DNA of 64,000 nt from Martinezella rhizogenes (lineage in GTDB: Bacteria; Pseudomonadota; Alphaproteobacteria; Rhizobiales; Rhizobiaceae), in assembly GCF_007002745.1 (NCBI RefSeq), contig NZ_SGNY01000002.1:434001-498000 (forward strand). The letters are read 5' to 3'. Of this stretch, positions 1 through 64,000 are shown in pieces (position 1 is the first letter of the stretch; each line of letters begins with the position of its first letter). The notes under the pieces were generated by a model. The model was not told the DNA's origin. It saw only the letters and a list, made by a program, of their open reading frames with translations, and ran no database searches. The position numbers were made by a program, and so were the translations under genes.

Positions 1-10
1 CCACGACGCC

Positions 11-1663
11 ATGAAAAGAACCGGTGGGCAACTGATCGTCGAAGCGCTGAAGGCCAATGGTGTCTCGCGCGTTTCCTGCGTTCCGGGCGAAAGCTATCTG
101 GCGGTGCTGGACGCGCTTTATGAAAGCGGCATCGAAACCGTGGTCTGCCGCCAGGAAGGTGGCGCCGCCATGATGGCCGATACCTGGGGCCGGCTGACGG
201 GTGAACCCGGCATCTGCATGGTGACCCGCGGTCCGGGTGCCACCAACGCCTCGGCCGGCCTGCACATTGCGCGGCAGGATTCCATTCCGATGATCCTGTT
301 CATCGGCCAGGTGCAGCGCGAAGCCCGCGAGCGCGAAGCCTTTCAGGAAGTGGAATATCGCCGCGCCTTCACCGAATTCGCCAAATGGGTGGGCGAGATC
401 GATGATGCCCGCCGCATCCCCGAATTCGTCACCCGCGCCTTCACTGTCGCCACCTCCGGCCGCCCCGGCCCGGTGGTGCTGACGCTGCCCGAAGACATGC
501 TGGTGGAAGAGGTCGAAGCGCCCGAGGCAAAGCCCTACACATCAGTCGAAGCGCATCCCGGCCCGTCACAGATCGCGGCCTTCGCAAAAATGCTGGGCGA
601 GGCAAAACGGCCGATCTTCATTATCGGCGGCACGCGCTGGTCCGAGGAAAGCGTGGCGAGCTTCAGGGCATTTGCCGAAAACCACAAGCTGTCCGTCGGC
701 TGTTCCTTCCGCCGCCAGATGCTGTTCGATCATCTGAGCCCTTCCTATGCGGGCGATGTCGGCATCGGCATCAACCCGGCGCTGGCAAAGGAGATCAAGG
801 AATCCGATCTCGTGGTCCTGCTGGGCGGCCGCCTCTCCGAAATGCCCTCCTCCGGTTATACGCTGCTCGACATCCCCTACCCGTCGCAGAAACTCATCCA
901 CATCTATCCGGAAGCCGAAGAGCTTGGCCGCGTTTACCGTCCCGATCTCGCAATCTGCGCCGCGCCGGATGATTTCGTCGCCGCCCTCTCCTCCATCTCG
1001 CTTCCTGCAAACGCCGCATGGGCCGATCGCACGGCCGCCATACACGCGGCTTACCTCAATTGGTCCACCCCACCGCAGACCGGCCCTGGCCCGGTGCAGA
1101 TGGGTCCGATCATGGACTGGATCGAAGCCAATGTGCCCGAGGATGCGATCTTCACCAATGGTGCGGGTAATTATGCCACCTGGGTGCACCGCTTCCACCG
1201 CTTCCGCCGCTTCAACACGCAATCGGCGCCAACCTCCGGCTCGATGGGTTACGGCCTACCGGCAGCGGTTGCCGCAAAGCACCTTTTCCCGGAGAGGGAG
1301 GTGATCTGCTTTGCCGGCGATGGCTGCTTCATGATGCACGGGCAGGAATTCATCACCGCCGTGCGCTATGGCCTGCCGATCATCACCGTACTGGTGAATA
1401 ACGGCACCTATGGCACCATCCGCATGCATCAGGAACGGGAATATCCCGGCCGTGTGAGCGGCACCGATCTCGTCAATCCGGATTTCAACGCTTTTGCGAA
1501 AGCCTATGGCGGGCACGGTGAAACGGTGGAAAAAACGCAGGACTTCGCCGCCGCCTTCGAGCGGGCGCGTGCAAGCGGCAAGCCGGCGATCATCGAGGTG
1601 AAGCTGGACCCGGAGGCGATCACGCCAACGCGCACGCTGACACAGATCAGGACAAAAAGCTGA
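11..1663 (+). CDS. Thiamine-diphosphate-dependent enzyme, acetolactate synthase-like
   Basis: This 550-residue protein has the three-domain plan of the ThDP-dependent acetolactate synthase/benzoylformate decarboxylase superfamily. The N-terminal pyrimidine-binding domain carries the expected catalytic Glu near residue 49 in RQEGGAAMMAD. A central Rossmann-like domain spans about 190-330. The C-terminal diphosphate-binding domain has GDG at about 436-438 and VNNGTYG about 25 residues later, which together bind Mg-ThDP. Family members make or break C-C bonds next to a carbonyl group. The sequence does not fix the substrate, and no small regulatory subunit (ilvN type) lies beside it, so a role as the main branched-chain synthase is unlikely. 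The start lies close to the window edge, so an upstream operon partner may be missing. The class call is secure; the reaction is not. Confidence 0.85.
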   Translation: MKRTGGQLIVEALKANGVSRVSCVPGESYLAVLDALYESGIETVVCRQEGGAAMMADTWGRLTGEPGICMVTRGPGATNASAGLHIARQDSIPMILFIGQVQREAREREAFQEVEYRRAFTEFAKWVGEIDDARRIPEFVTRAFTVATSGRPGPVVLTLPEDMLVEEVEAPEAKPYTSVEAHPGPSQIAAFAKMLGEAKRPIFIIGGTRWSEESVASFRAFAENHKLSVGCSFRRQMLFDHLSPSYAGDVGIGINPALAKEIKESDLVVLLGGRLSEMPSSGYTLLDIPYPSQKLIHIYPEAEELGRVYRPDLAICAAPDDFVAALSSISLPANAAWADRTAAIHAAYLNWSTPPQTGPGPVQMGPIMDWIEANVPEDAIFTNGAGNYATWVHRFHRFRRFNTQSAPTSGSMGYGLPAAVAAKHLFPEREVICFAGDGCFMMHGQEFITAVRYGLPIITVLVNNGTYGTIRMHQEREYPGRVSGTDLVNPDFNAFAKAYGGHGETVEKTQDFAAAFERARASGKPAIIEVKLDPEAITPTRTLTQIRTKS

Positions 1664-1713
1664 CATGCCGCATGGACATGCCTCCGGCATGGTGTAAATC
1701 CTGACGCTCGCTT

Positions 1714-1804
1714 GACGTCATCCTCGGGCTTGTCCCGAGGATCCAACCACGTCGCGTTAAATCGATCGGTTGCAGATGCCCGGGACAGGCCCGGGCATGA
1801 CGTG
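1714..1804. repeat. Rhizobial intergenic palindromic element, copy 1
   Basis: Two hairpins lie back to back. The first is built on TCCTCGGGCTTGTCCCGAGGA and the second on TGCCCGGGACAGGCCCGGGCA, and the outer ends are inverted copies of GACGTCAT/ATGACGT. The same architecture recurs at 2659, 30681, 38791, 47663 and 51631, always between genes. It resembles the RIME/REP-like elements described in Rhizobiaceae. It fills most of the gap between the ThDP enzyme and the HugZ-like gene and could act as an mRNA 3' stabiliser or terminator. Confidence 0.8.
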
Positions 1805-1850
1805 GAGAAGTCTAACGCTTCTCTCAGCATCCACTAACTCAGGATAAGAC

Positions 1851-2615
1851 ATGCCGGACGTTGCCCCTCCCGTCATCACCCCACGCGGCGCAAAGATCGA
1901 GCCCTCGGCCGGCGCACCTTTCGAGGCGGTGCGCGTGGCCCGCGATGTGCTGCACACATCCCGCACGGCGGCGCTTGCGACACTCGATCCGGTCAGCGGC
2001 TATCCCTACACGACCGCCACCAATATCGGCATCGAGCCGGACGGTACGCCGTTTTTCTTCGCGGCCGGCCTGACGCTGCACGCCCGCAACATGGAGGCCG
2101 ACCCGCGCGTCTCGCTGACGCTCGCGCCCTTCGGCAAGGGCGATGCGCTGACGCTGCCGCGGCTGACACTGGTGGGCAAGGTGGAACAACTCGGCCCGGA
2201 TGAGACGCAACTCGCCATCAGGCGCTACATTGCCCGTTACCCCAAAGCAAAACTTTATCTCTCGCTTCCCGACACGAGGCTTTACCGGCTGCAGACGGAA
2301 GGTGTGCAGATCAATGGCGGCCCGGCCCGCAATGCCAGCAACATCACCCCGGCCGACCTGCGCACCGATCTCTCAGGCGCGGCGGAACTGATGGCTGCGA
2401 CGGAAAGCGAAGCCGCCCGCCTCAACGCCATCAAGGGCGAAGCGTCGCGGTTGGCAGTTCTCGCCGGCGCAAAGGCCGGCCGCTGGACGATCACCTCCAT
2501 CGACCCGGATGGTATCGATTTCGCCTCGGTAAATGATCTGGCGCGGCTGTGGTTTGCGGAGCGGGTGGAGACGCTGAAGCAGTTTGAGAAGGCGCTTGCT
2601 TTGCTTCTGAAATGA
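1851..2615 (+). CDS. HugZ-family pyridoxamine 5'-phosphate oxidase-like protein
   Basis: This 254-residue protein has an N-terminal FMN-binding split barrel of the PNPOx type (about 25-150; note RTAALATLDPVSGYPY and ATNIGIEPDGTPFFF). A C-terminal DUF2470-like domain follows (about 170-250, ending in ITSIDPDGIDFAS and a helical tail). This two-domain order is typical of HugZ/HutZ-type heme-degrading or heme-binding proteins, and many rhizobial members are annotated only as pyridoxamine oxidase-related. No heme-uptake genes lie beside it, so a role in iron acquisition is an inference from family only. The ATG at 1851 follows an AGGAT ribosome-binding site. It is flanked on both sides by intergenic palindromes and looks monocistronic. 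Confidence 0.8.
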   Translation: MPDVAPPVITPRGAKIEPSAGAPFEAVRVARDVLHTSRTAALATLDPVSGYPYTTATNIGIEPDGTPFFFAAGLTLHARNMEADPRVSLTLAPFGKGDALTLPRLTLVGKVEQLGPDETQLAIRRYIARYPKAKLYLSLPDTRLYRLQTEGVQINGGPARNASNITPADLRTDLSGAAELMAATESEAARLNAIKGEASRLAVLAGAKAGRWTITSIDPDGIDFASVNDLARLWFAERVETLKQFEKALALLLK

Positions 2616-2658
2616 ATGGCGCAAACGATTCACAAACCTAGGACAATCGTCTCTCTTC

Positions 2659-2743
2659 CGTCATGCTCGGGCCTGTCCCGAGCATCTGCCACCTGTCAGT
2701 TGTGATACGTGAGTGGATCCTCGGGACAAGCCCGAGGATGACG
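2659..2743. repeat. Rhizobial intergenic palindromic element, copy 2
   Basis: The two hairpins are TGCTCGGGCCTGTCCCGAGCA and TCCTCGGGACAAGCCCGAGGA, bounded by inverted CGTCAT/ATGACG ends. The element lies between the convergent HugZ-like and RidA genes and is the same family as the copy at 1714. Confidence 0.8.
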
Positions 2744-2770
2744 AAACGAGCGTTTCGAATTTCCCATCAA

Positions 2771-2805
2771 AAAAGGCCGGGCCGCATTCCGCGACCCGGC
2801 CTTTT
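2771..2805. terminator. Bidirectional intrinsic terminator between HugZ-like gene and ridA-like gene
   Basis: AAAAGGCCGGG (2771-2781) pairs perfectly with CCCGGCCTTTT (2795-2805), giving an 11-bp stem with A and T runs on either side. It can stop transcription from both convergent genes, and its main client is probably the minus-strand RidA unit that ends at 2827. Confidence 0.85.
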
Positions 2806-2826
2806 CTTAAAAACTCAGACGGATGC

Positions 2827-3168
2827 TCAGAGAGCAGCGGTCACGATGAACTCAACCTTGTAATCCGGCGTTGCCAATGGTGCACCGCTGGTGGCGCGGG
2901 CCGGCGGGTTTGCCGGGTCGATCCAGCCTTCCCAGACGGCGTTCATTTCGCCGAATGTGGACATGTCGGAGAGATAGATGATGGTCTGCAGGATCTTCGA
3001 CTTGTCCGAACCGGCAGCAGCCAGCAGGCGGTCGACTTCAGCCAGCGCAGACTTGCTCTGTTCCGTAACGCTGGTGCCTTCGCCAACCTGGCCGGCCAGA
3101 TAAACGGTGTTGCCGTGAACGACGGCGCCACTCATGCGCTTGCCCGGCTCGATACGCTTGATGGTCAT
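2827..3168 (-). CDS. RidA/YjgF/UK114 family protein
   Basis: This 113-residue protein matches the small RidA fold, a trimeric enzyme family that hydrolyses reactive enamines/imines released by PLP-dependent enzymes. Visible family features are YLAGQVGEG near the N-terminus, a long helix with KSALAEVDRLLAAAG, and IYLSDMSTFGEMN. The C-terminus, PPARATSGAPLATPDYKVE, keeps the Arg and Glu regions that line the family's active cleft. I chose the ATG at 3168 because CAGGAG lies just upstream; a longer upstream reading frame would run into the neighbouring gene. It follows the DUF442 gene by 49 nt on the same strand and probably shares its transcript. The subfamily and natural substrate cannot be told from sequence alone. 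Confidence 0.9.
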   Translation of the reverse strand: MTIKRIEPGKRMSGAVVHGNTVYLAGQVGEGTSVTEQSKSALAEVDRLLAAAGSDKSKILQTIIYLSDMSTFGEMNAVWEGWIDPANPPARATSGAPLATPDYKVEFIVTAAL

Positions 3169-3217
3169 GGAAAACTCCTGTTGATTGGCATTTGAAAACA
3201 AAATGAAGCGCGAAAAA

Positions 3218-3556
3218 TCAGCCGCGCAGGTGATGGGTCTTTTCGTAGATCGCCGTGGAGCGCGCGCCGGAACGGCAATAGCCGAGCATCGGGCGCTGCA
3301 ATTCGTCAAGCGCATCCACCATGCCGGCAACGGCATCGGCGTCGACGCCATAACGGCCGACAGGCACATGCATGATGGTAATACCGAGCTGCTCTGCGCG
3401 CTCGGCAATATCAGCAAAAAGCGGCTGGCCGTCTTCTTCACCATCAGGGCGGTGGCAGACGATCGACTTGAAGCCGAGTGCCTTGACCTCATCCAGATCG
3501 GCGACGCTGATCTGTCCCGTTACCGAATATTCGTCGTCTATGCGCCTGATATCCAT
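3218..3556 (-). CDS. DUF442/TIGR01244 phosphatase- or sulfurtransferase-like protein
   Basis: This 112-residue protein belongs to the beta-lactamase-hydrolase-like N-terminal (DUF442) family, which has a cysteine-phosphatase-like fold. It starts MDIRRIDDEYSVTGQISV and contains CHRPDGEE, typical of the family. The active-site loop is YCRSGARS, a Cys-x4-Arg loop closer to rhodanese or sulfide-metabolism proteins than to classical CX5R phosphatases. Family members in Agrobacterium-type bacteria include the N-terminal part of Blh, linked to sulfide detoxification, but here the domain stands alone with no metallo-beta-lactamase partner. The ATG at 3556 follows AGCGGAGG; the frame upstream of it is unlikely to be coding. 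It is probably co-transcribed with the downstream RidA gene. Confidence 0.85.
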   Translation of the reverse strand: MDIRRIDDEYSVTGQISVADLDEVKALGFKSIVCHRPDGEEDGQPLFADIAERAEQLGITIMHVPVGRYGVDADAVAGMVDALDELQRPMLGYCRSGARSTAIYEKTHHLRG

Positions 3557-3683
3557 CTTATGCCTCCGCTGAAATCGGCATCCGCGCCGCTGGCACGCTC
3601 TCGCCACCCTTAGAAATCCGCATCCGATGTAAGGGCTCAAAACCCATGCGTCAATGATGCGGTGTCCTCATTCGGTACGGCAT

Positions 3684-4517
3684 TCAGAGGATGGAAAAAC
3701 GCAGGCCGAAGGAGCGGCTTTCACCCGGGTGGACAATATTGAACTCGCCGGCGGCCTCAAGCTCGCTCCGCCCCACCCAGCGATGCGAAACCGGTTCGAT
3801 GCCGAGCACATTGGCGGGCTCCTGCTGGTTGCGCCACATCTGCAGATAGGGCAGTGTCTCCGTGCGAAAACGCACGGTCAGCGTCTTCCCGCCAATGGCC
3901 GCGACGGGACCAAGCTTCAATTCCGCCCAATCATCATTACCGGCGGGAACACAGAAAACATTGCCCGGCTCCTCGCCGAAACGCCAGCCATGGCCGCCGC
4001 CATCCAGCATTGCGCCTTCCAGCCGCACCGCATCGTCAAACAGACGGGCACCGACATTCATGTGGTACATCAGAAACACCGGCATCGGCCGGTCTGACGT
4101 ATTGACGACCTTGTCCTCAAGGCTGACTTCGCCGCTTTCGCCATCAATGCGCCACGTCCGCTCCAGCAGTGCAGCGCCGCCATCGGCAAGCTTTACGGGA
4201 ACCTCGACGCGCGCCAGTGCATTGGTCTCATGAACGTCGAAGGCGACTATCTTTGCCGGATGCGAGGAAAAGGACCCATGCAACGGATATCGACGCCCCT
4301 CGCCGTCACCATCAATCGGTTCGGGATGGCGGATATGATCGGGACCGCAGGTGAAGAGAAAGCCTTCCAGCGAATGGTCGATGCGCGCATCGCCATCATC
4401 GGGAATGGCGCGGCCGGGCGCGATGTCGATGCCATCGACAATACACGAACCAATATCGAAAACAGAGGTTTCATCGAGGAAAATACGGGGCGATCTGCCG
4501 GCCTGAAACGAACGCAA
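3684..4517 (-). CDS. DUF4432/aldose 1-epimerase-like protein
   Basis: This 277-residue protein looks like a galactose-mutarotase superfamily beta-sandwich of the DUF4432 type. Supporting features are PLHGSFSSHPAKI (about 79-91), LERTWRIDGESGEVSLEDKVVN (about 118-139), a His/Asn pair in MYHMNVG, and a late Glu in LGIEPVSHRWVGR. Related proteins interconvert sugar anomers. DUF4432 members usually lack an assigned substrate, so I do not name one. The start is a TTG at 4517 placed behind GGAGAGG. It stands alone on its strand: 127 nt separates it from the DUF442 gene downstream, and the L,D-transpeptidase gene upstream is divergent. Confidence 0.75.
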   Translation of the reverse strand: MRSFQAGRSPRIFLDETSVFDIGSCIVDGIDIAPGRAIPDDGDARIDHSLEGFLFTCGPDHIRHPEPIDGDGEGRRYPLHGSFSSHPAKIVAFDVHETNALARVEVPVKLADGGAALLERTWRIDGESGEVSLEDKVVNTSDRPMPVFLMYHMNVGARLFDDAVRLEGAMLDGGGHGWRFGEEPGNVFCVPAGNDDWAELKLGPVAAIGGKTLTVRFRTETLPYLQMWRNQQEPANVLGIEPVSHRWVGRSELEAAGEFNIVHPGESRSFGLRFSIL

Positions 4518-4673
4518 GACAACCTCTCCTGTGGCAGTAAAAACGCATGAATCACGGAAACGCTACTAGTCGTGACGGAAATTAAGATTGCATTAACCGC
4601 GAATTCACCTTTTTCACAATAGGGTCAAGATTGCGGTGTGTTTATGGGCGAACGAAGCAAGGATAGCAGAATC

Positions 4674-6065
4674 GTGAAACAGTTTCTTAACGCAGCTCTG
4701 GGTCTGACAGTCGCGGTAGTGGCAGCTTTCGCCCCGCTACAGGCTGGCGCGCAGCAGCGTTATGGCGACCAGCAGACGATGCTGGTGACACCTGACGGTC
4801 GCGTGCTCGACTTCATGCCAGAGCGCGGCGATATCGTTATCAGCCGCGATACCATGGGTCGCACGGTGTTTTACGACCAGTACGGCAATCTGCTCGCCAC
4901 CGAAATGCCCTCCGGCTATCAGCAGCGGCAGCAGGCGCGCCAGCAGCGCGACACCACCTATTATCCGCCCGCCCCCGGCGGCCAGTATCGCGAACCACAG
5001 CGCGACTACGGCTATCAGGACAATGGCAGCGTGCGTGATTATCGCGAATATCGCGGTGATGGCTCCGATGACAATGTCTATACCGGCTCCGTTCCCGGCC
5101 CCGGCGCGGTGGAAAGCGGGCCGCTCGGCCAGCCTATGCCCGGCGAAAGCACCACCGCCGCCGTTCCGCAGCCGGATCACCTGATCGAACGCCACACACC
5201 GGTGACGACACCGGTCAACCGTTCCCGTCAGGAGATCGTCGCACTGCAGACTTTCCTTGACCGTGAAGGCATCTCGCCCGGCGTTATCGACGGCAAGATG
5301 GGTGACAACGTCAACAAGGCCATTGCCGCCTGGCAGGACATGACCGGCGAAAAGCTGGACCCGAACAATTCCGACGATATACTGGAACGCCTGCGCTCTT
5401 CCGGCGGCATGCCGATCGTCGACTACACCATCACCGCCGCCGATGCCGCCGGCCCCTATGTCGCCTCCATTCCGGACGACTATGCCGAGAAGTCGCAGCT
5501 GCCCGCGCTGTCCTTCACCTCCACCTCCGAGGCGCTGGCCGAGCGCTTCCATATGGATGAGAACTATCTGAAGGAACTGAACCCCGGCATCGACTTCACG
5601 GTGCCCGGCACCATCATCAAGGTGGTCAATCCGGGCGAGACGAAAAAGGGACAGGTGGCCCGCATCGTCGCGCATAAGGGCATCAAGCAGGTCTTCGCCT
5701 ATGGCCAGGACGGCAATCTGATCGCCGCTTATCCCGCCACCATCGGTTCTACGGATACGCCTTCGCCGAGCGGCACGCACACGGTGGAGCGGATCGCGCT
5801 CAATCCCGGCTACACCTATAATCCGAAGATCAACTTCAAGCAGGGCCAGAACGACAAGATCCTGCAGATCCCGCCGGGTCCTAACGGCCCGGTCGGCACG
5901 GTCTGGATTGCCCTGTCGAAGCCGACCTACGGCATTCACGGCACGCCGGAACCTTCGAAGATCGGCAAGACAAACAGCCATGGCTGTATCCGCCTGACCA
6001 ACTGGGATGCGACCGAACTGGCAAAGATGGTCCGTCCCGGCGTTGTGGTCGAATTCGCGGAATAG
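4674..6065 (+). CDS. L,D-transpeptidase (YkuD) with signal peptide and peptidoglycan-binding domain
   Basis: This secreted enzyme of about 463 residues cross-links peptidoglycan or anchors proteins to it. I prefer the GTG at 4674, which is preceded by AAGGATAG and directly begins a classic signal peptide (KQFLNAALGLTVAVVAAFAPLQAGAQ). A GTG at 4638 would add 12 charged residues in front of it. The mature protein has a Gln/Tyr/Pro-rich low-complexity stretch (about 75-170) and a peptidoglycan-binding helical domain (about 180-235, with EIVALQTFLDREGISPGVIDG). A LysM-like linker with LNPGIDFTVPGT follows. The C-terminal YkuD domain ends in HGTPEPSKIGKTNSHGCIRL, whose Cys near residue 438 is the catalytic nucleophile. 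Rhizobiales grow at the pole and are unusually rich in L,D-transpeptidases, which fits. Confidence 0.9.
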   Translation: MKQFLNAALGLTVAVVAAFAPLQAGAQQRYGDQQTMLVTPDGRVLDFMPERGDIVISRDTMGRTVFYDQYGNLLATEMPSGYQQRQQARQQRDTTYYPPAPGGQYREPQRDYGYQDNGSVRDYREYRGDGSDDNVYTGSVPGPGAVESGPLGQPMPGESTTAAVPQPDHLIERHTPVTTPVNRSRQEIVALQTFLDREGISPGVIDGKMGDNVNKAIAAWQDMTGEKLDPNNSDDILERLRSSGGMPIVDYTITAADAAGPYVASIPDDYAEKSQLPALSFTSTSEALAERFHMDENYLKELNPGIDFTVPGTIIKVVNPGETKKGQVARIVAHKGIKQVFAYGQDGNLIAAYPATIGSTDTPSPSGTHTVERIALNPGYTYNPKINFKQGQNDKILQIPPGPNGPVGTVWIALSKPTYGIHGTPEPSKIGKTNSHGCIRLTNWDATELAKMVRPGVVVEFAE

Positions 6066-6085
6066 GATCGACCGGAATAAAACAG

Positions 6086-6119
6086 AAAAAGCCCGGCGGT
6101 TTGGTCCGTCGGGCTTTTT
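6086..6119 (+). terminator. Intrinsic terminator after the L,D-transpeptidase gene
   Basis: AAAAAGCCCGGCGG pairs with CCGTCGGGCTTTTT across a short loop (one G-T pair), followed by a T run. It sits 20 nt after the stop codon and also lies at the 3' end of the convergent MFS gene. Confidence 0.85.
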
Positions 6120-6134
6120 TCATTGAGTGGTGTT

Positions 6135-7340
6135 TCAGTCGCGCTTCTCCGTCAGGAAATACAGCAGGGCGGCCACCGGCAAGGCGAAACCGATCCACGA
6201 GGCGGCTTGCCATTCGCCGACAGCATAAGCCCAGCCACCCACGGCGGAACCGATTGCGCCGCCCATGAAAAACGTCGCCATATAGATGCCGTTCAGACGG
6301 CTGCGGAATTCCGCCCCAAGCGTGAAGATCGCCCGCTGGCCAAGCACCAGATTGGTGGTGACGCCGAAATCCAGAACGATGGCTGCGACTACCAGAATGG
6401 CGAGCGCCAGATGCGAGCCTTCGGGCGCGAGATGCGTGACGACGAAGGAGAGCGCTACCGCCACCAATGCAAGGAAAGTCGCCGCACGGGTCCAGCCGCG
6501 ATCGGCCATCCGCCCAGCAATTGGCGCAGCCACGGTGCCCGCAGCCCCGGCAAGTGCAAACAGCGCGATCTCACCCTGGCTCAGGTTGAAATGCGGCCCG
6601 CTCAGATAAAGCGGCGTCGTGGTCCAGAACAGGCTGAAGGCTGCAAACAGGAAGGCATGGTAGATCGCCCGCCGCCGCAGGATCGGCGTGTGGAGGGCAA
6701 GTCTGCCCATCGAGGCCATCAGCGAGCCGTAACCCAGCCTTGCCTCCGGCATGCGCGGCGGCAAAAGCCGGAAAAGCACGACGGCAAGAAGCGCCATGAC
6801 TGCCGCCGACGTCAGAAAGACGCCGCGCCATGAAACGACTTCCGACAGCAGACCGGAGACCGGCCGCGCCAGCATGATGCCGGCCATCAGACCGCTCATG
6901 ACATTGCCGACCACCCGGCCACGAATGGCGTGCGGCGCCATGTGGGCGGCATAGGGAACGATGACCTGCACTGCCACCGAACTGACGCCGACCAGGAAGG
7001 CCGCAATCAGAAACGGGGCCGCATGCGGCGCGAATGCCGCTGCCACAAGGGAAAGCACCGCCATCGAGACGGAACCGACCACCAGCTTGCGGTTTTCAAC
7101 GAGATCGCCGAGCGGCACGACGAACAGCAGGCCGACACCGTAACCGATCTGCGTCAGGGTCACGATCAAGCCTGTAGCGCCGGCGGAGAGACCAAGTTCC
7201 GCCCCGATGATGCCGGCAAGCGGCTGGGCATAATAAAGATTGGCGGCAATCAACCCGCAGGCTGTCGCCAGCAGAAAAGTCAAAGCCGGAGAAAGGGATG
7301 TTGCATCAACATCCTCCCCTTCAATTACACGCGTCGTCAT
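6135..7340 (-). CDS. MFS transporter, probable drug/metabolite efflux pump
   Basis: This major facilitator protein of about 401 residues has some twelve hydrophobic segments. Its MFS signature is in the loop after the second membrane span (GVGLLFVVPLGDLVENRKLV, a variant of the GxxxDRxGRR motif). It resembles YnfM/NepI-like proton-driven exporters. The start at 7340 (the second of two tandem ATGs) has GGAG six bases upstream. A TetR gene lies 46 nt upstream on the same strand, and a perfect palindrome (7356-7371) sits in the gap. This is the usual layout of a repressor controlling an efflux pump that exports the repressor's ligand. The exported substrate is unknown. Confidence 0.85.
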   Translation of the reverse strand: MTTRVIEGEDVDATSLSPALTFLLATACGLIAANLYYAQPLAGIIGAELGLSAGATGLIVTLTQIGYGVGLLFVVPLGDLVENRKLVVGSVSMAVLSLVAAAFAPHAAPFLIAAFLVGVSSVAVQVIVPYAAHMAPHAIRGRVVGNVMSGLMAGIMLARPVSGLLSEVVSWRGVFLTSAAVMALLAVVLFRLLPPRMPEARLGYGSLMASMGRLALHTPILRRRAIYHAFLFAAFSLFWTTTPLYLSGPHFNLSQGEIALFALAGAAGTVAAPIAGRMADRGWTRAATFLALVAVALSFVVTHLAPEGSHLALAILVVAAIVLDFGVTTNLVLGQRAIFTLGAEFRSRLNGIYMATFFMGGAIGSAVGGWAYAVGEWQAASWIGFALPVAALLYFLTEKRD

Positions 7341-7355
7341 CATTTTCTCCAATAT

Positions 7356-7371
7356 GGAAACGAACGTTTCC
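7356..7371. promoter_or_regulatory. TetR operator upstream of the MFS gene
   Basis: The 16-bp sequence GGAAACGAACGTTTCC is an inverted repeat (GGAAACG, 2-nt centre, CGTTTCC) located 15 nt upstream of the MFS start. A second, slightly degenerate copy (GGAAACGATCATTTCC) lies at 8023-8038 in front of the TetR gene. Two matching palindromes at the two promoters of one regulator/transporter pair strongly suggest the TetR binding site. Confidence 0.8.
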
Positions 7372-7386
7372 TAAATAGACACGAAA

Positions 7387-8010
7387 TCACTCAGCAAGCT
7401 TCATGGCGATATCCACCACGGCCACCATGTCCTTGAGGCTGCGCCCTGTCTTTCCCACCACGCGCATGCCGTACATCATGCAGAGCATCGCCCGGGAAAG
7501 ATCATCGGGATCGGCCTTGGAATTCACCGAACCATCCTTCTGCCCCTCGGCAACGAGGCGGGCGACGATCCGCTCCCTCGCCTTCACGGCCCGTTCGACC
7601 ACAACGGCAATGTCGTCATCCAGCGCCGCCAGATCGGCAGCGGCACCAACAACCAGACATCCATCAGAGCCGGCCCCGCCATGCGACCGTTCCGCGTAAA
7701 ACATCAGCCCTGCCCGCAGGCGTTCGCGACCGGTATCGTAACCCGCCACCGCCGCCTCGAAACGCTCGGTCTGCACGATCCTGTAGCGCTCCATCGTGGC
7801 GATGAAGATGGCCTTCTTATCCTTGAAGGCCTTGTAAAGACTGCCCTGCGCCAGCTCCATCGCATCGGTAAGGTCGCCCACAGAGGTGGCGTGATAACCG
7901 CGCCTAGAAAAAACCCGGATCGCACCATCGAGCGCGCGGTCGATATCGAACTCGCGCGGCCTGCCGCGATGGCGCTGTTCCTCGGACTGGTTGTGGCTGA
8001 TATTGCTCAT
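7387..8010 (-). CDS. TetR/AcrR-family transcriptional repressor
   Basis: This regulator of about 207 residues has an N-terminal TetR helix-turn-helix (about 15-62: GRPREFDIDRALDGAIRVF, then GYHATSVGDLTDAMELAQGSLYKAFKDK). A C-terminal ligand-binding domain shows the TetR_C-type pattern seen in repressors of efflux genes (GCLVVGAAADLAALDDDIA). I chose the ATG at 8010. The frame can be extended to 8085, but that would place the palindrome at 8023-8038 inside the coding region, where it would make little sense. The gene probably represses itself and the MFS pump downstream through the paired operators. The ligand is unknown. Confidence 0.88.
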   Translation of the reverse strand: MSNISHNQSEEQRHRGRPREFDIDRALDGAIRVFSRRGYHATSVGDLTDAMELAQGSLYKAFKDKKAIFIATMERYRIVQTERFEAAVAGYDTGRERLRAGLMFYAERSHGGAGSDGCLVVGAAADLAALDDDIAVVVERAVKARERIVARLVAEGQKDGSVNSKADPDDLSRAMLCMMYGMRVVGKTGRSLKDMVAVVDIAMKLAE

Positions 8011-8022
8011 GGCCGAAATATA

Positions 8023-8038
8023 GGAAACGATCATTTCC
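8023..8038. promoter_or_regulatory. TetR auto-operator upstream of the TetR gene
   Basis: GGAAACGATCATTTCC is a near-perfect palindrome starting 13 nt upstream of the chosen TetR start. It differs from the site at 7356-7371 at only a few central positions, which supports autoregulation. Confidence 0.75.
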
Positions 8039-8179
8039 AAATCAAGCGAATAATGAAGCCATCGCTGAAAAGCAACGACTGACACGCCGGTAAGCCTGAC
8101 GGCCGCCGATGGTCCGAGGCAGCATCATCCGTCTGCGGTTATGACCGCCGCAGACGGATCGAAAATTGAAAGCAATATT

Positions 8180-8896
8180 TCAGGCGGCTTTACGAGTAAA
8201 AAGGCGCGCGGGTGGCGTACCGAGCCGCAACAGGCGTTTCGGCAGCAAGTCAAGCACTTCGCCCGCGAATGCTCTGGCATTCTCGACCGCCTTGTCGATA
8301 TTGCTCACCTTGGTCTTATCGAGACAGAGAAGCGTGCCGCCAAGGTCGAAAATATCGCGATAGGCGGCTCTCTCGACGATCGGGGTGTTGAGAACCGAGA
8401 CATTTTTCTCGGCCAGCAGCATCTTGACCAGCAGGAGCGAACGCGTCGCCACCATGGCGTTGACCCGCGTCAGCACGATGGAATGGGCAATCTCCTTGCC
8501 CATCTTTCGGTTCAGAAATTCGATATGATCCAGAACCTCGGCGGCCCCGCGCGCATCCATGGCGCAGCCCTGAACCGGGATTAGCACATGATCGGAAATG
8601 CCGAGAGCCATGGTCAGAAGCGGGGTCTTCGCTCCCGGCAGATCGATGATGAAACAGTCGGTGCTGGTTTTATTCTCGCGAATATGGCCCTCAAGCGATG
8701 CCATCGTCACATGCGAAATCACCGAAAGATTTTCGATATCGCCTGATAATTCGTGCCAGCGGGAAATCCACAATTGCGGATCGGCATCCAGAACCGTCAC
8801 GCGGTGACCGCTGCGGGCCAGTTCGGTTGCCAGAAGCAGCACGGCCGTGGTTTTTCCGGCACCGCCCTTGGTATTGGCGAAAGTGATGACTGACAT
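8180..8896 (-). CDS. Orphan ParA-family ATPase, VirC1-like
   Basis: This 238-residue protein is a small MinD/ParA-type ATPase. It opens with ANTKGGAGKTTAVLLLATEL, whose KGGAGKTT is the deviant Walker A motif. It continues with TVLDADPQLWISRW (A' motif) and CFIIDLPGAKTPLLTMAL (Walker B region). Size and plain one-domain layout match VirC1 of Agrobacterium Ti plasmids and related chromosomal homologues rather than chromosome-segregation ParA. No parB or centromere-like repeat array is visible nearby. ParA proteins position cargo such as DNA or polar complexes; the cargo here is unknown. The ATG at 8896 follows a strong GGGGG ribosome-binding site. Confidence 0.85.
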   Translation of the reverse strand: MSVITFANTKGGAGKTTAVLLLATELARSGHRVTVLDADPQLWISRWHELSGDIENLSVISHVTMASLEGHIRENKTSTDCFIIDLPGAKTPLLTMALGISDHVLIPVQGCAMDARGAAEVLDHIEFLNRKMGKEIAHSIVLTRVNAMVATRSLLLVKMLLAEKNVSVLNTPIVERAAYRDIFDLGGTLLCLDKTKVSNIDKAVENARAFAGEVLDLLPKRLLRLGTPPARLFTRKAA

Positions 8897-9021
8897 GATA
8901 CCCCCTGTTGGTCAGAGCCGTTTCATGCTCATTCACGCACCGAAGCAACTCATGGTGCTTTCCATAATCTTAACGAACAGGGTTAATAAAAGGCTAAGAA
9001 CGGTTATGCAGGGCAACGAAA

Positions 9022-9047
9022 AGCCCGCGACCGGGTCGTCGCGGGCT
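9022..9047 (-). terminator. Candidate terminator downstream of the amine-catabolic cluster
   Basis: AGCCCGCGAC pairs perfectly with GTCGCGGGCT, and on the minus strand the stem is followed by TTTTCG. It lies about 230 nt beyond the end of the iron alcohol dehydrogenase gene, past the repeat at 9102, so it may end the long minus-strand transcript. Confidence 0.6.
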
Positions 9048-9101
9048 GGATTAGAGATCGTACGTAGCTCGCTCCCGGTGCAGGGCACGACGTTGCCATT
9101 T

Positions 9102-9227
9102 GTTTCTTCTCCCCGCCGGGGAGAAGGTGGCCCGAAGGGTCGGATGAGGGGGCAACCTTGCCGGATTTCGGAGAGCTTGCCCCCTCATCCCGCTGCCGCG
9201 GACTTCTCCCCCTCGGGGAGAAGAAAC
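9102..9227. repeat. Second-family intergenic palindromic repeat (about 126 bp)
   Basis: The ends GTTTCTTCTCCCC and GGGGAGAAGAAAC are perfect inverted copies. Inside them are CTCCCCGCCGGGGAG, and GGATGAGGGGGC opposite GCCCCCTCATCC. The whole element can fold into a long cruciform or hairpin. It differs in sequence from the CGTCATCC family elsewhere in the window and resembles a common short repeat in rhizobial genomes. It occupies most of the space between the ParA gene and the iron alcohol dehydrogenase gene; nothing else is evident in that 380-nt gap except the terminator at 9022. Confidence 0.75.
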
Positions 9228-9277
9228 AAGCAGCACCCTCTCAACCTCTCACAAACCTGATGAATAAAGGTAGCTCC

Positions 9278-10423
9278 TTAAAAGCAAGCCTCAAAAAGCG
9301 CCTTGGTATTTTCCAGCGTCATCGGCACTGGATTACCACCGCAGCTAGGATCCTTGATCGCTTCCGCCGCCAGTTCGTCGATACGATCCGGCTTGATGCC
9401 CATGGCGGTCAGGTTTTCCGGTACGCCGAGTTCCTTGCGAAGTTCCAGCACGTAATCATAAAAACCGTCGAAACCGCCGGAGATACCGAGATAGGCGGCC
9501 GCGCGGGCAATCTTGTCTTCGATGGCAGGGCGGTTGAAGCGCAGCACCGCCGGCATGACGACGGCATTGGTCATGCCGTGATGGGTGTTGTAGACCGCGC
9601 CGATCGGATGCGAGAGCGAGTGAATGGCCCCGAGACCCTTCTGGAACGCCACCGCACCCATCGCTGCCGCTGCCATCATATTGGTGCGCGCTTCGATGTC
9701 CGTGCCGTCCTTATAGGCGCGCGGCAGGAATTCCTTGACGAGACGCAAGCCCTCCAGCGCCACGCCGGCGCTCATCGGGTGATAGAACGGTGAGGAATAG
9801 GCTTCAAGGCAATGGGCAAAGGCATCCATGCCCGTGCCGGCCGTGATGACCTTCGGCATGCCGACCGTCAGCTCCGGATCGCAGATGACGACGCCCGGCA
9901 AGAGCTTCGGATGGAAGATGATCTTCTTCACATGGGTCTGCGAATTGGTGATGACGCTGGCGCGGCCGACTTCCGAACCCGTACCAGCGGTTGTCGGAAC
10001 GGCGACGATCGGCGCGATCTTGGAAGCATCCGCCCGGGTCCACCAGTCACCGATATCCTCGAAATCCCAGACCGGGCGGGTCTGCCCGGCCATGAAGGCA
10101 ATGGTCTTGCCGAGATCGAGGCCAGAGCCGCCGCCAAAGGCGACGACACCGTCATGACCGCCATCGCGATAGGCTTTCACGCCGGCTTCCATGTTGATCT
10201 CGTTGGGGTTCGGATCGACCTCGGCGAAGATCGCCCGGCCGAGGCCTGCCTCTTCCAGCACATCCAGCGCATGCGCGGTGATCGCCATATTGGCAAGGCC
10301 GCGATCCGTCACGAGCAGCGGCTTCTTGATGCCGAGCGTCTTGCAGGCTTCCGCCAGTTCCTTGATCCGGCCACGGCCAAGCTTGACGGCGGTGGGGTAG
10401 CTCCAGTTGGCGACGATATTCAT
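9278..10423 (-). CDS. Iron-containing (group III) alcohol dehydrogenase
   Basis: This 381-residue protein carries the Fe-ADH fold. The N-terminal NAD-binding region has VAFGGGSGLDLGKT (about 95-108) and AVPTTAGTGSEV, and the metal site region includes HCLEAYSSP and HSLSHPIGAVYNTHHG. These enzymes oxidise or reduce alcohols/aldehydes with NAD(P) and Fe or Zn. The ATG at 10423 overlaps the aldehyde dehydrogenase stop in ATGA, so translation is probably coupled. It is the last gene of the cluster from 15759 to 9278. In that context I infer it oxidises the free hydroxyl of a gamma-glutamylated amino alcohol to an aldehyde for the next enzyme; the substrate has not been shown. Confidence 0.9.
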   Translation of the reverse strand: MNIVANWSYPTAVKLGRGRIKELAEACKTLGIKKPLLVTDRGLANMAITAHALDVLEEAGLGRAIFAEVDPNPNEINMEAGVKAYRDGGHDGVVAFGGGSGLDLGKTIAFMAGQTRPVWDFEDIGDWWTRADASKIAPIVAVPTTAGTGSEVGRASVITNSQTHVKKIIFHPKLLPGVVICDPELTVGMPKVITAGTGMDAFAHCLEAYSSPFYHPMSAGVALEGLRLVKEFLPRAYKDGTDIEARTNMMAAAAMGAVAFQKGLGAIHSLSHPIGAVYNTHHGMTNAVVMPAVLRFNRPAIEDKIARAAAYLGISGGFDGFYDYVLELRKELGVPENLTAMGIKPDRIDELAAEAIKDPSCGGNPVPMTLENTKALFEACF

Positions 10424-11808
10424 TTCGTGACTTTCTTCAGATGGTAGGATTTCGGGCGGGTCAGGTTCTGGAAACCAAGGACGGAAAGCGAACCGCCACG
10501 GCCGGTTTCCTTCACACCGGTCCAGCAAAGCGCCGGGTCGAGATAATCGGCGCGGTTCATGAACACGGTTCCGGTCTCGATTTCGCGGCCGATCCTCGCG
10601 GCTCGTGTCGCATCCTGCGTCCAGAGCGAGGCGGTGAGGCCGTATTTGCTGTCATTCATCAACGCGACGGCTTCATCGTCGTTCTTGACCTTCATGATGC
10701 CGATGGCGGGACCGAAAGTCTCTTCGGTCATGAATTCCATGGAATGATCGACATTGACGAGGATCTGCGGCGCGACATAAGCACTCTCGCCATCATCGGC
10801 CGGGAAAAGCGTCTGATCGACCAGCGCCTTGGCGCCCTTGGCAACGGCGTCGGCAATCTGCGCCCGCACCACCTTGGCAAACCGCTTGTTGGCCATCGGC
10901 CCGAGCGTGGTTTCCTGCTCGAGCGGATTGCCGAGCTTGTAGTTCGAAACCCACGCCACGGACTTCTCGACGAATTCGTCATAGAGGTTTTCATTGACGT
11001 AGATGCGCTCGATACCGCAGCAGCATTGCCCGGAATTATAGGTGCCGCCATCCATCAGCGTATCGACGGCGGCGTCGAGATCGGCATCCTCCATCACATA
11101 ACCGGGGTCCTTGCCGCCGAGTTCAAGCCCGAGGCCGGTGAAGGTGCCGGCAGCGGCGCGTTCGATGGCACGGCCGCCTTCCACCGAACCGGTGAAATTG
11201 ACGAAGTTGAACAGGCCCTCGGAAATCAGCGCCGAGGTCGTGCCATGGTCGAGGAAGACGTTGATGAAGACATCGTCAGGCACCCCAGCCTCGACAAAAG
11301 CCCGCACCATGCGCTCGCCGACCAGCAACGTCTGCGCCGCATGTTTGATGACCACCGTATTGCCGGCCATCAAAGCGGGCGCGACGGTGTTGATCGCCGT
11401 CATGTAAGGATAGTTCCACGGCGCGATGACGAAGACCACGCCATGCGCCTCGCGCTCGATGCGACGTTCGAAATTGCCGCTTTCCTCGATGACGAGCGGC
11501 GCCAGCGCATCAGCCGCAATCGACGCGACATAATTGGAGCGCTCGTTGAAGCCCTTGAACTCGCCGCCGTAACGCACCGGACGGCCCATCATATGCGACA
11601 GTTCCGGCACAACCTCCGCCACCATTTCGTTGAGGCGCGCCACACCCTTCAGAACCAGCTGAACCCGGTCCTCAAGCGGACGTCGAGCCCAGTCTTTCTG
11701 CGCCTTGCGCGCTTTCGAAACGGCGGCCCGCGCCGCCTCCAGCGACATCGCCTCCCGCTCGGCATAAACCGAGCCATCGATGGGCGAGATATTCTGGATC
11801 ATGGTCAT
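10420..11808 (-). CDS. NAD(P)-dependent aldehyde dehydrogenase
   Basis: This 462-residue ALDH superfamily enzyme has IAPWNYPYMTAINTVAPALMAGN (cofactor region, about 127-149), the general-base Glu in LGLELGGKDPGYV (about 230-242), and the catalytic Cys in NSGQCCCGIERIYV (about 264-277). The C-terminal EETFGPAIGIM motif is also family-typical. It lies 18 nt after the glutamine-synthetase-like gene and overlaps the iron alcohol dehydrogenase by 4 nt, so all three are very likely one transcript. By position I infer it oxidises a gamma-glutamyl aldehyde to the acid, like PuuC in putrescine breakdown; this is inference. The three consecutive Cys residues at the active site are seen in some ALDH subfamilies. 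Confidence 0.92.
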   Translation of the reverse strand: MTMIQNISPIDGSVYAEREAMSLEAARAAVSKARKAQKDWARRPLEDRVQLVLKGVARLNEMVAEVVPELSHMMGRPVRYGGEFKGFNERSNYVASIAADALAPLVIEESGNFERRIEREAHGVVFVIAPWNYPYMTAINTVAPALMAGNTVVIKHAAQTLLVGERMVRAFVEAGVPDDVFINVFLDHGTTSALISEGLFNFVNFTGSVEGGRAIERAAAGTFTGLGLELGGKDPGYVMEDADLDAAVDTLMDGGTYNSGQCCCGIERIYVNENLYDEFVEKSVAWVSNYKLGNPLEQETTLGPMANKRFAKVVRAQIADAVAKGAKALVDQTLFPADDGESAYVAPQILVNVDHSMEFMTEETFGPAIGIMKVKNDDEAVALMNDSKYGLTASLWTQDATRAARIGREIETGTVFMNRADYLDPALCWTGVKETGRGGSLSVLGFQNLTRPKSYHLKKVTK

Positions 11809-11826
11809 GATATTTTCCCGTAATGA

Positions 11827-13194
11827 TTAGGCTCGTTCGAAACCGCGCGCCACTTCCCAGTCGGTCACGCGGCGGTCGTATTCTTCCTGCTCCCACCGTC
11901 CGGCATGGACATAATGATCGATCACATCATCGCCAAAGGCGTTGCGCAGCATTTTCGATCCGTCCAGAAAGGCAGTGGCGTCACGCAGGGTCTTGGGTAT
12001 CTCGCGCACATCCTTGCCGCCATAGGCGTCACCGACAAAAGCGGGTTCAAGTTCAAGTTTATTTTCGATGCCGTCAATGCCCGCCGCGAGAAGAGCAGCC
12101 ATCGCAAGATAGGGATTGAGATCGGATCCACCGACGCGGCATTCGATGCGGATGCCCTTAGTGCCCTCGCCACAGAGACGATATCCGGCCGTGCGGTTAT
12201 CGAGGCTCCAGATCGCCTTGGTCGGCGCAAACGTGCCGGCCATGAACCGCTTGTAGGAATTGATATAGGGCGCCAGAAAATAGGTTATCTCGCTGGCATG
12301 GGCCAGAAGCCCGGCAACATAATGCCGCATCAGTTCCGACATGCCATGCTTGGCATCCTTGTCGAGGAAGGCCGGCGTCTTGCCATCGAGGCTCCACAGC
12401 GACTGGTGGATGTGTGAGGAGCTGCCGGCGGAGTTATAGTTCCACTTGGCAAGGAACGTCACCGCCTTGCCCTTGGACCAGGCGATCTCCTTGGTGGCGT
12501 TCTTGATGATGGCGTGCCGGTCGGCCATGGTCAGCGCTTCGGCATAACGCACGTTGATTTCCGCCTGGCCGGGAGACGCCTCACCCTTGGAGTTTTCAAC
12601 CGGAATGCCAGCGCCCTGCAGGCCCTTGCGCAGCGCCCGCATGACGTCCTCTTCCTTGGTGGTCTGGAAGATATGGTAATCCTCGTTGTAACCGCTGGCG
12701 AGATTCAGCCCCTTGTAGCCGCTGGCGCGCGCCGCATCGAAGGTCTGGTCGAACAGGAAGAATTCCAGCTCGGTCGCCATGAAGGCTTTCAGCCCCATGG
12801 CCTCCAGCCGCGCCACCTGTTTTTTCAACAGCGCGCGCGGCGAATGCGGCACCTCTTCGTGGGTGTGATGATCGAGCACGTCGCACAGCACCAGCGCCGT
12901 GCCTTCCAGCCACGGCACGCGCCGCAGCGTCGAAAGGTCGGGTTTCAGCACATAATCGCCATAACCCTTTTCCCAGCTGGAGGATTTATAGCCGGGAACG
13001 GTCTCCATCTCCATGTCGGTGGCAAGCACGTAATTACAGCTATGGGTTTCCTCAAAGGCGCTTTCAACGAAGAATTCGGCCTGAAATCTCTTGCCCATCA
13101 GACGCCCCTGCATGTCGACAAGGCAGGCCAGAACCGTGTCGATGCGCCCCTCGGCGACATCCATCTTAAGCGCGTCGAATGTGTAGCTCGTCAT
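11827..13194 (-). CDS. Glutamine synthetase-like gamma-glutamylamide ligase
   Basis: This 455-residue protein has the full glutamine-synthetase catalytic fold. Visible signatures are ATELEFFLF near 140 (Glu ligands for metal), GQAEINVRYAEAL, NSAGSSSHIHQSLW (nucleotide/metal-binding His loop) and FAPTKAIWSLDNRTAGYR with RIECRVGGSDLNPYLAMAALL. True GlnA proteins carry a conserved adenylylation loop and a somewhat different N-terminus. This protein resembles PuuA/IpuC/GlnA4-type ligases that join glutamate to an amine instead of ammonia. Its partners are an ethanolamine-type permease, alcohol and aldehyde dehydrogenases and an amidohydrolase, so ethanolamine is the best guess for the amine. Putrescine or another amine is possible. 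Confidence 0.88.
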   Translation of the reverse strand: MTSYTFDALKMDVAEGRIDTVLACLVDMQGRLMGKRFQAEFFVESAFEETHSCNYVLATDMEMETVPGYKSSSWEKGYGDYVLKPDLSTLRRVPWLEGTALVLCDVLDHHTHEEVPHSPRALLKKQVARLEAMGLKAFMATELEFFLFDQTFDAARASGYKGLNLASGYNEDYHIFQTTKEEDVMRALRKGLQGAGIPVENSKGEASPGQAEINVRYAEALTMADRHAIIKNATKEIAWSKGKAVTFLAKWNYNSAGSSSHIHQSLWSLDGKTPAFLDKDAKHGMSELMRHYVAGLLAHASEITYFLAPYINSYKRFMAGTFAPTKAIWSLDNRTAGYRLCGEGTKGIRIECRVGGSDLNPYLAMAALLAAGIDGIENKLELEPAFVGDAYGGKDVREIPKTLRDATAFLDGSKMLRNAFGDDVIDHYVHAGRWEQEEYDRRVTDWEVARGFERA

Positions 13195-13257
13195 TTTGTC
13201 CGTTCCCTTTATTGTCTTGGCCGGGCGGCCGGATACGGCCGCCCGTTTGTTTGGGCA

Positions 13258-14772
13258 TCAGGCCTTTGCAGCCGCCGCCGCCATGGCAGCCTGCTTGTGC
13301 TCCAGCGCAAATTCCTCTTCCGGCGACAGGATGAGGCGATGGCGTCCGATAAAGGCGAAATAAGCGATCGCCACGGCAAACCAGACCGCTACCCACAGCA
13401 CGCCCTTGCTGAAGTTGGGATCCTGGATCTGGTAAAGCAGCGTGACGATGGCGATGATGATCGTCAGCACCGCACCCGGAATGCCGAAGGGCGAACGGAA
13501 CGGCCGCTCGATATGCGGCAGGTTCCTGCGGAGCAGAATGAAGGAAATCGCCTGCAGGATATAGGAGAACATCGCACCGAAAACGGCCATGTTCAAAAGC
13601 ACGCTGCCGATGATGCTGCCGCCCTGTTCCGCGCCCAGCGAGAACCAGATGACCAGCATGACCGCCAGACCGACAAGCGCACCGGCGATGTTGGCCACAA
13701 AAGGCGTGCGGTATTTCGGATGGGTAATCGACAGTACGGTCGGGAAATAGCCCGCACGCGACAGCGAATAGATCTGCCGACCCTGCGCATAGAGGATCGT
13801 ATGGAAGCTGGCGATCAGGCCGGTGAGCGCCACGAGACCGAGCAGCACCACGCCGCCATCACCGTAAATCGCCTTGAAGCCATCCAGCAGCGGTTCGAGC
13901 GAAGAACCGAGATGGAAGGCGCCAACACCCGGCAGCGACGGGTTGAGCAGCACGATCATGAAGGCCGAAACCATCAGTGTGATGACACCGAGAATGATGC
14001 CCTTCGGCATATCGCGTTTCGGATCGACCGATTCTTCCGCCGCCAGCGGCAGCTGTTCAATGGCAAGGAACAGCCAGACCGCAAAAGGCAGCGTGGCGAG
14101 AACGCCTGAAAAACCGAAGGGGAAGAATGAACCGCCACCCTCCGGCAGTTCCACGGCCTTGCCGTCGGGACCGACGCCGATATTCAGCGCAAAACGCGAG
14201 AAATCCATGTTCGGAATGGCGCTGATCCAGAAGAACACCAGAACACCAAGCGAAATCAGCGTGATGACCAATGTGACCTTGAAGGAAAGCTCCAGCCCGA
14301 AAACGTTGAGCGCAAGGAAGATCACATAAAAACCTATCCACACAAATGGCGAATAGGCCGGATCGAGCCCCAGAATGGAATTTATATAGGCCGTGATGAA
14401 GGTGACGATGACCGCCGGCGTCAGCACATATTCGACATTCTCGCAAAGTCCGGTGACGAAGCCGCCCCAGGGACCCATCGCGGTGCGGGCGAAGGAATAG
14501 GCTGCACCCGTATGCGGCAAGGCCGGGCTCATTTCCGCGATCGAAAATGTCAGCCCGAGATACATGATGGCGATGATGATGCCCGCCACCAGCATGCCGC
14601 CCCAGCCGCCGGTGGAAAAGCCGAAATTCCATCCGGAAAAATGCCCTGAAATAACCGCCCCGACGCCGAGCGCCCAGAGCGACCAGACGCCCGCATAACG
14701 GGAAAGTCCGCGTTTTTCGAAATAGGATGCATCAGCCTTCTTATAGCTGACGCCTGACGATGAACTGTCCAT
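13258..14772 (-). CDS. APC-superfamily permease, ethanolamine permease-like
   Basis: This 504-residue inner-membrane transporter has about twelve hydrophobic helices. It has the amino acid-polyamine-organocation layout, and MSPALPHTGAAYSFARTAMGPWGG (residues about 80-103) looks most like the Eat/ethanolamine permease subfamily. EQLPLAAEESVDPKRDMPKG in the middle loop is also subfamily-like. The ATG at 14772 follows CAGGAGAG; the frame upstream is not needed. It lies between the amidohydrolase gene (213-nt gap) and the glutamine-synthetase-like gene (63-nt gap), so I take it as the uptake system for the amine used by the cluster. Substrate identity is inferred from resemblance only. Confidence 0.85.
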   Translation of the reverse strand: MDSSSSGVSYKKADASYFEKRGLSRYAGVWSLWALGVGAVISGHFSGWNFGFSTGGWGGMLVAGIIIAIMYLGLTFSIAEMSPALPHTGAAYSFARTAMGPWGGFVTGLCENVEYVLTPAVIVTFITAYINSILGLDPAYSPFVWIGFYVIFLALNVFGLELSFKVTLVITLISLGVLVFFWISAIPNMDFSRFALNIGVGPDGKAVELPEGGGSFFPFGFSGVLATLPFAVWLFLAIEQLPLAAEESVDPKRDMPKGIILGVITLMVSAFMIVLLNPSLPGVGAFHLGSSLEPLLDGFKAIYGDGGVVLLGLVALTGLIASFHTILYAQGRQIYSLSRAGYFPTVLSITHPKYRTPFVANIAGALVGLAVMLVIWFSLGAEQGGSIIGSVLLNMAVFGAMFSYILQAISFILLRRNLPHIERPFRSPFGIPGAVLTIIIAIVTLLYQIQDPNFSKGVLWVAVWFAVAIAYFAFIGRHRLILSPEEEFALEHKQAAMAAAAAKA

Positions 14773-14985
14773 GCCCTTCTCTCCTGAATAAGAAAAAAAC
14801 AAGCCAGTCAGCCGTTATTGGCCGATTGTGCCCCAGTTTTCAGCACCTGCGGAAGGTTTCCGCGCTGTGCCGCACGCACTTGCTGTTCCCTTGCCGCTTC
14901 ATGCCTTTCCGGCTTTTCGTGAATGTCGGCAGTCTCGTTTGGTGGCCGGCCCTGGTGTTTTCACCATTGGCCAGCCCTTGCTCCC

Positions 14986-15759
14986 TCACTCATCAATTGA
15001 TGAGAGCGCCTTCCCCATAAGCTCGTGGAGGAACCCGGCAATTGCCGCCTGCTCCCCTTCATTGGTGACAAGATCGTTGCGGATCTCGATCATGACGTTC
15101 AAAAGCCCGTCCGGCAGCGCATGCAGCCTCAGCGTATGCGTCACGCCATCTTCCGGGCCATAGGGATCATTGCGTTTGACCGTGAGCGCCGACCCCTCGG
15201 CGCCCGCCAGCATCGCATCAGCCAGACGGCTGTCGCTATCATGCAGGATACCGATCTGAACGGCGCGAAACTGGCCGTGATAGACCGGCGTGAAACTGTG
15301 GATCGTCACCACGACCACCCTGCGCCCGGAGGCCTGCCGCTCGGCGATGATCTCGCTGACGCGGTCGTGAAATGGGACATAGAGCGCAGAAGTGCGGGCA
15401 AATCGCTCCGCTTCGGAAAGATCGAGATTGCCCGGAATATCATAAATCTCGCTTTTCACCGGCATGGCGGAAGGCGATTCGGGTGGCCGGTTGCAATCAT
15501 AGACCAGACGCGAAAACCGTTGATGGACGAGCGTGGCGTCAAGGCTCTGCGAAAGCAGCCGCGCCACGGCAAGGGCACCTGGATCCCAGGCCGCATGGCT
15601 CGAGAGAACCTCCGGCGAAAGACCAAGCGTACCGTATTTTTCAGGGATGGTGGCGGAAGCGTGTTCGCAGACGAGAAGGACGTCGCCCTTTCCCGCAGCG
15701 TTCTCGACGCCAACCGCCTGTCCTTCCATTTCTGTGAAAAACCGTGAACGCACCGTCAT
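14986..15759 (-). CDS. N-formylglutamate amidohydrolase-family protein
   Basis: This 257-residue protein matches the FGase family of zinc-dependent amidohydrolases: LLVCEHASATIPEKYG (about 28-43), AAWDPGALAVARLL, VYDCNRPPESPSA, and VVTIHSFTPVYHGQFR with the expected Glu/His metal ligands. Classical FGase frees glutamate from N-formylglutamate in histidine breakdown, but no hut genes are present. As first gene of the amine cluster it could hydrolyse the gamma-glutamyl amide at the end of the pathway, the job PuuD does in enteric bacteria. The ATG at 15759 was chosen over an upstream TTG at 15795 because it follows a GTGGGG box and gives a family-typical length. It is divergent from the RpiR regulator. 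Confidence 0.82.
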   Translation of the reverse strand: MTVRSRFFTEMEGQAVGVENAAGKGDVLLVCEHASATIPEKYGTLGLSPEVLSSHAAWDPGALAVARLLSQSLDATLVHQRFSRLVYDCNRPPESPSAMPVKSEIYDIPGNLDLSEAERFARTSALYVPFHDRVSEIIAERQASGRRVVVVTIHSFTPVYHGQFRAVQIGILHDSDSRLADAMLAGAEGSALTVKRNDPYGPEDGVTHTLRLHALPDGLLNVMIEIRNDLVTNEGEQAAIAGFLHELMGKALSSIDE

Positions 15760-15836
15760 GCACGAACCCCACCCGGAAACCCGCTGTTCCGTCAACGACG
15801 AAAAGAATTCTTCACATTATTGCCAGTGTCAAATGG

Positions 15837-15896
15837 AATTTTGAAATTTTCTCTTCATTTTTCCCATTGACTCGATCGCCGACACAGATGTTTATT
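15837..15896 (+). promoter_or_regulatory. Divergent control region with inverted repeat and candidate rpiR promoter
   Basis: AATTT-TG-AAATT (15837-15848) is a short inverted repeat in the 177-nt gap between the amidohydrolase and RpiR genes. A -35-like TTGACT (15867-15872) and -10-like TTTATT (15891-15896) are 18 nt apart on the plus strand, leading to the RpiR start. RpiR regulators often bind AT-rich palindromes, so this could be its operator controlling both directions. Confidence 0.4.
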
Positions 15897-15936
15897 TTAG
15901 TGGAAGCACCGGCAAAAAGACCGGAAGGGGAAAGAT

Positions 15937-16815
15937 TTGCGCAGCACGACGGCGACCGTGTCGGATGTCATCCATGCCCATTACGATGCGCTGACCCGTT
16001 CGGAAAAACGGCTGGCGGAAAGCCTGCTCGGCAACTATCCCGTCTCCGGCCTCGGCAGCATCACCACCATCGCCGAAAATGCCGGCGTTTCGACGCCGAC
16101 GGTGGCGCGCATGGTGCAGAAACTCGGCTACAAAGGTTATCCGGAATTTCAGGCGCATCTGCACCAGGAGCTTGAAGCGACGATCTCCGGCCCGGTTGCC
16201 AAACACGACCGCTGGGCCACCAATGCGCCGGGGCTGCATATCCTCAACCGCTTTGCCGATGCCATCACCGGCAATCTGCGCGACACGTTGAGCGACCTCG
16301 ACACCGCGGTCTTCGACAATGCCGCGGCCCTGCTTTCCGACCGCAAACGCAGCATCTATTTCGTCGGCGGCCGCATCACCGGCGCCATTGCCGAATATTT
16401 CTTCACCCACATGCAGGTGATCCGGCCGAAAACGACGCTGATGTCATCAAATTCCAGCGCCTGGCCGCAATATATGCTGAATATGAGCGCCGGCGACGTG
16501 CTGGTGATCTTCGACATTCGCCGTTACGAACACGATATGACGACGCTCGCCGAAGTCGCGAAAGCAAACGGCGTGCAGATCATTCTCTTTACCGACCAAT
16601 GGACATCGCCGGTGGCGCGCCACGCGCTGCACACTTTCCGTGTGAAGATCGAGGCACCTTCGGCCTGGGATTCCTCGGTCGTCACATTATTCGTGGTCGA
16701 AGCGCTGATCGAAGCGGTGCAAAGCGGCACCTGGGATGAAACCAAGCAGCGCATGAACGCGCTGGAGGGCCTGTTCGAGCAGACGCGGCTGTTTCGCCGA
16801 CCGGACAGGACATGA
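15937..16815 (+). CDS. MurR/RpiR-family transcriptional regulator
   Basis: This 292-residue regulator has an N-terminal HTH_6 domain (about 5-80; LTRSEKRLAESLLGNYP then NAGVSTPTVARMVQKLGYKGY). A C-terminal SIS sugar-isomerase-like sensing domain follows (about 125-265; IYFVGGRITGAIAEYFF and DVLVIFDIRRYEHD). RpiR proteins sense phosphosugars or other small acids. The start is TTG at 15937, behind CCGGAAGGGGAAAGA; the next in-frame candidate is a GTG at 15958. It lies divergent to the amine-catabolic cluster and 290 nt upstream of the ABC importer genes, so it could regulate either or both. The sequence does not decide which. Confidence 0.88.
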   Translation: MRSTTATVSDVIHAHYDALTRSEKRLAESLLGNYPVSGLGSITTIAENAGVSTPTVARMVQKLGYKGYPEFQAHLHQELEATISGPVAKHDRWATNAPGLHILNRFADAITGNLRDTLSDLDTAVFDNAAALLSDRKRSIYFVGGRITGAIAEYFFTHMQVIRPKTTLMSSNSSAWPQYMLNMSAGDVLVIFDIRRYEHDMTTLAEVAKANGVQIILFTDQWTSPVARHALHTFRVKIEAPSAWDSSVVTLFVVEALIEAVQSGTWDETKQRMNALEGLFEQTRLFRRPDRT

Positions 16816-17105
16816 GAAATTATATAGCCGGCAACTTGCTTGACGAGAATGCCGCACGCTGATTGGATACCTGTGATCGCTACCAGCACGAAAAACAGGG
16901 TACATAACCAAGCTGGGGAACAGATCTGGCCAATAGGATGATGAGGGGATTATCCCGCAATTGCAGGCAAAAAGCCTGACGATGGCGGAAAATGGGCGTA
17001 AAGTGGCGGAATCCGGATAAATAAATTGTAATCCAGCCGTCACATTAGCTTCATCTAGAATCCGTATCAGCGTCCGCAATATGAGAACACGAAGAGGAGA
17101 AAAAA

Positions 17106-18212
17106 GTGATCTCTCACTGCCGCCGACTGCTTGCTACGACCACTGCACTGGTCATCGCCTCCACCGCGATCGCCGCCGCTGAACCGAGCGCCGAACTGAT
17201 CGCTGCCGCCAAGAAGGAAGGCATGCTGACAACCGTTGCGCTGCCGCACGACTGGTGCGGTTACGGCGACGTCATCGCCGCCTTCAAGGCGAAGTACCCG
17301 GAAATCACCGTCAACGAACTGAACCCCGACGCCGGCTCCGCCGACGAAGTGGAAGCAATCAAGGCAAACAAGGACAACAAGGGCCCGCAGGCTCCTGACG
17401 TCGTCGACGTCGGCCTTGCTTTCGGCCCGCAGATGAAGGCCGAAGGCCTGCTGCAGCCCTACAAGGTTTCCACCTGGGACGAAATTCCTGACAACGTCAA
17501 GGATGCCGACGGTTACTGGTACGGCGACTATTACGGCGTCATGTCGATGTTCGTGAACAAGGACCTTGTCACCAACTCTCCCAAGGACTGGGCTGACCTG
17601 CTGAAGCCGGAATATTCCGGTCAGGTAGCACTCGCAGGCGATCCGCGCGCTTCCAACCAGGCAATCCTTGGCGTTCTCGCCGCTGGTCTTTCCACCGGTG
17701 CGAAATCCGGCAAGGAAGCCGGTGAAGCCGGCCTGAAGTACTTCGCCGACCTCAACAAGGCCGGTAACTTCCTGCCGGTTATCGGCAAGGCCGGCACGCT
17801 GGCACAGGGCGCAACTCCGATCATCATCGCCTGGGACTATAACGCCCTGTCCTGGAAGAAGACGCTGAACGACAACCCGCCGACAGAAGTCGTCGTCCCT
17901 GAGACGGGCGTTCTGGCCGGCGTTTACGTTCAGGGCATCTCCGCTTACGCGCCGCATCCGAACGCCGCCAAGCTGTGGATGGAACACCTCTATTCCGACG
18001 ACGGTCAGCTCGGCTGGCTGAAGGGCTATTGCCACCCGATCCGCTTCAACGCCATGGTCAAGGCTGGCAAGGTTCCGCAGGAACTGATCGACAGCCTGCC
18101 GCCGGCAGCAGCCTATGAAAAGGCGATCTTCCCGACGCTCGAGGAAGTTGACGCCAACAAGGCGGCCGTTACGGCCGGCTGGGACAGCGTCGTCGGCGCA
18201 AACGTGAAGTAA
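17106..18212 (+). CDS. ABC transporter periplasmic substrate-binding protein
   Basis: This 368-residue protein begins with a Sec signal peptide (MISHCRRLLATTTALVIASTAIAAA, cut near residue 25). It continues as a family-1-type solute-binding protein of the iron/spermidine/2-aminoethylphosphonate group: VALPHDWCGYGDVIAAFKAKYP, DVVDVGLAFGPQMKAEGLL, WYGDYYGVMSMFVNKDLV. The GTG start at 17106 follows GAGGAGAAAAAA. It heads a co-directional set of two permeases, an ATPase and a zinc alcohol dehydrogenase. A strong hairpin right after its stop codon probably keeps this product more abundant than the membrane parts. The ligand cannot be named from sequence; polyamines and organophosphonates are candidates. 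Confidence 0.9.
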   Translation: MISHCRRLLATTTALVIASTAIAAAEPSAELIAAAKKEGMLTTVALPHDWCGYGDVIAAFKAKYPEITVNELNPDAGSADEVEAIKANKDNKGPQAPDVVDVGLAFGPQMKAEGLLQPYKVSTWDEIPDNVKDADGYWYGDYYGVMSMFVNKDLVTNSPKDWADLLKPEYSGQVALAGDPRASNQAILGVLAAGLSTGAKSGKEAGEAGLKYFADLNKAGNFLPVIGKAGTLAQGATPIIIAWDYNALSWKKTLNDNPPTEVVVPETGVLAGVYVQGISAYAPHPNAAKLWMEHLYSDDGQLGWLKGYCHPIRFNAMVKAGKVPQELIDSLPPAAAYEKAIFPTLEEVDANKAAVTAGWDSVVGANVK

Positions 18213-18224
18213 TTGTTGAAAACG

Positions 18225-18252
18225 CACCCCGGCTGATCAAAAAGCCGGGGTG
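18225..18252 (+). terminator. Intercistronic hairpin after the substrate-binding protein gene
   Basis: CACCCCGGCT pairs perfectly with AGCCGGGGTG, followed by TTTCTCT. Such hairpins in ABC operons partly terminate transcription or protect the upstream mRNA, giving excess binding protein over permease. Confidence 0.7.
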
Positions 18253-18314
18253 TTTCTCTAATAATAAAGACCTTAATAGACAGACCGTTCGAAAACGGCG
18301 TTTGGGGACAAGGC

Positions 18315-19199
18315 ATGCCATCAACCAACACCGGCGGACCATCCGACGCGGGCAGAAAGTTGCCGCTGCACTGGATAGGCGTCGTACCTTTTGCCGTCTT
18401 TGTTCTGCTCTTCCTAATCCTGCCGACGATGAAGATCGTCATCGGCGCGTTTCAGCATGCCGATGGCAGCTTCACGCTGGAAAACATCGGCGGGCTTTTC
18501 ACACCGTCCATTCTTTCGGCCTACTGGATTTCGATCAAGATCAGCCTCGCCTCGGCGGTTCTCGGCTGCCTGATCGGTTTTGCCGTGGCCGCCGCCGTGG
18601 TGCTGGGCGGTCTGCCGCAGCGCATTCGCGGGCCGCTTCTGACCTTCTCGGGCGTCGCCTCGCAATTTGCCGGCGTGCCGCTCGCCTTCGCCTTCATCGC
18701 CACGCTTGGCCCTGTCGGCTTGCTCACCGTCTTCCTGAAGACGCAGATCGGCATTGATCTTCGGCTCCTCGGCTTCAACATCCTGTCCTTCTGGGGCCTC
18801 ACGGTCACCTATCTGTTCTTCCAGATACCGCTGATGATCCTCATCATCACGCCGGCACTGGACGGGCTGAAGCGCGAATGGCGCGAGGCTGCGGAAATTC
18901 TCGGCGCAACCGGCCTGCAATATTGGCGCATGGTGGCCTTCCCCATCCTGCTGCCGTCGCTGCTCGGCACCATGTCGCTGCTGTTTGCCAATGCCTTTGG
19001 CGCCGTGGCAACCGCCATCGCGCTCACCGGCTCCTCGCTCAACATCGTGCCGATCCTGCTCTTCGCGCAGATTCGCGGCGACGTTCTCGGCAATCCGCAT
19101 CTTGGTTACGCACTCGCCTTCGGCATGATCGTCGTCACCGGCATCGCCAATGCGCTGTATATCTGGCTGCGTGCCCGCAGCGAAAGGTGGCTGAAATGA
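18315..19199 (+). CDS. ABC transporter permease subunit 1
   Basis: This 294-residue inner-membrane permease has about six hydrophobic helices. The binding-protein-dependent transport EAA loop lies near residues 180-200 (WREAAEILGATGLQYWRMVAFPILLPSLLG), which docks on the ATPase. It follows the binding-protein gene by 102 nt and overlaps the second permease by 4 nt (ATGA). Sequence type is PotB/ThiP-like. The ATG at 18315 follows GGGGACAAGG. Confidence 0.92.
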   Translation: MPSTNTGGPSDAGRKLPLHWIGVVPFAVFVLLFLILPTMKIVIGAFQHADGSFTLENIGGLFTPSILSAYWISIKISLASAVLGCLIGFAVAAAVVLGGLPQRIRGPLLTFSGVASQFAGVPLAFAFIATLGPVGLLTVFLKTQIGIDLRLLGFNILSFWGLTVTYLFFQIPLMILIITPALDGLKREWREAAEILGATGLQYWRMVAFPILLPSLLGTMSLLFANAFGAVATAIALTGSSLNIVPILLFAQIRGDVLGNPHLGYALAFGMIVVTGIANALYIWLRARSERWLK

Positions 19200-19978
19200 A
19201 GCGTTTTTTCGCCTGGGGCGCGCTGATCTTCGGCCTGCTCTATTTCGCCCTGCCGCTGATCGGCATGACCAACTTCTCGCTGAAAATGCGGCGCGGCGAA
19301 TATTCCTTCGACGCCTATGGCAAGGTGCTGACCGATCCGCGTTTCCAGGAAACCTTCAGCTATTCGGTGGTGATGGCGCTGTTCACCATCGTTTTCGGGG
19401 TCCTGCTGGTCGTGCCCACCGCCTATTGGGTACGGCTGAAACTGCCGGGCCTGCGGCCCTATATCGAATTCATCACGCTTTTGCCGCTGGTCATTCCGGC
19501 CATCGTCATCGTCTTCGGTTATATCCGGCTTTACAACACCTCCAGCTGGCTGCCGCTGACCGGCACCACCTCCGGCACCAACCTGCTCTTGATGTTTGGT
19601 TATGCCACGCTCGCTTTACCCTATATGTACCGCGCCGTCGATACGGGCCTCAGAACCATCGATGTCTCGACGCTGACAGAAGCTGCCCAAAGCCTCGGTG
19701 CCGGCTGGACGACCATCCTTTCGCGCATCATCCTGCCCAATGTTCTGGTTGCCGTGCTGTCAGGTGCGTTTTTGACCTTCGCCATCGTCATCGGTGAATT
19801 CACCATGGCGGCGCTTTTGAACCGCCCGGCCTTCGGCCCCTACATGCAGCTGCTTGGCGCCAACCGCGCCTATGAACCGGCAGCCCTTGCCGTGATTTCC
19901 TTCGGCATCACTTGGGGTTGCCTTGGTCTGATCCAACTCGTTTCACGTTACCAGAAGGGCGCGCCTCCCAAGGCCTGA
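19196..19978 (+). CDS. ABC transporter permease subunit 2
   Basis: This 260-residue PotC-type permease has six hydrophobic helices and an EAA loop at about 165-190 (LTEAAQSLGAGWTTILSRIILPNVLVAVLSG). The ATG at 19196 sits in the ATGA overlap with the previous gene, so I use it rather than the long in-frame extension that begins inside permease 1. It pairs with permease 1 to form the membrane channel of the importer. The ATPase gene follows after 13 nt. Confidence 0.92.
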   Translation: MKRFFAWGALIFGLLYFALPLIGMTNFSLKMRRGEYSFDAYGKVLTDPRFQETFSYSVVMALFTIVFGVLLVVPTAYWVRLKLPGLRPYIEFITLLPLVIPAIVIVFGYIRLYNTSSWLPLTGTTSGTNLLLMFGYATLALPYMYRAVDTGLRTIDVSTLTEAAQSLGAGWTTILSRIILPNVLVAVLSGAFLTFAIVIGEFTMAALLNRPAFGPYMQLLGANRAYEPAALAVISFGITWGCLGLIQLVSRYQKGAPPKA

Positions 19979-19991
19979 GGACAAGATTTTC

Positions 19992-21050
19992 ATGAGCTTT
20001 TTGACACTTAGCAACATCAAGAAATCCTTCGGCGCCGTGCAGGTCGTGCATGATTTCAACATGGCCATCGAAAAGGGCGAATTCGTCTCCTTCCTCGGGC
20101 CATCGGGCTGCGGCAAGACCACCGTGCTGCGCATGATCGCCGGTTTCGAAATCCCGACCGGCGGATCGATTGTCATCAACGGCAAGGACCAGACGACGCT
20201 GCGCCCTAACCAGCGCAATATCGGCATGGTGTTTCAGGCCTATGCGCTGTTTCCGAACATGAATGTCTACGAAAACGTCGCCTTTGGCCTGAAAGTCGCC
20301 GGCAAGCCGAAAGCCGAGATAGACGCCCGCGTGAAGGAAATGCTCCAGCTCATCCATCTGGAACATCTGGCGGATCGTTATCCCTACCAGATGTCGGGTG
20401 GCCAGCAGCAGCGCGTGGCGCTTGCCCGCGCTCTGGCGCCGAAACCGGAAGTGCTTCTGCTGGACGAGCCGCTTTCCGCGCTCGACGCCAAGATCCGCGT
20501 ATCGCTGCGCGAGGAAATCCGCCAGATCCAGCAAAAGCTCGGCATCACCACCATTTTCGTGACCCACGATCAGGAAGAAGCCCTGTCGATCTCCGACCGT
20601 ATCGTCGTGATGAATTCCGGCCGCGCCGACCAGATCGGCACGCCCTTCGATATCTACAACAAGCCCGCGACCCGTTTCGTCGCTTCCTTCGTCGGCACAC
20701 TGAACCTCATCGACGCCACGGTCATGGACTCCTCCACCAACACCATTCGTGTCGGAGAGCAAAACGTGACGCTGCACAAACCGGTCGAAGCCGCAAACGG
20801 CGAAAAAATCACCCTCGCGCTTCGCCCGGAAGCGGGCTCGCTCGGCAACGACGCGAAAGGCGATGTCGCCATTTCCGGCACCGTCACCTCCAGCCAGTTC
20901 CTCGGCTCCGTTATCCGCACCCGTCTCGATCTCGGCGGCTCGACCCTGTCTTTCGACATGTTCAATGATCCCGGCACCGCGCCGCCTGCCCTTGGCGAAC
21001 AGGTGACGCTCAAATTCGCGGCAGGCGATCTGATGGTGATCAGGGACTAA
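19992..21050 (+). CDS. ABC transporter ATP-binding protein with TOBE domain
   Basis: This 352-residue ATPase energises the importer. It shows Walker [10 protein letters not shown] (about 36-44), the Q loop in [18 protein letters not shown], the signature [15 protein letters not shown], Walker [14 protein letters not shown] and the switch His in [11 protein letters not shown]-terminal beta-barrel TOBE domain (about 280-350) is typical of PotA/FbpC/MalK-type subunits and often has a regulatory role. It lies 13 nt after permease 2. The zinc alcohol dehydrogenase begins 74 nt later. Confidence 0.93.
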
Positions 21051-21124
21051 ACCGCTTTTCTCCATTGGGGGAAGAGGCTAGAGCAGGTATTGAACTCGAA
21101 CCTGCATGCCAGCGATATGAGGCC

Positions 21125-22171
<1,047 letters not shown>

Positions 22172-22213
22172 TGCAGGCGCCCGCAACCACCTGATTCGCG
22201 AATTGCGTCCGGG

Positions 22214-22861
22214 TCAGGCACCCCTGCGCCCGAACGCCCGGACCGGAGCGGCTCCCGGGGCAGATGCATGGACCGACGATGCTGCCGGGCTACGCGTCGC
22301 GTGATCCGTCTGGCTATCGCGCCATTGACGGTTCACCAGCTGTTTCGTGCGGACCTCAAGCGGGTCAGGGGCGTCCTCCTCCTCCTGCTGCTGCTTACTT
22401 CCGGTGACTGCTGAGATCGTCGCCAAACGCGAAATCCACCGCACGAGTTGCATGCCCTTGTGAACAAGCACAAAGATGCCAATAATTGCGACCGCCATGA
22501 TAATCACGAGGTTCCAGGGCGCGTCACTGTCCCTCGCCGCCCGCTCCATGCGATCTTTTGTCGTCGGATCAAAACCAAGCGTCGCCTTCAGCCTGGCGAT
22601 GTCAGCATCGCTGAGCCTGCTGTAACGCTCGTCACGATACAGCACATAACCGCTCCTATCCCCGCTGTTGAGATAACCAACGTCGAATGCTTCACCGTCG
22701 CGAAGAAAAGGCTCGCTGTCCGGCAGATCATAAACGAGATCGATGGTCTCGCCGCCACCGAATCCGGGGATGGCAAAAAACCGAGACTTCCGCGCCTCAG
22801 CTTCGCCCACGAATATCGCGGAAAATAGAAATACGACCGAAAAAAGCGCAATATGCTTCAT
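22214..22861 (-). CDS. Uncharacterised secreted/membrane protein
   Basis: I do not recognise this 215-residue protein. It starts with a signal peptide (KHIALFSVVFLFSAIFVGEAEA). A soluble region of about 100 residues contains IPGFGGGETIDLVYDLPD and DVGYLNSGDRSGYVLYRDERY. One strong membrane helix follows (LVIIMAVAIIGIFVLVHKG, about 115-135), then a polar, Gln/Glu- and Ala/Pro-rich tail likely to face the cytoplasm. The order resembles small rhizobial envelope proteins of unknown function. It runs towards the zinc alcohol dehydrogenase, with which it converges, and its promoter must lie in the AT-rich island upstream. Confidence 0.65.
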   Translation of the reverse strand: MKHIALFSVVFLFSAIFVGEAEARKSRFFAIPGFGGGETIDLVYDLPDSEPFLRDGEAFDVGYLNSGDRSGYVLYRDERYSRLSDADIARLKATLGFDPTTKDRMERAARDSDAPWNLVIIMAVAIIGIFVLVHKGMQLVRWISRLATISAVTGSKQQQEEEDAPDPLEVRTKQLVNRQWRDSQTDHATRSPAASSVHASAPGAAPVRAFGRRGA

Positions 22862-23194
22862 TCACTCTCTCCAACAACAACGAGAATGATGACAACTGGC
22901 ATTACTGAATTAATTTGAAGTATATACTCACGATAACATCTTAAATTTAAGATATATATTGTATATATCTAATATATATCGATTTATTACTTGGAATTAG
23001 GCCCACTAATTTATAATAAAATGGAATTCTAACGATGCGACATGACGTATCTCCGCCAACGCTGTAAACCATTGGTGCGAACAGCGCCCCACGTTAAGCC
23101 GCAATCACACGCAATTGCTTTGAGCACAGCGCCGCAATGATGCGACAGAGCGCAACGTCGGTGAACATGACGTATGAGATGCAAGGACCGCGAC
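22862..23194. other. AT-rich palindromic island between divergent genes
   Basis: This 333-nt gap holds no convincing gene. The part from about 22900 to 23030 is strikingly AT-rich compared with its surroundings. It contains CTTAAATTTAAG (22940-22951, a perfect palindrome) followed by AGATATATA-TTG-TATATATCT (22950-22970, a perfect 9-bp inverted repeat). Beyond it ACATGACGTAT occurs twice (23040-23050 and 23165-23175) and GATGCGACA twice (23034-23042 and 23139-23147). It must carry the promoters for the membrane protein and the ATPase and may be a site bound by a nucleoid protein. Confidence 0.6.
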
Positions 23195-23971
23195 ATGCTG
23201 TTTCTCGATAGCGTAACCATGAAAGAAACCCCGGGCGGACGGGATGAATATCCTTTCTCGGTTCCGGCGGTGCGCCATCTGGAACGCCTCGAGTTCAAAA
23301 CGCCGATCACTTTTTTTGCCGGCAATAATGGTTCGGGTAAATCAACGCTGCTGGAAGGACTGGCGGCCGGAATGACGGCCTATGCCATCGGTAACCATGG
23401 CCAGGTTTCGGGTGATCTTTATCTTCAGCATGCCGAGACCGTGGCAAGGGCGTTTTATTTCGCCCGCAAGAAATATCCGAAGATCCGCATGTTCATGCGC
23501 GCCGAAGATGTGCTTGGCTATGTCCGCCGGCTGAATGAAGAGACGCTGGACGACTTTCGCTGGGAGCGGGAAAAAGCCTTGAAAAAAGGCGAGGACTTTC
23601 CGGAAGAAACCCCGGAGACCTTTCGCAGGATCGTCAGGAACAACACCATCGACCGGCGGTCGCATGGCGAAGGATTTCTCGATATCATGCAGCAGCGGGT
23701 ACATGGTGCCGGCCTCTATTTCCTCGACGAACCCGAAAGCCCGCTTTCACCGCAAAAACAGCTGGAGCTTGCGGCCATCATCCGCCACGCCGCCGACAGT
23801 GGCGGACAGCTGATCATCGCCACCCATTCACCGGTGCTTTTGGCCATTCCGGAAGCGACGATCTATTATTTCGATGAGGATGGCATCACCGAACGCCTCT
23901 ATGACGAGTTGGAGAACATCACTTTCCTGCGGCGCTTTCTCGATCGCCCATCAAAATTCATAAGCGATTGA
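23195..23971 (+). CDS. Stand-alone ABC/OLD-like AAA ATPase
   Basis: This soluble ATPase of 258 residues has an ABC-type nucleotide-binding fold. It has Walker A FAGNNGSGKSTLLEGL (about 34-49), a signature-like SHGEGFLDIM, Walker B GLYFLDEPESPLSP and the switch His in IIATHSPVLLAI. It has no membrane partner and lacks the coiled coil of SMC/RecF proteins. It belongs to the COG3910-like group of small predicted ATPases. Some such proteins act in phage defence or RNA/DNA metabolism, but nothing here proves that. The ATG at 23195 follows AAGGA at the right distance; the frame from 23174 lacks such a site. It is isolated between an AT-rich island and the MHS transporter gene. Confidence 0.82.
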   Translation: MLFLDSVTMKETPGGRDEYPFSVPAVRHLERLEFKTPITFFAGNNGSGKSTLLEGLAAGMTAYAIGNHGQVSGDLYLQHAETVARAFYFARKKYPKIRMFMRAEDVLGYVRRLNEETLDDFRWEREKALKKGEDFPEETPETFRRIVRNNTIDRRSHGEGFLDIMQQRVHGAGLYFLDEPESPLSPQKQLELAAIIRHAADSGGQLIIATHSPVLLAIPEATIYYFDEDGITERLYDELENITFLRRFLDRPSKFISD

Positions 23972-24050
23972 GAACCGATAAAGCTTGAAATCCCGCTTCT
24001 CTTGCAGCATGCCCATTAGCAACATGTGAATTAGAAAAAGAAGCAGGCCT

Positions 24051-25382
24051 ATGTCTCCCACCAGCACACCGGCAGCTGCCCGGCCCCTGAACAGCCAGGA
24101 TTACAGAACTCTGGGTCTTTCGGCCCTGGGCGGCGCGCTCGAATTTTACGATTTCATCATTTTCGTGTTTTTCGCCACCGTCATCGGCCACCTGTTCTTT
24201 CCGCCGGAAATGCCGGACTGGCTGGTGATGATCCAGACCTTCGGCATCTTCGCCGCCGGTTATCTGGTGCGACCGCTCGGCGGCATCGTTCTGGCGCATT
24301 ATGGCGACCGTTATGGCCGCAAGCGCGTCTTTGCCTTTTCCATCCTCCTGATGGCGCTCTCCACGCTGGGCATGGCGCTGATGCCGACCTATGCCACTAT
24401 CGGCGTCGCCGCCCCAATCCTGCTCATCATCCTGCGCATGCTGCAGGGTGCAGCCATTGGCGGTGAAGTGCCGGGCGCCTGGACCTTCGTTGCCGAACAC
24501 GTGCCTTTCCGTCGTGTCGGGCTTGCCTGCGGCTTCCTCACATCCGGCCTCTCCTTCGGCATCATGCTGGGATCGCTGATTGCCTTTGCCATCAACTCGC
24601 TCTTTTCGCCGGAAGATGTTGCCGGTTATGCATGGCGTATTCCCTTCCTGCTCGGCGGGATTTTCGGCCTGATCGCCGTCTATCTGCGCCGCTGGCTGGA
24701 AGAGACGCCGATCTTCAACGAGATGAAAAAATCGAAGTCGCTGACGGACAAGCTGCCGCTCGGGCTGGTGCTGAAGCACCATATGCGCGGCGTCATCATT
24801 TCCGCCCTGCTCACCTGGGTTCTGTCGGCGGCCATCGTGGTGACCACGCTGATGACGGCCACCTTTCTGCAGAAGCTTTATGGCTACACCCCGACGCAGG
24901 CGCTGGCTGGCACCAGCTTCGGCACGCTGTTCCTGATTTTCGGCGTCATTATCGCCGGTGCATTGATCGACCGTGTCGGCTCCGGCATTTTCTTCATGGC
25001 TGCCAGCATCTTCTTTGGCATCGCCACCTTCACCTTCTACAGCTATGCCGGCGCGTCGCTTGAAACCATGTTCATTCTCTACGGCGTCATGGGCCTTTCG
25101 GTCGGCATGGCGGGAGCCGTGCCTTATGTCATGGTCCGCGCCTTCCCCGCGTCGGTCCGCTTCTCCGGCCTCTCCTTCGCCTACAACGTCTCCTATGCCG
25201 TCTTCGGTGGGCTGACGCCGATCGGAGTGACGACCGCGCTCGCCATCAATCCCATGGCGCATGCCTGGTATCTGGTCTTCATCGCCGTGCTCGCCTTCTG
25301 CATTGGCCTTTACCTCTATCTGCGTGGCAGCGAGGTCGAAAGCCATGTCGGCATCGAGGAACTGGCGGCGCTGAGATCGTAA
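24051..25382 (+). CDS. MHS-family (MFS) metabolite:H+ symporter
   Basis: This transporter of 443 residues has twelve hydrophobic helices and the metabolite:H+ symporter signatures. These are LGGALEFYDFIIFVFFATVI at helix 1 (about 26-45), VRPLGGIVLAHYGDRYGRKR (about 77-96) and RMLQGAAIGGEVPGAWTFVAEHV (about 134-156). Family members (ProP, KgtP, CitA, ShiA) take up compatible solutes or organic acids with protons. The substrate cannot be picked from sequence. The ATG at 24051 is preceded by AAGAAGCAGG. No catabolic genes are linked to it; metH lies convergent behind a shared terminator. Confidence 0.88.
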   Translation: MSPTSTPAAARPLNSQDYRTLGLSALGGALEFYDFIIFVFFATVIGHLFFPPEMPDWLVMIQTFGIFAAGYLVRPLGGIVLAHYGDRYGRKRVFAFSILLMALSTLGMALMPTYATIGVAAPILLIILRMLQGAAIGGEVPGAWTFVAEHVPFRRVGLACGFLTSGLSFGIMLGSLIAFAINSLFSPEDVAGYAWRIPFLLGGIFGLIAVYLRRWLEETPIFNEMKKSKSLTDKLPLGLVLKHHMRGVIISALLTWVLSAAIVVTTLMTATFLQKLYGYTPTQALAGTSFGTLFLIFGVIIAGALIDRVGSGIFFMAASIFFGIATFTFYSYAGASLETMFILYGVMGLSVGMAGAVPYVMVRAFPASVRFSGLSFAYNVSYAVFGGLTPIGVTTALAINPMAHAWYLVFIAVLAFCIGLYLYLRGSEVESHVGIEELAALRS

Positions 25383-25396
25383 GCGCAACGGCCAAC

Positions 25397-25427
25397 AAAA
25401 AAGCGCGGGCAGAACCCGCGCTTTTTT
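25397..25427. terminator. Bidirectional terminator between MHS transporter and metH
   Basis: AAAAAAGCGCGGG pairs perfectly with CCCGCGCTTTTTT around a 5-nt loop, with A and T runs at either side. It sits between convergent genes and should terminate both. Confidence 0.92.
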
Positions 25428-25451
25428 TTTGCAGCAACGACGCCCGAAACA

Positions 25452-28400
25452 TCAGGCCGCGCTGTCGATTTCCTCAGCGCCATTTGTCGGCACGTAGTTA
25501 AGTACCGGCCCGAGCCAGCGCTCGACCTCTGTCACCGGCATATCCTTGCGGCGCGCATAGTCGAGAACCTGGTCCCGCTCCACCTTGGCGACACCGAAAT
25601 AATAGCTCTCGGGATGACCGATATAGATGCCGGAGACCGAGGATCCCGGCCACATGGCATAGCTTTCCGTCAGCTCCACACCCGCCGCATTGGTGGCGTC
25701 GAGCAGGGCAAACAGCGTCTTCTTTTCGGTATGATCGGGCTGCGCCGGATAGCCGGGTGCAGGGCGAATACCGGCATAGGCTTCGCCGATCAGGTCATCG
25801 CCGCCAAGAGCCTCGTCCGGCGCATAACCCCAGAATTCCTTGCGCACCCGCTCATGCATGCGCTCGGCAAAGGCTTCGGCAAAACGGTCGGCCAGCGCCT
25901 TGACGAGGATGGACGAATAATCGTCATTGGCCCGCTCGAAGCGCTCGGCAATCGCCACTTCCTCGATGCCCGCCGTCACCACGAAGCCACCAACATAATC
26001 GGCAACGCCGCTATCGACAGGCGCCACGAAATCCGACAGCGCCACATTCGGGCGTCCATCGCGCTTGGAAAGCTGCTGGCGCAGCGTGAAGAAGGTGGCG
26101 AGCTCTTGCCTGCGGCTTTCATCCGTAAACAGCTTGATATCGTCGCCCACCGCATTGGCCGGCCAGAAGCCGATCACCGCGCGCGGCCGGAACCACTTCT
26201 CCTCGATGATCTTCGCAAGCATTGCCTGCGCATCGGCATAAAGCTGCCGCGCCGCCTCGCCCTGCTTTTCGTCTTCAAGGATCGCCGGGAAACGGCCCTT
26301 CAATTCCCAGGTCTGGAAGAACGGCGTCCAGTCGATGTAACGGGAAAGCTCTTCCAGATCATAGGTCTCGAATACCCTGGTGCCGAAGAACTGCGGCTTG
26401 ACGACGCTGTAGCTCGACCAGTCGATCTTGTGCGCATTCTCACGGGCGCGCGACAGCGGCAGACGCTGCTTTTCGCGCTCGTTGCGGGCATGGGCTTCCG
26501 CCACCTTCGCATATTCGCTGCGGATGCCATCGATATAAGCCGGCTTCTGCTCGGCCGAGAGAAGCGCCGACACGACGCCTACCGCACGCGAAGCGTCGGT
26601 GACATAGATCGCCTGCCCCTGCTCGTAACGCGGATGGATTTTCACCGCCGTATGCACACGGCTGGTCGTCGCGCCGCCGATCAGCAGCGGAATATCGAAA
26701 CCCTGCCGCTCCATTTCGGCGGCCACATGCACCATTTCATCCAGCGACGGCGTGATAAGGCCGGAAAGGCCGATCACATCCACCTTTTCGGCAATCGCCG
26801 TCTCAAGGATCTTCGTCGTCGGCACCATGACGCCGAGATCGATGATCTCGTAATTGTTGCAGGCCAGAACGACGCCGACGATGTTCTTGCCGATATCGTG
26901 CACATCGCCCTTCACGGTCGCCATCAGCACCTTGCCGGCGGCACTGCGCTCGGAGCCGCCATTCTGGCGCTTTTCCTCTTCCATGTAAGGCAAAAGCACG
27001 GCAACCGCCTGCTTCATCACGCGGGCGGATTTCACCACCTGCGGCAGGAACATCTTGCCCGAGCCGAAGAGATCGCCGACCACGTTCATGCCGGCCATCA
27101 GCGGCCCTTCGATAACGTGCAGCGGACGGGCAGCCTTCTGGCGCGCCTCTTCCGTATCGGCCTCGATATAGTCGGTGATGCCGTTGACCAGCGCATGTTC
27201 CAGCCGCTTCTCGACGGCAAGCTCGCGCCAGGAAAGATCCTGCACCTTGGTGTCCCTGGCGCCCGTGCCACGGAAACGCTCCGCCACTTCAAGCAGACGC
27301 TCGGTCGCATCGTCGCGACGGTTCAGCACCACGTCCTCGCAGGCCTCGCGCAGTTCCGCATCGATATTGTCGTAAACCGCAAGCTGCCCGGCATTAACGA
27401 TGCCCATATCCATGCCGACCTGAATGGCGTGGTAAAGGAACACGGCATGCATCGCCTCGCGCACCGGCTCGTTGCCGCGGAAGGAGAAGGACAGGTTGGA
27501 AACACCGCCGGAAATATGCGTCAGCGGCATGGTTTCGCGGATGGTCTTGGTGGCCTCGATGAAGTCCACGCCGTAATTATTGTGCTCTTCGATACCCGTC
27601 GCCACGGCGAACACATTCGGGTCGAAGATGATGTCTTCCGGCGACAGGCCGGCCTTTTCGGTCAGCAGCTTGTAGGCGCGCGCGCAGATTTCCACCTTGC
27701 GCTGATAGGTATCCGCCTGCCCGACCTCGTCAAAGGCCATGACCACCACGGCCGCACCGTAATTATGAACGAGCCGCGCCTGCTGGAGAAACTTCTCCTC
27801 ACCTTCCTTCAGCGAAATGGAATTGACGATCGACTTGCCCTGAACGCATTTCAGACCGGCCTCGATGATCTCGAACTTGGAGCTGTCGATCATGACAGGC
27901 ACGCGGGCGATGTCAGGCTCGGCGGCGATGAGGTTCAAGAATTCCACCATCGCCTTTTCGGAATCGATCAGGCCTTCATCCATGTTGATGTCGATGATCT
28001 GCGCGCCGTTTTCCACCTGATCGCGGGCGACAGCCAGCGCCGCCGTGTAATCGCCGGCGGTGATGAGCTTGCGGAAGCGGGCCGAGCCGGTAACGTTGGT
28101 GCGCTCGCCGACATTGACGAAAGGAATGTCCTTGGTCAGCACAAAAGGCTCGAGACCAGAAAGCGACATGAAGGGCACATGCGCGGGAATCTCGCGCGGC
28201 TTGTAACCCTTCACGGCTTCGGCAATCGCCCGGATATGCTCCGGCGTCGAGCCACAGCAGCCGCCGACGATGTTGACGAGACCGTCACGAACGAAGCCCT
28301 CAACCTGACGCGCCATCATTTCAGGCGTTTCGTCATATTGGCCGAATTCATTCGGCAGGCCGGCATTGGGATAGGCGCAGACGAAGGTGTCTGCCACGTC

Positions 28401-29225
28401 GGACAATTCCTGCAGATGCGGACGCATTGCATCCGCACCCAGCGCGCAGTTAAGCCCGATGGTGAAGGGGTTGGCGTGGCGCACCGAATTCCAGAAAGCA
28501 GACGGCGTCTGGCCGGAAAGCGTACGGCCGGAAAGGTCGGTGATCGTGCCGGAGATCATCACCGGCAAGCGAATGCCCTTGGCCTCGAAACGCTCCTCGC
28601 AGGCAAAGATCGCCGCCTTGGCGTTCAGCGTATCGAAAATCGTCTCGATGAGGATGATGTCGGCACCGCCGTCGATCAGGCCGTCGATCTGCTCGCCATA
28701 GGCAATACGCAGGTCATCGAAACTGACGGCACGATAACCGGGATTGTTGACATCTGGCGAAATCGAGGCCGTGCGGTTGGTCGGGCCGATGGCGCCGGCC
28801 ACGAAACGGCGGCGTCCGTCTTCCCGCTCGGCGCGCTGGGCAGCACGGCGAACAATTGCCGCGCCCTCACGGTTGAGGTCATAGACGGCATTTTCCATCT
28901 CGTAATCAGCCTGCGCGATGCGCGTCGACGAAAACGTGTTGGTTTCAAGAATATCCGCACCCGCCATGGCGTAACGATAATGGATTTCCTCGATTGCATC
29001 CGGCTGGGTCAGGATCAGAAGGTCGTTATTGCCCTTTTGGTGACAGGCACAGCCGATAAAACGGTCACCGCGGAAATGGTCTTCGTCAAAACCGAGACCC
29101 TGGATCTGCGTGCCCATGGCGCCATCGAGAATGAGGATGCGTTCGCTTGCGGCCTCGCGCAGTGCCTTGAAAATTTCCGCGCCGTCGCGCTTTGCCCCTT
29201 CGGGGCCAAACAGGTCGTCAAACAC
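25452..29225 (-). CDS. metH: Cobalamin-dependent methionine synthase
   Basis: MetH transfers the methyl group from 5-methyltetrahydrofolate to homocysteine through cobalamin, making methionine. All modules are present in order. The homocysteine-binding barrel has zinc Cys in GLNCALGAD and [10 protein letters not shown]. The pterin-binding domain has [19 protein letters not shown]. The cobalamin cap and B12-binding domain has [18 protein letters not shown] with the axial His. The C-terminal AdoMet-activation domain has [15 protein letters not shown]. Length (about 1257 residues) fits the family. I prefer GTG at 29225 because AGGAG lies 7 nt before it; the frame also allows ATG at 29240 or TTG at 29252. 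Overlapping inverted repeats upstream (29272-29302) suggest regulation. No metF gene is adjacent. Confidence 0.97.
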
Positions 29226-29271
29226 GGGCACACTCCTCATTTCGATTTGCAAGATCGCAAGCCGTCAAGTC

Positions 29272-29302
29272 ACATAAAGATATGTTTATGTCAATATATC
29301 TT
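29272..29302. promoter_or_regulatory. Overlapping inverted repeats upstream of metH
   Basis: ACATAAA-6 nt-TTTATGT (29272-29291) and AAGATAT-12 nt-ATATCTT (29277-29302) are both perfect inverted repeats and overlap each other. They lie 47 nt upstream of the metH start, in the gap shared with the divergent AGE-family gene. The ATAAAGATAT core resembles operators of ArsR-type methionine-cycle regulators such as SahR, but I cannot confirm the match. Confidence 0.6.
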
Positions 29303-29417
29303 CAAGGGACAGGCATAGCTTTGCGCCGTTGCGGCAGACTACGAAATTTCACTGACAGATGACAGGTTTATACGGCAAGGATATAAGCCAATGCAGCAAA
29401 CCGCATGGAGGACGAGA

Positions 29418-30665
29418 ATGCCCGAGGAAGATCATAACAGCCGCAACTGGAACACCCTGCCCTGGCACCGCCAATGGCTGGTGAAACAGGCCGAGGGACT
29501 TTTCGATTTCTTCCAGTATCGCGCCGTGAATTCCGCCGGCGGCTTTTTCGACCTCGATCCCAAGGGCGCGCCGCTGCAGAAAGACGATCCAGTACGCGGC
29601 ATCCACGCTTCGGCCCGCATGGTGCACTGCTTCTCCATCGGCCATCTACTCGGCCGGCCTGGCTGCGGCGATATCGTCGACCACGGCATGACCTATCTCT
29701 GGAACAAACACCGTGACAACGAGCATGGCGGTTATTTCTGGCAGGTGAACGATGCCGGCCCTGTCGACGCCACCAAGCAGGGTTATGGCCATGCCTTCGT
29801 GCTTCTGGCCGCCTCTTCCGCCAAGACCGTCGGGCATCCGCTGGCCGACCAGATGCTGGCCGATATTACCGAAGTGCTGGAAACCCGTTTCTGGGAAGAA
29901 AAACACGGCGCCATCGCCGAAGAATTCAACCGCGACTGGTCACCCATCGAGAATTACCGTGGCCAGAACTCCAACATGCACCTGACCGAAGCGCTGATGG
30001 CCGCCTATGAGGCGACAGGGGACAGCAACTATCTCACCAAGGCCGAACGCATCGCCGATCTTGTCATCCGCCGCCGCGCCGGCGAGCTGGACTTCCGGGT
30101 GCCGGAGCATTTCGACGAGAACTGGACGCTCGACAAGGCGTATCGCGGCAATGAAATGTTCCGCCCCTCCGGCTCCACCCCCGGCCACTGGCTGGAATGG
30201 GCACGCCTCATCCTGCAATTATGGATACTGGGCGAACGCCGCCACGACTGGATGCCGGTCGCCGCAAAATCGCTGTTCGTGCAATCCATGGCGCTGGGCT
30301 GGGACCGCGAAAAGGGCGGCTTCTTTTATACGCTCGACTGGGACGACAATCCCGACAAGCAGGCAAAACTCTGGTGGCCGATGTGCGAGGCGGCGGGTGC
30401 CGCCCACTTCCTCAATGAAAACCTGCCGGCGGACCCCTTCTATGAAGACAGCTACCGCCGCATCTGGAGCACCATCGCCAACAACTTCATCGACCATGAC
30501 AATGGCGGCTGGCACGAGGAACTGACGGAAAATCTGGTTCCGGCGCATACGCTGTTCCCCGGCAAGGGCGATATCTACCACGCGCTGCAGGCCTGCCTCA
30601 TTCCGCTTTTCCCGGCCACGGGAAGCCTGACGAAGGTGATTGCGGAAAACGGCGGGGATTATTGA
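29418..30665 (+). CDS. AGE-family sugar isomerase/epimerase (aldose-ketose isomerase-like)
   Basis: This soluble enzyme of 415 residues shows the alpha/alpha-barrel pattern of N-acylglucosamine 2-epimerase/YihS/mannose isomerase proteins: HASARMVHCFSIGHLLG (about 60-76), NKHRDNEHGGYFWQV, YGHAFVLLAASSA, YRGQNSNMHLTEALMAAYEA, and GNEMFRPSGSTPGHWLEWARL with the conserved His. Such enzymes interconvert mannose, fructose and glucose, or sulfoquinovose and its ketose. A D-mannose isomerase of this family is known from Agrobacterium radiobacter, which makes that activity the first guess. The ATG at 29418 follows GGAGG at ideal spacing; the frame upstream to 29391 is less likely. It is divergent from metH with no obvious functional link. 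Confidence 0.88.
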   Translation: MPEEDHNSRNWNTLPWHRQWLVKQAEGLFDFFQYRAVNSAGGFFDLDPKGAPLQKDDPVRGIHASARMVHCFSIGHLLGRPGCGDIVDHGMTYLWNKHRDNEHGGYFWQVNDAGPVDATKQGYGHAFVLLAASSAKTVGHPLADQMLADITEVLETRFWEEKHGAIAEEFNRDWSPIENYRGQNSNMHLTEALMAAYEATGDSNYLTKAERIADLVIRRRAGELDFRVPEHFDENWTLDKAYRGNEMFRPSGSTPGHWLEWARLILQLWILGERRHDWMPVAAKSLFVQSMALGWDREKGGFFYTLDWDDNPDKQAKLWWPMCEAAGAAHFLNENLPADPFYEDSYRRIWSTIANNFIDHDNGGWHEELTENLVPAHTLFPGKGDIYHALQACLIPLFPATGSLTKVIAENGGDY

Positions 30666-30680
30666 GGCGTCAATACCTTC

Positions 30681-30795
30681 CATCATGCCGGCCCTAAGCC
30701 GGCATCCAGCCACGGTGTGTCGGCGCCGTGAAAAGAGTTTCTCACGATCAGGGACTTGGATAGTGCTGGACCCCGGATCAAGTCCGGGGTGACGG
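30681..30795. repeat. Rhizobial intergenic palindromic element, copy 3
   Basis: CATCATGCCGGCC...GGCATCC forms the first hairpin, and CCCCGGATCAAGTCCGGGG followed by TGACGG forms the second; the linker is longer than in copy 1. It separates the convergent AGE-family and phosphatase genes and may terminate both. Confidence 0.75.
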
Positions 30796-30809
30796 CCACT
30801 CGTTAAACC

Positions 30810-31388
30810 TCAGAAACCGATGGTTTCCTCGAAATCATCCCAGGACTGATACATCTCATATCTGCCGATACCGGGGATAGGCACATGCCCGTAATAGGGC
30901 GAGAGCTGGAATTCGGCCGCCGCCTCGCTCTTGCCGGCCACCGCTCCTACATAGATCGCCGAGGCAAGCCCCGTGCGGTTGGCACCGTGTTCGCAATGGA
31001 TGAGGATCGGTTTTTCCGCATTCTGCAGCACGGCCACCAGCGTTTCCGCGTCTTCCGGCGAAAGCTTTTCGCTAGAACTCATCGGAAAATCGACCAGCCG
31101 GATACCGTTTTTCTTCGCCGCCTGGCTTTCGGCGTCATACCAGCCTTCACGCTTTTCATCACGCAGGTTGATGATGGTCTTGATGCCATAGGACTTGGCG
31201 TAGGCTGCTATGTCCTTGCCGCTCGGCTGGGCCGAACGATAAAGTTCGCCGGGGATGACCTCGTGGAAATTTCCGGTCAGCTGGCCGATACCCATATGCG
31301 CGCCCGCCAGAACCGGCAGGGCGACAAGGCCAATGGCCGTGATTTTCAAAAACTTCAAAACGATACGCAAAACATCAACCCGCGACAT
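30810..31388 (-). CDS. Membrane-anchored dual-specificity/tyrosine phosphatase
   Basis: This 192-residue protein has one N-terminal hydrophobic segment (about 10-30), so it is probably anchored to the inner membrane or exported. A cysteine-phosphatase domain follows. The active-site P-loop is HCEHGANRTG with Cys132 and Arg138 (CX5R). The upstream IPGELYRSAQPSGKDIAAYAKSYGIKTIINLRDE is typical of the Siw14/DUF442-related dual-specificity group. Proteins of this kind dephosphorylate tyrosine residues, inositol pyrophosphates or polysaccharide-linked phosphates. No exopolysaccharide genes are adjacent, so the substrate is open. The gene stands alone between an intergenic palindrome and a small membrane protein gene. 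Confidence 0.87.
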   Translation of the reverse strand: MSRVDVLRIVLKFLKITAIGLVALPVLAGAHMGIGQLTGNFHEVIPGELYRSAQPSGKDIAAYAKSYGIKTIINLRDEKREGWYDAESQAAKKNGIRLVDFPMSSSEKLSPEDAETLVAVLQNAEKPILIHCEHGANRTGLASAIYVGAVAGKSEAAAEFQLSPYYGHVPIPGIGRYEMYQSWDDFEETIGF

Positions 31389-31581
31389 TCATCGGACGGG
31401 GGCGAGATGGCATCGCAAACCGGCGAAAACAAGTCCGGCACCGGCCAAACCAAGCATGGGCATGGCCGGTGGCTCGATGACAGCCCTCGCAGACCCGTTG
31501 CGCCGCAAGGGTTTACCGGTGGCTGCGCAACGGCGCGAAAATTCTCAAAATACCGTGATGACGGGAACCGCGCCCGGCCGC

Positions 31582-32034
31582 CTAGTCGAACTCCGCCGAA
31601 ATAACGGTGACACGCCATTCCAGCCGCTGCGGTTCCACTCTTTCATTGTTGCGCAACCGGAAAGCCCGGCATGCGGCGAAAGTCTCCCCCGCCTCGATGC
31701 GTCTTTCGCTCACCTGATAGGGATCGAAGGCGACTGAAGCGCGGAAGGCGGGTTCAAACCCTTCGAGAGTATAGGTCAGGCGCTGCACGGCCACATCATT
31801 GTCGTTGCGGAAGCTGACGCGAATGGGCAAAGCCGGATCCGGGCAGGCCGCATCGAAACTGGCTGTCGCAATGACATGGCCGAGCCGCTGGCTGCCACGC
31901 CACCAGTCATAAATGACAAAGGCCGCTGTCGCCCCCCAGATCAGCAGCAGGCAGATGACGACGGGTTTGAGATGCCGCGGAAATGCAATGAGGACCAGCA
32001 GAAGAATGGCACTGAGAACGGCTCCGACGATCAC
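31582..32034 (-). CDS. Small membrane protein with C-terminal beta-domain, unknown function
   Basis: I cannot assign this 150-residue protein to a named family. Two adjacent hydrophobic helices (about 2-18 and 24-44) are followed by a soluble domain with regularly spaced strands (IRVSFRNDNDVAVQRLTYTLEGF, then VAFDPYQVSERRIEAGETFAACRAF). The soluble part looks like an immunoglobulin-like sandwich that would sit in the periplasm. It shares its strand with the phosphatase gene, but 193 nt separates them, so co-transcription is uncertain. Confidence 0.6.
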   Translation of the reverse strand: MIVGAVLSAILLLVLIAFPRHLKPVVICLLLIWGATAAFVIYDWWRGSQRLGHVIATASFDAACPDPALPIRVSFRNDNDVAVQRLTYTLEGFEPAFRASVAFDPYQVSERRIEAGETFAACRAFRLRNNERVEPQRLEWRVTVISAEFD

Positions 32035-32476
32035 GTCGCCCCTCCCTCATAAAAACAAACCCGCATGCGATGCTGCCCTCCCTTACCCATTTCCGTCCAT
32101 GGCGACCCGGCGTGATAGCGACGTTTCAACCGCTCTCCACACCCTTTCCGATGTGAAGCGGCTGGAGCGGCGAAGCAGCGGTCCTGCCACGGACAGACAC
32201 AACTCTATGGTCGTGCCCCACGCTGTCAAGACAACCAAGCGTGACACCGGACTGACAGTTCGCCGGGCCACTGACGGAAAGACAAAGGGAACCAAACGCC
32301 GCTGAGGACGTTCGCCGCATCAGAACAGCATGGCGGGGCGAGAAAAATCGCCGCGATCCGGGCACGACAGTCAAGAACACCGGAGGACATAGCGCCTCTT
32401 GGAATTGCCAGGCCCGAGACCATATTAAATGCGACTAATATATGCTATAGACGACAGTAGCTCAGGGAGTATAACG
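32035..32476. other. Intergenic region upstream of the outer-membrane protein gene
   Basis: These 442 nt show several overlapping short reading frames but none with a ribosome-binding site and a recognisable product. The last 60 nt turn AT-rich (ATTAAATGCG, AATATATGCTATAG) and probably hold the promoter of the porin-like gene. I see nothing else definite. Confidence 0.5.
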
Positions 32477-33109
32477 ATGAAAACGCTGATCGTAACGTCA
32501 CTTCTGGCCCTTTCCGCCAGCACCGCAATGGCTGCGGATGCCGTATACGAAACGCCGGCACCTCCGGTCGCGCAGGAAACCCTGCCGGTCTTCACCTGGT
32601 CTGGTCCTTATCTTGGTATTCAAGGCGGCGCGGGCTGGGCGAATGGCGATTTTTCGGCTGGCGGCCCCGTCGCTTCGGATAATTTCGATGGCGGCATTCT
32701 GGGTGCCTTTGCCGGTTATAATTACCAGTTCGACAATAATTTCGTCGTCGGCATCGAAGGTGACGTCGATTATAACTGGAACGACAATGACTATGCCGGT
32801 GTGCAGATCGGCACCGACTGGCAGGGCTCAGTCCGTGGCCGCGTCGGTTATGCCTTCGACCGCGCCCTGCTCTACGGCACGGCCGGCTGGACAGCCACAC
32901 GTGGTTTCATCGAAACCCCCGGCGCCGGCAAGGACAGCACCACATTCAACGGCTTCACCGTTGGCGCGGGTCTTGATTACGCCTTCACCGACAATGTGTT
33001 CGGCCGGCTGGAATATCGCTACAACGATTATGGCGACAAGGACATTTTTGGCGTCAATACCGATTTCGACCAGCACACCGTCAAGGTGGGCCTCGGTGTG
33101 AAATTCTGA
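32477..33109 (+). CDS. Omp25/RopB-like outer-membrane beta-barrel protein
   Basis: This 210-residue protein has a signal peptide (KTLIVTSLLALSASTAMAADA) and an eight-stranded barrel pattern of alternating aromatic/Gly strands. Examples are FTWSGPYLGIQGGAGWANGDF, FVVGIEGDVDYNWND, SVRGRVGYAFDRALLYGTAGW, VGAGLDYAFTDNVFGRLEYRY, and a C-terminal strand ending in VGLGVKF with the usual terminal Phe. It matches the Omp25/Omp31/RopB surface proteins that are abundant in Brucella and rhizobia. The ATG at 32477 follows GGGAGT. A canonical terminator lies just after the stop codon. It is probably monocistronic and highly expressed. Confidence 0.92.
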   Translation: MKTLIVTSLLALSASTAMAADAVYETPAPPVAQETLPVFTWSGPYLGIQGGAGWANGDFSAGGPVASDNFDGGILGAFAGYNYQFDNNFVVGIEGDVDYNWNDNDYAGVQIGTDWQGSVRGRVGYAFDRALLYGTAGWTATRGFIETPGAGKDSTTFNGFTVGAGLDYAFTDNVFGRLEYRYNDYGDKDIFGVNTDFDQHTVKVGLGVKF

Positions 33110-33133
33110 TCCTGCCCGACCGGATCAAACATA

Positions 33134-33162
33134 AAAAAGCCCGGCTATTCGCCGGGCTTTTT
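33134..33162 (+). terminator. Intrinsic terminator after the Omp25-like gene
   Basis: GCCCGGC pairs with GCCGGGC around a 5-nt loop, flanked by A and T runs extending the stem. It lies 25 nt after the stop codon. Confidence 0.9.
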
Positions 33163-33325
33163 CTTGACTGACAAAACAATGCCCGCCTCAACCCGCCGAC
33201 TTTAGCGATGCCAAAAACATGAACCCCTGAACAACAAAACATTCACAAACCGTTCAGCAGACCCGTGCCATCATGCGGGCATAATGAGCCTCTATCTCCC
33301 AAGGCAGGCTTATGGAGTAGCCCCG

Positions 33326-33697
33326 ATGAAAAAGATCATTCTTTCCACCCTTGCCGCGCTGGTCGCCACCGGCAGCGTCTTCGCATCCTACGGCACCGCT
33401 GCCGCGCAGGATTATCCCTATCGTCCGCGCTACGACCGTGGTTATGACCGTGGCGGCCCACCCCCACCGCCCTACCGCGAACACCGCCGCCACAATGATG
33501 GCGCCGCAATCGCCGGCGGCCTTGCCGCAGGCGTCATCGGCGGCCTGATCGGCGGCGCGATTGCCAACAGCAACAACGGCCCCCGCTACTACGAACCCCC
33601 GCCGCCGCCCCGCCCGCGCTGCTGGTTCGAAGACCGCCGCGTCCCCAATTCCTATGACGGCGGCTGGCATACGGAGAGCATGCGGGTCTGTAACTGA
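33326..33697 (+). CDS. Secreted Pro/Tyr/Arg-rich protein with glycine-zipper helix
   Basis: This 123-residue protein begins with a signal peptide (KKIILSTLAALVATGSVFASYGTAAAQ). Next come a Tyr/Arg/Pro-rich stretch, a glycine-zipper membrane-like segment (AAIAGGLAAGVIGGLIGGAIA, about 60-80), a run of prolines and a C-terminal Cys pair near CWFEDRR and MRVCN. It resembles the small glycine-zipper envelope proteins common in Rhizobiales. The function is unknown; the two Cys could form a disulfide in the periplasm. The ATG at 33326 follows GGAG. Confidence 0.72.
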   Translation: MKKIILSTLAALVATGSVFASYGTAAAQDYPYRPRYDRGYDRGGPPPPPYREHRRHNDGAAIAGGLAAGVIGGLIGGAIANSNNGPRYYEPPPPPRPRCWFEDRRVPNSYDGGWHTESMRVCN

Positions 33698-33857
33698 CCG
33701 CATCGCTGAAAATTCGCTCTGGATGATCCGATCAGTCTGAATGGCTGGTCGGATTTTTTGTTGGATGGAGCAAAAGGTGTCGAAGGCGGCAATGATCAAT
33801 GAAGCATCGCTAGCTGATGAGCGGAATCGCCAATTCATTCGAAATATGAAAGAAAAA

Positions 33858-33933
33858 TGGTGGGCCTGGAGAGACTCGAACTCCCAACCAAGCGGTTATG
33901 AGCCGCCGGCTCTAACCATTGAGCTACAGGCCC
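33858..33933 (-). tRNA. tRNA-Ile2 (anticodon CAU, lysidine-modified)
   Basis: The reverse complement folds into a full cloverleaf with the acceptor stem GGGCCTG/CAGGCCC and an encoded CCA end. The D arm contains GCTC...GAGC. The anticodon stem GGCGG/CCGCT encloses the loop CTCATAA, giving anticodon CAT. The T arm is GGGAG-TTCGAGT-CTCTC. Overall similarity to bacterial tRNA-Ile2 (e.g. GGTTAGAGC followed by GGCG-CTCATAA-CGCTTGG) rather than to elongator or initiator tRNA-Met suggests that it reads AUA after lysidine modification by TilS. Automatic tools often label such genes tRNA-Met. Confidence 0.9.
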
Positions 33934-34114
33934 TTATCGGAGCAAGGTGATCCGAAATACCGGTTTCGCAATGGTTCGAATCCGGTGGGTCACGCTCTAA
34001 CGTAATTTTTATAGCCCGACAAGCCATTGATGCTTCCGCAAGGCACCGCCGCCGTATTAGCTACACAATCTAAGGCAATACCCTCCAAAGGGACACAATC
34101 AACGAGGAAACACC

Positions 34115-34858
34115 ATGACGACAAAAAAGGCCCGCCTTTTCGCACTCACCGCTTTGACCGCAGCAGCAATGGTGCCGCTGGCCAGCCAGGTGCTTGCACA
34201 GGAAGCCAACCCGCGCGAAGCCACCATCAGTGTTTCCGGCGAAGGCCAGGCGGCCATTGCCCCTGATATGGCGATCCTGTCCTTCAGCGTCGTCAAGCAG
34301 GCGGAAACGGCGGCTGCGGCACTTACCGAGAATTCCAAGGCGCTCGCCGAGGTTCTGAAGGCGCTAAAAGAAGCCGCCATCGAAGATCGGGATCTGCAGA
34401 CCAGCAATTTCTCGGTACAGCCGCTCTACAAGCATTATGAGCCCAAGGACGGCGTTTATGTTGCGCCTGAGATCACCGGCTATCAGGTTTCCAACGGCCT
34501 GACGGTGCGGGTGCGCGACCTGAAGAAGCTCGGCGCGATCCTCGATACCTCCGTCAAGCTTGGCATCAATCAGGGCGGCGATATCACCTTCACCAATGAC
34601 AAGCCCGAAGCCACGGTTACCGAGGCCCGCAAACAGGCCGTGGCCGATGCGATCGCCAAGGCGAAGACGCTGACGGAAGCGGCAGGCGTGAAGCTCGGCC
34701 GCGTCATTCAGATCAGCGAAAACTCGCAGCGCCCGATGCCGATGCCAGCCGGCGCGATGCGCGCGTCGATGATGAAGGAAGCCGACAGCGTGCCGATCGC
34801 TTCGGGTGAGAACAATTACAGCGTGGTGGTCAACGTCACCTTCGCCCTCGAACAGTAA
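34115..34858 (+). CDS. SIMPL-domain (DUF541) periplasmic protein
   Basis: This 247-residue protein has a signal peptide (to about LAQEA, residue 30) and one SIMPL domain. It starts with ATISVSGEGQAAIAPDMAILSFSVVKQAETA, a family hallmark, and includes QTSNFSVQPLYKHY, YQVSNGLTVRVRDLKKLGAILD and EARKQAVADAIAKAKTLTEAAGVKLGRV. Homologues form ring-like assemblies in the periplasm; E. coli YggE reduces oxidative stress damage by an unclear route. The ATG at 34095 region is preceded by a long leader after the tRNA gene on the other strand. It stands alone and is followed by a bidirectional terminator. Confidence 0.9.
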   Translation: MTTKKARLFALTALTAAAMVPLASQVLAQEANPREATISVSGEGQAAIAPDMAILSFSVVKQAETAAAALTENSKALAEVLKALKEAAIEDRDLQTSNFSVQPLYKHYEPKDGVYVAPEITGYQVSNGLTVRVRDLKKLGAILDTSVKLGINQGGDITFTNDKPEATVTEARKQAVADAIAKAKTLTEAAGVKLGRVIQISENSQRPMPMPAGAMRASMMKEADSVPIASGENNYSVVVNVTFALEQ

Positions 34859-34931
34859 GAACACGTCAGGGGCGGCACCTGCGTGTCGCCTCCCGCCCGT
34901 TCTAAATCCGGCATCGGCCGGTTAAAAAAAG

Positions 34932-34973
34932 AAATGCCCCTCGCCTGCCTTTCCGGACAAGCGAGGGGCATTT
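34932..34973. terminator. Bidirectional terminator after the SIMPL gene
   Basis: AAATGCCCCTCGC pairs perfectly with GCGAGGGGCATTT, with A and T runs outside the stem. It lies between the convergent SIMPL and small secreted protein genes. Confidence 0.9.
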
Positions 34974-35021
34974 TTTATCCATCCGGCGGACGGGGATGTC
35001 ACCGGATCGATATTGTCCGCT

Positions 35022-35363
35022 TTAGCGGCGGATGACCGGGCAGCCACGCTCATTGGCAAAGACGATGCGGTCACGGCCCTGACGGTCGAAGCCTGCAACC
35101 ACGACGCGGCGCGGCGATACGTCAACAACGCGGGCACGGCGAAGACCCATGCGGCTTGCCTTTTCTTCCGCAAAGCGCGGCGAGCAGCCAAAGCGCGGGC
35201 GATCGGGACGACCCCAGCCGCGGCCTCTGTCATGGCCATAGCCATCCTGAACCTGAACTCTGAACTGAACATCCGAGCCAGCCGAAGCCGCAGGAGCGGT
35301 GGCGGAGATGCCGCCGAAAGCAATGAGAGCGGCAAGGCCGGCTTTTGCAAAGGTGTTGAACAT
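35022..35363 (-). CDS. Small secreted Arg-rich protein, unknown function
   Basis: This 113-residue protein has a signal peptide (MFNTFAKAGLAALIAFGGISATAPAASA, cut near 28). The mature part is basic and Gly/Arg-rich, with GYGHDRGRGWGRPDRPRFGC and a second Cys near the C-terminus (ERGCPVIRR). The internal SPRFAEEKASRMGLRRARVVDVS with RRVVVAGFDRQGRDRIVF looks like a small antifreeze-like or PepSY-related rhizobial family of unknown role. It is clearly a real gene by codon pattern and signal peptide, but I assign no function. Confidence 0.72.
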   Translation of the reverse strand: MFNTFAKAGLAALIAFGGISATAPAASAGSDVQFRVQVQDGYGHDRGRGWGRPDRPRFGCSPRFAEEKASRMGLRRARVVDVSPRRVVVAGFDRQGRDRIVFANERGCPVIRR

Positions 35364-35512
35364 GAACTCACTCCATTTGTTCTTCGCCGGCAGGGAACGT
35401 CCCTCAGCGATTGAGGAGACCCTAGTTCCAGCCGTCTGAACATTAACAGAACCGCATGTTCAGCAGGGGTTCATGGTTATTAACGGCAAAACACCCATTC
35501 ATGAATGGAAGA

Positions 35513-35935
35513 TCAGGCGGAGATATGCAGCACGATTTCGCGGCGGTGCGGCCGGTCGCGGTGCTCGAAAAGATAGATCCCCTGCCAGGTGCCAAGCGCG
35601 AGCCTGCCCTGCCCGATCGGCACGCCGATCGAAACCGCCGTTAGGGCCGATTTGATGTGTGCAGGCATATCGTCAGGGCCTTCCAGTGTGTGGATGACCC
35701 AGCGCATTGAGGCATCGTCCGAAGGCGGCACGAGGCGGGAAAAGAACATCGAGAGATCACGCTGGACATCCGGATCGGCATTTTCCTGGATAAGCAGCGA
35801 GCAGGATGTATGCCGGACAAAGACTGTCAGCAAGCCTTCGTCCACACCGCTCCCTCTCACGAAACCCTTGGCTTCGGATGTGAACTCGTAGAGCCCCTGT
35901 CCTTGGGTGGCGATGGTTATTGTCTTCTGCGGCAC
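35513..35935 (-). CDS. YjbQ/UPF0047-family protein
   Basis: This protein of about 140 residues matches the YjbQ family: ITIATQGQGLYEFTSEAKGFV, TVFVRHTSCSLLIQENADPDVQRDL and LGTWQGIYLFEHRDRPHRREIV with the conserved His residues. Some members have weak thiamine-phosphate synthase activity in vivo, but the physiological role is unresolved. I chose GTG at 35935 because it gives the usual family length (about 138-140). The frame extends to 35995, but the added residues show no family features. It is divergent from the bacteriophytochrome gene (267-nt gap). Confidence 0.88.
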   Translation of the reverse strand: MPQKTITIATQGQGLYEFTSEAKGFVRGSGVDEGLLTVFVRHTSCSLLIQENADPDVQRDLSMFFSRLVPPSDDASMRWVIHTLEGPDDMPAHIKSALTAVSIGVPIGQGRLALGTWQGIYLFEHRDRPHRREIVLHISA

Positions 35936-36202
35936 ATTTTTTTCTTTCAAACAGGCTGGAACAAAATCGGCACTGCGAACGTTACGCCATGTCAAATTCT
36001 ATCCGATAGGGGTAGAGATAAAACAATAACGCGACGGCGGGCCGTAACAACTAACGGAAAAGCGACGTCACGGTTGCAAGAAAACGGGGAAGGGTTGGCA
36101 ATATCAGAATGAATTATTCAGGCTTCCCCGTTCCTCGACGAACAGACTATTTTCAACACAAGACAAGTACCAAGCCGGGCACAGGGTGCGAAAGACTTCT
36201 TC

Positions 36203-38755
36203 ATGGCATCCACTGACTATCAAGTCGACCTGACCAATTGCGATCGCGAACCCATCCACATTCCAGGTTATATTCAACCGCATGGCTGTCTAATCGCCTG
36301 CGACAATGCCCTGCGCATGGTTCTGCGGCATTCGGAAAACTGCCGCGACATTCTGGGCATCGAGGGCGATCTGAACGGCAGAACTGCCGAAGAAGTGCTC
36401 GGCAAGGACCTCGTCCACGATCTTCGCAACGCGCTGACTGTAACCGGCAGAACCACCCGCCCCGCCATGTTGCCCAACATGCAGATGAGCGATGGCCGCA
36501 GCTTCGATATTGCCCTGCACCGTTACAAATCCACCACCATCATCGAGTTCGAACCATCGCAAGGCGAAACGCAACCGCTTGGCACGGCGCGCAAGATGGT
36601 GGACCGCATCCGCGAGGCCGACAGCGTCGAAAGCCTGATTTCAAGAACGACCCGGCTGATAAAGGCGACTTTAGGTTATGACCGGGTGATGATCTACCGT
36701 TTTGAGGAAGACGGGGCCGGCAAGGTGGTGTCGGAGGCAAAACAGCCGGAACTGGAGAGCTTTCTCGGGCAATATTTTCCGGCGAGCGACATACCCCAGC
36801 AAGCCCGGGCGCTTTATCTCAAGAACACGCTGCGCATCATTTCCGATGCCAGCGGTGCACGCGTTGCCGTCCTGCCCGCTCTCGACGCCTCCGGTGAACC
36901 GCTCGATCTGTCCTTCGCGCATCTGCGCAGCGTCTCGCCCATCCATTGCGAATATCTTCGCAACATGGGTGTTGGCGCCTCCATGTCGATTTCGGTGATT
37001 GTCGATGGGGCGCTGTGGGGCCTCATCGCCTGTCACCATTATTCTCCGCGCGTTCTGACGATGCCGGTCCGGATCGCCGCCGAAATGTTCGGAGAATTTT
37101 TCTCCATGCATTTGCAGGTTCTGAAGCAGAAGCGCCGGCTCGATACCGTCAACCACGCCCATGCCGCACTTGACCGCTTCCTGCGGCTTGCCGCCCATCA
37201 CGCCAATATCGAAGAATTGCTGATCGACAGTTTCCAGGATTTTGCCGAGCTGATGCCCTGCGATGGCGTCGGGCTCTGGGTTGGCAACAACTGGCACGGC
37301 CATGGCGCAACGCCGCCGCAGGATGCCATTCCAAGGCTGGCGCGCTTCGTCGCCTCGGCTTCCGAAAGTAAGGTCTGGGCCACCCATGCGCTGTCGCACG
37401 CCATACCGGAAGCGGAAATCTATGCCGGCACGGCCGCCGGGATGCTTGCCATTCCCTTGTCGCAGGTCAAGAACGACTATCTGCTGTTTTTCCGCAAGGA
37501 GATCGTTCAAAATCTGAACTGGGCCGGCAATCCCGAAAAATCCTATGAGACCGGCCCGTTGGGCGACCGCCTCACCCCCCGTAAGAGTTTCGCGATCTGG
37601 AAAGAAACCGTTCGCCTGCAGGCGCAGCCCTGGTCGGAAGCCGACCGGGAAATTGCCGAAGCGGCCAGAATTGCGCTTGTCGAGGTCGCCTTCCATCACA
37701 GCGAGCTGATGGCCGGCGAGAGGGAGCGCGCGGAAGTGCGCCAGCGCATGCTGAACGAGGAGCTTAATCACCGCGTCAAGAATGTTCTCGCCATCATCAA
37801 ATCGCTGGTCGGCAACCCCTCGCAGGAGGGCAAGACGCTGCAGGAATATGTGAGCGCGCTGAAGGGCCGCATTCAGGCGCTGTCATTTGCCCATGACCAG
37901 ATCATTCGCGGTGAAGGCGGCGGCGCGTTGCGCGATCTGCTGGAAGCTGAACTGTCGCCGCATCGCTCGCCGGAAACGACGGTGAAGCTTGCAGGTCCGC
38001 AGGTCACGCTCGATTCGCGCGCTTTCTCCGTCATGGCCTTGGTTCTGCATGAACTGGCAACGAATGCCGCCAAATACGGTGCGCTTTCGCAGACCGGCGG
38101 GCAGTTGCACGTAAACTGGGACGTCAACGAGAACGGCGATTGCGAAATCCAGTGGCGTGAAACCCTGCCAACCAAGCTGCCGACGCCGTCGCGCGCCGGT
38201 TTCGGCACGGCGCTCATCAGCCGCAGCATTCCCTACGATCTCGGTGGGCGCAGCACGATACGATATTTGCCGGACGGGCTGGAGGCGGACATTCTCCTGC
38301 CCTCCCGCCACGTTTCATCGGCCATGGCGGCCTCCACCGCAAAAACCGAGGAAGAAATCGTGCCGCAGGCCAGACGTTACAATCGGGAGGAACCGTTGAA
38401 GATATTGCTTGTCGAAGACCAGATGCTGATTGCCATGGATGTCGAAAACATGCTGGAAGACAACGGCATCAAGACGATCGAAACAGCAACCTCATCGGCG
38501 ATGGCGATCGAAAAGCTGAAGAGCTACGTGCCTGACGTCGCCATTCTCGACATCAATCTCGGTTCCGACACCTCGATCCCCGTCGCCCGGGAACTTCACC
38601 GCCGCGGCATCCCCTTCCTCTTTGCCACCGGTTATGCGGATGGCAGCATGGTGCCGGATGAATTCGGGGCTGTGCCGGTGATCCGGAAGCCTTATGACGA
38701 GGATGCGTTGATGGCGGGTATCGGGCTGCTGGTGGGTGATCCGGAGAGGGTATAA
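36203..38755 (+). CDS. agp2: Bacteriophytochrome HWE histidine kinase with fused response regulator (Agp2/AtBphP2-like)
   Basis: This 850-residue red/far-red photoreceptor binds biliverdin and signals through a histidine kinase. The N-terminus MASTDYQVDLTNCDREPIHIPG places the chromophore Cys at residue 13. PAS, GAF and PHY domains follow (about 15-500), with the chromophore-contacting FPASDIPQQAR. The transmitter has the HWE-type phospho-His region in EELNHRVKNVLAIIKSLV (about 520-537) and an ATPase domain with VLHELATNAAKYGAL. The C-terminal receiver (about 733-850; KILLVEDQMLIAMD, VAILDINLGSD) provides its own Asp acceptor. Sequence and domain order match Agp2 of Agrobacterium, a bathy phytochrome whose ground state is Pfr. 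It stands alone; no heme oxygenase gene is adjacent. Confidence 0.95.
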   Translation: MASTDYQVDLTNCDREPIHIPGYIQPHGCLIACDNALRMVLRHSENCRDILGIEGDLNGRTAEEVLGKDLVHDLRNALTVTGRTTRPAMLPNMQMSDGRSFDIALHRYKSTTIIEFEPSQGETQPLGTARKMVDRIREADSVESLISRTTRLIKATLGYDRVMIYRFEEDGAGKVVSEAKQPELESFLGQYFPASDIPQQARALYLKNTLRIISDASGARVAVLPALDASGEPLDLSFAHLRSVSPIHCEYLRNMGVGASMSISVIVDGALWGLIACHHYSPRVLTMPVRIAAEMFGEFFSMHLQVLKQKRRLDTVNHAHAALDRFLRLAAHHANIEELLIDSFQDFAELMPCDGVGLWVGNNWHGHGATPPQDAIPRLARFVASASESKVWATHALSHAIPEAEIYAGTAAGMLAIPLSQVKNDYLLFFRKEIVQNLNWAGNPEKSYETGPLGDRLTPRKSFAIWKETVRLQAQPWSEADREIAEAARIALVEVAFHHSELMAGERERAEVRQRMLNEELNHRVKNVLAIIKSLVGNPSQEGKTLQEYVSALKGRIQALSFAHDQIIRGEGGGALRDLLEAELSPHRSPETTVKLAGPQVTLDSRAFSVMALVLHELATNAAKYGALSQTGGQLHVNWDVNENGDCEIQWRETLPTKLPTPSRAGFGTALISRSIPYDLGGRSTIRYLPDGLEADILLPSRHVSSAMAASTAKTEEEIVPQARRYNREEPLKILLVEDQMLIAMDVENMLEDNGIKTIETATSSAMAIEKLKSYVPDVAILDINLGSDTSIPVARELHRRGIPFLFATGYADGSMVPDEFGAVPVIRKPYDEDALMAGIGLLVGDPERV

Positions 38756-38790
38756 CGTCCTTAGCTCGCGAAACACTAGTGCCTTGCACT

Positions 38791-38877
38791 GCGTCATCCC
38801 TGGGCTTGTCCCAGGGATCTAAGCACATCAACAAAATCAATCGATTGCAGATCCTCGGGACAAGCCCGAGGGTGACG
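38791..38877. repeat. Rhizobial intergenic palindromic element, copy 4
   Basis: The hairpins ATCCCTGGGCTTGTCCCAGGGAT and ATCCTCGGGACAAGCCCGAGGGT are bounded by inverted GCGTCATC/GGTGACG ends. Located between the convergent agp2 and DUF930-protein genes. The linker CAATCGATTGCAGAT closely matches the linker of copy 1 (ATCGATCGGTTGCAGAT). Confidence 0.8.
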
Positions 38878-38922
38878 AAAGAGATGTTGGGCGTTTCACC
38901 GGCGACCTCAGAATCTGTGCCC

Positions 38923-39909
38923 TTACTGGAAACGCGTGAAGCCGCGCTTTTTCGCATCATCCGGGCTTACCGCATTGCCGATTTTAAACCGGAATTCCGT
39001 GACGGTATAATTCTCCAGATCAACCTCGCACTGGAACGATACATCGTGCCAGCTATTGCCGGTGTTGAATGCACCGCCCGAAGCATCGATCGAGTTCCCG
39101 GAGATCCTGCCACCGGTATCTGAAAAGGGTATCATGCCCCTGGCTGCAAAACCCGCACCCTGAATTTGGGCCAGGGCCTCCGTGCTGCAAAGCTGCACGA
39201 CACGGCGACGCGGTGGAAGATCACCGAACATCTGACGTCTCTGGGCGGGAGAAAGCAGCGACGAGGAAAGCAGACTTTTGGCAGCAGGAAGTTTTGCGGG
39301 CTTTTCTTCCGCCACGTCAGCTGGCTTTTCCTCCGTGGGCTTTGCTTGCGGCACGGGTGCTTGATCCGGCTCAGCCTCTTGCTTGGCGGGCGAAACCGCA
39401 ATCTCCCCCTGATCGGCGGAAGCCTGAAGGTCGCTATTGGCGGCAGCAGGCGCGGGCTTCTCCTCTGCCGTTTTTTCCGGCTGGCTTTCTGGTTGCTCGG
39501 AAGGCTCGGTCTTTTCCGCCTCTTCAGCTTTTCCCGGCTTGTCCTCAGGGTCGGACTGCGCCTCTTCCGGCCTCATGGCGATGGCGGGCAACGTTGCCGG
39601 CATGGGCGGCAAAGGTTTTGCTTCCTCTGCCGGCGGCGCTGGCGGTGGTGGCGGAGGCTGCGGCTTCTCCTCCTGCTTTGCCTCTTCCGCACCGGGCGGT
39701 TTGCCTTCCTCTGCCTTCTTCTCCTCAGGCGGCGACACCAGATCGACGCTGATGCTTTCCGGCTCCTGCGGTTCGGCTATCCGTTCCGGCAGTTCGAAAA
39801 GGAAGATCGCGACAACGGCAAGATGCAGCAGCACGGAGACGGGCACAGCCCAACCTCTCCACCGCCATTTTTCTGCCGAAACCTGTTCCATCTCATCGAA
39901 CCTGAGCAT
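38923..39909 (-). CDS. TonB-like Pro/Glu-rich membrane protein with DUF930 domain
   Basis: This 328-residue protein has a cytoplasmic start and one membrane helix (WAVPVSVLLHLAVVAIFLFELP, about 19-40), the layout of TonB/TolA. A very long Pro/Glu/Lys/Ala-rich spacer (about 45-205) would cross the periplasm. The C-terminal domain (about 215-328) has SSSLLSPAQRRQMFGDLP, VQLCSTEALAQIQ and FQCEVDLENYTVTEFRFKIG with two Cys. This is the DUF930 domain known from Rhizobiales. Energy coupling to an outer-membrane receptor is a guess from layout; no ExbB/ExbD genes are nearby. The Pro-rich stretch is low complexity and will mislead similarity searches. Confidence 0.8.
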   Translation of the reverse strand: MLRFDEMEQVSAEKWRWRGWAVPVSVLLHLAVVAIFLFELPERIAEPQEPESISVDLVSPPEEKKAEEGKPPGAEEAKQEEKPQPPPPPPAPPAEEAKPLPPMPATLPAIAMRPEEAQSDPEDKPGKAEEAEKTEPSEQPESQPEKTAEEKPAPAAANSDLQASADQGEIAVSPAKQEAEPDQAPVPQAKPTEEKPADVAEEKPAKLPAAKSLLSSSLLSPAQRRQMFGDLPPRRRVVQLCSTEALAQIQGAGFAARGMIPFSDTGGRISGNSIDASGGAFNTGNSWHDVSFQCEVDLENYTVTEFRFKIGNAVSPDDAKKRGFTRFQ

Positions 39910-40052
39910 TGCCTGTCAAAGCGGAACCGCCGTCACATCAGGACAATGCGTAAAAACAAAGGGATAAAGCATCTGGCTTTTCACAGAAAAACGGAGCGCT
40001 TTATTTTCACACATAAGGCTTGTCGCAGAGTTCGCCAGTGCGGGAAACAAAA

Positions 40053-40080
40053 AACCCGGCCAGAGGTGACTGACCGGGTT
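40053..40080 (-). terminator. Intrinsic terminator after rpoD
   Basis: AACCCGG pairs with CCGGGTT around a 14-nt loop that may extend the stem (CCA/TGA), flanked by an A run that gives a T tract on the minus strand. It lies 24 nt beyond the rpoD stop codon. Confidence 0.75.
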
Positions 40081-40103
40081 CAATTTTAAAGGAAGCGGAA
40101 CGC

Positions 40104-42158
40104 TTAGCTGTCGAGGAAGCTGCGCAGCTTTCTGGAGCGGCTCGGATGCTTCAGCTTGCGCAGCGCCTTCGCTTCGATCTGACGAATACGTTCGCGCGTG
40201 ACCGAGAACTGCTGGCCGACTTCTTCCAGCGTATGGTCGGTGTTCATGCCGATGCCGAAACGCATGCGCAGAACACGTTCTTCACGCGGCGTCAGTGACG
40301 CCAGAACGCGGGTCGTCGTCTCGCGCAGGTTCGCCTGAATGGCCGCGTCGATCGGCAGCAGCGCGTTCTTGTCTTCGATGAAGTCACCGAGATGCGAATC
40401 CTCTTCGTCACCCACGGGGGTTTCGAGCGAGATCGGCTCCTTGGCGATCTTCAGAACCTTGCGCACCTTTTCAAGCGGCATGGCCAGCTTCTCGGCCAGC
40501 TCTTCCGGGGTCGGCTCGCGGCCGATCTCGTGCAGCATCTGGCGCGAGGTGCGAACGATCTTGTTAATCGTTTCGATCATATGCACCGGAATACGGATCG
40601 TGCGGGCCTGGTCGGCGATCGAACGGGTGATCGCCTGCCTGATCCACCAGGTCGCATAGGTCGAGAACTTGTAACCGCGACGGTATTCGAACTTGTCGAC
40701 CGCCTTCATCAGGCCGATATTGCCTTCCTGAATGAGATCGAGGAACTGCAGGCCACGGTTGGTGTATTTCTTCGCAATCGAGATCACCAGACGCAGGTTG
40801 GCCTCGACCATCTCCTTCTTGGCGATACGCGCTTCGCGCTCACCCTTCTGCACCATCGAAACGATGCGGCGGAACTCGGCGATGGAAATGCCGGTTTCCG
40901 TGGAGAGATTCTGGATTTCCTGACGGATTTCGCGGATCGTATTGCTTTCCTCGCGCGCGAATTCCTTCCAGCCGCGAGCGGCCAGATTGGCAATCGATTT
41001 CATCCAGTTCGGGTCGAGTTCCGCACCGTGATACTGCTCGAGGAAGCTGTCGCGTTTGACGCCGTAAGATTCGGCAAGGCGCAGCAGGCGGCCTTCATTC
41101 TGCATCAGGCGCTTGGAAATGTCGTAGAGCTGCTCGACGAGGCTATCGATGCGGTTCTGGTTCAGCGACAGCGACTTGACGGCCGTGATCAGCTGATCCT
41201 TCAGTTCCTTGTAGCGACGCTCCTGACCGGAGGACAGGGTGCCGGTGCAGGCCAGACGCGCCTCAACCTGCTGGTCCTGAAGCTTGCGCAGCTTCTTGTA
41301 GGTATCAGCGATGGTGTCGAGCGTTTCCATGACCTGCGGGCGCAGTTCGGCTTCCATCGCGGCAAGCGAAAGATTGGACTCGTCGTCGTCCTCTTCTTCC
41401 TCTTCCGGCGGCAGGCCATCGCCACCCACATCGGTCACGTCATCGTCGCCGCTCGGCGCACGCAGCTTGCGGGTCTTTTCCTTCTCCTCGGCAGCCTTGC
41501 GGTCCGCCTCGATCTTCTCCGGGCTCTGGAACTGCGGCGCAGCCTTGGCTTCCGGACCGGAATAGGTGGTTTCGAGATCGATGATCTCGCGCAGCAGCGT
41601 CGTGCCTTCGTTCAGTTCGTCGCGCCAGATGATCAGCGCCTGGAACGTCAGCGGGCTTTCGCACAGGCCCGAAATCATCGTTTCGCGGCCGGCCTCGATG
41701 CGCTTGGCGATGGCGATTTCGCCTTCGCGCGACAGAAGCTCGACCGAACCCATTTCGCGCAGATACATGCGTACCGGGTCATCGGTACGGTCGGTCGGTT
41801 CTTTCTTCTTGGCGGTCGCAAGTGCTGTGCCGCCGGAGGGCGCCAGTTCGCCGCCTTCGGAATCTTCCGATTCCGAATCGTCGCTTTCGGCCTCGCCAGA
41901 CGCTTCCTCCGCATCCTCGTCCTCGATGACGTTGATGCCCATATCGGACAGCATCGCCATCGTGTCTTCGATCTGCTCGGAGGTCACCTCTTCGGACGGC
42001 AGGACGGAATTCAGCTCGTCCATCGTCACATAGCCGCGCTTCTTGGCGGCCTTGATCATTTTCTTGACCGCGTCATCCGAAAGATCGAGAAGCGGACCGT
42101 CCGTCGCACCGTCGCGTTCGTTTTCTGCTTCTTCGTTTTCTTTGACTTTGGTTGCCAT
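40104..42158 (-). CDS. rpoD: Primary RNA polymerase sigma factor (sigma-70)
   Basis: RpoD directs RNA polymerase to housekeeping promoters. The 684-residue protein has all regions. These are sigma 1.1 (about 25-95, [20 protein letters not shown]), an acidic spacer rich in Asp/Glu/Ser (about 100-130), region 1.2 ([21 protein letters not shown]) and the long non-conserved insert of primary sigma factors (about 190-440). Region 2 has [29 protein letters not shown] and the -10 helix [22 protein letters not shown]. Region 3 is present, and region 4 has the -35 helix [22 protein letters not shown] at the C-terminus. It follows dnaG on the same strand with a 393-nt gap, echoing the widespread dnaG-rpoD macromolecular-synthesis arrangement. 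Confidence 0.98.
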
Positions 42159-42551
42159 CTATCTCGTCGCTTTCCCTGACGCTAACACCTGTTCCGCCGC
42201 ATCGCCGTCCGCCCCTTGAGCATCCAGCGGTTTGCCGCGAATCACTGTCAGACACCTAACGGAGTGATCTTTAATTGCCGATTAACCACGGCAGCCTCAG
42301 GCAGAATGCAAAGACAGTGCACCCGGAAATGCTTGCTCATGCAATTTCTATCCGCCAAGGCTCATTCCACCTTACTTTTCCTGAAATGGTGATTCCCGCT
42401 ATTTCCCGCCCCGTCAAGCCTTTGAGGGCGAGACAGCCACGGAAATTCTCAAAAAAGGCCGCATTTCACGGTTATCACCAGACTATCCCCTATTTAGGAC
42501 GCTTGCCGCAAAAGGCAACCCCACACGTCTTTCAATTCTTGGCCAGCCCTT
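42159..42551. other. dnaG-rpoD intergenic region, rpoD promoter area
   Basis: This 393-nt gap contains no convincing gene; the plus-strand reading frame at 42275 has no clear ribosome-binding site and runs into dnaG. On the minus strand CTTGACGGGGCGGG (around 42408-42421) offers a rhizobial-type -35 (CTTGAC), though a matching -10 is weak. The region is long enough to hold several rpoD promoters. Confidence 0.45.
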
Positions 42552-44537
42552 TCAGCCATGGCCGAAGGCCGGCCCCTTCACCCGGCCGGACATGACCCCG
42601 AAACCATCGATGATCGCCTCCTGATTTTCCATTCGGCCGATTTCAAGCTGCACCTCGGCCAATGCCCGCACCAGAAGCGTGCCGCGCTCGTCATCCGTCG
42701 CCTCGGCGATTTCCCGTTCCAGCTCCCGCTTCTGCCAGAGCAGGGATTTGGTTCGCTTGTGCAAGGAAAGCGCCTGCACATAACCTTCGCGCGCATCTTC
42801 CATCGCCGCCTGTTCAGTCGCCGTCCACAGGCGGGCATTGCGCACCTGCTGGTCCATCGTCTTCAACAGCGCCTCGAAGTCCTGCTGCGACAGGCGCTCT
42901 ATCAGCCCTGCCCGCGATATCTCCGCCGCACTTTCCGCCGCATAGGTCAGCACTGTCGACCACAGGCGCTGCAGATCGCGGTTTTCATAATCGATGGCAG
43001 CGATCTCGTCATATTCCTCGAGCAGTAATTCGGGATGGTTGACGATGGTGATGGCAAGAACGCTTTCCCGGAGCGAGGGTTTGGTCTGATACCCTCTCAC
43101 CAGACCCGATTGCGCCAACCGGTCCGAAATACTGCTGGCAGGCGCCGACATCGCCCCGCCCCGCCCCGGCGCATTGCGCTGGAAGCCGCGCCCGGCGCCC
43201 TGCCCGCCATCGCGACGGAAGTTCCCGCCCTGTTGCCCGCCCTGCTGAAAGCGCGGTTGGAAGAAGCCATTCAGCCTGTCGCGCATATCCTGCTGGTAAA
43301 AACGGCGCACCGTCTCGTCGCCGATCACGGAAACGATCTGTCTCAGACGGCTTTCAAGCTGGGCCCGCTTTTCGGGCGTATCAAAGGTAACGGCGGATGT
43401 TTCACGGCTCCAGACCATCGCGGCAAGCGGTTTGGCTTCAGAAAGCACCCGGTCGAAGGGCGCCCGCCCCTCCAGCCGCACGAGATCGTCCGGGTCTTTT
43501 CCGTCAGGCAAAAGCGCAAAGCTGACGGAGCGGTCGGGCTTGATATGCGGCAAAGCCAGATCGGCCGCACGGTTGGCGGCGCGAATGCCGGCGCCATCAC
43601 CATCAAAGCAGAGGATCGGCTGCGGTGACATTTTCCAGAGGAGATCGAGCTGGCTTTCCGTCAGCGCCGTGCCGAGCGGCGCGACGGCGTTTTCGACACC
43701 GGCCTGATAAAGCGCGATGACATCCATATAGCCTTCAACGGCAATAACGGTGCCGCCGGCAGCCTGCGAGGCGCGGCGGGCGCGGGCAAAATTGTAAAGA
43801 ACATTGCCCTTATGAAAAAGCTCGGTCTCGTTGGAATTCAGATATTTCGCCACCGCATCCGCCGCCATGGCGCGGCCGCCGAAAGCGATCACCTTTTCCC
43901 GCGACGACAGGATCGGGAACATGATGCGATCCCGGAACCGGTCGTAAGAAACCGGCACGTTCTCATGCACCACCAGCCCGCAGGCCTCCATCTGCTCGCG
44001 CGCCACACCCTTGCTGGCCAGATGTTCTTTGAGAGCATTACGGCTATCCGGCGCAAAGCCGAGCCTGAAAGTCTCGATGGTCCGTCCGGTCAACCCGCGA
44101 TCGCGCAAATAAGCCCGCGCCCGCGCGCCAAGCGCCGTCTGCAACTGATCCTGAAAGAACAGCGTCGCCATTTCCATGACATCCTGCAGCGAGGTGCGCT
44201 CACGCTCACGCTTTTCCGCCTGCGGATCGGGCTGCGGCATGGAAATGCCGGCCATATCGGCAATCTGCTGCACGGCCTCGGGAAAACTCAAGCCCTCAAG
44301 GTCTGTCAAGAACCGGAAATGATCGCCGGAAACACCGCAACCGAAACAATGATACCGCCCCTTGCGGTCCTCACAATGGAAACTGGGGCTTTTTTCACCG
44401 TGAAACGGGCAGCAGGCCCAATAATCGCCCCGCGGCGTATTGGTCTTCTTCTTGTCCCAAGACACACGTCGACCGATCACATCGGAGATGTTCACGCGGT
44501 CGCGTATCTCATCGAGAAAAGAATTGGAAAAGCGCAT
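42552..44537 (-). CDS. dnaG: DNA primase
   Basis: DnaG makes RNA primers for chromosome replication. The 661-residue protein has the N-terminal zinc domain (about 40-66: CCPFHGEKSPSFHC and GRYHCFGCG, the four-ligand CHC2 motif). The polymerase core has the TOPRIM motifs EGYMDVIALYQAG, APLGTALTESQ and CFDGDGAGIRAANRA (about 265-330). A C-terminal helicase-interacting region of about 150 residues follows a Gly/Arg/Gln-rich linker (FQQGGQQGGNFRRDGG, about 440-455). Length and order are normal for the family. The ATG at 44537 follows CAGGTAA. It precedes rpoD on the minus strand and is divergent from the BrnT/BrnA pair. Confidence 0.97.
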   Translation of the reverse strand: MRFSNSFLDEIRDRVNISDVIGRRVSWDKKKTNTPRGDYWACCPFHGEKSPSFHCEDRKGRYHCFGCGVSGDHFRFLTDLEGLSFPEAVQQIADMAGISMPQPDPQAEKRERERTSLQDVMEMATLFFQDQLQTALGARARAYLRDRGLTGRTIETFRLGFAPDSRNALKEHLASKGVAREQMEACGLVVHENVPVSYDRFRDRIMFPILSSREKVIAFGGRAMAADAVAKYLNSNETELFHKGNVLYNFARARRASQAAGGTVIAVEGYMDVIALYQAGVENAVAPLGTALTESQLDLLWKMSPQPILCFDGDGAGIRAANRAADLALPHIKPDRSVSFALLPDGKDPDDLVRLEGRAPFDRVLSEAKPLAAMVWSRETSAVTFDTPEKRAQLESRLRQIVSVIGDETVRRFYQQDMRDRLNGFFQPRFQQGGQQGGNFRRDGGQGAGRGFQRNAPGRGGAMSAPASSISDRLAQSGLVRGYQTKPSLRESVLAITIVNHPELLLEEYDEIAAIDYENRDLQRLWSTVLTYAAESAAEISRAGLIERLSQQDFEALLKTMDQQVRNARLWTATEQAAMEDAREGYVQALSLHKRTKSLLWQKRELEREIAEATDDERGTLLVRALAEVQLEIGRMENQEAIIDGFGVMSGRVKGPAFGHG

Positions 44538-44642
44538 GGGTTACCTGTTCGAGGCCAGTCTTTCATATAAGCGCATAAAGGCCGCAATACAAAATGGGTA
44601 GGTAAATAATACCCGATATTCACAGGCGGCATTGACATAAGT

Positions 44643-44662
44643 GTATATACAAAAGAATATAC
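44643..44662. promoter_or_regulatory. Candidate BrnA operator in the brnTA promoter
   Basis: GTATAT-8 nt-ATATAC (44643-44662) is a perfect inverted repeat in an AT-rich stretch 50 nt upstream of brnT. BrnA antitoxins repress their own operon by binding such palindromes, so this is the likely autoregulatory site. Confidence 0.6.
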
Positions 44663-44711
44663 AGAAACGACGCATGAGTGCCCTAAAGCTGGAATCAGTT
44701 TCAGGTGGCTC

Positions 44712-45017
44712 ATGGACATTGTGACAAGGGATTTCATATCCTTTGATTGGGATAAGAAAAAGCGGCTGATCAATATCGAAAAGCACGGTATCGATTTCGA
44801 GGATGCGGTCGAGGCGCTTTTTGAGCCACATATCGAAATACAGTCCGACCAAAATGGAGAGGTTCGCATACGCGCGGTTTGCCCGTTCATGGGGCGCCTT
44901 ATAACCATCATTTATACGATGCGGGGCGAAACATGCCGGATCATATCGGCGCGAGCGGCACGGAAAAATGAGCAACAATCCTACCACGCGAATAACTTTG
45001 GAAGAAATACGCACTAA
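44712..45017 (+). CDS. brnT: BrnT-family ribonuclease toxin
   Basis: This 101-residue protein has the hallmark BrnT opening FISFDWDKKKRLINIEKHGIDFEDAVEALFEP and the later RIRAVCPFMGRLITIIYTMRG with ISARAARKNE. BrnT folds like RelE toxins and cleaves RNA to halt translation under stress. It is the first gene of the pair and overlaps the antitoxin by 50 nt. The length and catalytic-region residues look intact, so the toxin should be active. The pair lies between dnaG and yqeY, interrupting an otherwise housekeeping region, and could be a mobile insertion that has become fixed. Confidence 0.9.
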   Translation: MDIVTRDFISFDWDKKKRLINIEKHGIDFEDAVEALFEPHIEIQSDQNGEVRIRAVCPFMGRLITIIYTMRGETCRIISARAARKNEQQSYHANNFGRNTH

Positions 45018-45300
45018 GCGCGCTCGCGGCGAAAAGAGCGAGACAGACTGGGTGCGAGTCGATGCCATGACCGACGAAGATATCGACCGCGCCATGCGCG
45101 ACGATCCGGACTGGGCCGGCTTTGAAAACATAGACTGGTCAAAGGCCGAAGTGGTTTTCCCCACAGCCAAGCAATCGATTTCCATTCGCCTCGACCAGGA
45201 TGTCGTCGATTTCTTCAAATCCACCGGCAAAGGCTATCAAACCCGCATGAATGCGGTGCTGCGCCACTATGTGCACGAGCAGAAAAAACGGCCGGGCTGA
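44968..45300 (+). CDS. brnA: BrnA-family antitoxin
   Basis: This 110-residue antitoxin has the BrnA pattern. A polar N-terminal region with DWVRVDAMTDEDIDRAMRDDPDWAGFE binds the toxin. The C-terminal ribbon-helix-helix DNA-binding part is KQSISIRLDQDVVDFFKSTGKGYQTRMNAVLRHYV (about 66-100). It overlaps the end of brnT in another frame, so translation is coupled. It should neutralise BrnT and, with it, repress the operon through the palindrome at 44643. Confidence 0.9.
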   Translation: MSNNPTTRITLEEIRTKRARGEKSETDWVRVDAMTDEDIDRAMRDDPDWAGFENIDWSKAEVVFPTAKQSISIRLDQDVVDFFKSTGKGYQTRMNAVLRHYVHEQKKRPG

Positions 45301-45598
45301 AACGTCTCGGGACGGATTGCCCGGATTCGGCGCAGAAGACGAGGATCATTTTCGAGCGAGTGGGAGACGGCAGGTCCCCATTGCGCCTGCTTCCGGCAAA
45401 TTTATGGCAGTGCAACATCACCAAAAATTATGTTTTTGTAATTTGAGCGCCCCGTCGCGGCGGTGTAAAAACAAAACACAGTCAAAGGTAGTGCGTGAAC
45501 ATTTCCATAAATCTGCCGACGCCCACAGGCACGTCCCCCTAAAAAAGCCTGTGAGGACCGCATTTTGATCCGCCGGAATGCGCTTTCGTCGACAGAAA
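45301..45598. other. Intergenic region after brnA, no gene seen
   Basis: Just under 300 nt between brnA and the yqeY terminator show no ribosome-binding site plus reading frame that I trust. A loose hairpin ACAGGC...GCCTGT (about 45534-45552) is present and may end the brnTA transcript. Nothing else stands out. Confidence 0.45.
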
Positions 45599-45630
45599 AA
45601 AGGCAGGGTAGCCGTGGCTACCCTGCCTTT
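45599..45630. terminator. Terminator downstream of yqeY
   Basis: AAAGGCAGGGTAGC pairs with GCTACCCTGCCTTT around a 4-nt loop, flanked by an A run upstream and a T-rich tract downstream. It can serve the minus-strand yqeY gene, which ends at 45654, and plus-strand read-through from brnTA. Confidence 0.88.
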
Positions 45631-45653
45631 ACTTTTTCCAACACGCTGGAAGC

Positions 45654-46106
45654 CTACTTCAGCAGATCCTTGACAACGCCGGAGGCCTTGGCGAAGTCGA
45701 TCTGGCCGGGATAACGCTCCTTCAGCGCGTTCATGCACTTGCCCATGTCACGCAGGCCGGAGGCACCGGTCTCGCTGATGACGGCCTGGCACAGTTCGCG
45801 CACCTTTTCGGCCGGAATCTCTTCCGGCATGAATTCCTTGATGATGACGATTTCCTCGCGCTCCTGCGCGGCAAGCTCGGGTCGGCCAGCACCGTCATAT
45901 ATGGTGGCGGACTCTTCGCGCTGCTTTACCATCTTGGTCAGAATCTGCATGATATCCTCATCACTGACGGGGTCCTTGCCCACGCCGCGATTGGCGATAT
46001 CGCGATCCTTGATGGCCGCCTGAATGAGACGCACGGTCGAGGTACGTCTGGCGTCCCGAGCCTTCAGCGCATCTTTCAAAGTATTTGCGAACGTGTCGCG
46101 CATCAT
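45654..46106 (-). CDS. GatB/YqeY-domain protein
   Basis: This 150-residue protein is a YqeY-family member. It begins MMRDTFANTLKDALKARDARRTSTVRLIQAAIKDRDIA and has the tail domain seen in GatB (EEIVIIKEFMPEEIPAEKVRELC, then GASGLRDMGKCMNALKERYPGQIDFAKASGVVKDLL). That domain binds tRNA in the amidotransferase, but the free-standing protein's role is not established. The first ATG of the tandem pair at 46106 has AAGGAG 7 nt upstream; an upstream extension to 46232 lacks family resemblance. It is divergent from carA, as in related genomes where yqeY neighbours dnaG, rpoD and carA. Confidence 0.9.
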   Translation of the reverse strand: MMRDTFANTLKDALKARDARRTSTVRLIQAAIKDRDIANRGVGKDPVSDEDIMQILTKMVKQREESATIYDGAGRPELAAQEREEIVIIKEFMPEEIPAEKVRELCQAVISETGASGLRDMGKCMNALKERYPGQIDFAKASGVVKDLLK

Positions 46107-46440
46107 TTTTCTTCTCCTTGGGAAAGCCATTCCGCAGCTTCGCGATAGGCAAACTTTCCACCTTATTTTTCGCAACGACATAAACGAGCAACTACGCTCA
46201 AGCAAATCAATTGCATAAGCCCTTGAATCCACGGCATCTTAAATCCGCGTAAATCTTGGGCCCATGGTTGACCGCTTGGGCTGCTTTCGTTATTTTCCGG
46301 CACCTGCACGAGATTTTAACGAAGGGTCGGAACGCGAGCTTTATCGCGCGCCCCTTTATGTCACGAAGCCTGCGACAAAAATGGCCCCTTACCCCCTGCC
46401 TTTCAAGAGGTGGGGTGCGAAGCGGCAGAAACGGAACGAG
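46107..46440. other. yqeY-carA divergent intergenic region
   Basis: This 334-nt gap must contain the promoters of both genes. The carA frame stays open back to 46264, but the added residues (rich in Arg/Pro) have no CarA resemblance, so I treat the segment as leader. I do not see a clear attenuator hairpin followed by a T tract or a pyrimidine-sensing motif. Confidence 0.45.
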
Positions 46441-47646
46441 ATGACCGAGACAGCGCCCTGGACTACCCGCAAACCGACTGCAATGCTTGTTCTTGCCGAT
46501 GGCACGGTGATCGAGGGCACAGGCATCGGCGCAACCGGCAAGGTTCAGGCCGAAGTCTGTTTCAACACGGCCCTGACGGGTTACGAGGAAATCCTCACCG
46601 ACCCATCCTATCTCGGCCAGATCGTCACCTTCACTTTCCCGCATATCGGCAATGTCGGCACCAATGAGGAAGACATCGAAGACCTGACCCCCGCCGCCCG
46701 CCGCGGCGCCGTTGGCGTCATCTTCAAGGCCGATATCACCGACCCTTCGAACTTCCGCGCCGTCAAGCATCTGGATGCCTGGCTGAAGGCCCGCGGCGTC
46801 ATCGGCCTTTGCGGCATCGATACGCGCGCGCTGACGGCATGGATCCGCGAAAACGGCGCACCGAACGCGGTCATCGCCCATGATCCGAACGGCGTCTTCG
46901 ACATCGAGGCGCTGAAGGCGGAAGCAAAGGCCTGGAGCGGCCTCGTCGGCCTCGACCTCGCCATCGAGGCGACTTCCGGCCAGTCCTCCACCTGGGCTGA
47001 AACGCCGTGGGTCTGGAACAAGGGTTACGGCACGCTCGGTGAAGCCGATGCCAAATATCACGTCGTCTGCGTGGATTTCGGCGTCAAGCGCAACATTCTG
47101 CGCCTTTTCGCCGGTCTTGATTGCAAGGTGACGGTGGTTCCGGCCCAGACTTCGGCCGAAGACATTCTGGCGCTGAAGCCGGATGGCGTGTTCCTGTCCA
47201 ACGGCCCGGGAGACCCGGCCGCGACAGGCGAATATGCCGTGCCGGTTATCCAGAACCTCATCAAGAGCGAACTGCCGATCTTCGGCATCTGCCTCGGCCA
47301 CCAGATGCTCGGTCTCGCCGTCGGCGCAAAGACCGAAAAGATGCATCAGGGCCACCACGGCGCCAACCATCCGGTCAAGGACTTCACGACAGGCAAGGTG
47401 GAAATCGTCTCGATGAACCACGGTTTTGCGGTTGATGCCAAATCGCTGCCTGATGGCGTCGAGGAAACCCATACGTCGCTGTTCGATGGCACCAATTGCG
47501 GCCTGCGCATCGTCGGCAAGCCGGTCTTCTCGGTTCAGCACCACCCGGAAGCTTCGCCCGGCCCGCAGGACAGCCATTATCTCTTCCGCCGCTTCGTCAA
47601 TCTGCTGCGCGAAAGACAGGGTGAGGCAGCGCTCGCCGAGCGCTGA
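46441..47646 (+). CDS. carA: Carbamoyl-phosphate synthase small (glutaminase) subunit
   Basis: CarA releases ammonia from glutamine and passes it to CarB for carbamoyl phosphate, the precursor of arginine and pyrimidines. The 401-residue protein has the CPSase N-terminal domain (AMLVLADGTVIEGTGIGATG, FNTALTGYEEILTDPSY) and a class I glutamine amidotransferase domain. The nucleophile Cys is in FGICLGHQMLGLAVG (about 282-296), and His/Glu are in HHPEASPGPQDSHYLF near the end. The ATG at 46441 was chosen because it follows GGAACGAG, the same kind of site seen in front of carB, and gives family length. carB lies about 7.3 kb downstream rather than next to it. Confidence 0.97.
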   Translation: MTETAPWTTRKPTAMLVLADGTVIEGTGIGATGKVQAEVCFNTALTGYEEILTDPSYLGQIVTFTFPHIGNVGTNEEDIEDLTPAARRGAVGVIFKADITDPSNFRAVKHLDAWLKARGVIGLCGIDTRALTAWIRENGAPNAVIAHDPNGVFDIEALKAEAKAWSGLVGLDLAIEATSGQSSTWAETPWVWNKGYGTLGEADAKYHVVCVDFGVKRNILRLFAGLDCKVTVVPAQTSAEDILALKPDGVFLSNGPGDPAATGEYAVPVIQNLIKSELPIFGICLGHQMLGLAVGAKTEKMHQGHHGANHPVKDFTTGKVEIVSMNHGFAVDAKSLPDGVEETHTSLFDGTNCGLRIVGKPVFSVQHHPEASPGPQDSHYLFRRFVNLLRERQGEAALAER

Positions 47647-47662
47647 TGGACCTTTCGCGTTC

Positions 47663-47732
47663 GACGTCGTCCCCGGGCCTGACCCGAGGAACCACGTCGA
47701 TGGATCATCGCCTCAAGGGCGAGGGTGACGAC
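47663..47732. repeat. Rhizobial intergenic palindromic element, copy 5 (degenerate)
   Basis: GACGTCGTCCCCGGGCCTGACCCGAGG is a diverged first hairpin, and the outer end GGTGACGAC is inverted relative to the start. Its second hairpin is reduced (CGCCTCAAGGGCG). It lies between the convergent carA and MATE genes. Confidence 0.65.
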
Positions 47733-47758
47733 AGAGCGTTACATTCCAGAAAGAACAC

Positions 47759-47782
47759 AACGGCCCGCTATCAGCGGGCCGT
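47759..47782 (-). terminator. Hairpin overlapping the MATE gene stop codon
   Basis: AACGGCCCGCT pairs perfectly with AGCGGGCCGTT around 2-3 nt. On the minus strand it contains the stop codon of the MATE gene and is followed by TGTGTTCTTT, so it could terminate that transcript. Confidence 0.65.
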
Positions 47783-49168
47783 TTGCATTTCGCGCTTCAC
47801 CAGAATGACGAAGCGGACGGTGAGCAAAACAGCCGCCGTCGAAAGGCCGATCACGAAACCGAACCAGACGCCACGCCCGCCAAAACCGAGCGGAAAAGCC
47901 ATGGTCCAGGCAAGCGCCAGGCCGATCGGCCAATAGGAAATCAGCGCCAGCATCGCTGGAATGCGCGCATCCTTCAGTCCGCGCAGCAGCCCTGCCGTCA
48001 CGGCCTGAATGCCATCCACCAGCTGGAAGACGCCGGCGATGACAACGAGGCTGCTGGCATAAGCGAGCACTTCCGCAGCTTCTGGCAATTTTGGATCGAG
48101 GAACCATTTCGCCAGAAAATCCGGAACGACCGCAAACAAAATGCCGCCGCAAAGGGCAATGCCACAGGCAATGGCGTAGATCATGATCGAAGCGCGAATG
48201 AGGTTTTTGAAATCGCCCTGACCCCGGGCGATGCCCACGCGCACGGTTGCCGCCTGCGACAGGCCGAGCGGGATCATGAAGGCGATGGAGGCAAGCTGCA
48301 GGGCAATGCCATGCGCCGCAAGCTGCACGGTGCCGATCTGCCCCATCAGGATCGATGCGGCGGCAAACAGCGTCACTTCGGCAAGGATGGTGATGCTGAT
48401 CGGCAGGCCCAAGCGCAGCACTTCGAACAGTGCATGCCAGTCCGGCCGCCAGAAACGCACGAACAGCTCGTATTTCTTCGTCTCCTCACGCGTCTGCACA
48501 TAGACAACGATGAAGATGAAGCTGAAAGCATTCACGATGACGGCAACGACGGCAGCGCCATTCATGCCCATTGCCGGCAGGCCGAAATGACCGAACACCA
48601 GCGCATAAGCCATCAAACCGTTCATGACCAACATGATGATGGTGACATAAAGAATGATGCCCGCACGGCCGATGGCGCTGACAAGGCCGCGCAGCACGTA
48701 GAAAAGCAAAGCCGGCAGCAGGCCGAATTTGGCGATGGCGAGATAATGGCCGGTCAGCGCTGCGACATTGGGGTTCTGCCCGAGATAGACCAGAATCCGC
48801 TCGGCATTAAAGAAGACCGGCAAAGCGAGAATCCAGTAGGCGATCGCCACCCACATGCCCATGCGCAGCGAGCGACGAGCCGCCGTCGCATCGCCCTGCC
48901 CGTAAGCCTGCGCCACCATTGGCACCACGGCCACGGAAAATCCCGAGCCGAAAATGAAGACGACGAAGAAGAACTGCCCGGCCAGCACCATGGCCGCCAG
49001 CTTTTCAGCCCCCAGCTGCCCGACGATGACCATGTCAGTGGTATGGATGCCAAGCTGGGCGAGCTGCGCACCGATAAGCGGAATTCCAAGCGCAAGCGTA
49101 GCCTTGAAATGCGAAAGCCACGACCCCGATCCGGAGGGAACGGTTTCTGCAACAACCGACGAAGACAT
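47771..49168 (-). CDS. MATE-family multidrug/toxin exporter
   Basis: This 465-residue protein has twelve hydrophobic helices and the two-fold repeat of NorM-type MATE pumps: LGIPLIGAQLAQLGIHTTDMVIVGQLG (about 27-53), MVAQAYGQGDATAARRSLRMG, then in the second half GLPISITILAEVTLFAAASILMG and RVGIARGQGDFKN. MATE proteins export cationic drugs or metabolites using Na+ or H+ gradients. The ATG at 49168 follows CAGGTGAATTACA. Nothing in the neighbourhood identifies the substrate. The 329-nt gap to the chemoreceptor gene contains both promoters. Confidence 0.92.
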   Translation of the reverse strand: MSSSVVAETVPSGSGSWLSHFKATLALGIPLIGAQLAQLGIHTTDMVIVGQLGAEKLAAMVLAGQFFFVVFIFGSGFSVAVVPMVAQAYGQGDATAARRSLRMGMWVAIAYWILALPVFFNAERILVYLGQNPNVAALTGHYLAIAKFGLLPALLFYVLRGLVSAIGRAGIILYVTIIMLVMNGLMAYALVFGHFGLPAMGMNGAAVVAVIVNAFSFIFIVVYVQTREETKKYELFVRFWRPDWHALFEVLRLGLPISITILAEVTLFAAASILMGQIGTVQLAAHGIALQLASIAFMIPLGLSQAATVRVGIARGQGDFKNLIRASIMIYAIACGIALCGGILFAVVPDFLAKWFLDPKLPEAAEVLAYASSLVVIAGVFQLVDGIQAVTAGLLRGLKDARIPAMLALISYWPIGLALAWTMAFPLGFGGRGVWFGFVIGLSTAAVLLTVRFVILVKREMQTAR

Positions 49169-49497
49169 TGTAATTCACCTGAATTTTGGCCATTGCCCGC
49201 GAATTGCGCAACGGCAGCAGGGTGATGAATAAAATATTCCCTTCCTGCACGCAACCTTTGCGGCCCGATGATCAAAATTTACGCAGAATTTCAAAGCCTG
49301 CCTGCACCGGCTGAAACGGCATGAACCTGAACAAATTTAGCCGAATTTTACCATTTCGCTTTACCTATTAGAACATCGCGTAGTTCTTTTAAATCATAAG
49401 CTGCATGACGCAGAATATTCCCGCCTCAGAGGCATGTCTTTCCCCCCATTCTCCAAGATGACCCGACCGGGCATATCTGGTTTCAAGGACGTGTAGC
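49169..49497. other. MATE-chemoreceptor divergent intergenic region
   Basis: This 329-nt gap holds no gene I can support. It becomes AT-richer between about 49325 and 49430, with a palindromic GAAC-8 nt-GTTC (49371-49386). This is not a LexA box, because the half-sites are inverted instead of direct. Promoters for both neighbours must be here. Confidence 0.45.
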
Positions 49498-51588
49498 TTG
49501 CCAAAAAAATCCAACCTCATGACGCGCATTCTGTTTGCGGCGTCATCACTTGTTGTCGCGGCCTTTGCGGGCTTTTCTTTCTATATCGATAGCCTTCAGC
49601 ACCGGGTCACGACGGAAGCGGTGGCGGAAAACATCGATTCGTCCGGCAAGCAGGCCGCACAGAGCATCGCCAACTGGCTGAGCGGCCGCATCATGCTCAC
49701 CGACACGGTGGCGAAAACGCTTGCGAAGCTTCCGGAGGACGACGCCAAGCTGCAGTTCCTGCAGAACGACGTGTTGACAGCGCAGTTCATGTCCACCTAT
49801 TTCGGCAATGCCGAAACCGGCGTCTTCACGACATTCCCGAAAACACCGCTGCCGGAAGGTTATGACCCGCGCAAGCGCCCCTGGTATCTGGATGCGGTCA
49901 AGGCCGGCAAGCCGGTGCTGACCGAACCTTACACCGACGCCTCAACCGGCGGCCTCGTCATCACTGCCGCCATGCCCGTCTCCGTTGACGGCAAGCTGGC
50001 TGGCGTGACGGGAAGCGACTTCTCGCTGGATTCGCTGGTCACGATGATCAAGTCCGTGGATGCCGGCACGGACGGTTATGCCTTCCTTGTCAACAAGGAT
50101 GGCAAGATCCTCATTCATCCCGATCCGAAACTCGTCGAAAAGCCGCTGAGCGATCTTTTCAAGGTCAACACACCGACAATTTCCTCGGCAATTTCCCAGA
50201 CTGAAATTGACGGCAAGGGCAAGATCACCAGTTTCATACCGGTTGCCGGCCTGCCCTCAGTCGAGTGGTATCTCGGCTTCGTCGTCGATTCCGATATCGC
50301 CTACAGCGCAATCGGCCAGTTCCGGCTGGCGGCGACCATTGCCACGGTTCTTGCCGCCGCAATCATGATCGCGCTGCTTGCAACCGTGCTCTCCCGTTTC
50401 ATCGTCCGCCCCGTCACGCAGATGACCTCGGCCATGGAAGGCCTTGCAGCCGGCAATCTCGATGTCGCCATTCCCGGCCAGGAACGCACCGACCAGATCG
50501 GCTCGATGGCCGCAGCGGTTGCCGTTTTCAGATCGAACGCCATGGAACGCCTGCGTCTGGAAGGTGATGCCGAAGAGAACCGCACGCTTTCCGAACAGGA
50601 GCGCAATGAGCGCGAGAGACTGGCGTCAAAAGATGCCGCAGACATCCAGTTCGCGGTCGATTCGCTCGCCAAAGGCCTGGCGCATCTTTCGGACGGCGAT
50701 CTCAATTACCGCATCGACACGCCTTTCGTGACCCGCATCGACCGCCTGCGCGACGATTTCAACAATTCCGTTGCCAAGCTGAATGTGGCGCTCAGCACCG
50801 TTGGCCAGAACGCCCGCGCAATCGACGCCGGTGCTGGTGAAATTCGCCAATCCGCCGACGATCTGGCACGGCGCACCGAACAGCAGGCCGCCTCGGTGGA
50901 AGAAACCGCCGCAGCGCTCGAGGAAATCACCACCACGGTGAAGGACTCCGCCCGCCGCGCCGAGGAAGTCGGCCGTCTGGTTGATCGCGCCCGCGGCAAT
51001 GCCGAACAATCCGGCATCATCGTCGAAGATGCGGTTCGCGCCATGGAAGGCATCGAAAAATCATCGTCGGAGATCAGCAACATCATCGGCGTGATCGATG
51101 AAATCGCCTTCCAGACCAACCTTCTGGCGCTGAATGCCGGCGTGGAAGCGGCCCGCGCCGGTGAAGCCGGCAAGGGTTTTGCCGTGGTCGCCCAGGAAGT
51201 GCGCGAGCTCGCCCAGCGCTCCGCCAATGCCGCCAAGGAGATCAAGACGCTGATCAACGCCTCCACATCGCAGGTACAATCCGGCGTCGATCTCGTCGGC
51301 AATGCCGGCAAGGCGCTGGAAACCATCGTCCGCGAAGTCCAGGAGATCAACCGCCATATCGACGCCATCGTGACGTCGTCACGCGAACAGTCGACCGGGC
51401 TTCAGGAAATCAACACCGCCATCAACACCATCGATCAGGGCACCCAGCAGAATGCCGCCATGGTCGAAGAACAGACGGCGGCCAGCCACGGACTGGCTTC
51501 GGAAGCGGCGGCGCTCAATGATCTGCTGGCGCAATTCCAGCTCGCTACGGCCACGCGGCGGCAGGCGGAATATGGGCGGGCTGCTTAG
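49498..51588 (+). CDS. Methyl-accepting chemotaxis protein with Cache sensor
   Basis: This 696-residue chemoreceptor has an N-terminal membrane helix (about 8-28) and a periplasmic double-Cache ligand domain (about 35-275; TEPYTDASTGGLVITAAMPV, ILIHPDPKLVEKPLSDLF). A second helix (about 280-302) leads to a HAMP domain (SRFIVRPVTQMTSAMEGLAAGNLDV) and a second HAMP-like segment (about 395-440). The signalling coiled coil carries the conserved tip IDEIAFQTNLLALNAGVEAARAGEAGKGFAVVAQEVRELAQRSA split over about 535-580. There is no C-terminal NWETF-type CheR tether. It begins with TTG at 49498 behind AAGGACGTG; an ATG at 49519 is the alternative. The ligand is unknown. Confidence 0.94.
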   Translation: MPKKSNLMTRILFAASSLVVAAFAGFSFYIDSLQHRVTTEAVAENIDSSGKQAAQSIANWLSGRIMLTDTVAKTLAKLPEDDAKLQFLQNDVLTAQFMSTYFGNAETGVFTTFPKTPLPEGYDPRKRPWYLDAVKAGKPVLTEPYTDASTGGLVITAAMPVSVDGKLAGVTGSDFSLDSLVTMIKSVDAGTDGYAFLVNKDGKILIHPDPKLVEKPLSDLFKVNTPTISSAISQTEIDGKGKITSFIPVAGLPSVEWYLGFVVDSDIAYSAIGQFRLAATIATVLAAAIMIALLATVLSRFIVRPVTQMTSAMEGLAAGNLDVAIPGQERTDQIGSMAAAVAVFRSNAMERLRLEGDAEENRTLSEQERNERERLASKDAADIQFAVDSLAKGLAHLSDGDLNYRIDTPFVTRIDRLRDDFNNSVAKLNVALSTVGQNARAIDAGAGEIRQSADDLARRTEQQAASVEETAAALEEITTTVKDSARRAEEVGRLVDRARGNAEQSGIIVEDAVRAMEGIEKSSSEISNIIGVIDEIAFQTNLLALNAGVEAARAGEAGKGFAVVAQEVRELAQRSANAAKEIKTLINASTSQVQSGVDLVGNAGKALETIVREVQEINRHIDAIVTSSREQSTGLQEINTAINTIDQGTQQNAAMVEEQTAASHGLASEAAALNDLLAQFQLATATRRQAEYGRAA

Positions 51589-51630
51589 GAGAACCGCCTG
51601 CTAGTTGGTGGAGGCAAAGCATACAAACCC

Positions 51631-51747
51631 CGTCACCCCGGACTAGATCCGGGGTCCAGCGCGATCAAGTCCTTGATCGCGAAAGACTCATTTCCTCACG
51701 GCGCAGACGCGCCGTTGCTGGATGCCGGATCAAGTCCGGCATGACGG
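51631..51747. repeat. Rhizobial intergenic palindromic element, copy 6
   Basis: GTCACCCCGGACTAGATCCGGGGT and ATGCCGGATCAAGTCCGGCATGAC are the two terminal hairpins. Between them GCGATCAAGTCCTTGATCGC forms a third. The ends CGTCA/TGACGG are inverted. It follows the chemoreceptor gene. Confidence 0.75.
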
Positions 51748-51877
51748 AGGAGAGGTTTCAACCTCTTTCATGGCCGGAGCGATCCGGCCATTTTTATTTG
51801 CCGCGCGAACGATACCCCGTTCTCTCTACCGGCCCGATCCGCTAGAGCTTGATCGATCATGATATGTGGAGGGATTT

Positions 51878-52357
51878 ATGCTGGAACTGATTTGGCGCGG
51901 CATTGCCATGGGCATTGGCGGCACCGTGTTTATGGATATATGGGCGATTGTGCTGCATCGGTTTTTCGGCCAGTCAGCACCGAACTGGGCGCCGGTCGGC
52001 CGCTGGTTCTGGCATGTGCCAAAAGGCACGATTTTTCACGACAGCATCGCCACGGCCGCACCCTACGAGCATGAACTGGCGCTCGGCTGGATTTCGCATT
52101 ATGCCGTCGGCATCCTCTACGGCATTATTCTGGCACTGGTGGTGCCGGCTGCGTGGTTTGCAAATCCGTCCTTCATCCAGCCATGGATCGTTGGCATCGT
52201 CACGGTTGGTGCGGGCTGGTTCCTGTTGCAGCCGGGTCTTGGCATCGGCTGGGCGGCATCAAAAACGCCCAATCCCACCAAAGTCCGTATTCTCAACCTC
52301 GTGGCCCACACGATCTTCGCGCTGGGCATGTATGCCGTGGCGCTTTTGATGCGCTAA
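51878..52357 (+). CDS. DUF2938 membrane protein
   Basis: This 159-residue protein has four hydrophobic segments and the DUF2938 pattern: LIWRGIAMGIGGTVFMDIWAIVLHRFFG (about 4-31), VPKGTIFHDSIATAAPYEHELALGWISHYAVGILYG, and WFLLQPGLGIGWAASKTPNPTKVRILNLVAHTIFALGMY. The function of the family is not known. The ATG at 51878 follows GGAGGG closely; a GTG at 51866 is the alternative. It converges on the zinc metallopeptidase gene across a compact hairpin. Confidence 0.85.
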   Translation: MLELIWRGIAMGIGGTVFMDIWAIVLHRFFGQSAPNWAPVGRWFWHVPKGTIFHDSIATAAPYEHELALGWISHYAVGILYGIILALVVPAAWFANPSFIQPWIVGIVTVGAGWFLLQPGLGIGWAASKTPNPTKVRILNLVAHTIFALGMYAVALLMR

Positions 52358-52364
52358 ATGAAAA

Positions 52365-52381
52365 GGGGGCTGAAAGCCCCC
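52365..52381. terminator. Short hairpin between convergent DUF2938 and metallopeptidase genes
   Basis: GGGGGCT pairs with AGCCCCC around GAA, preceded by an A run and followed by CTCTCCTGTCTTTAT. It probably works best for the minus-strand metallopeptidase transcript, which reads into the T run. Confidence 0.6.
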
Positions 52382-52396
52382 TCTCCTGTCTTTATC

Positions 52397-53305
52397 TCAG
52401 ATATTCGCCGAGAAAGTATCACAATCTTCGACACGGCCGTTCTGAAAGCCGCGCTTGAACCATTCCATGCGCTGCGCCGAAGTGCCGTGGTTGAAACTAT
52501 CAGGCACCACATAACCTTGGGTCTGCTTCTGCAAGGTGTCGTCGCCGATCTGGTGGGCGGCGTTCAGTGCTTCTTCAAGATCGCCGGTTTCGAGAATGCC
52601 CTTCTGCTCGGTAAACTTGCCCCAGATGCCGGCATAACAATCCGCCTGAAGCTCCACCCGCACCGACATCTTGTTGGCATCCACCTGGCTCATTGACTGG
52701 CGGCGGCGGTTGAACTCCGGCAGGACGCCGGTCAGGTTCTGCACATGATGGCCAACTTCATGCGCGATCACGTAAGCCTGCGCGAAATCGCCGGCCGCAC
52801 CGAAACGCTGGTCCAGTTCCTTGAAGAAGTTGGTATCCAGATAGACCTTGCGGTCGCCAGGGCAATAAAACGGGCCGCTGGCTGCGGAGGCGTTACCGCA
52901 GGCGGAAGACACCTGACCGGAGAACAGCACCAGCGTCGGTTTCTGATAGGTTTCGCCGGCAGACTGGAAGATACCGCTCCAGGTATCCTCGGTTTCCGCC
53001 AGCACGGTGCGTACGAAAGCAGTCGTTTCGTCGGACGACTGACCCTGCGGGCGCGTGCCGGATTGCTGTTGCGTCGTGCCGCCGCCGTCCATCGACATAT
53101 CGCCGCCGGTCAGCAGCGTCAGCGGGTTGATGCCGAGCACCCAGCTGATCAGAAGTATGACCAGAAGACCGCCAATCCCGATACCGCCGCCGCGACGTCC
53201 GATCGGTACCCGCATCCCGCCACGGGAAAAAGGATCACCCGATCCCGCTGACATGCCGCGCCGGTCCTCGATATTGTCCGACTGGCGACGCCCTCTCCAT
53301 TCCAT
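52397..53305 (-). CDS. YpfJ-family neutral zinc metallopeptidase
   Basis: This 302-residue protein has one membrane helix (IGGLLVILLISWVLGINPLTLL, about 43-64) after a basic cytoplasmic start. A periplasmic domain follows with the zinc-binding HEVGHHVQNLTG motif (about 186-197) and the downstream VELQADCYAGIWGKF, whose Glu is the likely third ligand. AYVIAHEVGHHVQ is the family signature. YpfJ proteins are predicted membrane-bound peptidases without defined substrates. Start ATG at 53305. No partner genes are evident. Confidence 0.9.
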   Translation of the reverse strand: MEWRGRRQSDNIEDRRGMSAGSGDPFSRGGMRVPIGRRGGGIGIGGLLVILLISWVLGINPLTLLTGGDMSMDGGGTTQQQSGTRPQGQSSDETTAFVRTVLAETEDTWSGIFQSAGETYQKPTLVLFSGQVSSACGNASAASGPFYCPGDRKVYLDTNFFKELDQRFGAAGDFAQAYVIAHEVGHHVQNLTGVLPEFNRRRQSMSQVDANKMSVRVELQADCYAGIWGKFTEQKGILETGDLEEALNAAHQIGDDTLQKQTQGYVVPDSFNHGTSAQRMEWFKRGFQNGRVEDCDTFSANI

Positions 53306-53403
53306 GCTCTTCTCCCGGCGAATACCGCCTCAACAAGCTGCCTTATAACGGCACTATAATACATCTTGTTCCGGAAGAAAGCAGAGGCGGCAAACGGAAC
53401 CTC

Positions 53404-53892
53404 TCACACGGCTCTACGTCTTTGTTTCAACACCGCCAGAAACAGGAAAGCGAACACCAATGCGCCAGCGGAAAGGGCAGCAAAACCCGCCCTCCCGTCG
53501 CCGAAGGCAACCTCATGCATGATGCGCCCCGGAACGAAGGTGAAGCCGCCGGCAATCACGATACCGCCGAGATAAACACTCTGCATGATCCGCATATGCC
53601 GTCTGATATCACCGCGGCGGGCGCAATAAACCGATTGCAGACACCCGTAGATGGTGAAGATGGAAAGCAGATGGATCGGGCTGAAACCATAAAACACCTT
53701 CAATTCATGGATGAAGAAGGTAGAAGCCGCAGTCGCGACCATCAGCACCACCCAGATCTTGCCAAGTAGCCGGTGGATGGCGGTGCCCTTGGGACGCAGG
53801 AAGACGAAGGCCCCGAGAATGGCTGCGGGCACGACGGTGGCGACATGGAATTGCACGGCAAGCGGTGCATCTAATAAAGGCTGGAATGACAT
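53404..53892 (-). CDS. DUF2306 four-helix membrane protein
   Basis: This 162-residue protein has four hydrophobic segments and the DUF2306 landmarks: PLAVQFHVATVVPAAILGAFVF (about 9-30) with a conserved His, KGTAIHRLLGKIWVVLMV, and GDIRRHMRIMQSVYLGGIVIAGGFTFVPGRIMH. The His residues inside or next to helices suggest cofactor or metal binding, but the function is unknown. I chose ATG 53892; a longer frame to 54060 overlaps the divergent LytTR gene. The close divergent pairing with a LytTR regulator is seen in other bacteria and suggests that the regulator controls it. Confidence 0.8.
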   Translation of the reverse strand: MSFQPLLDAPLAVQFHVATVVPAAILGAFVFLRPKGTAIHRLLGKIWVVLMVATAASTFFIHELKVFYGFSPIHLLSIFTIYGCLQSVYCARRGDIRRHMRIMQSVYLGGIVIAGGFTFVPGRIMHEVAFGDGRAGFAALSAGALVFAFLFLAVLKQRRRAV

Positions 53893-53999
53893 GGGCGCTG
53901 TTTCGGCTCTGTTGAAATCACCGGCAATTTCGGCAAAACATGCGTTCAGGGAAAACGGATTGGCGCCATCAGCAGGAAAACTTCGTGGATCACCCATAT

Positions 54000-54806
54000 A
54001 TGCAATCCACGCTTCGTGAAATGCACGCCATCCTGCAGTCGCGCAGGCTGTGGCTGACATTTCTCGCCGTGCTGGCGATCTTTATCGTGACCGGACCTTT
54101 CGGGACGAGCGAAACCATGAGCTTCGCCGACCGGCTGCTTTACTGGACAATCATACAGGCCGGCGCTTGGACATTTGCCATATCCTTTTCCATCATCGCC
54201 AACCGCATCTTCGCCGATAGCATCAGAAACATGCTGGCGCGCATGATGCTCGGCTCGCTGACGGCCGCGCTGCCAATAGGGCTCTTACTTACCATCACCA
54301 ACCGGGTCTTTTCAGGCACGGAAATGGGTTTCGGCCCCTTTTTGCAAAGCAGCCTGTCGTCCCTGCCTCTTTGTGCCATCTTTTGCCTGCTGAGCTATCT
54401 CACCGCCAGCCAGTCCCTCGAAACGACGGCAGTTGCCGTAACGGATACCGGGGAAGACGGCAAATGCGAGGTAAAAGACACCGCGCCGCTGCTGGAGCGG
54501 CTGCCGCCGCAAAAGCGCGGAGAATTGCTGCGGCTGTCAGTTCAGGACCATTATACTGAAATCGTCACCACGCGCGGGCGCCAACTCGTTCTGCTGCGGT
54601 TTTCTGATGCGCTGAAAGAAATAGGCCAGAGCGAGGGCTTGCAGGTCCACCGATCCCACTGGGTTGCCGATGCCGATATCGTCTCGCTGCGCAGGCAGGC
54701 AGGACGTCTGCACATCGTCACAAAAGACGGCACGGAAATTCCCGTCAGCCGCTCTTACAGCGCGGCGGTGCAGGCCCGTTTTGCCGCGCGTGCCCCCGCC
54801 GGCTAA
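54000..54806 (+). CDS. Membrane-bound LytTR-family transcriptional regulator
   Basis: This 268-residue protein has four N-terminal hydrophobic helices (about 15-140; LWLTFLAVLAIFIVTGPFG, AWTFAISFSIIANRIF, LGSLTAALPIGLLLTIT, LPLCAIFCLLSYL). A linker leads to a C-terminal LytTR DNA-binding domain (about 175-265; LLRLSVQDHYTEIVTTRGRQLVLLRFSDALKEIG, then LQVHRSHWVADADI). It lacks a receiver domain, so the membrane part probably senses a signal directly or is inhibited by a partner. The divergent DUF2306 membrane protein is the obvious candidate partner or target. The start is uncertain: ATG 54000 versus ATG 53940. Confidence 0.85.
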   Translation: MQSTLREMHAILQSRRLWLTFLAVLAIFIVTGPFGTSETMSFADRLLYWTIIQAGAWTFAISFSIIANRIFADSIRNMLARMMLGSLTAALPIGLLLTITNRVFSGTEMGFGPFLQSSLSSLPLCAIFCLLSYLTASQSLETTAVAVTDTGEDGKCEVKDTAPLLERLPPQKRGELLRLSVQDHYTEIVTTRGRQLVLLRFSDALKEIGQSEGLQVHRSHWVADADIVSLRRQAGRLHIVTKDGTEIPVSRSYSAAVQARFAARAPAG

Positions 54807-54963
54807 GAGTTTCTGTCGATTCCGGAATTTATGGGGTTCCGTTCTCAAAAACATTTGCCTATAAGCCGCTTCTAGCCTGAAAACATTTGAATTGCGCTCC
54901 CCGGCCGGTGATCTTCCACCCTGGCCGGTGTTTTGCGCAACCAAAAAGCGGAACGAGAGAGCC

Positions 54964-57900
54964 ATGCCGAAGCGCCAAGATATCAAGTCCATCCTCATCA
55001 TTGGCGCAGGACCGATTGTCATCGGCCAGGCATGTGAATTCGACTATTCCGGCACACAGGCCTGTAAAGCGCTGAAGGAAGAGGGTTACCGGGTCATTCT
55101 GGTCAACTCCAACCCGGCGACGATCATGACCGATCCGGGCCTTGCCGACGCCACTTACGTCGAGCCGATCACCCCGGAAGTCGTCGCCAAGATCATCGCC
55201 AAGGAGCGCCCGGACGCGCTGCTGCCGACCATGGGCGGTCAGACCGCGCTCAACACCGCGCTTTCTCTCAAGCGCATGGGCGTTCTCGACCGCTACAATG
55301 TCGAAATGATCGGCGCGAAGCCTGAAGCCATCGACATGGCGGAAGACCGCGCATTGTTCCGCGAAGCCATGGCCCGCATCGGCCTTGAAACCCCGAAGTC
55401 GATGCTCGCCAACGCCACCGAAATCAAGGATGCCGACCGCAAGAAGCACGAAATCGCCCGCACCGAACTAAAGGGCAAGCTTTCGGGTCCTGAGCTCGAC
55501 AAGGCGCTGGATGACCTCGAAAACCAGTGGAACCTCGGCGAGACCGATCGCAAGCAGCGTTACATGGCCCACGCCATGGCGATTGCCGCCCAGGCCATCG
55601 ACCATGTCGGCCTGCCCGCCATCATCCGCCCGTCGTTTACGCTTGGCGGCACCGGCGGCGGCATTGCCTATAACCGCTCGGAATTCTTCGACATTGTCTC
55701 GGGCGGCCTCGATGCATCGCCGACGACCGAAGTGCTGGTCGAAGAATCGGTGCTCGGCTGGAAGGAATATGAGATGGAAGTCGTCCGCGACACGGCGGAC
55801 AACTGCATCATCATCTGCTCCATCGAAAACATCGATCCGATGGGCGTCCACACGGGTGATTCGATCACGGTCGCACCGGCGCTGACGCTGACGGACAAGG
55901 AATACCAGATCATGCGCAACGCCTCGATTGCGGTGCTGCGTGAGATCGGCGTGGAAACCGGCGGCTCGAACGTGCAGTTCGCCGTCAATCCGAAAGACGG
56001 CCGTCTCGTCGTCATCGAAATGAACCCGCGCGTATCGCGCTCGTCCGCGCTGGCATCGAAGGCGACCGGCTTCCCGATCGCCAAGATCGCCGCCAAGCTC
56101 GCTATCGGTTATACGCTGGACGAGCTGGAAAATGACATCACCGGCGGCGCGACACCTGCTTCCTTCGAACCTTCCATCGACTATGTCGTCACCAAGATCC
56201 CGCGTTTCGCCTTCGAGAAATTCCCGGGCGCGTCGCCGATCCTTACCACCGCCATGAAGTCGGTCGGTGAAGTCATGGCCATCGGCCGCACCTTCGCCGA
56301 ATCGCTGCAGAAGGCGCTGCGCGGCATGGAAACCGGCCTCACCGGTCTCGATGAAATCGAAATCCCCGGCTTTGAGGAAGGCGAAGGCTCCAAGAACGCC
56401 ATCCGCGCCGCCATCGGCACGCCGACGCCGGACCGTCTGCGCATGGTCGCCCAGGCGCTGCGCATGGGCATGACCGAAGAAGAAGTCCACGAAAACTCCA
56501 AGATCGATCCGTGGTTCATCGCCCAGTTCAAGGCCATCGTCGACATGGAAGCTCGCATCCGCGAGCATGGCCTGCCGCAGGATGCTGAAAACCTGCGTAT
56601 GCTGAAGGCCATGGGCTTCTCCGACGCCCGCCTCGCCAGCCTGACGTCCAAGCGCCCGAAAGAAGTGGCCGAACTGCGCAACAGCCTCAATGTTCGCCCG
56701 GTCTTCAAGCGTATCGACACCTGCGCGGCAGAATTCGCTTCGCCGACCGCTTACATGTATTCGACCTATGAAATTCCCTTCGTTGGCGCAGCCCGCTCGG
56801 AAGCGCAGGTTTCCGACCGCAAGAAGGTCGTCATCCTCGGCGGTGGCCCGAACCGTATCGGCCAGGGCATCGAGTTCGATTATTGCTGCTGCCACGCCGC
56901 CTTCGCGCTGAAGGATGCCGGCTTCGAAGCCATCATGATCAACTGCAACCCGGAAACGGTTTCCACCGACTATGACACCTCCGACCGCCTCTATTTCGAG
57001 CCGCTGACGGCCGAAGACGTGATCGAGATCATGCGCGCCGAACAGGAAAAGGGCGAGCTGGTTGGCGTCATCGTGCAGTTCGGCGGCCAGACCCCGCTGA
57101 AGCTCGCAGAAGCGCTGGAAAAGAACGGTATCCCGATCCTCGGCACCGCGCCTGACATGATCGACCTTGCCGAAGACCGCGACCGTTTCCAGAAGCTGCT
57201 GATGAAGCTGGATCTCGCCCAGCCGAACAACGGCATCGCCTATTCGGTCGAGCAGGCCCGCCTCGTCGCGTCTGAAATCGGCTTCCCGCTGGTTGTTCGC
57301 CCGTCCTACGTTCTGGGTGGCCGCGCCATGCAGATCATCCATTCGGAAGGCCAGCTTCAGACCTATCTGCTAGACACGGTTCCGGGCCTCGTACCCGAAG
57401 ACATCAAGCAGCGTTACCCGAACGACAAGACCGGCCAGATCAACACCCTGCTCGGCAAGAACCCGCTGCTGTTCGACAGCTACCTGACCAACGCCGTGGA
57501 AGTGGACGTCGATGCGCTGTGCGACGGCGAAAGCGTCTTCGTGTCAGGCATCATGGAGCACATCGAAGAAGCCGGCATCCATTCGGGCGACTCGGCCTGC
57601 TCGCTGCCGTCGCGTTCATTGAGCAAGGAAACCCTCGACGAACTGGAGCGCCAGACGACGGCTCTTGCAAAAGCGCTGAATGTCGGCGGCCTGATGAATG
57701 TGCAATATGCGATCAAGGACGGCACGATCTACGTTCTCGAAGTCAACCCGCGCGCCTCGCGCACCGTGCCTTTCGTCGCCAAGACCATCGGCGCGCCGAT
57801 TGCCAAGATCGCCGCCCGCGTCATGGCCGGTGAAAAGCTCAATACAGCGATTGCCGCCTATGGCGAAAAGCCCGATCCGCGCAACCTGAAGCACATCGCC

Positions 57901-58452
57901 GTCAAGGAAGCCGTCTTCCCCTTCGCCCGCTTCCCCGGCGTCGACATCCTGCTCGGACCGGAAATGCGCTCGACCGGTGAAGTCATCGGCCTCGACACGG
58001 ATTTTGCGCTCGCCTTCGCCAAGAGCCAGCTCGGCGCCGGCGTCGACCTGCCGCGCTCCGGCACGGTCTTTGTTTCGGTGCGTGACGACGATAAGGAAGG
58101 TGTTCTCCCCGCCATCCGCATTCTGGTGGAAAGCGGCTTCAAGGTCGTGGCCACCGGCGGCACACAGCGTTTCCTTGCCGAACGGGGCATCAACGCCGAA
58201 AAGATCAACAAGGTGCAGGAAGGCCGTCCGCATATCGAAGACGCCATCCGCAACCGCCAGGTCCAGCTCGTCATCAACACCACTGATAGCAACAAGGCGA
58301 TTTCCGATAGCAAGTCGCTGCGCCGTGCAACACTGATGCAGAAGGTGCCCTATTACACGACCATGGCCGGTGCCGAAGCTGCAGCCCTTGCCATCCAGGC
58401 GCTGAAGGCCGGCAATCTGGAAGTGAAGCCGCTGCAGAGCTATTTCCAGTAA
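54964..58452 (+). CDS. carB: Carbamoyl-phosphate synthase large subunit
   Basis: CarB makes carbamoyl phosphate from bicarbonate, ammonia from CarA and two ATP. The 1162-residue protein has two homologous halves, each a carbamoyl-phosphate ATP-grasp unit. The first is [22 protein letters not shown] at residue 9 onward with [14 protein letters not shown]. The second is [21 protein letters not shown] near 620 with [16 protein letters not shown]-terminal MGS-like allosteric domain (about 1020-1150; [33 protein letters not shown]) follows. It is longer than the 1073-residue E. coli enzyme because of a roughly 90-residue insertion in the first half, as in other rhizobia. ATG 54964 follows GGAACGAGAG; the upstream frame to 54892 is not CarB-like. 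Confidence 0.98.
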
Positions 58453-58494
58453 GCGACCCGCGGGAAATCCGCGCCGTCACGTGCTGAGTGAAAA

Positions 58495-58530
58495 CGAAAC
58501 GCCGCGGGTCGCAAGATCCGCGGCGTTTCG
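58495..58530 (+). terminator. Strong hairpin after carB
   Basis: CGAAACGCCGCGG pairs perfectly with CCGCGGCGTTTCG (13 bp) around GTCGCAAGAT. There is no long T run, so it may act as a transcript stabiliser or a partial terminator. Confidence 0.65.
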
Positions 58531-58597
58531 CATTGCGTAATCCCCCTGCAATCCGTTTCCGGTATCAAAAACGCATCATTCCGACGTGAGGTTCATG

Positions 58598-58735
58598 ATG
58601 CCCTTATCCAAGACCGACATGCCGACCTCGGCCACAGGCGGATATATTTCGCCTGCGCTTGCCCGCATAATCGCCGGCATTTCCGCGCCTGTCGACGCAA
58701 CTCCGGTGATCAGCACCGAAACCTTGCGGGGTTAA
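58598..58735 (+). CDS. Very small ORF (45 aa) coupled to the Arc-like gene
   Basis: A 45-residue frame starts at ATG 58598 (a second ATG at 58595 precedes it) with GAGG six bases upstream and ends in TAA at 58733-58735. The product begins MPLSKTDMPTSATGG and ends ISTETLRG, with a weakly amphipathic middle (SPALARIIAGISAPV). It stops 4 nt before the Arc-like gene, so the two look translationally coupled. I recognise no family. It could be a leader peptide, a small toxin or partner of the ribbon-helix-helix protein, or a spurious frame. Confidence 0.4.
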   Translation: MPLSKTDMPTSATGGYISPALARIIAGISAPVDATPVISTETLRG

Positions 58736-58739
58736 AGCA

Positions 58740-58928
58740 ATGGCAGGACGTCCGCCGGGACCGGAACGGGTGGCTTTTCCGCTGCGGATCGAACCCGCAA
58801 TATTGAACGTGATCAGGAGCACGGCCAGCGGTGAGTTGCGCAGCATCAACGCCCAGATCGAGATATTGCTCAAGGAAGCCCTGCACCATCGCGCCGCGGT
58901 GAATGAATTGAGCGAGCAGCAGGGCTAG
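58740..58928 (+). CDS. Arc-like ribbon-helix-helix DNA-binding protein
   Basis: This 62-residue protein matches the Arc/MetJ fold. A beta strand (VAFPLRIEPAILNVI, about 11-25) is followed by two helices with the Arc-type LRSINAQIEILLKEAL (about 33-48), like the RSxNxEI motif of Arc-family repressors. ATG 58740 follows GGGGTTAAAGC. Such small proteins act as dimeric repressors or as antitoxins. No classical toxin gene follows, and the diguanylate cyclase gene converges on it with a 4-nt overlap of stop codons. Confidence 0.7.
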   Translation: MAGRPPGPERVAFPLRIEPAILNVIRSTASGELRSINAQIEILLKEALHHRAAVNELSEQQG

Positions 58929-60064
58929 GCCGCCAGCGCCTCGCGCACGCAGTTGCGCCCTTCGCTCTTGGCCCGGTAGAGGGCGCGATCCGCCATTTCC
59001 GCCAGCGTCTGCAGGTCGCAGCGCATTTCGCCGGTGGTCGCGACGCCGATGCTGATCGTCACGCCGACGCGCAATCCACCGCAATCGACGTCATTGACGG
59101 CAACCGCATTGCGAATACGCTCGCCGATCATAGAGGCTTTCTGACCACCTGCTCCCGGCAGGAAGATGATGAATTCCTCACCACCGTAACGCGCCAGCAC
59201 ATCGGCACCGCGTATGCTGCCACCGATGCGTTTCGCCACTTCCTGAAGGACGCTATCACCGACGGCATGGCCAAAACGATCGTTGATCAATTTGAAGTGA
59301 TCGATATCCAGCAGCATGGCCGCATCGGCGGGATCGGGAGCCGCAGGCATGGCCTGGAAAAAGAAGCGGCGGTTCTTGACGCCGGTCAGCGGATCGGTGT
59401 TGGCGAGAACCAGCAATTTCCGTTCGGACCGCTCGGCCACCAGCATCATCACGAACAGCGCGATGGCGAAGTTCAGCATGATGATGAAGAAAAACGCATT
59501 GACCAGATTGATGATGGCATAGTCCGGGAGGAATATACTTTTCACCACGGATAGCGAAATCAGACCGGAAATCCCGGTGATTGCGCCGAGTGCCAGACGG
59601 GAGAGAAGCCGCTCCTTGCGCCATCTTGTGAAAAGACCACCCGCGCCCGCAAGATAGGCGAGAGCCGCGCAGCCATTGAACAGAGCCGCACGATAGGCAT
59701 TGTTTTCAGCCACCTGCAGCGCGACGATAATCGCCAGCAGGGCGACAAGACAGAGGACAACCACCGTTCGGCGACCCACAGGGCGTCCATCGCTCAAAAC
59801 TTTCAGACCGAGCCAGATCAGCGCATAACCGATAATGCCGAAAACGACACTGCCGAGCTGCCAAAAAGCCGGTGACATTATCCCCCATTCGCCGTAACCG
59901 GCGAGGGTGGAGCCAATTGTCATGGCAGCAAAGCCGGCGGCAAGAGCAACCGGGCCACGCAATCCACGATTTGACAACTTCAGATAGATGAAACTCAGCA
60001 ACCCTACAATATAAGAGCACTTTTGCATCAGTATGACTGTCGTGAGATCGAGTTCACCCAACAT
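58925..60064 (-). CDS. Membrane diguanylate cyclase (GGDEF, with I-site)
   Basis: This protein of 379 residues makes the second messenger c-di-GMP. About six hydrophobic helices form an N-terminal membrane sensor (about 10-205). A GGDEF domain (about 215-375) starts LANTDPLTGVKNRRFFFQAM, has the substrate loop with DIDHFKLINDRFGHAVGD, and carries an intact active-site GGEEF. Five residues before that, RGAD forms the RxxD inhibitory site, so the enzyme is likely subject to product inhibition. No EAL domain is present. The start is probably ATG 60064; a TTG at 60079 is the alternative. Its upstream region is the AT-rich island at 60080. Confidence 0.92.
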   Translation of the reverse strand: MLGELDLTTVILMQKCSYIVGLLSFIYLKLSNRGLRGPVALAAGFAAMTIGSTLAGYGEWGIMSPAFWQLGSVVFGIIGYALIWLGLKVLSDGRPVGRRTVVVLCLVALLAIIVALQVAENNAYRAALFNGCAALAYLAGAGGLFTRWRKERLLSRLALGAITGISGLISLSVVKSIFLPDYAIINLVNAFFFIIMLNFAIALFVMMLVAERSERKLLVLANTDPLTGVKNRRFFFQAMPAAPDPADAAMLLDIDHFKLINDRFGHAVGDSVLQEVAKRIGGSIRGADVLARYGGEEFIIFLPGAGGQKASMIGERIRNAVAVNDVDCGGLRVGVTISIGVATTGEMRCDLQTLAEMADRALYRAKSEGRNCVREALAA

Positions 60065-60079
60065 AATATGTCCACGCAA

Positions 60080-60212
60080 TAAATAAATAAAACGAATTCA
60101 ATTATCATCTATAAGTATAAAATTTCAATAAAAATAGCGAACCAAAAAATCGTAAATTATATTCATAAAAATCAAAATAAAATACAATATTTTCATAAAT
60201 TAATAAAACAAT
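60080..60212. other. AT-rich intergenic island
   Basis: This stretch of about 130 nt between the diguanylate cyclase start and the UdgX gene end is almost purely A/T with long A runs (AAATAAATAAAA, AAAAATCAAAATAAAAT). It probably holds the diguanylate cyclase promoter and could attract an H-NS-like (Ros/MucR-type or Lsr2-like) silencer. No gene is visible. Confidence 0.55.
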
Positions 60213-61667
60213 CTATTCGAATGATCTTATAAACTCCATATCCTTTTTAAAGAGCAGAATTTCCGCGTGCTTCGCCTCCCCGTCCGGCAGGCGCAGCAGG
60301 TAGGAAGGATGCACCGTGGCAAACAGCGTTCGCCCTTCCTGCATGGGCAGAGGGCGGCTGCGAACGTCGGTGACTTTCTCCTTGCCACCGGTCAGCGCAT
60401 AAAGCGCCGTCGCGCCCATGGCGACGATGAGCTTCGGCTGCACCAATGCAATTTCCTGGCTCAGCCACCAGCGACATTGCTGCACCTCACCCGCATCCGG
60501 CCGCTGGTGAATACGCCGCTTGCCACGTGTTTCATATTTGAAATGCTTCACGGCATTGGTGACGTAAAGCCGCCTGCGATCCACGCCGATCTCGCCCAGC
60601 GTCCGGTCAAAGAGCTGACCGGCAGGGCCGAGGAAAGGTTTTCCGGCAAGGTCTTCGTGATCGCCCGGCTGCTCGCCGACGATCATGACATCCGCATCCT
60701 CCGGCCCCTCGCCAAAAACAGTTTGCGTCGCCTTGCAATGCAACGGACACCGGGTGCATTGGCCTGCCTGCCGCCTCAAGGAGGCAAGCGAACCTTCCGG
60801 TTCCGGCGACAGGACCTCCTCCCGTGCCGCGGCGGCAACGGCCTGCAGGCGGTGGTGAAAAGGCTGCGGCTGGCTTGCCGCCTTGGCCGCCATATCCAGC
60901 ACCCGCGCCTCCGCGCCCAGAATGAGGCCGGGAATGAGATCCGCCTCGGGCAGGTTCTTCCAGTATTTTTTCGGCATCTCCGCCGTCATTGCTTTGATCT
61001 TCAAGCGGGCGGGATTGAATATATTGGCATAATAAGTCCGCCAGAGATCGTCCGTCTCGTCTGTTAAATCGGGTTTGGCAGCGGCCTCTCGCGATGTTTG
61101 CAGCACGCTCCCATCCCATCGCGCAGACCCTTTCGGCGTCGCGATCAACCAGTCCATGTCGGTGAACCGCCGCTGAAAAAACGGCGCCTCGCGCTCGACA
61201 ATAAAATGATCCGGCTCGAACCAGGCAACGAAGCGCCGTCGCCCGACCTGCCCCTGCGGTAAGGGTAACTCCTTGAAACGAACGAAGGCCGTCATCTTGT
61301 GACAGTCACGACGGACAGATTTTTCGAGCAGCCGTGCTTGTGATACATCCGGATCGGACTTGAATTGCAGCAGGGCGCGATCCTGCCTAAGCCGCCACAA
61401 CAGCCGGTATAGCAGCGCAAAACGGCCCCTATCGCTGTGACAGATCACCGCCTGTGCCAGCGCCACGAAAGCGGCCGGAACGGAGACCTGGGTTTCCCCA
61501 GGCCTGGGCGTCGGCAACGGCTCCCCGGCAAAATCCAACAGACCAGCTTCGTCATCCCGCAGCCGCCAGTCAATCGCCTCTGGCGGTATGTTGGCGGCAA
61601 GCGCCGCCCGAGCCGCATCGCGCCACTCGCCGAAATCGCCCCGCCCTTCCAGAACCGGGCCATACAT
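60213..61667 (-). CDS. DUF4130-UdgX fusion, uracil-DNA-crosslinking repair protein
   Basis: This 484-residue protein fuses a DUF4130 domain (about 80-245; RRDCHKMTAFVRFKEL, FVAWFEPDHFIVEREAPFFQRRF, DLWRTYYANIFNPARLKIKAM) to a UdgX-type uracil-DNA glycosylase domain (about 290-484). The glycosylase part has an iron-sulfur cluster motif (QCTRCPLHC plus later QQCRWW) and motif A GEQPGDHEDLAGKPFLGPAGQ. It also has the diagnostic KRRIH loop at about 383-387, whose His is known in mycobacterial UdgX to bond covalently to the uracil-derived abasic site, and motif B HPSYLLRLPD. The start ATG overlaps the TGA of the upstream radical-SAM gene (TGATG), so the two are made together. The operon is preceded by a LexA box. 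The role of the DUF4130 half is unknown. Confidence 0.9.
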   Translation of the reverse strand: MYGPVLEGRGDFGEWRDAARAALAANIPPEAIDWRLRDDEAGLLDFAGEPLPTPRPGETQVSVPAAFVALAQAVICHSDRGRFALLYRLLWRLRQDRALLQFKSDPDVSQARLLEKSVRRDCHKMTAFVRFKELPLPQGQVGRRRFVAWFEPDHFIVEREAPFFQRRFTDMDWLIATPKGSARWDGSVLQTSREAAAKPDLTDETDDLWRTYYANIFNPARLKIKAMTAEMPKKYWKNLPEADLIPGLILGAEARVLDMAAKAASQPQPFHHRLQAVAAAAREEVLSPEPEGSLASLRRQAGQCTRCPLHCKATQTVFGEGPEDADVMIVGEQPGDHEDLAGKPFLGPAGQLFDRTLGEIGVDRRRLYVTNAVKHFKYETRGKRRIHQRPDAGEVQQCRWWLSQEIALVQPKLIVAMGATALYALTGGKEKVTDVRSRPLPMQEGRTLFATVHPSYLLRLPDGEAKHAEILLFKKDMEFIRSFE

Positions 61668-62899
61668 CACAACAGCGACAATTGTTCGGGCTGCGGCGCA
61701 AACATCGCCCGCAGATCAGGCCGTTCAGTCAGTTTGCCCGGCGTCCAGCCGTCCGCGACGATAAAGGCCTTCACCTTTTTCAGGGACACCCCAAAACGGG
61801 CAACATCCTCCAGCCGTACCCGCCGAAACCGTCGTGATGACAGGATGGACGCCACCGCCTTGGTGCCGAAGCCGGGAACGCGCAGCAGCATTTCCCGATC
61901 CGCAGCATTCACATCCACCGGAAAACGGTCGCGATTTTTGAGCGCCCATGCCAGCTTCGGATCGATATCGAGATCGAGCATGCCGTCGCCACCAATCGCG
62001 GTTATCTCGCCAATATCGAAACCGTAAAATCGATAAAGCCAGTCGGCCTGATAAAGCCTGTGCTCACGCATCAAGGGCGGCTTGATCAGTGGCAGGTTTT
62101 TCGAGGAATCCGGAATGGGGCTGAAGGCGGAATAATAGACGCGGCGCAGGCCATAACTGCCATAAAGCCGGGCGCTGGTGGAGAGAATGGTGCTGTCATC
62201 AGCACCGTCAGCACCCACGATCATCTGCGTGCTCTGCCCGGCGGGCGCAAAGCGCTTTGTCCGACGCGTGCGCACCGTCGGCTCGCCGGCCTCCTCGATT
62301 TTCAGGCGGATATCAGCCATGGAGCGGCGAATATTTGCGGGCTGCTTTTCCGGCGCGAAACGACCGATACCGCTATCGGTCGGCAACTCGATATTGATCG
62401 ACAGCCGGTCCGCATAAAGCCCCGCTTCCTCTATGAGCTTCGGCGATGCTTCAGGGATCGATTTCAGATGGATATAACCACGAAATCCATGGGTAACGCG
62501 CAACTCCCGCGCCACGCGCACCATCTCCTCCATCGTATGGTCGGAAGAGCGGATAATGCCGGAGGACAGGAACAATCCCTCGATATAGTTGCGCCGATAG
62601 AATTCCAGCGTCAGCCACACCACCTCTTCGGCGGTAAACCGCGCGCGCTCCACATTGCTGGAGGAACGGTTGATGCAATAGGCGCAGTCATAAATGCAGA
62701 AATTGGTGAGCAGGATTTTCAGCAGCGAAATGCAGCGCCCGTCCGGCGCATAGGCATGGCAGATCCCCGATCCCTCCGTGGAGCCCAATCCGCCGGATGC
62801 AGCCGAGCTGCGTTTCGTCGTACCGCTGGAGGCGCAGGATGCGTCATATTTCGCCGCATCGGAGAGAATGGCCAGACGTTGCCTGATTGACTTCTTCAT
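61667..62899 (-). CDS. Radical SAM protein with C-terminal HhH, putative DNA repair/modification enzyme
   Basis: This 410-residue protein (TIGR03916-like) has a radical-SAM cluster motif CIYDCAYC (Cys68, Cys72, Cys75 in a CX3CX2C spacing). It also has GICHAYAPDGRCISLLKILLTNF just before the cluster, IYSAFSPIPDSS-like segments, and a C-terminal helix-hairpin-helix (about 330-385; NAADREMLLRVPGFGTKAVASIL). This combination indicates radical chemistry on DNA, like a distant relative of spore photoproduct lyase. The ATG at 62899 is 6 nt after the LexA box, which covers the likely promoter; an upstream GTG at 62911 would lie inside the box. It has no clear ribosome-binding site, so the mRNA may be nearly leaderless. 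It is the first gene of the operon with the DUF4130-UdgX fusion. Confidence 0.9.
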   Translation of the reverse strand: MKKSIRQRLAILSDAAKYDASCASSGTTKRSSAASGGLGSTEGSGICHAYAPDGRCISLLKILLTNFCIYDCAYCINRSSSNVERARFTAEEVVWLTLEFYRRNYIEGLFLSSGIIRSSDHTMEEMVRVARELRVTHGFRGYIHLKSIPEASPKLIEEAGLYADRLSINIELPTDSGIGRFAPEKQPANIRRSMADIRLKIEEAGEPTVRTRRTKRFAPAGQSTQMIVGADGADDSTILSTSARLYGSYGLRRVYYSAFSPIPDSSKNLPLIKPPLMREHRLYQADWLYRFYGFDIGEITAIGGDGMLDLDIDPKLAWALKNRDRFPVDVNAADREMLLRVPGFGTKAVASILSSRRFRRVRLEDVARFGVSLKKVKAFIVADGWTPGKLTERPDLRAMFAPQPEQLSLL

Positions 62900-62905
62900 A
62901 ATTAT

Positions 62906-62920
62906 GTTCACTATATGTTC
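62906..62920. promoter_or_regulatory. Alphaproteobacterial LexA (SOS) box in the radical-SAM/UdgX promoter
   Basis: GTTC-ACTATAT-GTTC is a perfect direct repeat with 7-nt spacing, the form recognised by alphaproteobacterial LexA (GTTC-N7-GTTC). It lies immediately before the radical-SAM start on the minus strand. A -35-like TTGACA (62936-62931) and a -10-like TATAGT (62915-62910) flank and overlap it, the spacer being 15 nt, so LexA would block the promoter. Confidence 0.85.
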
Positions 62921-63043
62921 TATTGAGAAATGTCAATCATGCCGCCTAACTTCATGAATGAATGCATAAAATTGCCCGCCTCAAATTTGCTGGCATTTCG
63001 CTGTCGTCTTCTGATATAGTCGGCTTAGTTATGATTTTGGCAT

Positions 63044-63079
63044 GGTTCCGGAGTTCCTCTCCGGAACCTGTTTCTTTTT
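63044..63079 (+). terminator. Intrinsic terminator inside the greA leader
   Basis: GGTTCCGGAG pairs perfectly with CTCCGGAACC (10 bp, TTCCT loop) and is followed by TGTTTCTTTTT. It lies 41 nt upstream of the greA start on the same strand. A terminator in this place implies either an attenuated greA transcript or a short leader RNA comparable in principle to GraL of E. coli. It is also downstream of nothing else on this strand, so its only visible client is greA. Confidence 0.8.
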
Positions 63080-63120
63080 GTGTCTGCAAGTAAAGCGACC
63101 GGAATGCGAAGGATAAAAAA

Positions 63121-63597
63121 ATGGTAGAAAAAGTACCGATGACTCAGGGTGGATTCGTCAAGCTGCAGGAGGAGCTGCGCTTTCGCCAGCAGGAGGAACG
63201 TCCCCGTATCATCGAGGCAATTGCGGAAGCGCGCGCCCATGGCGACCTTTCGGAAAATGCCGAATACCACGCTGCCAAGGAAGCCCAGAGCCATAACGAA
63301 GGCCGCATCACCGAACTGGAAGACCTGACCGCGCGCGCGGAGGTCATCGACCTTTCCAAGATGTCCGGTTCCAAGATCAAGTTCGGCGCCACCGTCAAGC
63401 TGGTGGACGAGGACAGCGACGAGGAAAAAACCTACCAGATCGTCGGCGACCAGGAAGCCGATGTGAAGGCTGGCCGCATTTCCATCTCCTCGCCCATCGC
63501 CCGTGCCCTGATCGGCAAGGAAGTTGGCGACAGCATCGAAGTCAACGCCCCGGGCGGCGCCAAGGGTTACGAAATCCTCGCGGTACAGTGGGGCTGA
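63121..63597 (+). CDS. greA: Transcription elongation factor GreA
   Basis: GreA rescues backtracked RNA polymerase by stimulating cleavage of the RNA 3' end. The 158-residue protein has the N-terminal coiled coil with the acidic tip ([27 protein letters not shown], about 34-60; the Asp and Glu of DLSENAEY are essential). The C-terminal FKBP-like domain includes [46 protein letters not shown]. Length is normal. ATG 63121 follows AAGGATAAAAAA. Its leader contains an intrinsic terminator, and the glycosyltransferase gene follows after 87 nt. Confidence 0.97.
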
Positions 63598-63684
63598 TGA
63601 GCCTCACCGCAATGCGCCCCTCGCGGGCGCATTGCCTTTTGACGTATCAAACCGCCAAACCAGCCGCAGAGACGGAAGCCCATC

Positions 63685-64000
63685 TTGTCCCACGTCAGTC
63701 TGAAAGATGTGCAGGTGCTTGCACCGAACTTCAAGCGCAGGCTCTCCGGCGTCACCTCCACCATCGTTCAGCTCATTCCGGTGCAGAACCGGCTGGGACA
63801 GAAGGTGGCCGTCATCGGTCCCGGCCTGCCGCCGCATCTGCCGCATGTGCGCTTCCGCGATCTGTGGCGCCTCTGGCAAAACGGGCCGTTCGGCGGCCCC
63901 CGCATCTGGCACGCCCGCCGCAATCTTGAAATGCTGCCGGGCATTTTCATGCGCGATGTGCTGCGCATGAAGGTAAAGCTGCTCTTCACCTCGGCCGCGC
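63685..64000 (+). CDS. lpcC: LpcC-like lipopolysaccharide core glycosyltransferase, 5' part only
   Basis: The window cuts this gene after about 105 codons. The frame starts at TTG 63685 behind GGAAGC and reads SHVSLKDVQVLAPNFKRR followed by LSGVTSTIVQLIPVQNRLGQKVAVIGPGLPPHLPHVRF (residues about 21-58). This resembles the N-terminus of GT4-family LpcC, the mannosyltransferase that begins the rhizobial LPS core. It would act at the inner-membrane cytoplasmic face on a Kdo2-lipid A acceptor. The identification rests on the N-terminal pattern alone, and the catalytic half lies beyond the window. Confidence 0.65.
   Translation, partial: MSHVSLKDVQVLAPNFKRRLSGVTSTIVQLIPVQNRLGQKVAVIGPGLPPHLPHVRFRDLWRLWQNGPFGGPRIWHARRNLEMLPGIFMRDVLRMKVKLLFTSAA

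Follow-up and report, generated by a model that had tools for sequence, protein, structure and literature searches.

A two-gene operon in Martinezella rhizogenes raises the question of what a radical-SAM protein (rSAM) and a protein that fuses DUF4130 to a UdgX domain do together downstream of a LexA-type operator. The operon lies on the minus strand of the 64,000-nucleotide stretch of DNA that was analysed (the window). The answer that we consider probable is an SOS-induced module for the processing of DNA lesions, in which an rSAM-DUF4130 activity and an add-on uracil trap would be two separable activities on one scaffold. To our knowledge, no radical-SAM enzyme other than spore photoproduct lyase (SPL) is known to repair DNA. 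A second and widespread candidate, with the rSAM in 72 of the 299 genomes of a phylum sample and 11 of the 192 genomes of a class sample, would mark a gap in the SOS response.

Operon architecture and the LexA-type operator

Together with its operator, the operon extends from position 60213 to 62920. The original prediction had given a span of 60213-62936, and all of the features that it listed are present. The rSAM gene (61667..62899, minus strand) encodes a 410-residue member of TIGR03916 (rSAM_link_UDG), scoring 564 bits against a curated cut-off of 343.5, with 31.1 bits against the Pfam Radical_SAM model (cut-off 29.5). The fusion gene (60213..61667, minus strand) encodes 484 residues that score 217 bits against TIGR03915 (cut-off 112.25) and 339.9 bits against TIGR03914 (cut-off 189.95), which places the protein in the UdgX family. 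The start of the fusion gene overlaps the rSAM stop codon, and the junction reads TTGTGATGTATGG, confirming the TGATG overlap on which a claim of translational coupling had been based. Overlaps of 1 or 4 nt occur in 60 of 80 relatives, counted with the start codon nearest to the rSAM stop.

A LexA-type operator, GAACATATAGTGAAC, is found at 62906..62920 on the minus strand, separated from the downstream rSAM ATG by 6 nt; we take its motif to be the alphaproteobacterial LexA box. A box of this type lies within -100 to +15 of the start of the rSAM match in 77 of 80 named alphaproteobacterial relatives, compared with 22 of 8529 other 115-bp stretches from the same loci, while the reversed motif occupies that position in only 2 of the 80. 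The predicted LexA box is thus supported by its conserved position. Four matches to the pattern were found in the 64-kb window, against a mean of 1.81 in shuffled sequence, and 8 of 100 shuffles reach four. One such box somewhere in 64 kb is therefore not unusual, but its placement before the rSAM gene is, so that chance can be rejected for the placement of the box and not for its mere presence. The same type of box occurs upstream of lexA in the source genome, where 14 stretches around other box-like sites were also taken and lexA was the only gene whose identity a model confirmed. A further box-like site lies between two reading frames resembling uvrA and ssb. A sigma-70 scan of 59900-63150 gave two promoter-like sites, against 2.1 in shuffled sequence, and hence no excess.

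The linked families TIGR03916, TIGR03915 and TIGR03914 presumably correspond to the COG4277-COG1573 operon, in which we take COG4277 to be the rSAM of the present operon. The window pair resembles these families in gene order, fusion and SOS-type operator, no difference from them was seen, and a TIGR03916 member accompanies a TIGR03915 member at this locus as in 72 of 72 rSAM-bearing genomes of the phylum sample. The pair is a member of a known, putative repair module whose families are already linked and whose SOS control has been predicted by comparative genomics. The original interpretation stands for the SOS-type operator, the constant pairing, UdgX membership and the intact catalytic residues, but not for its description of the system as undescribed: NCBIfam links the families by name (rSAM_link_UDG, SAM_7_link_chp), and passages of PMC3765255 and PMC8565304 treat the association. 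The passage of PMC8565304 refers to COG1573-COG4277 as a putative UDG-based repair operon with SOS regulation reported earlier in Verrucomicrobia and Alphaproteobacteria, and one in PMC3828012 predicts LexA control of CAC3343-CAC3344 in C. acetobutylicum. Sections of PMC9380542 and PMC7739468 place a radical SAM protein, its family not specified, under LexA control in Streptomyces and in other bacteria. According to an excerpt of PMC13130816, a gene of Acinetobacter sp. Tol 5 that bears the annotation of a putative DNA modification/repair rSAM is up at 8% humidity. In the open-access literature searched, we found no measurement of SOS induction, phenotype or activity for the pair in the source organism, and no report of the activity of an rSAM/DUF4130-UdgX pair or of a dependence of the DUF4130 tail on the rSAM.

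Domains and conserved residues of the two proteins

In the fusion protein, the DUF4130 (TIGR03915) domain is encoded at 60942..61643 and the UdgX (TIGR03914) domain at 60228..60938, both on the minus strand. The predicted fusion with a KRRIH loop is borne out by these two family matches and by the translation, which contains both GKRRIH and GEQPGD. The R-loop KRRIH, with the crosslinking His387, maps to 60507..60521 (minus strand); all 76 fused relatives share this histidine and 75 of the 76 the motif A glutamine, in keeping with the claim of intact catalytic residues. The roles of both residues are those given in PMC10359453, which also cites UdgX activity shown in Bradyrhizobium diazoefficiens, for a protein that may or may not be a fusion. 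Of the named DUF4130 proteins that remained, 79 in number, 62 were used together with the window protein to model the structure of the whole fusion protein, with a mean pLDDT of 91.9; from 92 DUF4130 loci, L014 (incomplete) and L020 (decayed) were left out, and L070, with an X in its protein, was omitted from the reference lists. The structural matches listed for the model fell on the UDG domain, residues 289-484, and the named matches in a viral library were mostly UDGs and polymerases. The best solved neighbour of the UdgX domain is M. smegmatis UdgX (Z 30.1, rmsd 1.3, 188 aligned residues). The domain is 45-47% identical to solved structures of that protein, with Z from 28.5 to 30.1, and shares the GEQPG, KRRIH and HPSxLLR motifs given for it in PMC10359453, as excerpted. 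In contrast to the solved M. smegmatis chains, which have at most 229 residues, the window domain is fused to DUF4130, and the operon that encodes it has a LexA-type box.

The predicted CX3CX2C motif, which serves the SAM-binding [4Fe-4S] cluster, is present in the rSAM as C68, C72 and C75 (62675..62698, minus strand), numbered with Met as residue 1, so that alignments starting at Lys2 number one lower. Its only other cysteines, C22, C47 and C56, are encoded within 62732..62836 (minus strand), and all six are invariant in 105 of 105 sequences. The three conserved cysteines that precede the SAM motif are candidate ligands of an auxiliary iron-sulfur cluster, as the cysteine pattern suggests. 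The structure model, built from 58 of 79 named rSAMs plus L148 and the window protein, is poor in this region, with pLDDT below 50 for residues 22-45. Lipoyl synthase (4u0o; Z 16.4, rmsd 3.3, 227 aligned residues) and HydE (7o1o; Z 16.2, rmsd 2.4, 213 aligned residues) are among its best structural neighbours, the top ones being tied within 1 Z, but their sequence identity is only 14% and 16%, respectively. Lipoyl synthase (LipA) has an auxiliary cluster and an N-terminal cysteine triad preceding CX3CX2C, with the spacing C-X4-C-X5-C, compared with C-X24-C-X8-C in the rSAM here. The predicted C-terminal helix-hairpin-helix (HhH; 61820..61918, minus strand) is recovered among aligned relatives at E up to 1, in 59 of 60 for HHH_3, whose best E is 4.3e-7, and in 51 of 60 for HHH_5, while the window protein alone scores 16.6 bits for HHH_3, below the cut-off of 27.

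Cytosine in dimers deaminates, and the hydrogen-donor catalytic cysteine of SPL lies after the SAM motif. An alternative that we regard as rather unlikely is that the rSAM reverses damage directly, in the way of SPL, by cleaving a UV-induced pyrimidine lesion, with UdgX handling the uracil that arises from deaminated dimerised cytosine. The reaction class and the SOS-type control fit this proposal, and a passage of PMC3765255 calls the partner rSAM SplB-like and associates DUF4130 with it and with a UDG. The likeness to SPL holds for the reaction class, in that SPL is a radical-SAM enzyme of DNA repair as proposed for the window rSAM, but not for the family. At E 0.001 the SPL model TIGR04070 gave no match in the genome that contains the window, although it was found in the Bacillus subtilis control, and it is absent from the 15 families matched by the window rSAM at E up to 1. 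Moreover, the window rSAM has no cysteine after the SAM motif and, unlike SPL, carries extra N-terminal cysteines and the C-terminal HhH.

Pairing of the rSAM with DUF4130, separability of UdgX and loss of the rSAM

DUF4130 is encoded downstream of the rSAM on the same strand in all 72 rSAM-bearing genomes of the 299-genome phylum sample, and in 67 of them the HMM matches to the two lie no more than 400 nt apart. The rSAM and DUF4130 are thus near-obligate partners. The Caulobacter vibrioides control genome, of the species to which the laboratory strain Caulobacter crescentus NA1000 belongs, has matches for the rSAM, TIGR03915 and TIGR03914 alike. The UdgX domain is separable from this pair, as indicated by comparison of loci: 10 of 80 relatives have rSAM-DUF4130 with no fused UdgX (UdgX being counted at the locus only), with at least six gains or losses of the fusion among the 80. 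The class sample contains five unfused genomes, including a decayed one, and four of the five have no UdgX over the cut-off. The five most distant relatives that were inspected showed no fused UdgX beside the rSAM. No cluster of neighbouring genes other than the pair and its antisense frames occurs in more than 10 of 80 loci. A neighbour that we label carB-like in 10 loci and one labelled greA-like in 7, both labels being our presumption, look like Rhizobiaceae synteny.

The constant co-occurrence that the original prediction proposed to check holds from the side of the rSAM and fails in the other direction within one genus, where DUF4130 is present in 110 of 117 genomes and the rSAM in 67. 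The remaining 43 of the 110 ('orphans') all keep the fused UdgX; 42 have a divergent imuA-like gene, 40 have a LexA-type box, and the UdgX catalytic residues are kept in all 41 compared. An N-terminal rSAM remnant persists in two of the 43, so that the rSAM was lost in place at least there. HMCES/SRAP is a known abasic-site shield, and by analogy UdgX-DUF4130 could be the main actor in SOS tolerance, capturing uracil or abasic sites where forks have stalled so that translesion synthesis can follow, with the rSAM as an optional helper. We judge this unlikely. The orphans and their imuA-like neighbours favour it, as does the AP-site protection with RecA-dependent resolution that the UdgX authors propose in a passage of PMC10359453, but the rSAM-DUF4130 loci without fused UdgX, the repeated gains or losses of the fusion and its absence beside the rSAM in the most distant relatives count against it.

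The orphans also indicate which part of DUF4130 depends on the rSAM. Between nearest neighbours within each group, amino-acid change in the C-terminal tail of DUF4130 (residues 201-245; 60933..61067, minus strand) is 16.0% without the rSAM and 4.1% with it, although four-fold sites in the tail diverge alike (0.208 and 0.187). The DUF4130 core (9.1% and 8.8%) and UdgX (4.9% and 4.6%) change equally in both groups; reciprocal nearest pairs count twice in this comparison. Because the tail alone speeds up about fourfold after loss of the rSAM, these rates indicate that the 45-residue tail serves the rSAM, in one genus and with few supported independent losses. Two observations speak against this reading: 5 of 41 orphans have an intact tail, and H123, K124 and M227, which are among the residues that orphans lost, also vary among distant rSAM-bearing relatives. 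The raw identity of DUF4130 is lower in the orphans (0.667 versus 0.830), but relaxed constraint alone was rejected as the explanation: between orphans and their nearest rSAM-bearing relatives, four-fold sites diverge by 0.391 in DUF4130 and 0.227 in UdgX, so that recombination or a separate history contributes to the gap, and we therefore relied on nearest neighbours within groups. An initial comparison used the best 30 of the 67 rSAM-bearing loci, a biased choice; its conclusions agreed with those from all 67, after short proteins were dropped (L336 and L338 of the 67; L276 and L299 of the 43 orphans). Supported branches force at least three changes of rSAM state, with 17 on the best tree (106 rows), and at least four in a smaller tree that includes the window (72 rows). 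With no more than three independent pairs with and without the rSAM, the numbers do not suffice for a sign test. This series of losses makes the module directly testable.

The pattern of losses also bears on the earlier idea that removal of the covalent adduct between UdgX and DNA is the task of the rSAM, together with DUF4130. Both genes share one operon, but because either partner occurs without the other, and because UdgX changes at the same rate after loss of the rSAM, we give this idea very little credence.

Proposed division of labour and distribution

In the SOS-induced lesion-processing module that we favour, DNA damage would switch on the LexA-regulated operon, and the rSAM would carry out SAM-derived radical chemistry on a damaged nucleotide, probably aided by a second iron-sulfur cluster and with its HhH domain helping to bring the nucleotide in. 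DUF4130 would be its dedicated partner, with the C-terminal tail docking the rSAM or completing its substrate site; a prediction in PMC3765255 that DUF4130 has an enzymatic activity of its own speaks against this part of the reading. By analogy with the chemistry known from homologues in the literature, the UdgX domain would excise uracil and then remain covalently on the abasic site, so that the site would be shielded against cleavage until either RecA-dependent repair or translesion synthesis takes over. A more specific proposal, which we offer tentatively and think doubtful, is an rSAM DNA repair pathway distinct from SPL, in which an rSAM with two clusters needs DUF4130 in order to work, the DUF4130 tail being part of the enzyme, and its product is passed to, or its lesions are shared with, a covalent trap for uracil; some bacteria retain this trap on its own next to mutagenic ImuA-ImuB-like genes.

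A role in DNA modification or phage defence instead of repair is highly improbable: 158 plasmid records carry an rSAM relative and the distribution in the class sample is patchy, but neither protein matches any PADLOC model at E 0.01 and the LexA-type box is conserved. An apparent phage copy (H42/L203) was rejected, since it is flanked by glyS-glyQ and other housekeeping genes and its record looks like an Acinetobacter chromosome. Faecal 'Bacteriophage sp.' records with rSAM relatives bear no annotation. The viral_contigs set gave two hits, in one of which (L148) a DUF4130 frame starts, as judged by eye, at the contig end.

The operon and its LexA-type box

The window carries, on the minus strand at 60213-62920 including its LexA-type box, an operon of a 410-residue radical-SAM protein (rSAM; NCBIfam TIGR03916) and a 484-residue DUF4130-UdgX fusion (TIGR03915 and TIGR03914), with every match above its own cut-off. 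The rSAM stop overlaps the start of the fusion in TGATG, the translational coupling already noticed in the original prediction. The rSAM of Agrobacterium genomosp. 13 is 97% identical to that of the window, which places the window in Agrobacterium or near it. Between the operon end and the adjoining gene, ~130 bp at 60080-60212 are very A+T-rich.

A search of genome contigs yielded at least 585 confirmed rSAM relatives, the best 80 of which are presumably alphaproteobacterial, going by record titles. At 77 of these 80 loci, GAAC-N7-GAAC or GTTC-N7-GTTC, which we take to be the alphaproteobacterial LexA operator, lies at -100 to +15 of the rSAM match start, compared with 22 of 8529 other 115-bp stretches in the same loci. 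The LexA-type box is conserved among these relatives. The reversed motif occurs at rSAM in 2 of the 80 loci, and the exact box is absent there in L083, L116, and L127. The box spacer in this set is A+T-rich, with ATA its commonest beginning. In a class sample of 192 alphaproteobacterial genomes the box lies shortly 5′ in 11 of 12 loci, counting the window's own, and the lexA gene of the window genome is preceded by the same type of box. Together, rSAM and DUF4130-UdgX form a genuine, widespread, SOS-linked module. The module had been put forward as undescribed, but it is already known as linked families. PMC8565304 refers to earlier reports of SOS control of such operons in Verrucomicrobia and Alphaproteobacteria and gives motif evidence for it in Bacteroidetes, and PMC3828012 predicts LexA control of Clostridium CAC3343-CAC3344.

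Elsewhere in the window, two box-like sites lie near each other at 35438-35472 (GAACATTAACAGAAC and, on the opposite strand, GAACCCCTGCTGAAC), ~75 nt upstream of a 113-residue reading frame with a signal-like N terminus (35022-35363, minus strand). At L218 (G000:C4:54600-57800), the region around the start of a 371-residue frame is overlapped by a further box. The product is presumably similar to HEAT-repeat proteins of DNA alkylation repair; an NCBIfam search of this frame at E 0.001 gave no match.

A constant pair with a separable UdgX domain

The rSAM has six cysteines, and all are invariant across 105 sequences, five of which come from relatives with 48-52% identity. Three form the CX3CX2C motif already noticed in the window protein, and the other three, N-terminal to it and flanked by an invariant His and Asp-Gly-Arg, may bind a second cluster. 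The structure model (pLDDT 83.2, with the N-terminal stretch modelled poorly) best matches lipoyl synthase and HydE (Z ~16).

The expected co-occurrence of the two genes held across genomes. Of 299 genomes in a phylum sample, 72 carry rSAM and 75 carry TIGR03915, and TIGR03915 follows rSAM on the same strand in every one of the 72. The gap between matches is at most 400 nt in 67 and 471-3075 nt in the other five; TIGR03915 occurs without rSAM in G349, G359, and G406. In the class sample, 11 genomes have rSAM above its cut-off and 12 have TIGR03915. The additional genome, G152, holds a decayed copy with an rSAM fragment, a broken DUF4130 frame, and the box still in place. A small protein, presumably hemerythrin-like, is encoded between rSAM and DUF4130 at L148 and L207 (G367), and ~1 kb separates the genes at L136 7230-8275 (a Fulvimarina MAG), where the short reading frames give an impression of toxin-antitoxin genes. 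Relatives of rSAM occur on 158 plasmid records, including Agrobacterium, Phaeobacter, Paracoccus, and Leisingera, 142 of them predicted to be non-mobilizable. In one record named Acinetobacter phage MD-2021a (L203, CAKLQH020000003.1), glyS-glyQ and metabolic genes lie close to the pair, and the record appears to be chromosome of the host.

UdgX is an add-on to this pair. It is fused in 76 of 90 DUF4130 proteins, and on an 81-row rSAM tree the ten unfused rows require at least six changes of fusion state, also when only well-supported branches are counted. The R-loop His is kept in 76/76 fused proteins and the motif A Gln in 75/76. UdgX exceeds its cut-off in 17 of the 192 class-sample genomes: seven with the fused pair, one (G026) with an unfused pair and a separate UdgX, and nine lacking TIGR03915. 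At L208 (G439:C5:277000-282000) lies a second DUF4130-UdgX copy, which is degenerate and lacks rSAM. It has lost several DUF4130 invariants and reads QRRVH in the UdgX loop; no box was found within the 5 kb read.

In the five most distant DUF4130 copies examined (weak matches, 18-63 bits), R130, F131, P152, F164, R167, and R221 are kept and H123, K124, E151, H154, and D105 vary; E241 is present in four, with a gap in the fifth. This pattern suggests that DUF4130 is more like a nucleic-acid- or partner-binding domain than a hydrolase, contrary to the prediction of an enzyme in PMC3765255.

Constraint after loss of rSAM

What is new here is the modular logic of rSAM, DUF4130, and UdgX. Among 117 genomes of the G359 genus, TIGR03915 occurs in 110 and rSAM in 67. 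In all 43 genomes that have DUF4130 and no rSAM match (orphans), DUF4130 is still fused to a UdgX that carries the R-loop His. Most have a divergent imuA-like gene (42/43, exception L294), an imuB-like gene (40/43, exceptions L206, L263, and L294), and a LexA-type box within 400 nt (40/43, exceptions L269, L276, and L294); two, L284 and L299, keep an N-terminal remnant of rSAM. The rSAM-bearing members share this layout, with a box within 250 nt in 66/67 and a divergent imuA-like gene in all 36 loci where one was found. ImuA is weakly identified, at 37.7 bits against a cut-off of 150, and the ImuB label rests on Pfam IMS and IMS_C, both above their cut-offs.

The UdgX catalytic residues examined, including E332, Q333, D336, N371, R385, H387, H453, and R459, are kept in 41/41 orphans, as are D105, F131, W149, P152, H154, F164, R167, W173, W209, and N238 of DUF4130. 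Residues K124, F128, H123, Y212, and M227 are each present in 65/65 proteins with rSAM versus 8, 5, 13, 13, and 10 of 41 without, so that some single core residues (H123, K124, and F128) are also lost. The DUF4130 tail (residues 201-245) is <50% identical to that of the window in 0/65 with rSAM versus 29/41 without. Between nearest neighbours within each group, amino-acid change in the tail is 4.1% with rSAM versus 16.0% without, at similar four-fold-site divergence of that stretch (0.187 and 0.208), while the core (residues 65-200; 8.8% and 9.1%) and UdgX (4.6% and 4.9%) change to a similar extent in both groups. By this nearest-neighbour measure, in one genus, constraint thus appears to be relaxed after rSAM loss in the tail only. 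These comparisons add to the known linkage that the DUF4130 tail appears to belong to rSAM and that UdgX can stand alone. The genus has at least three supported changes of rSAM state (17 on the best tree) and signs of recombination; three independent pairs, too few for a test, agree in direction where they differ, among the results listed. Five orphans have an intact tail and are perhaps recent rSAM losses.
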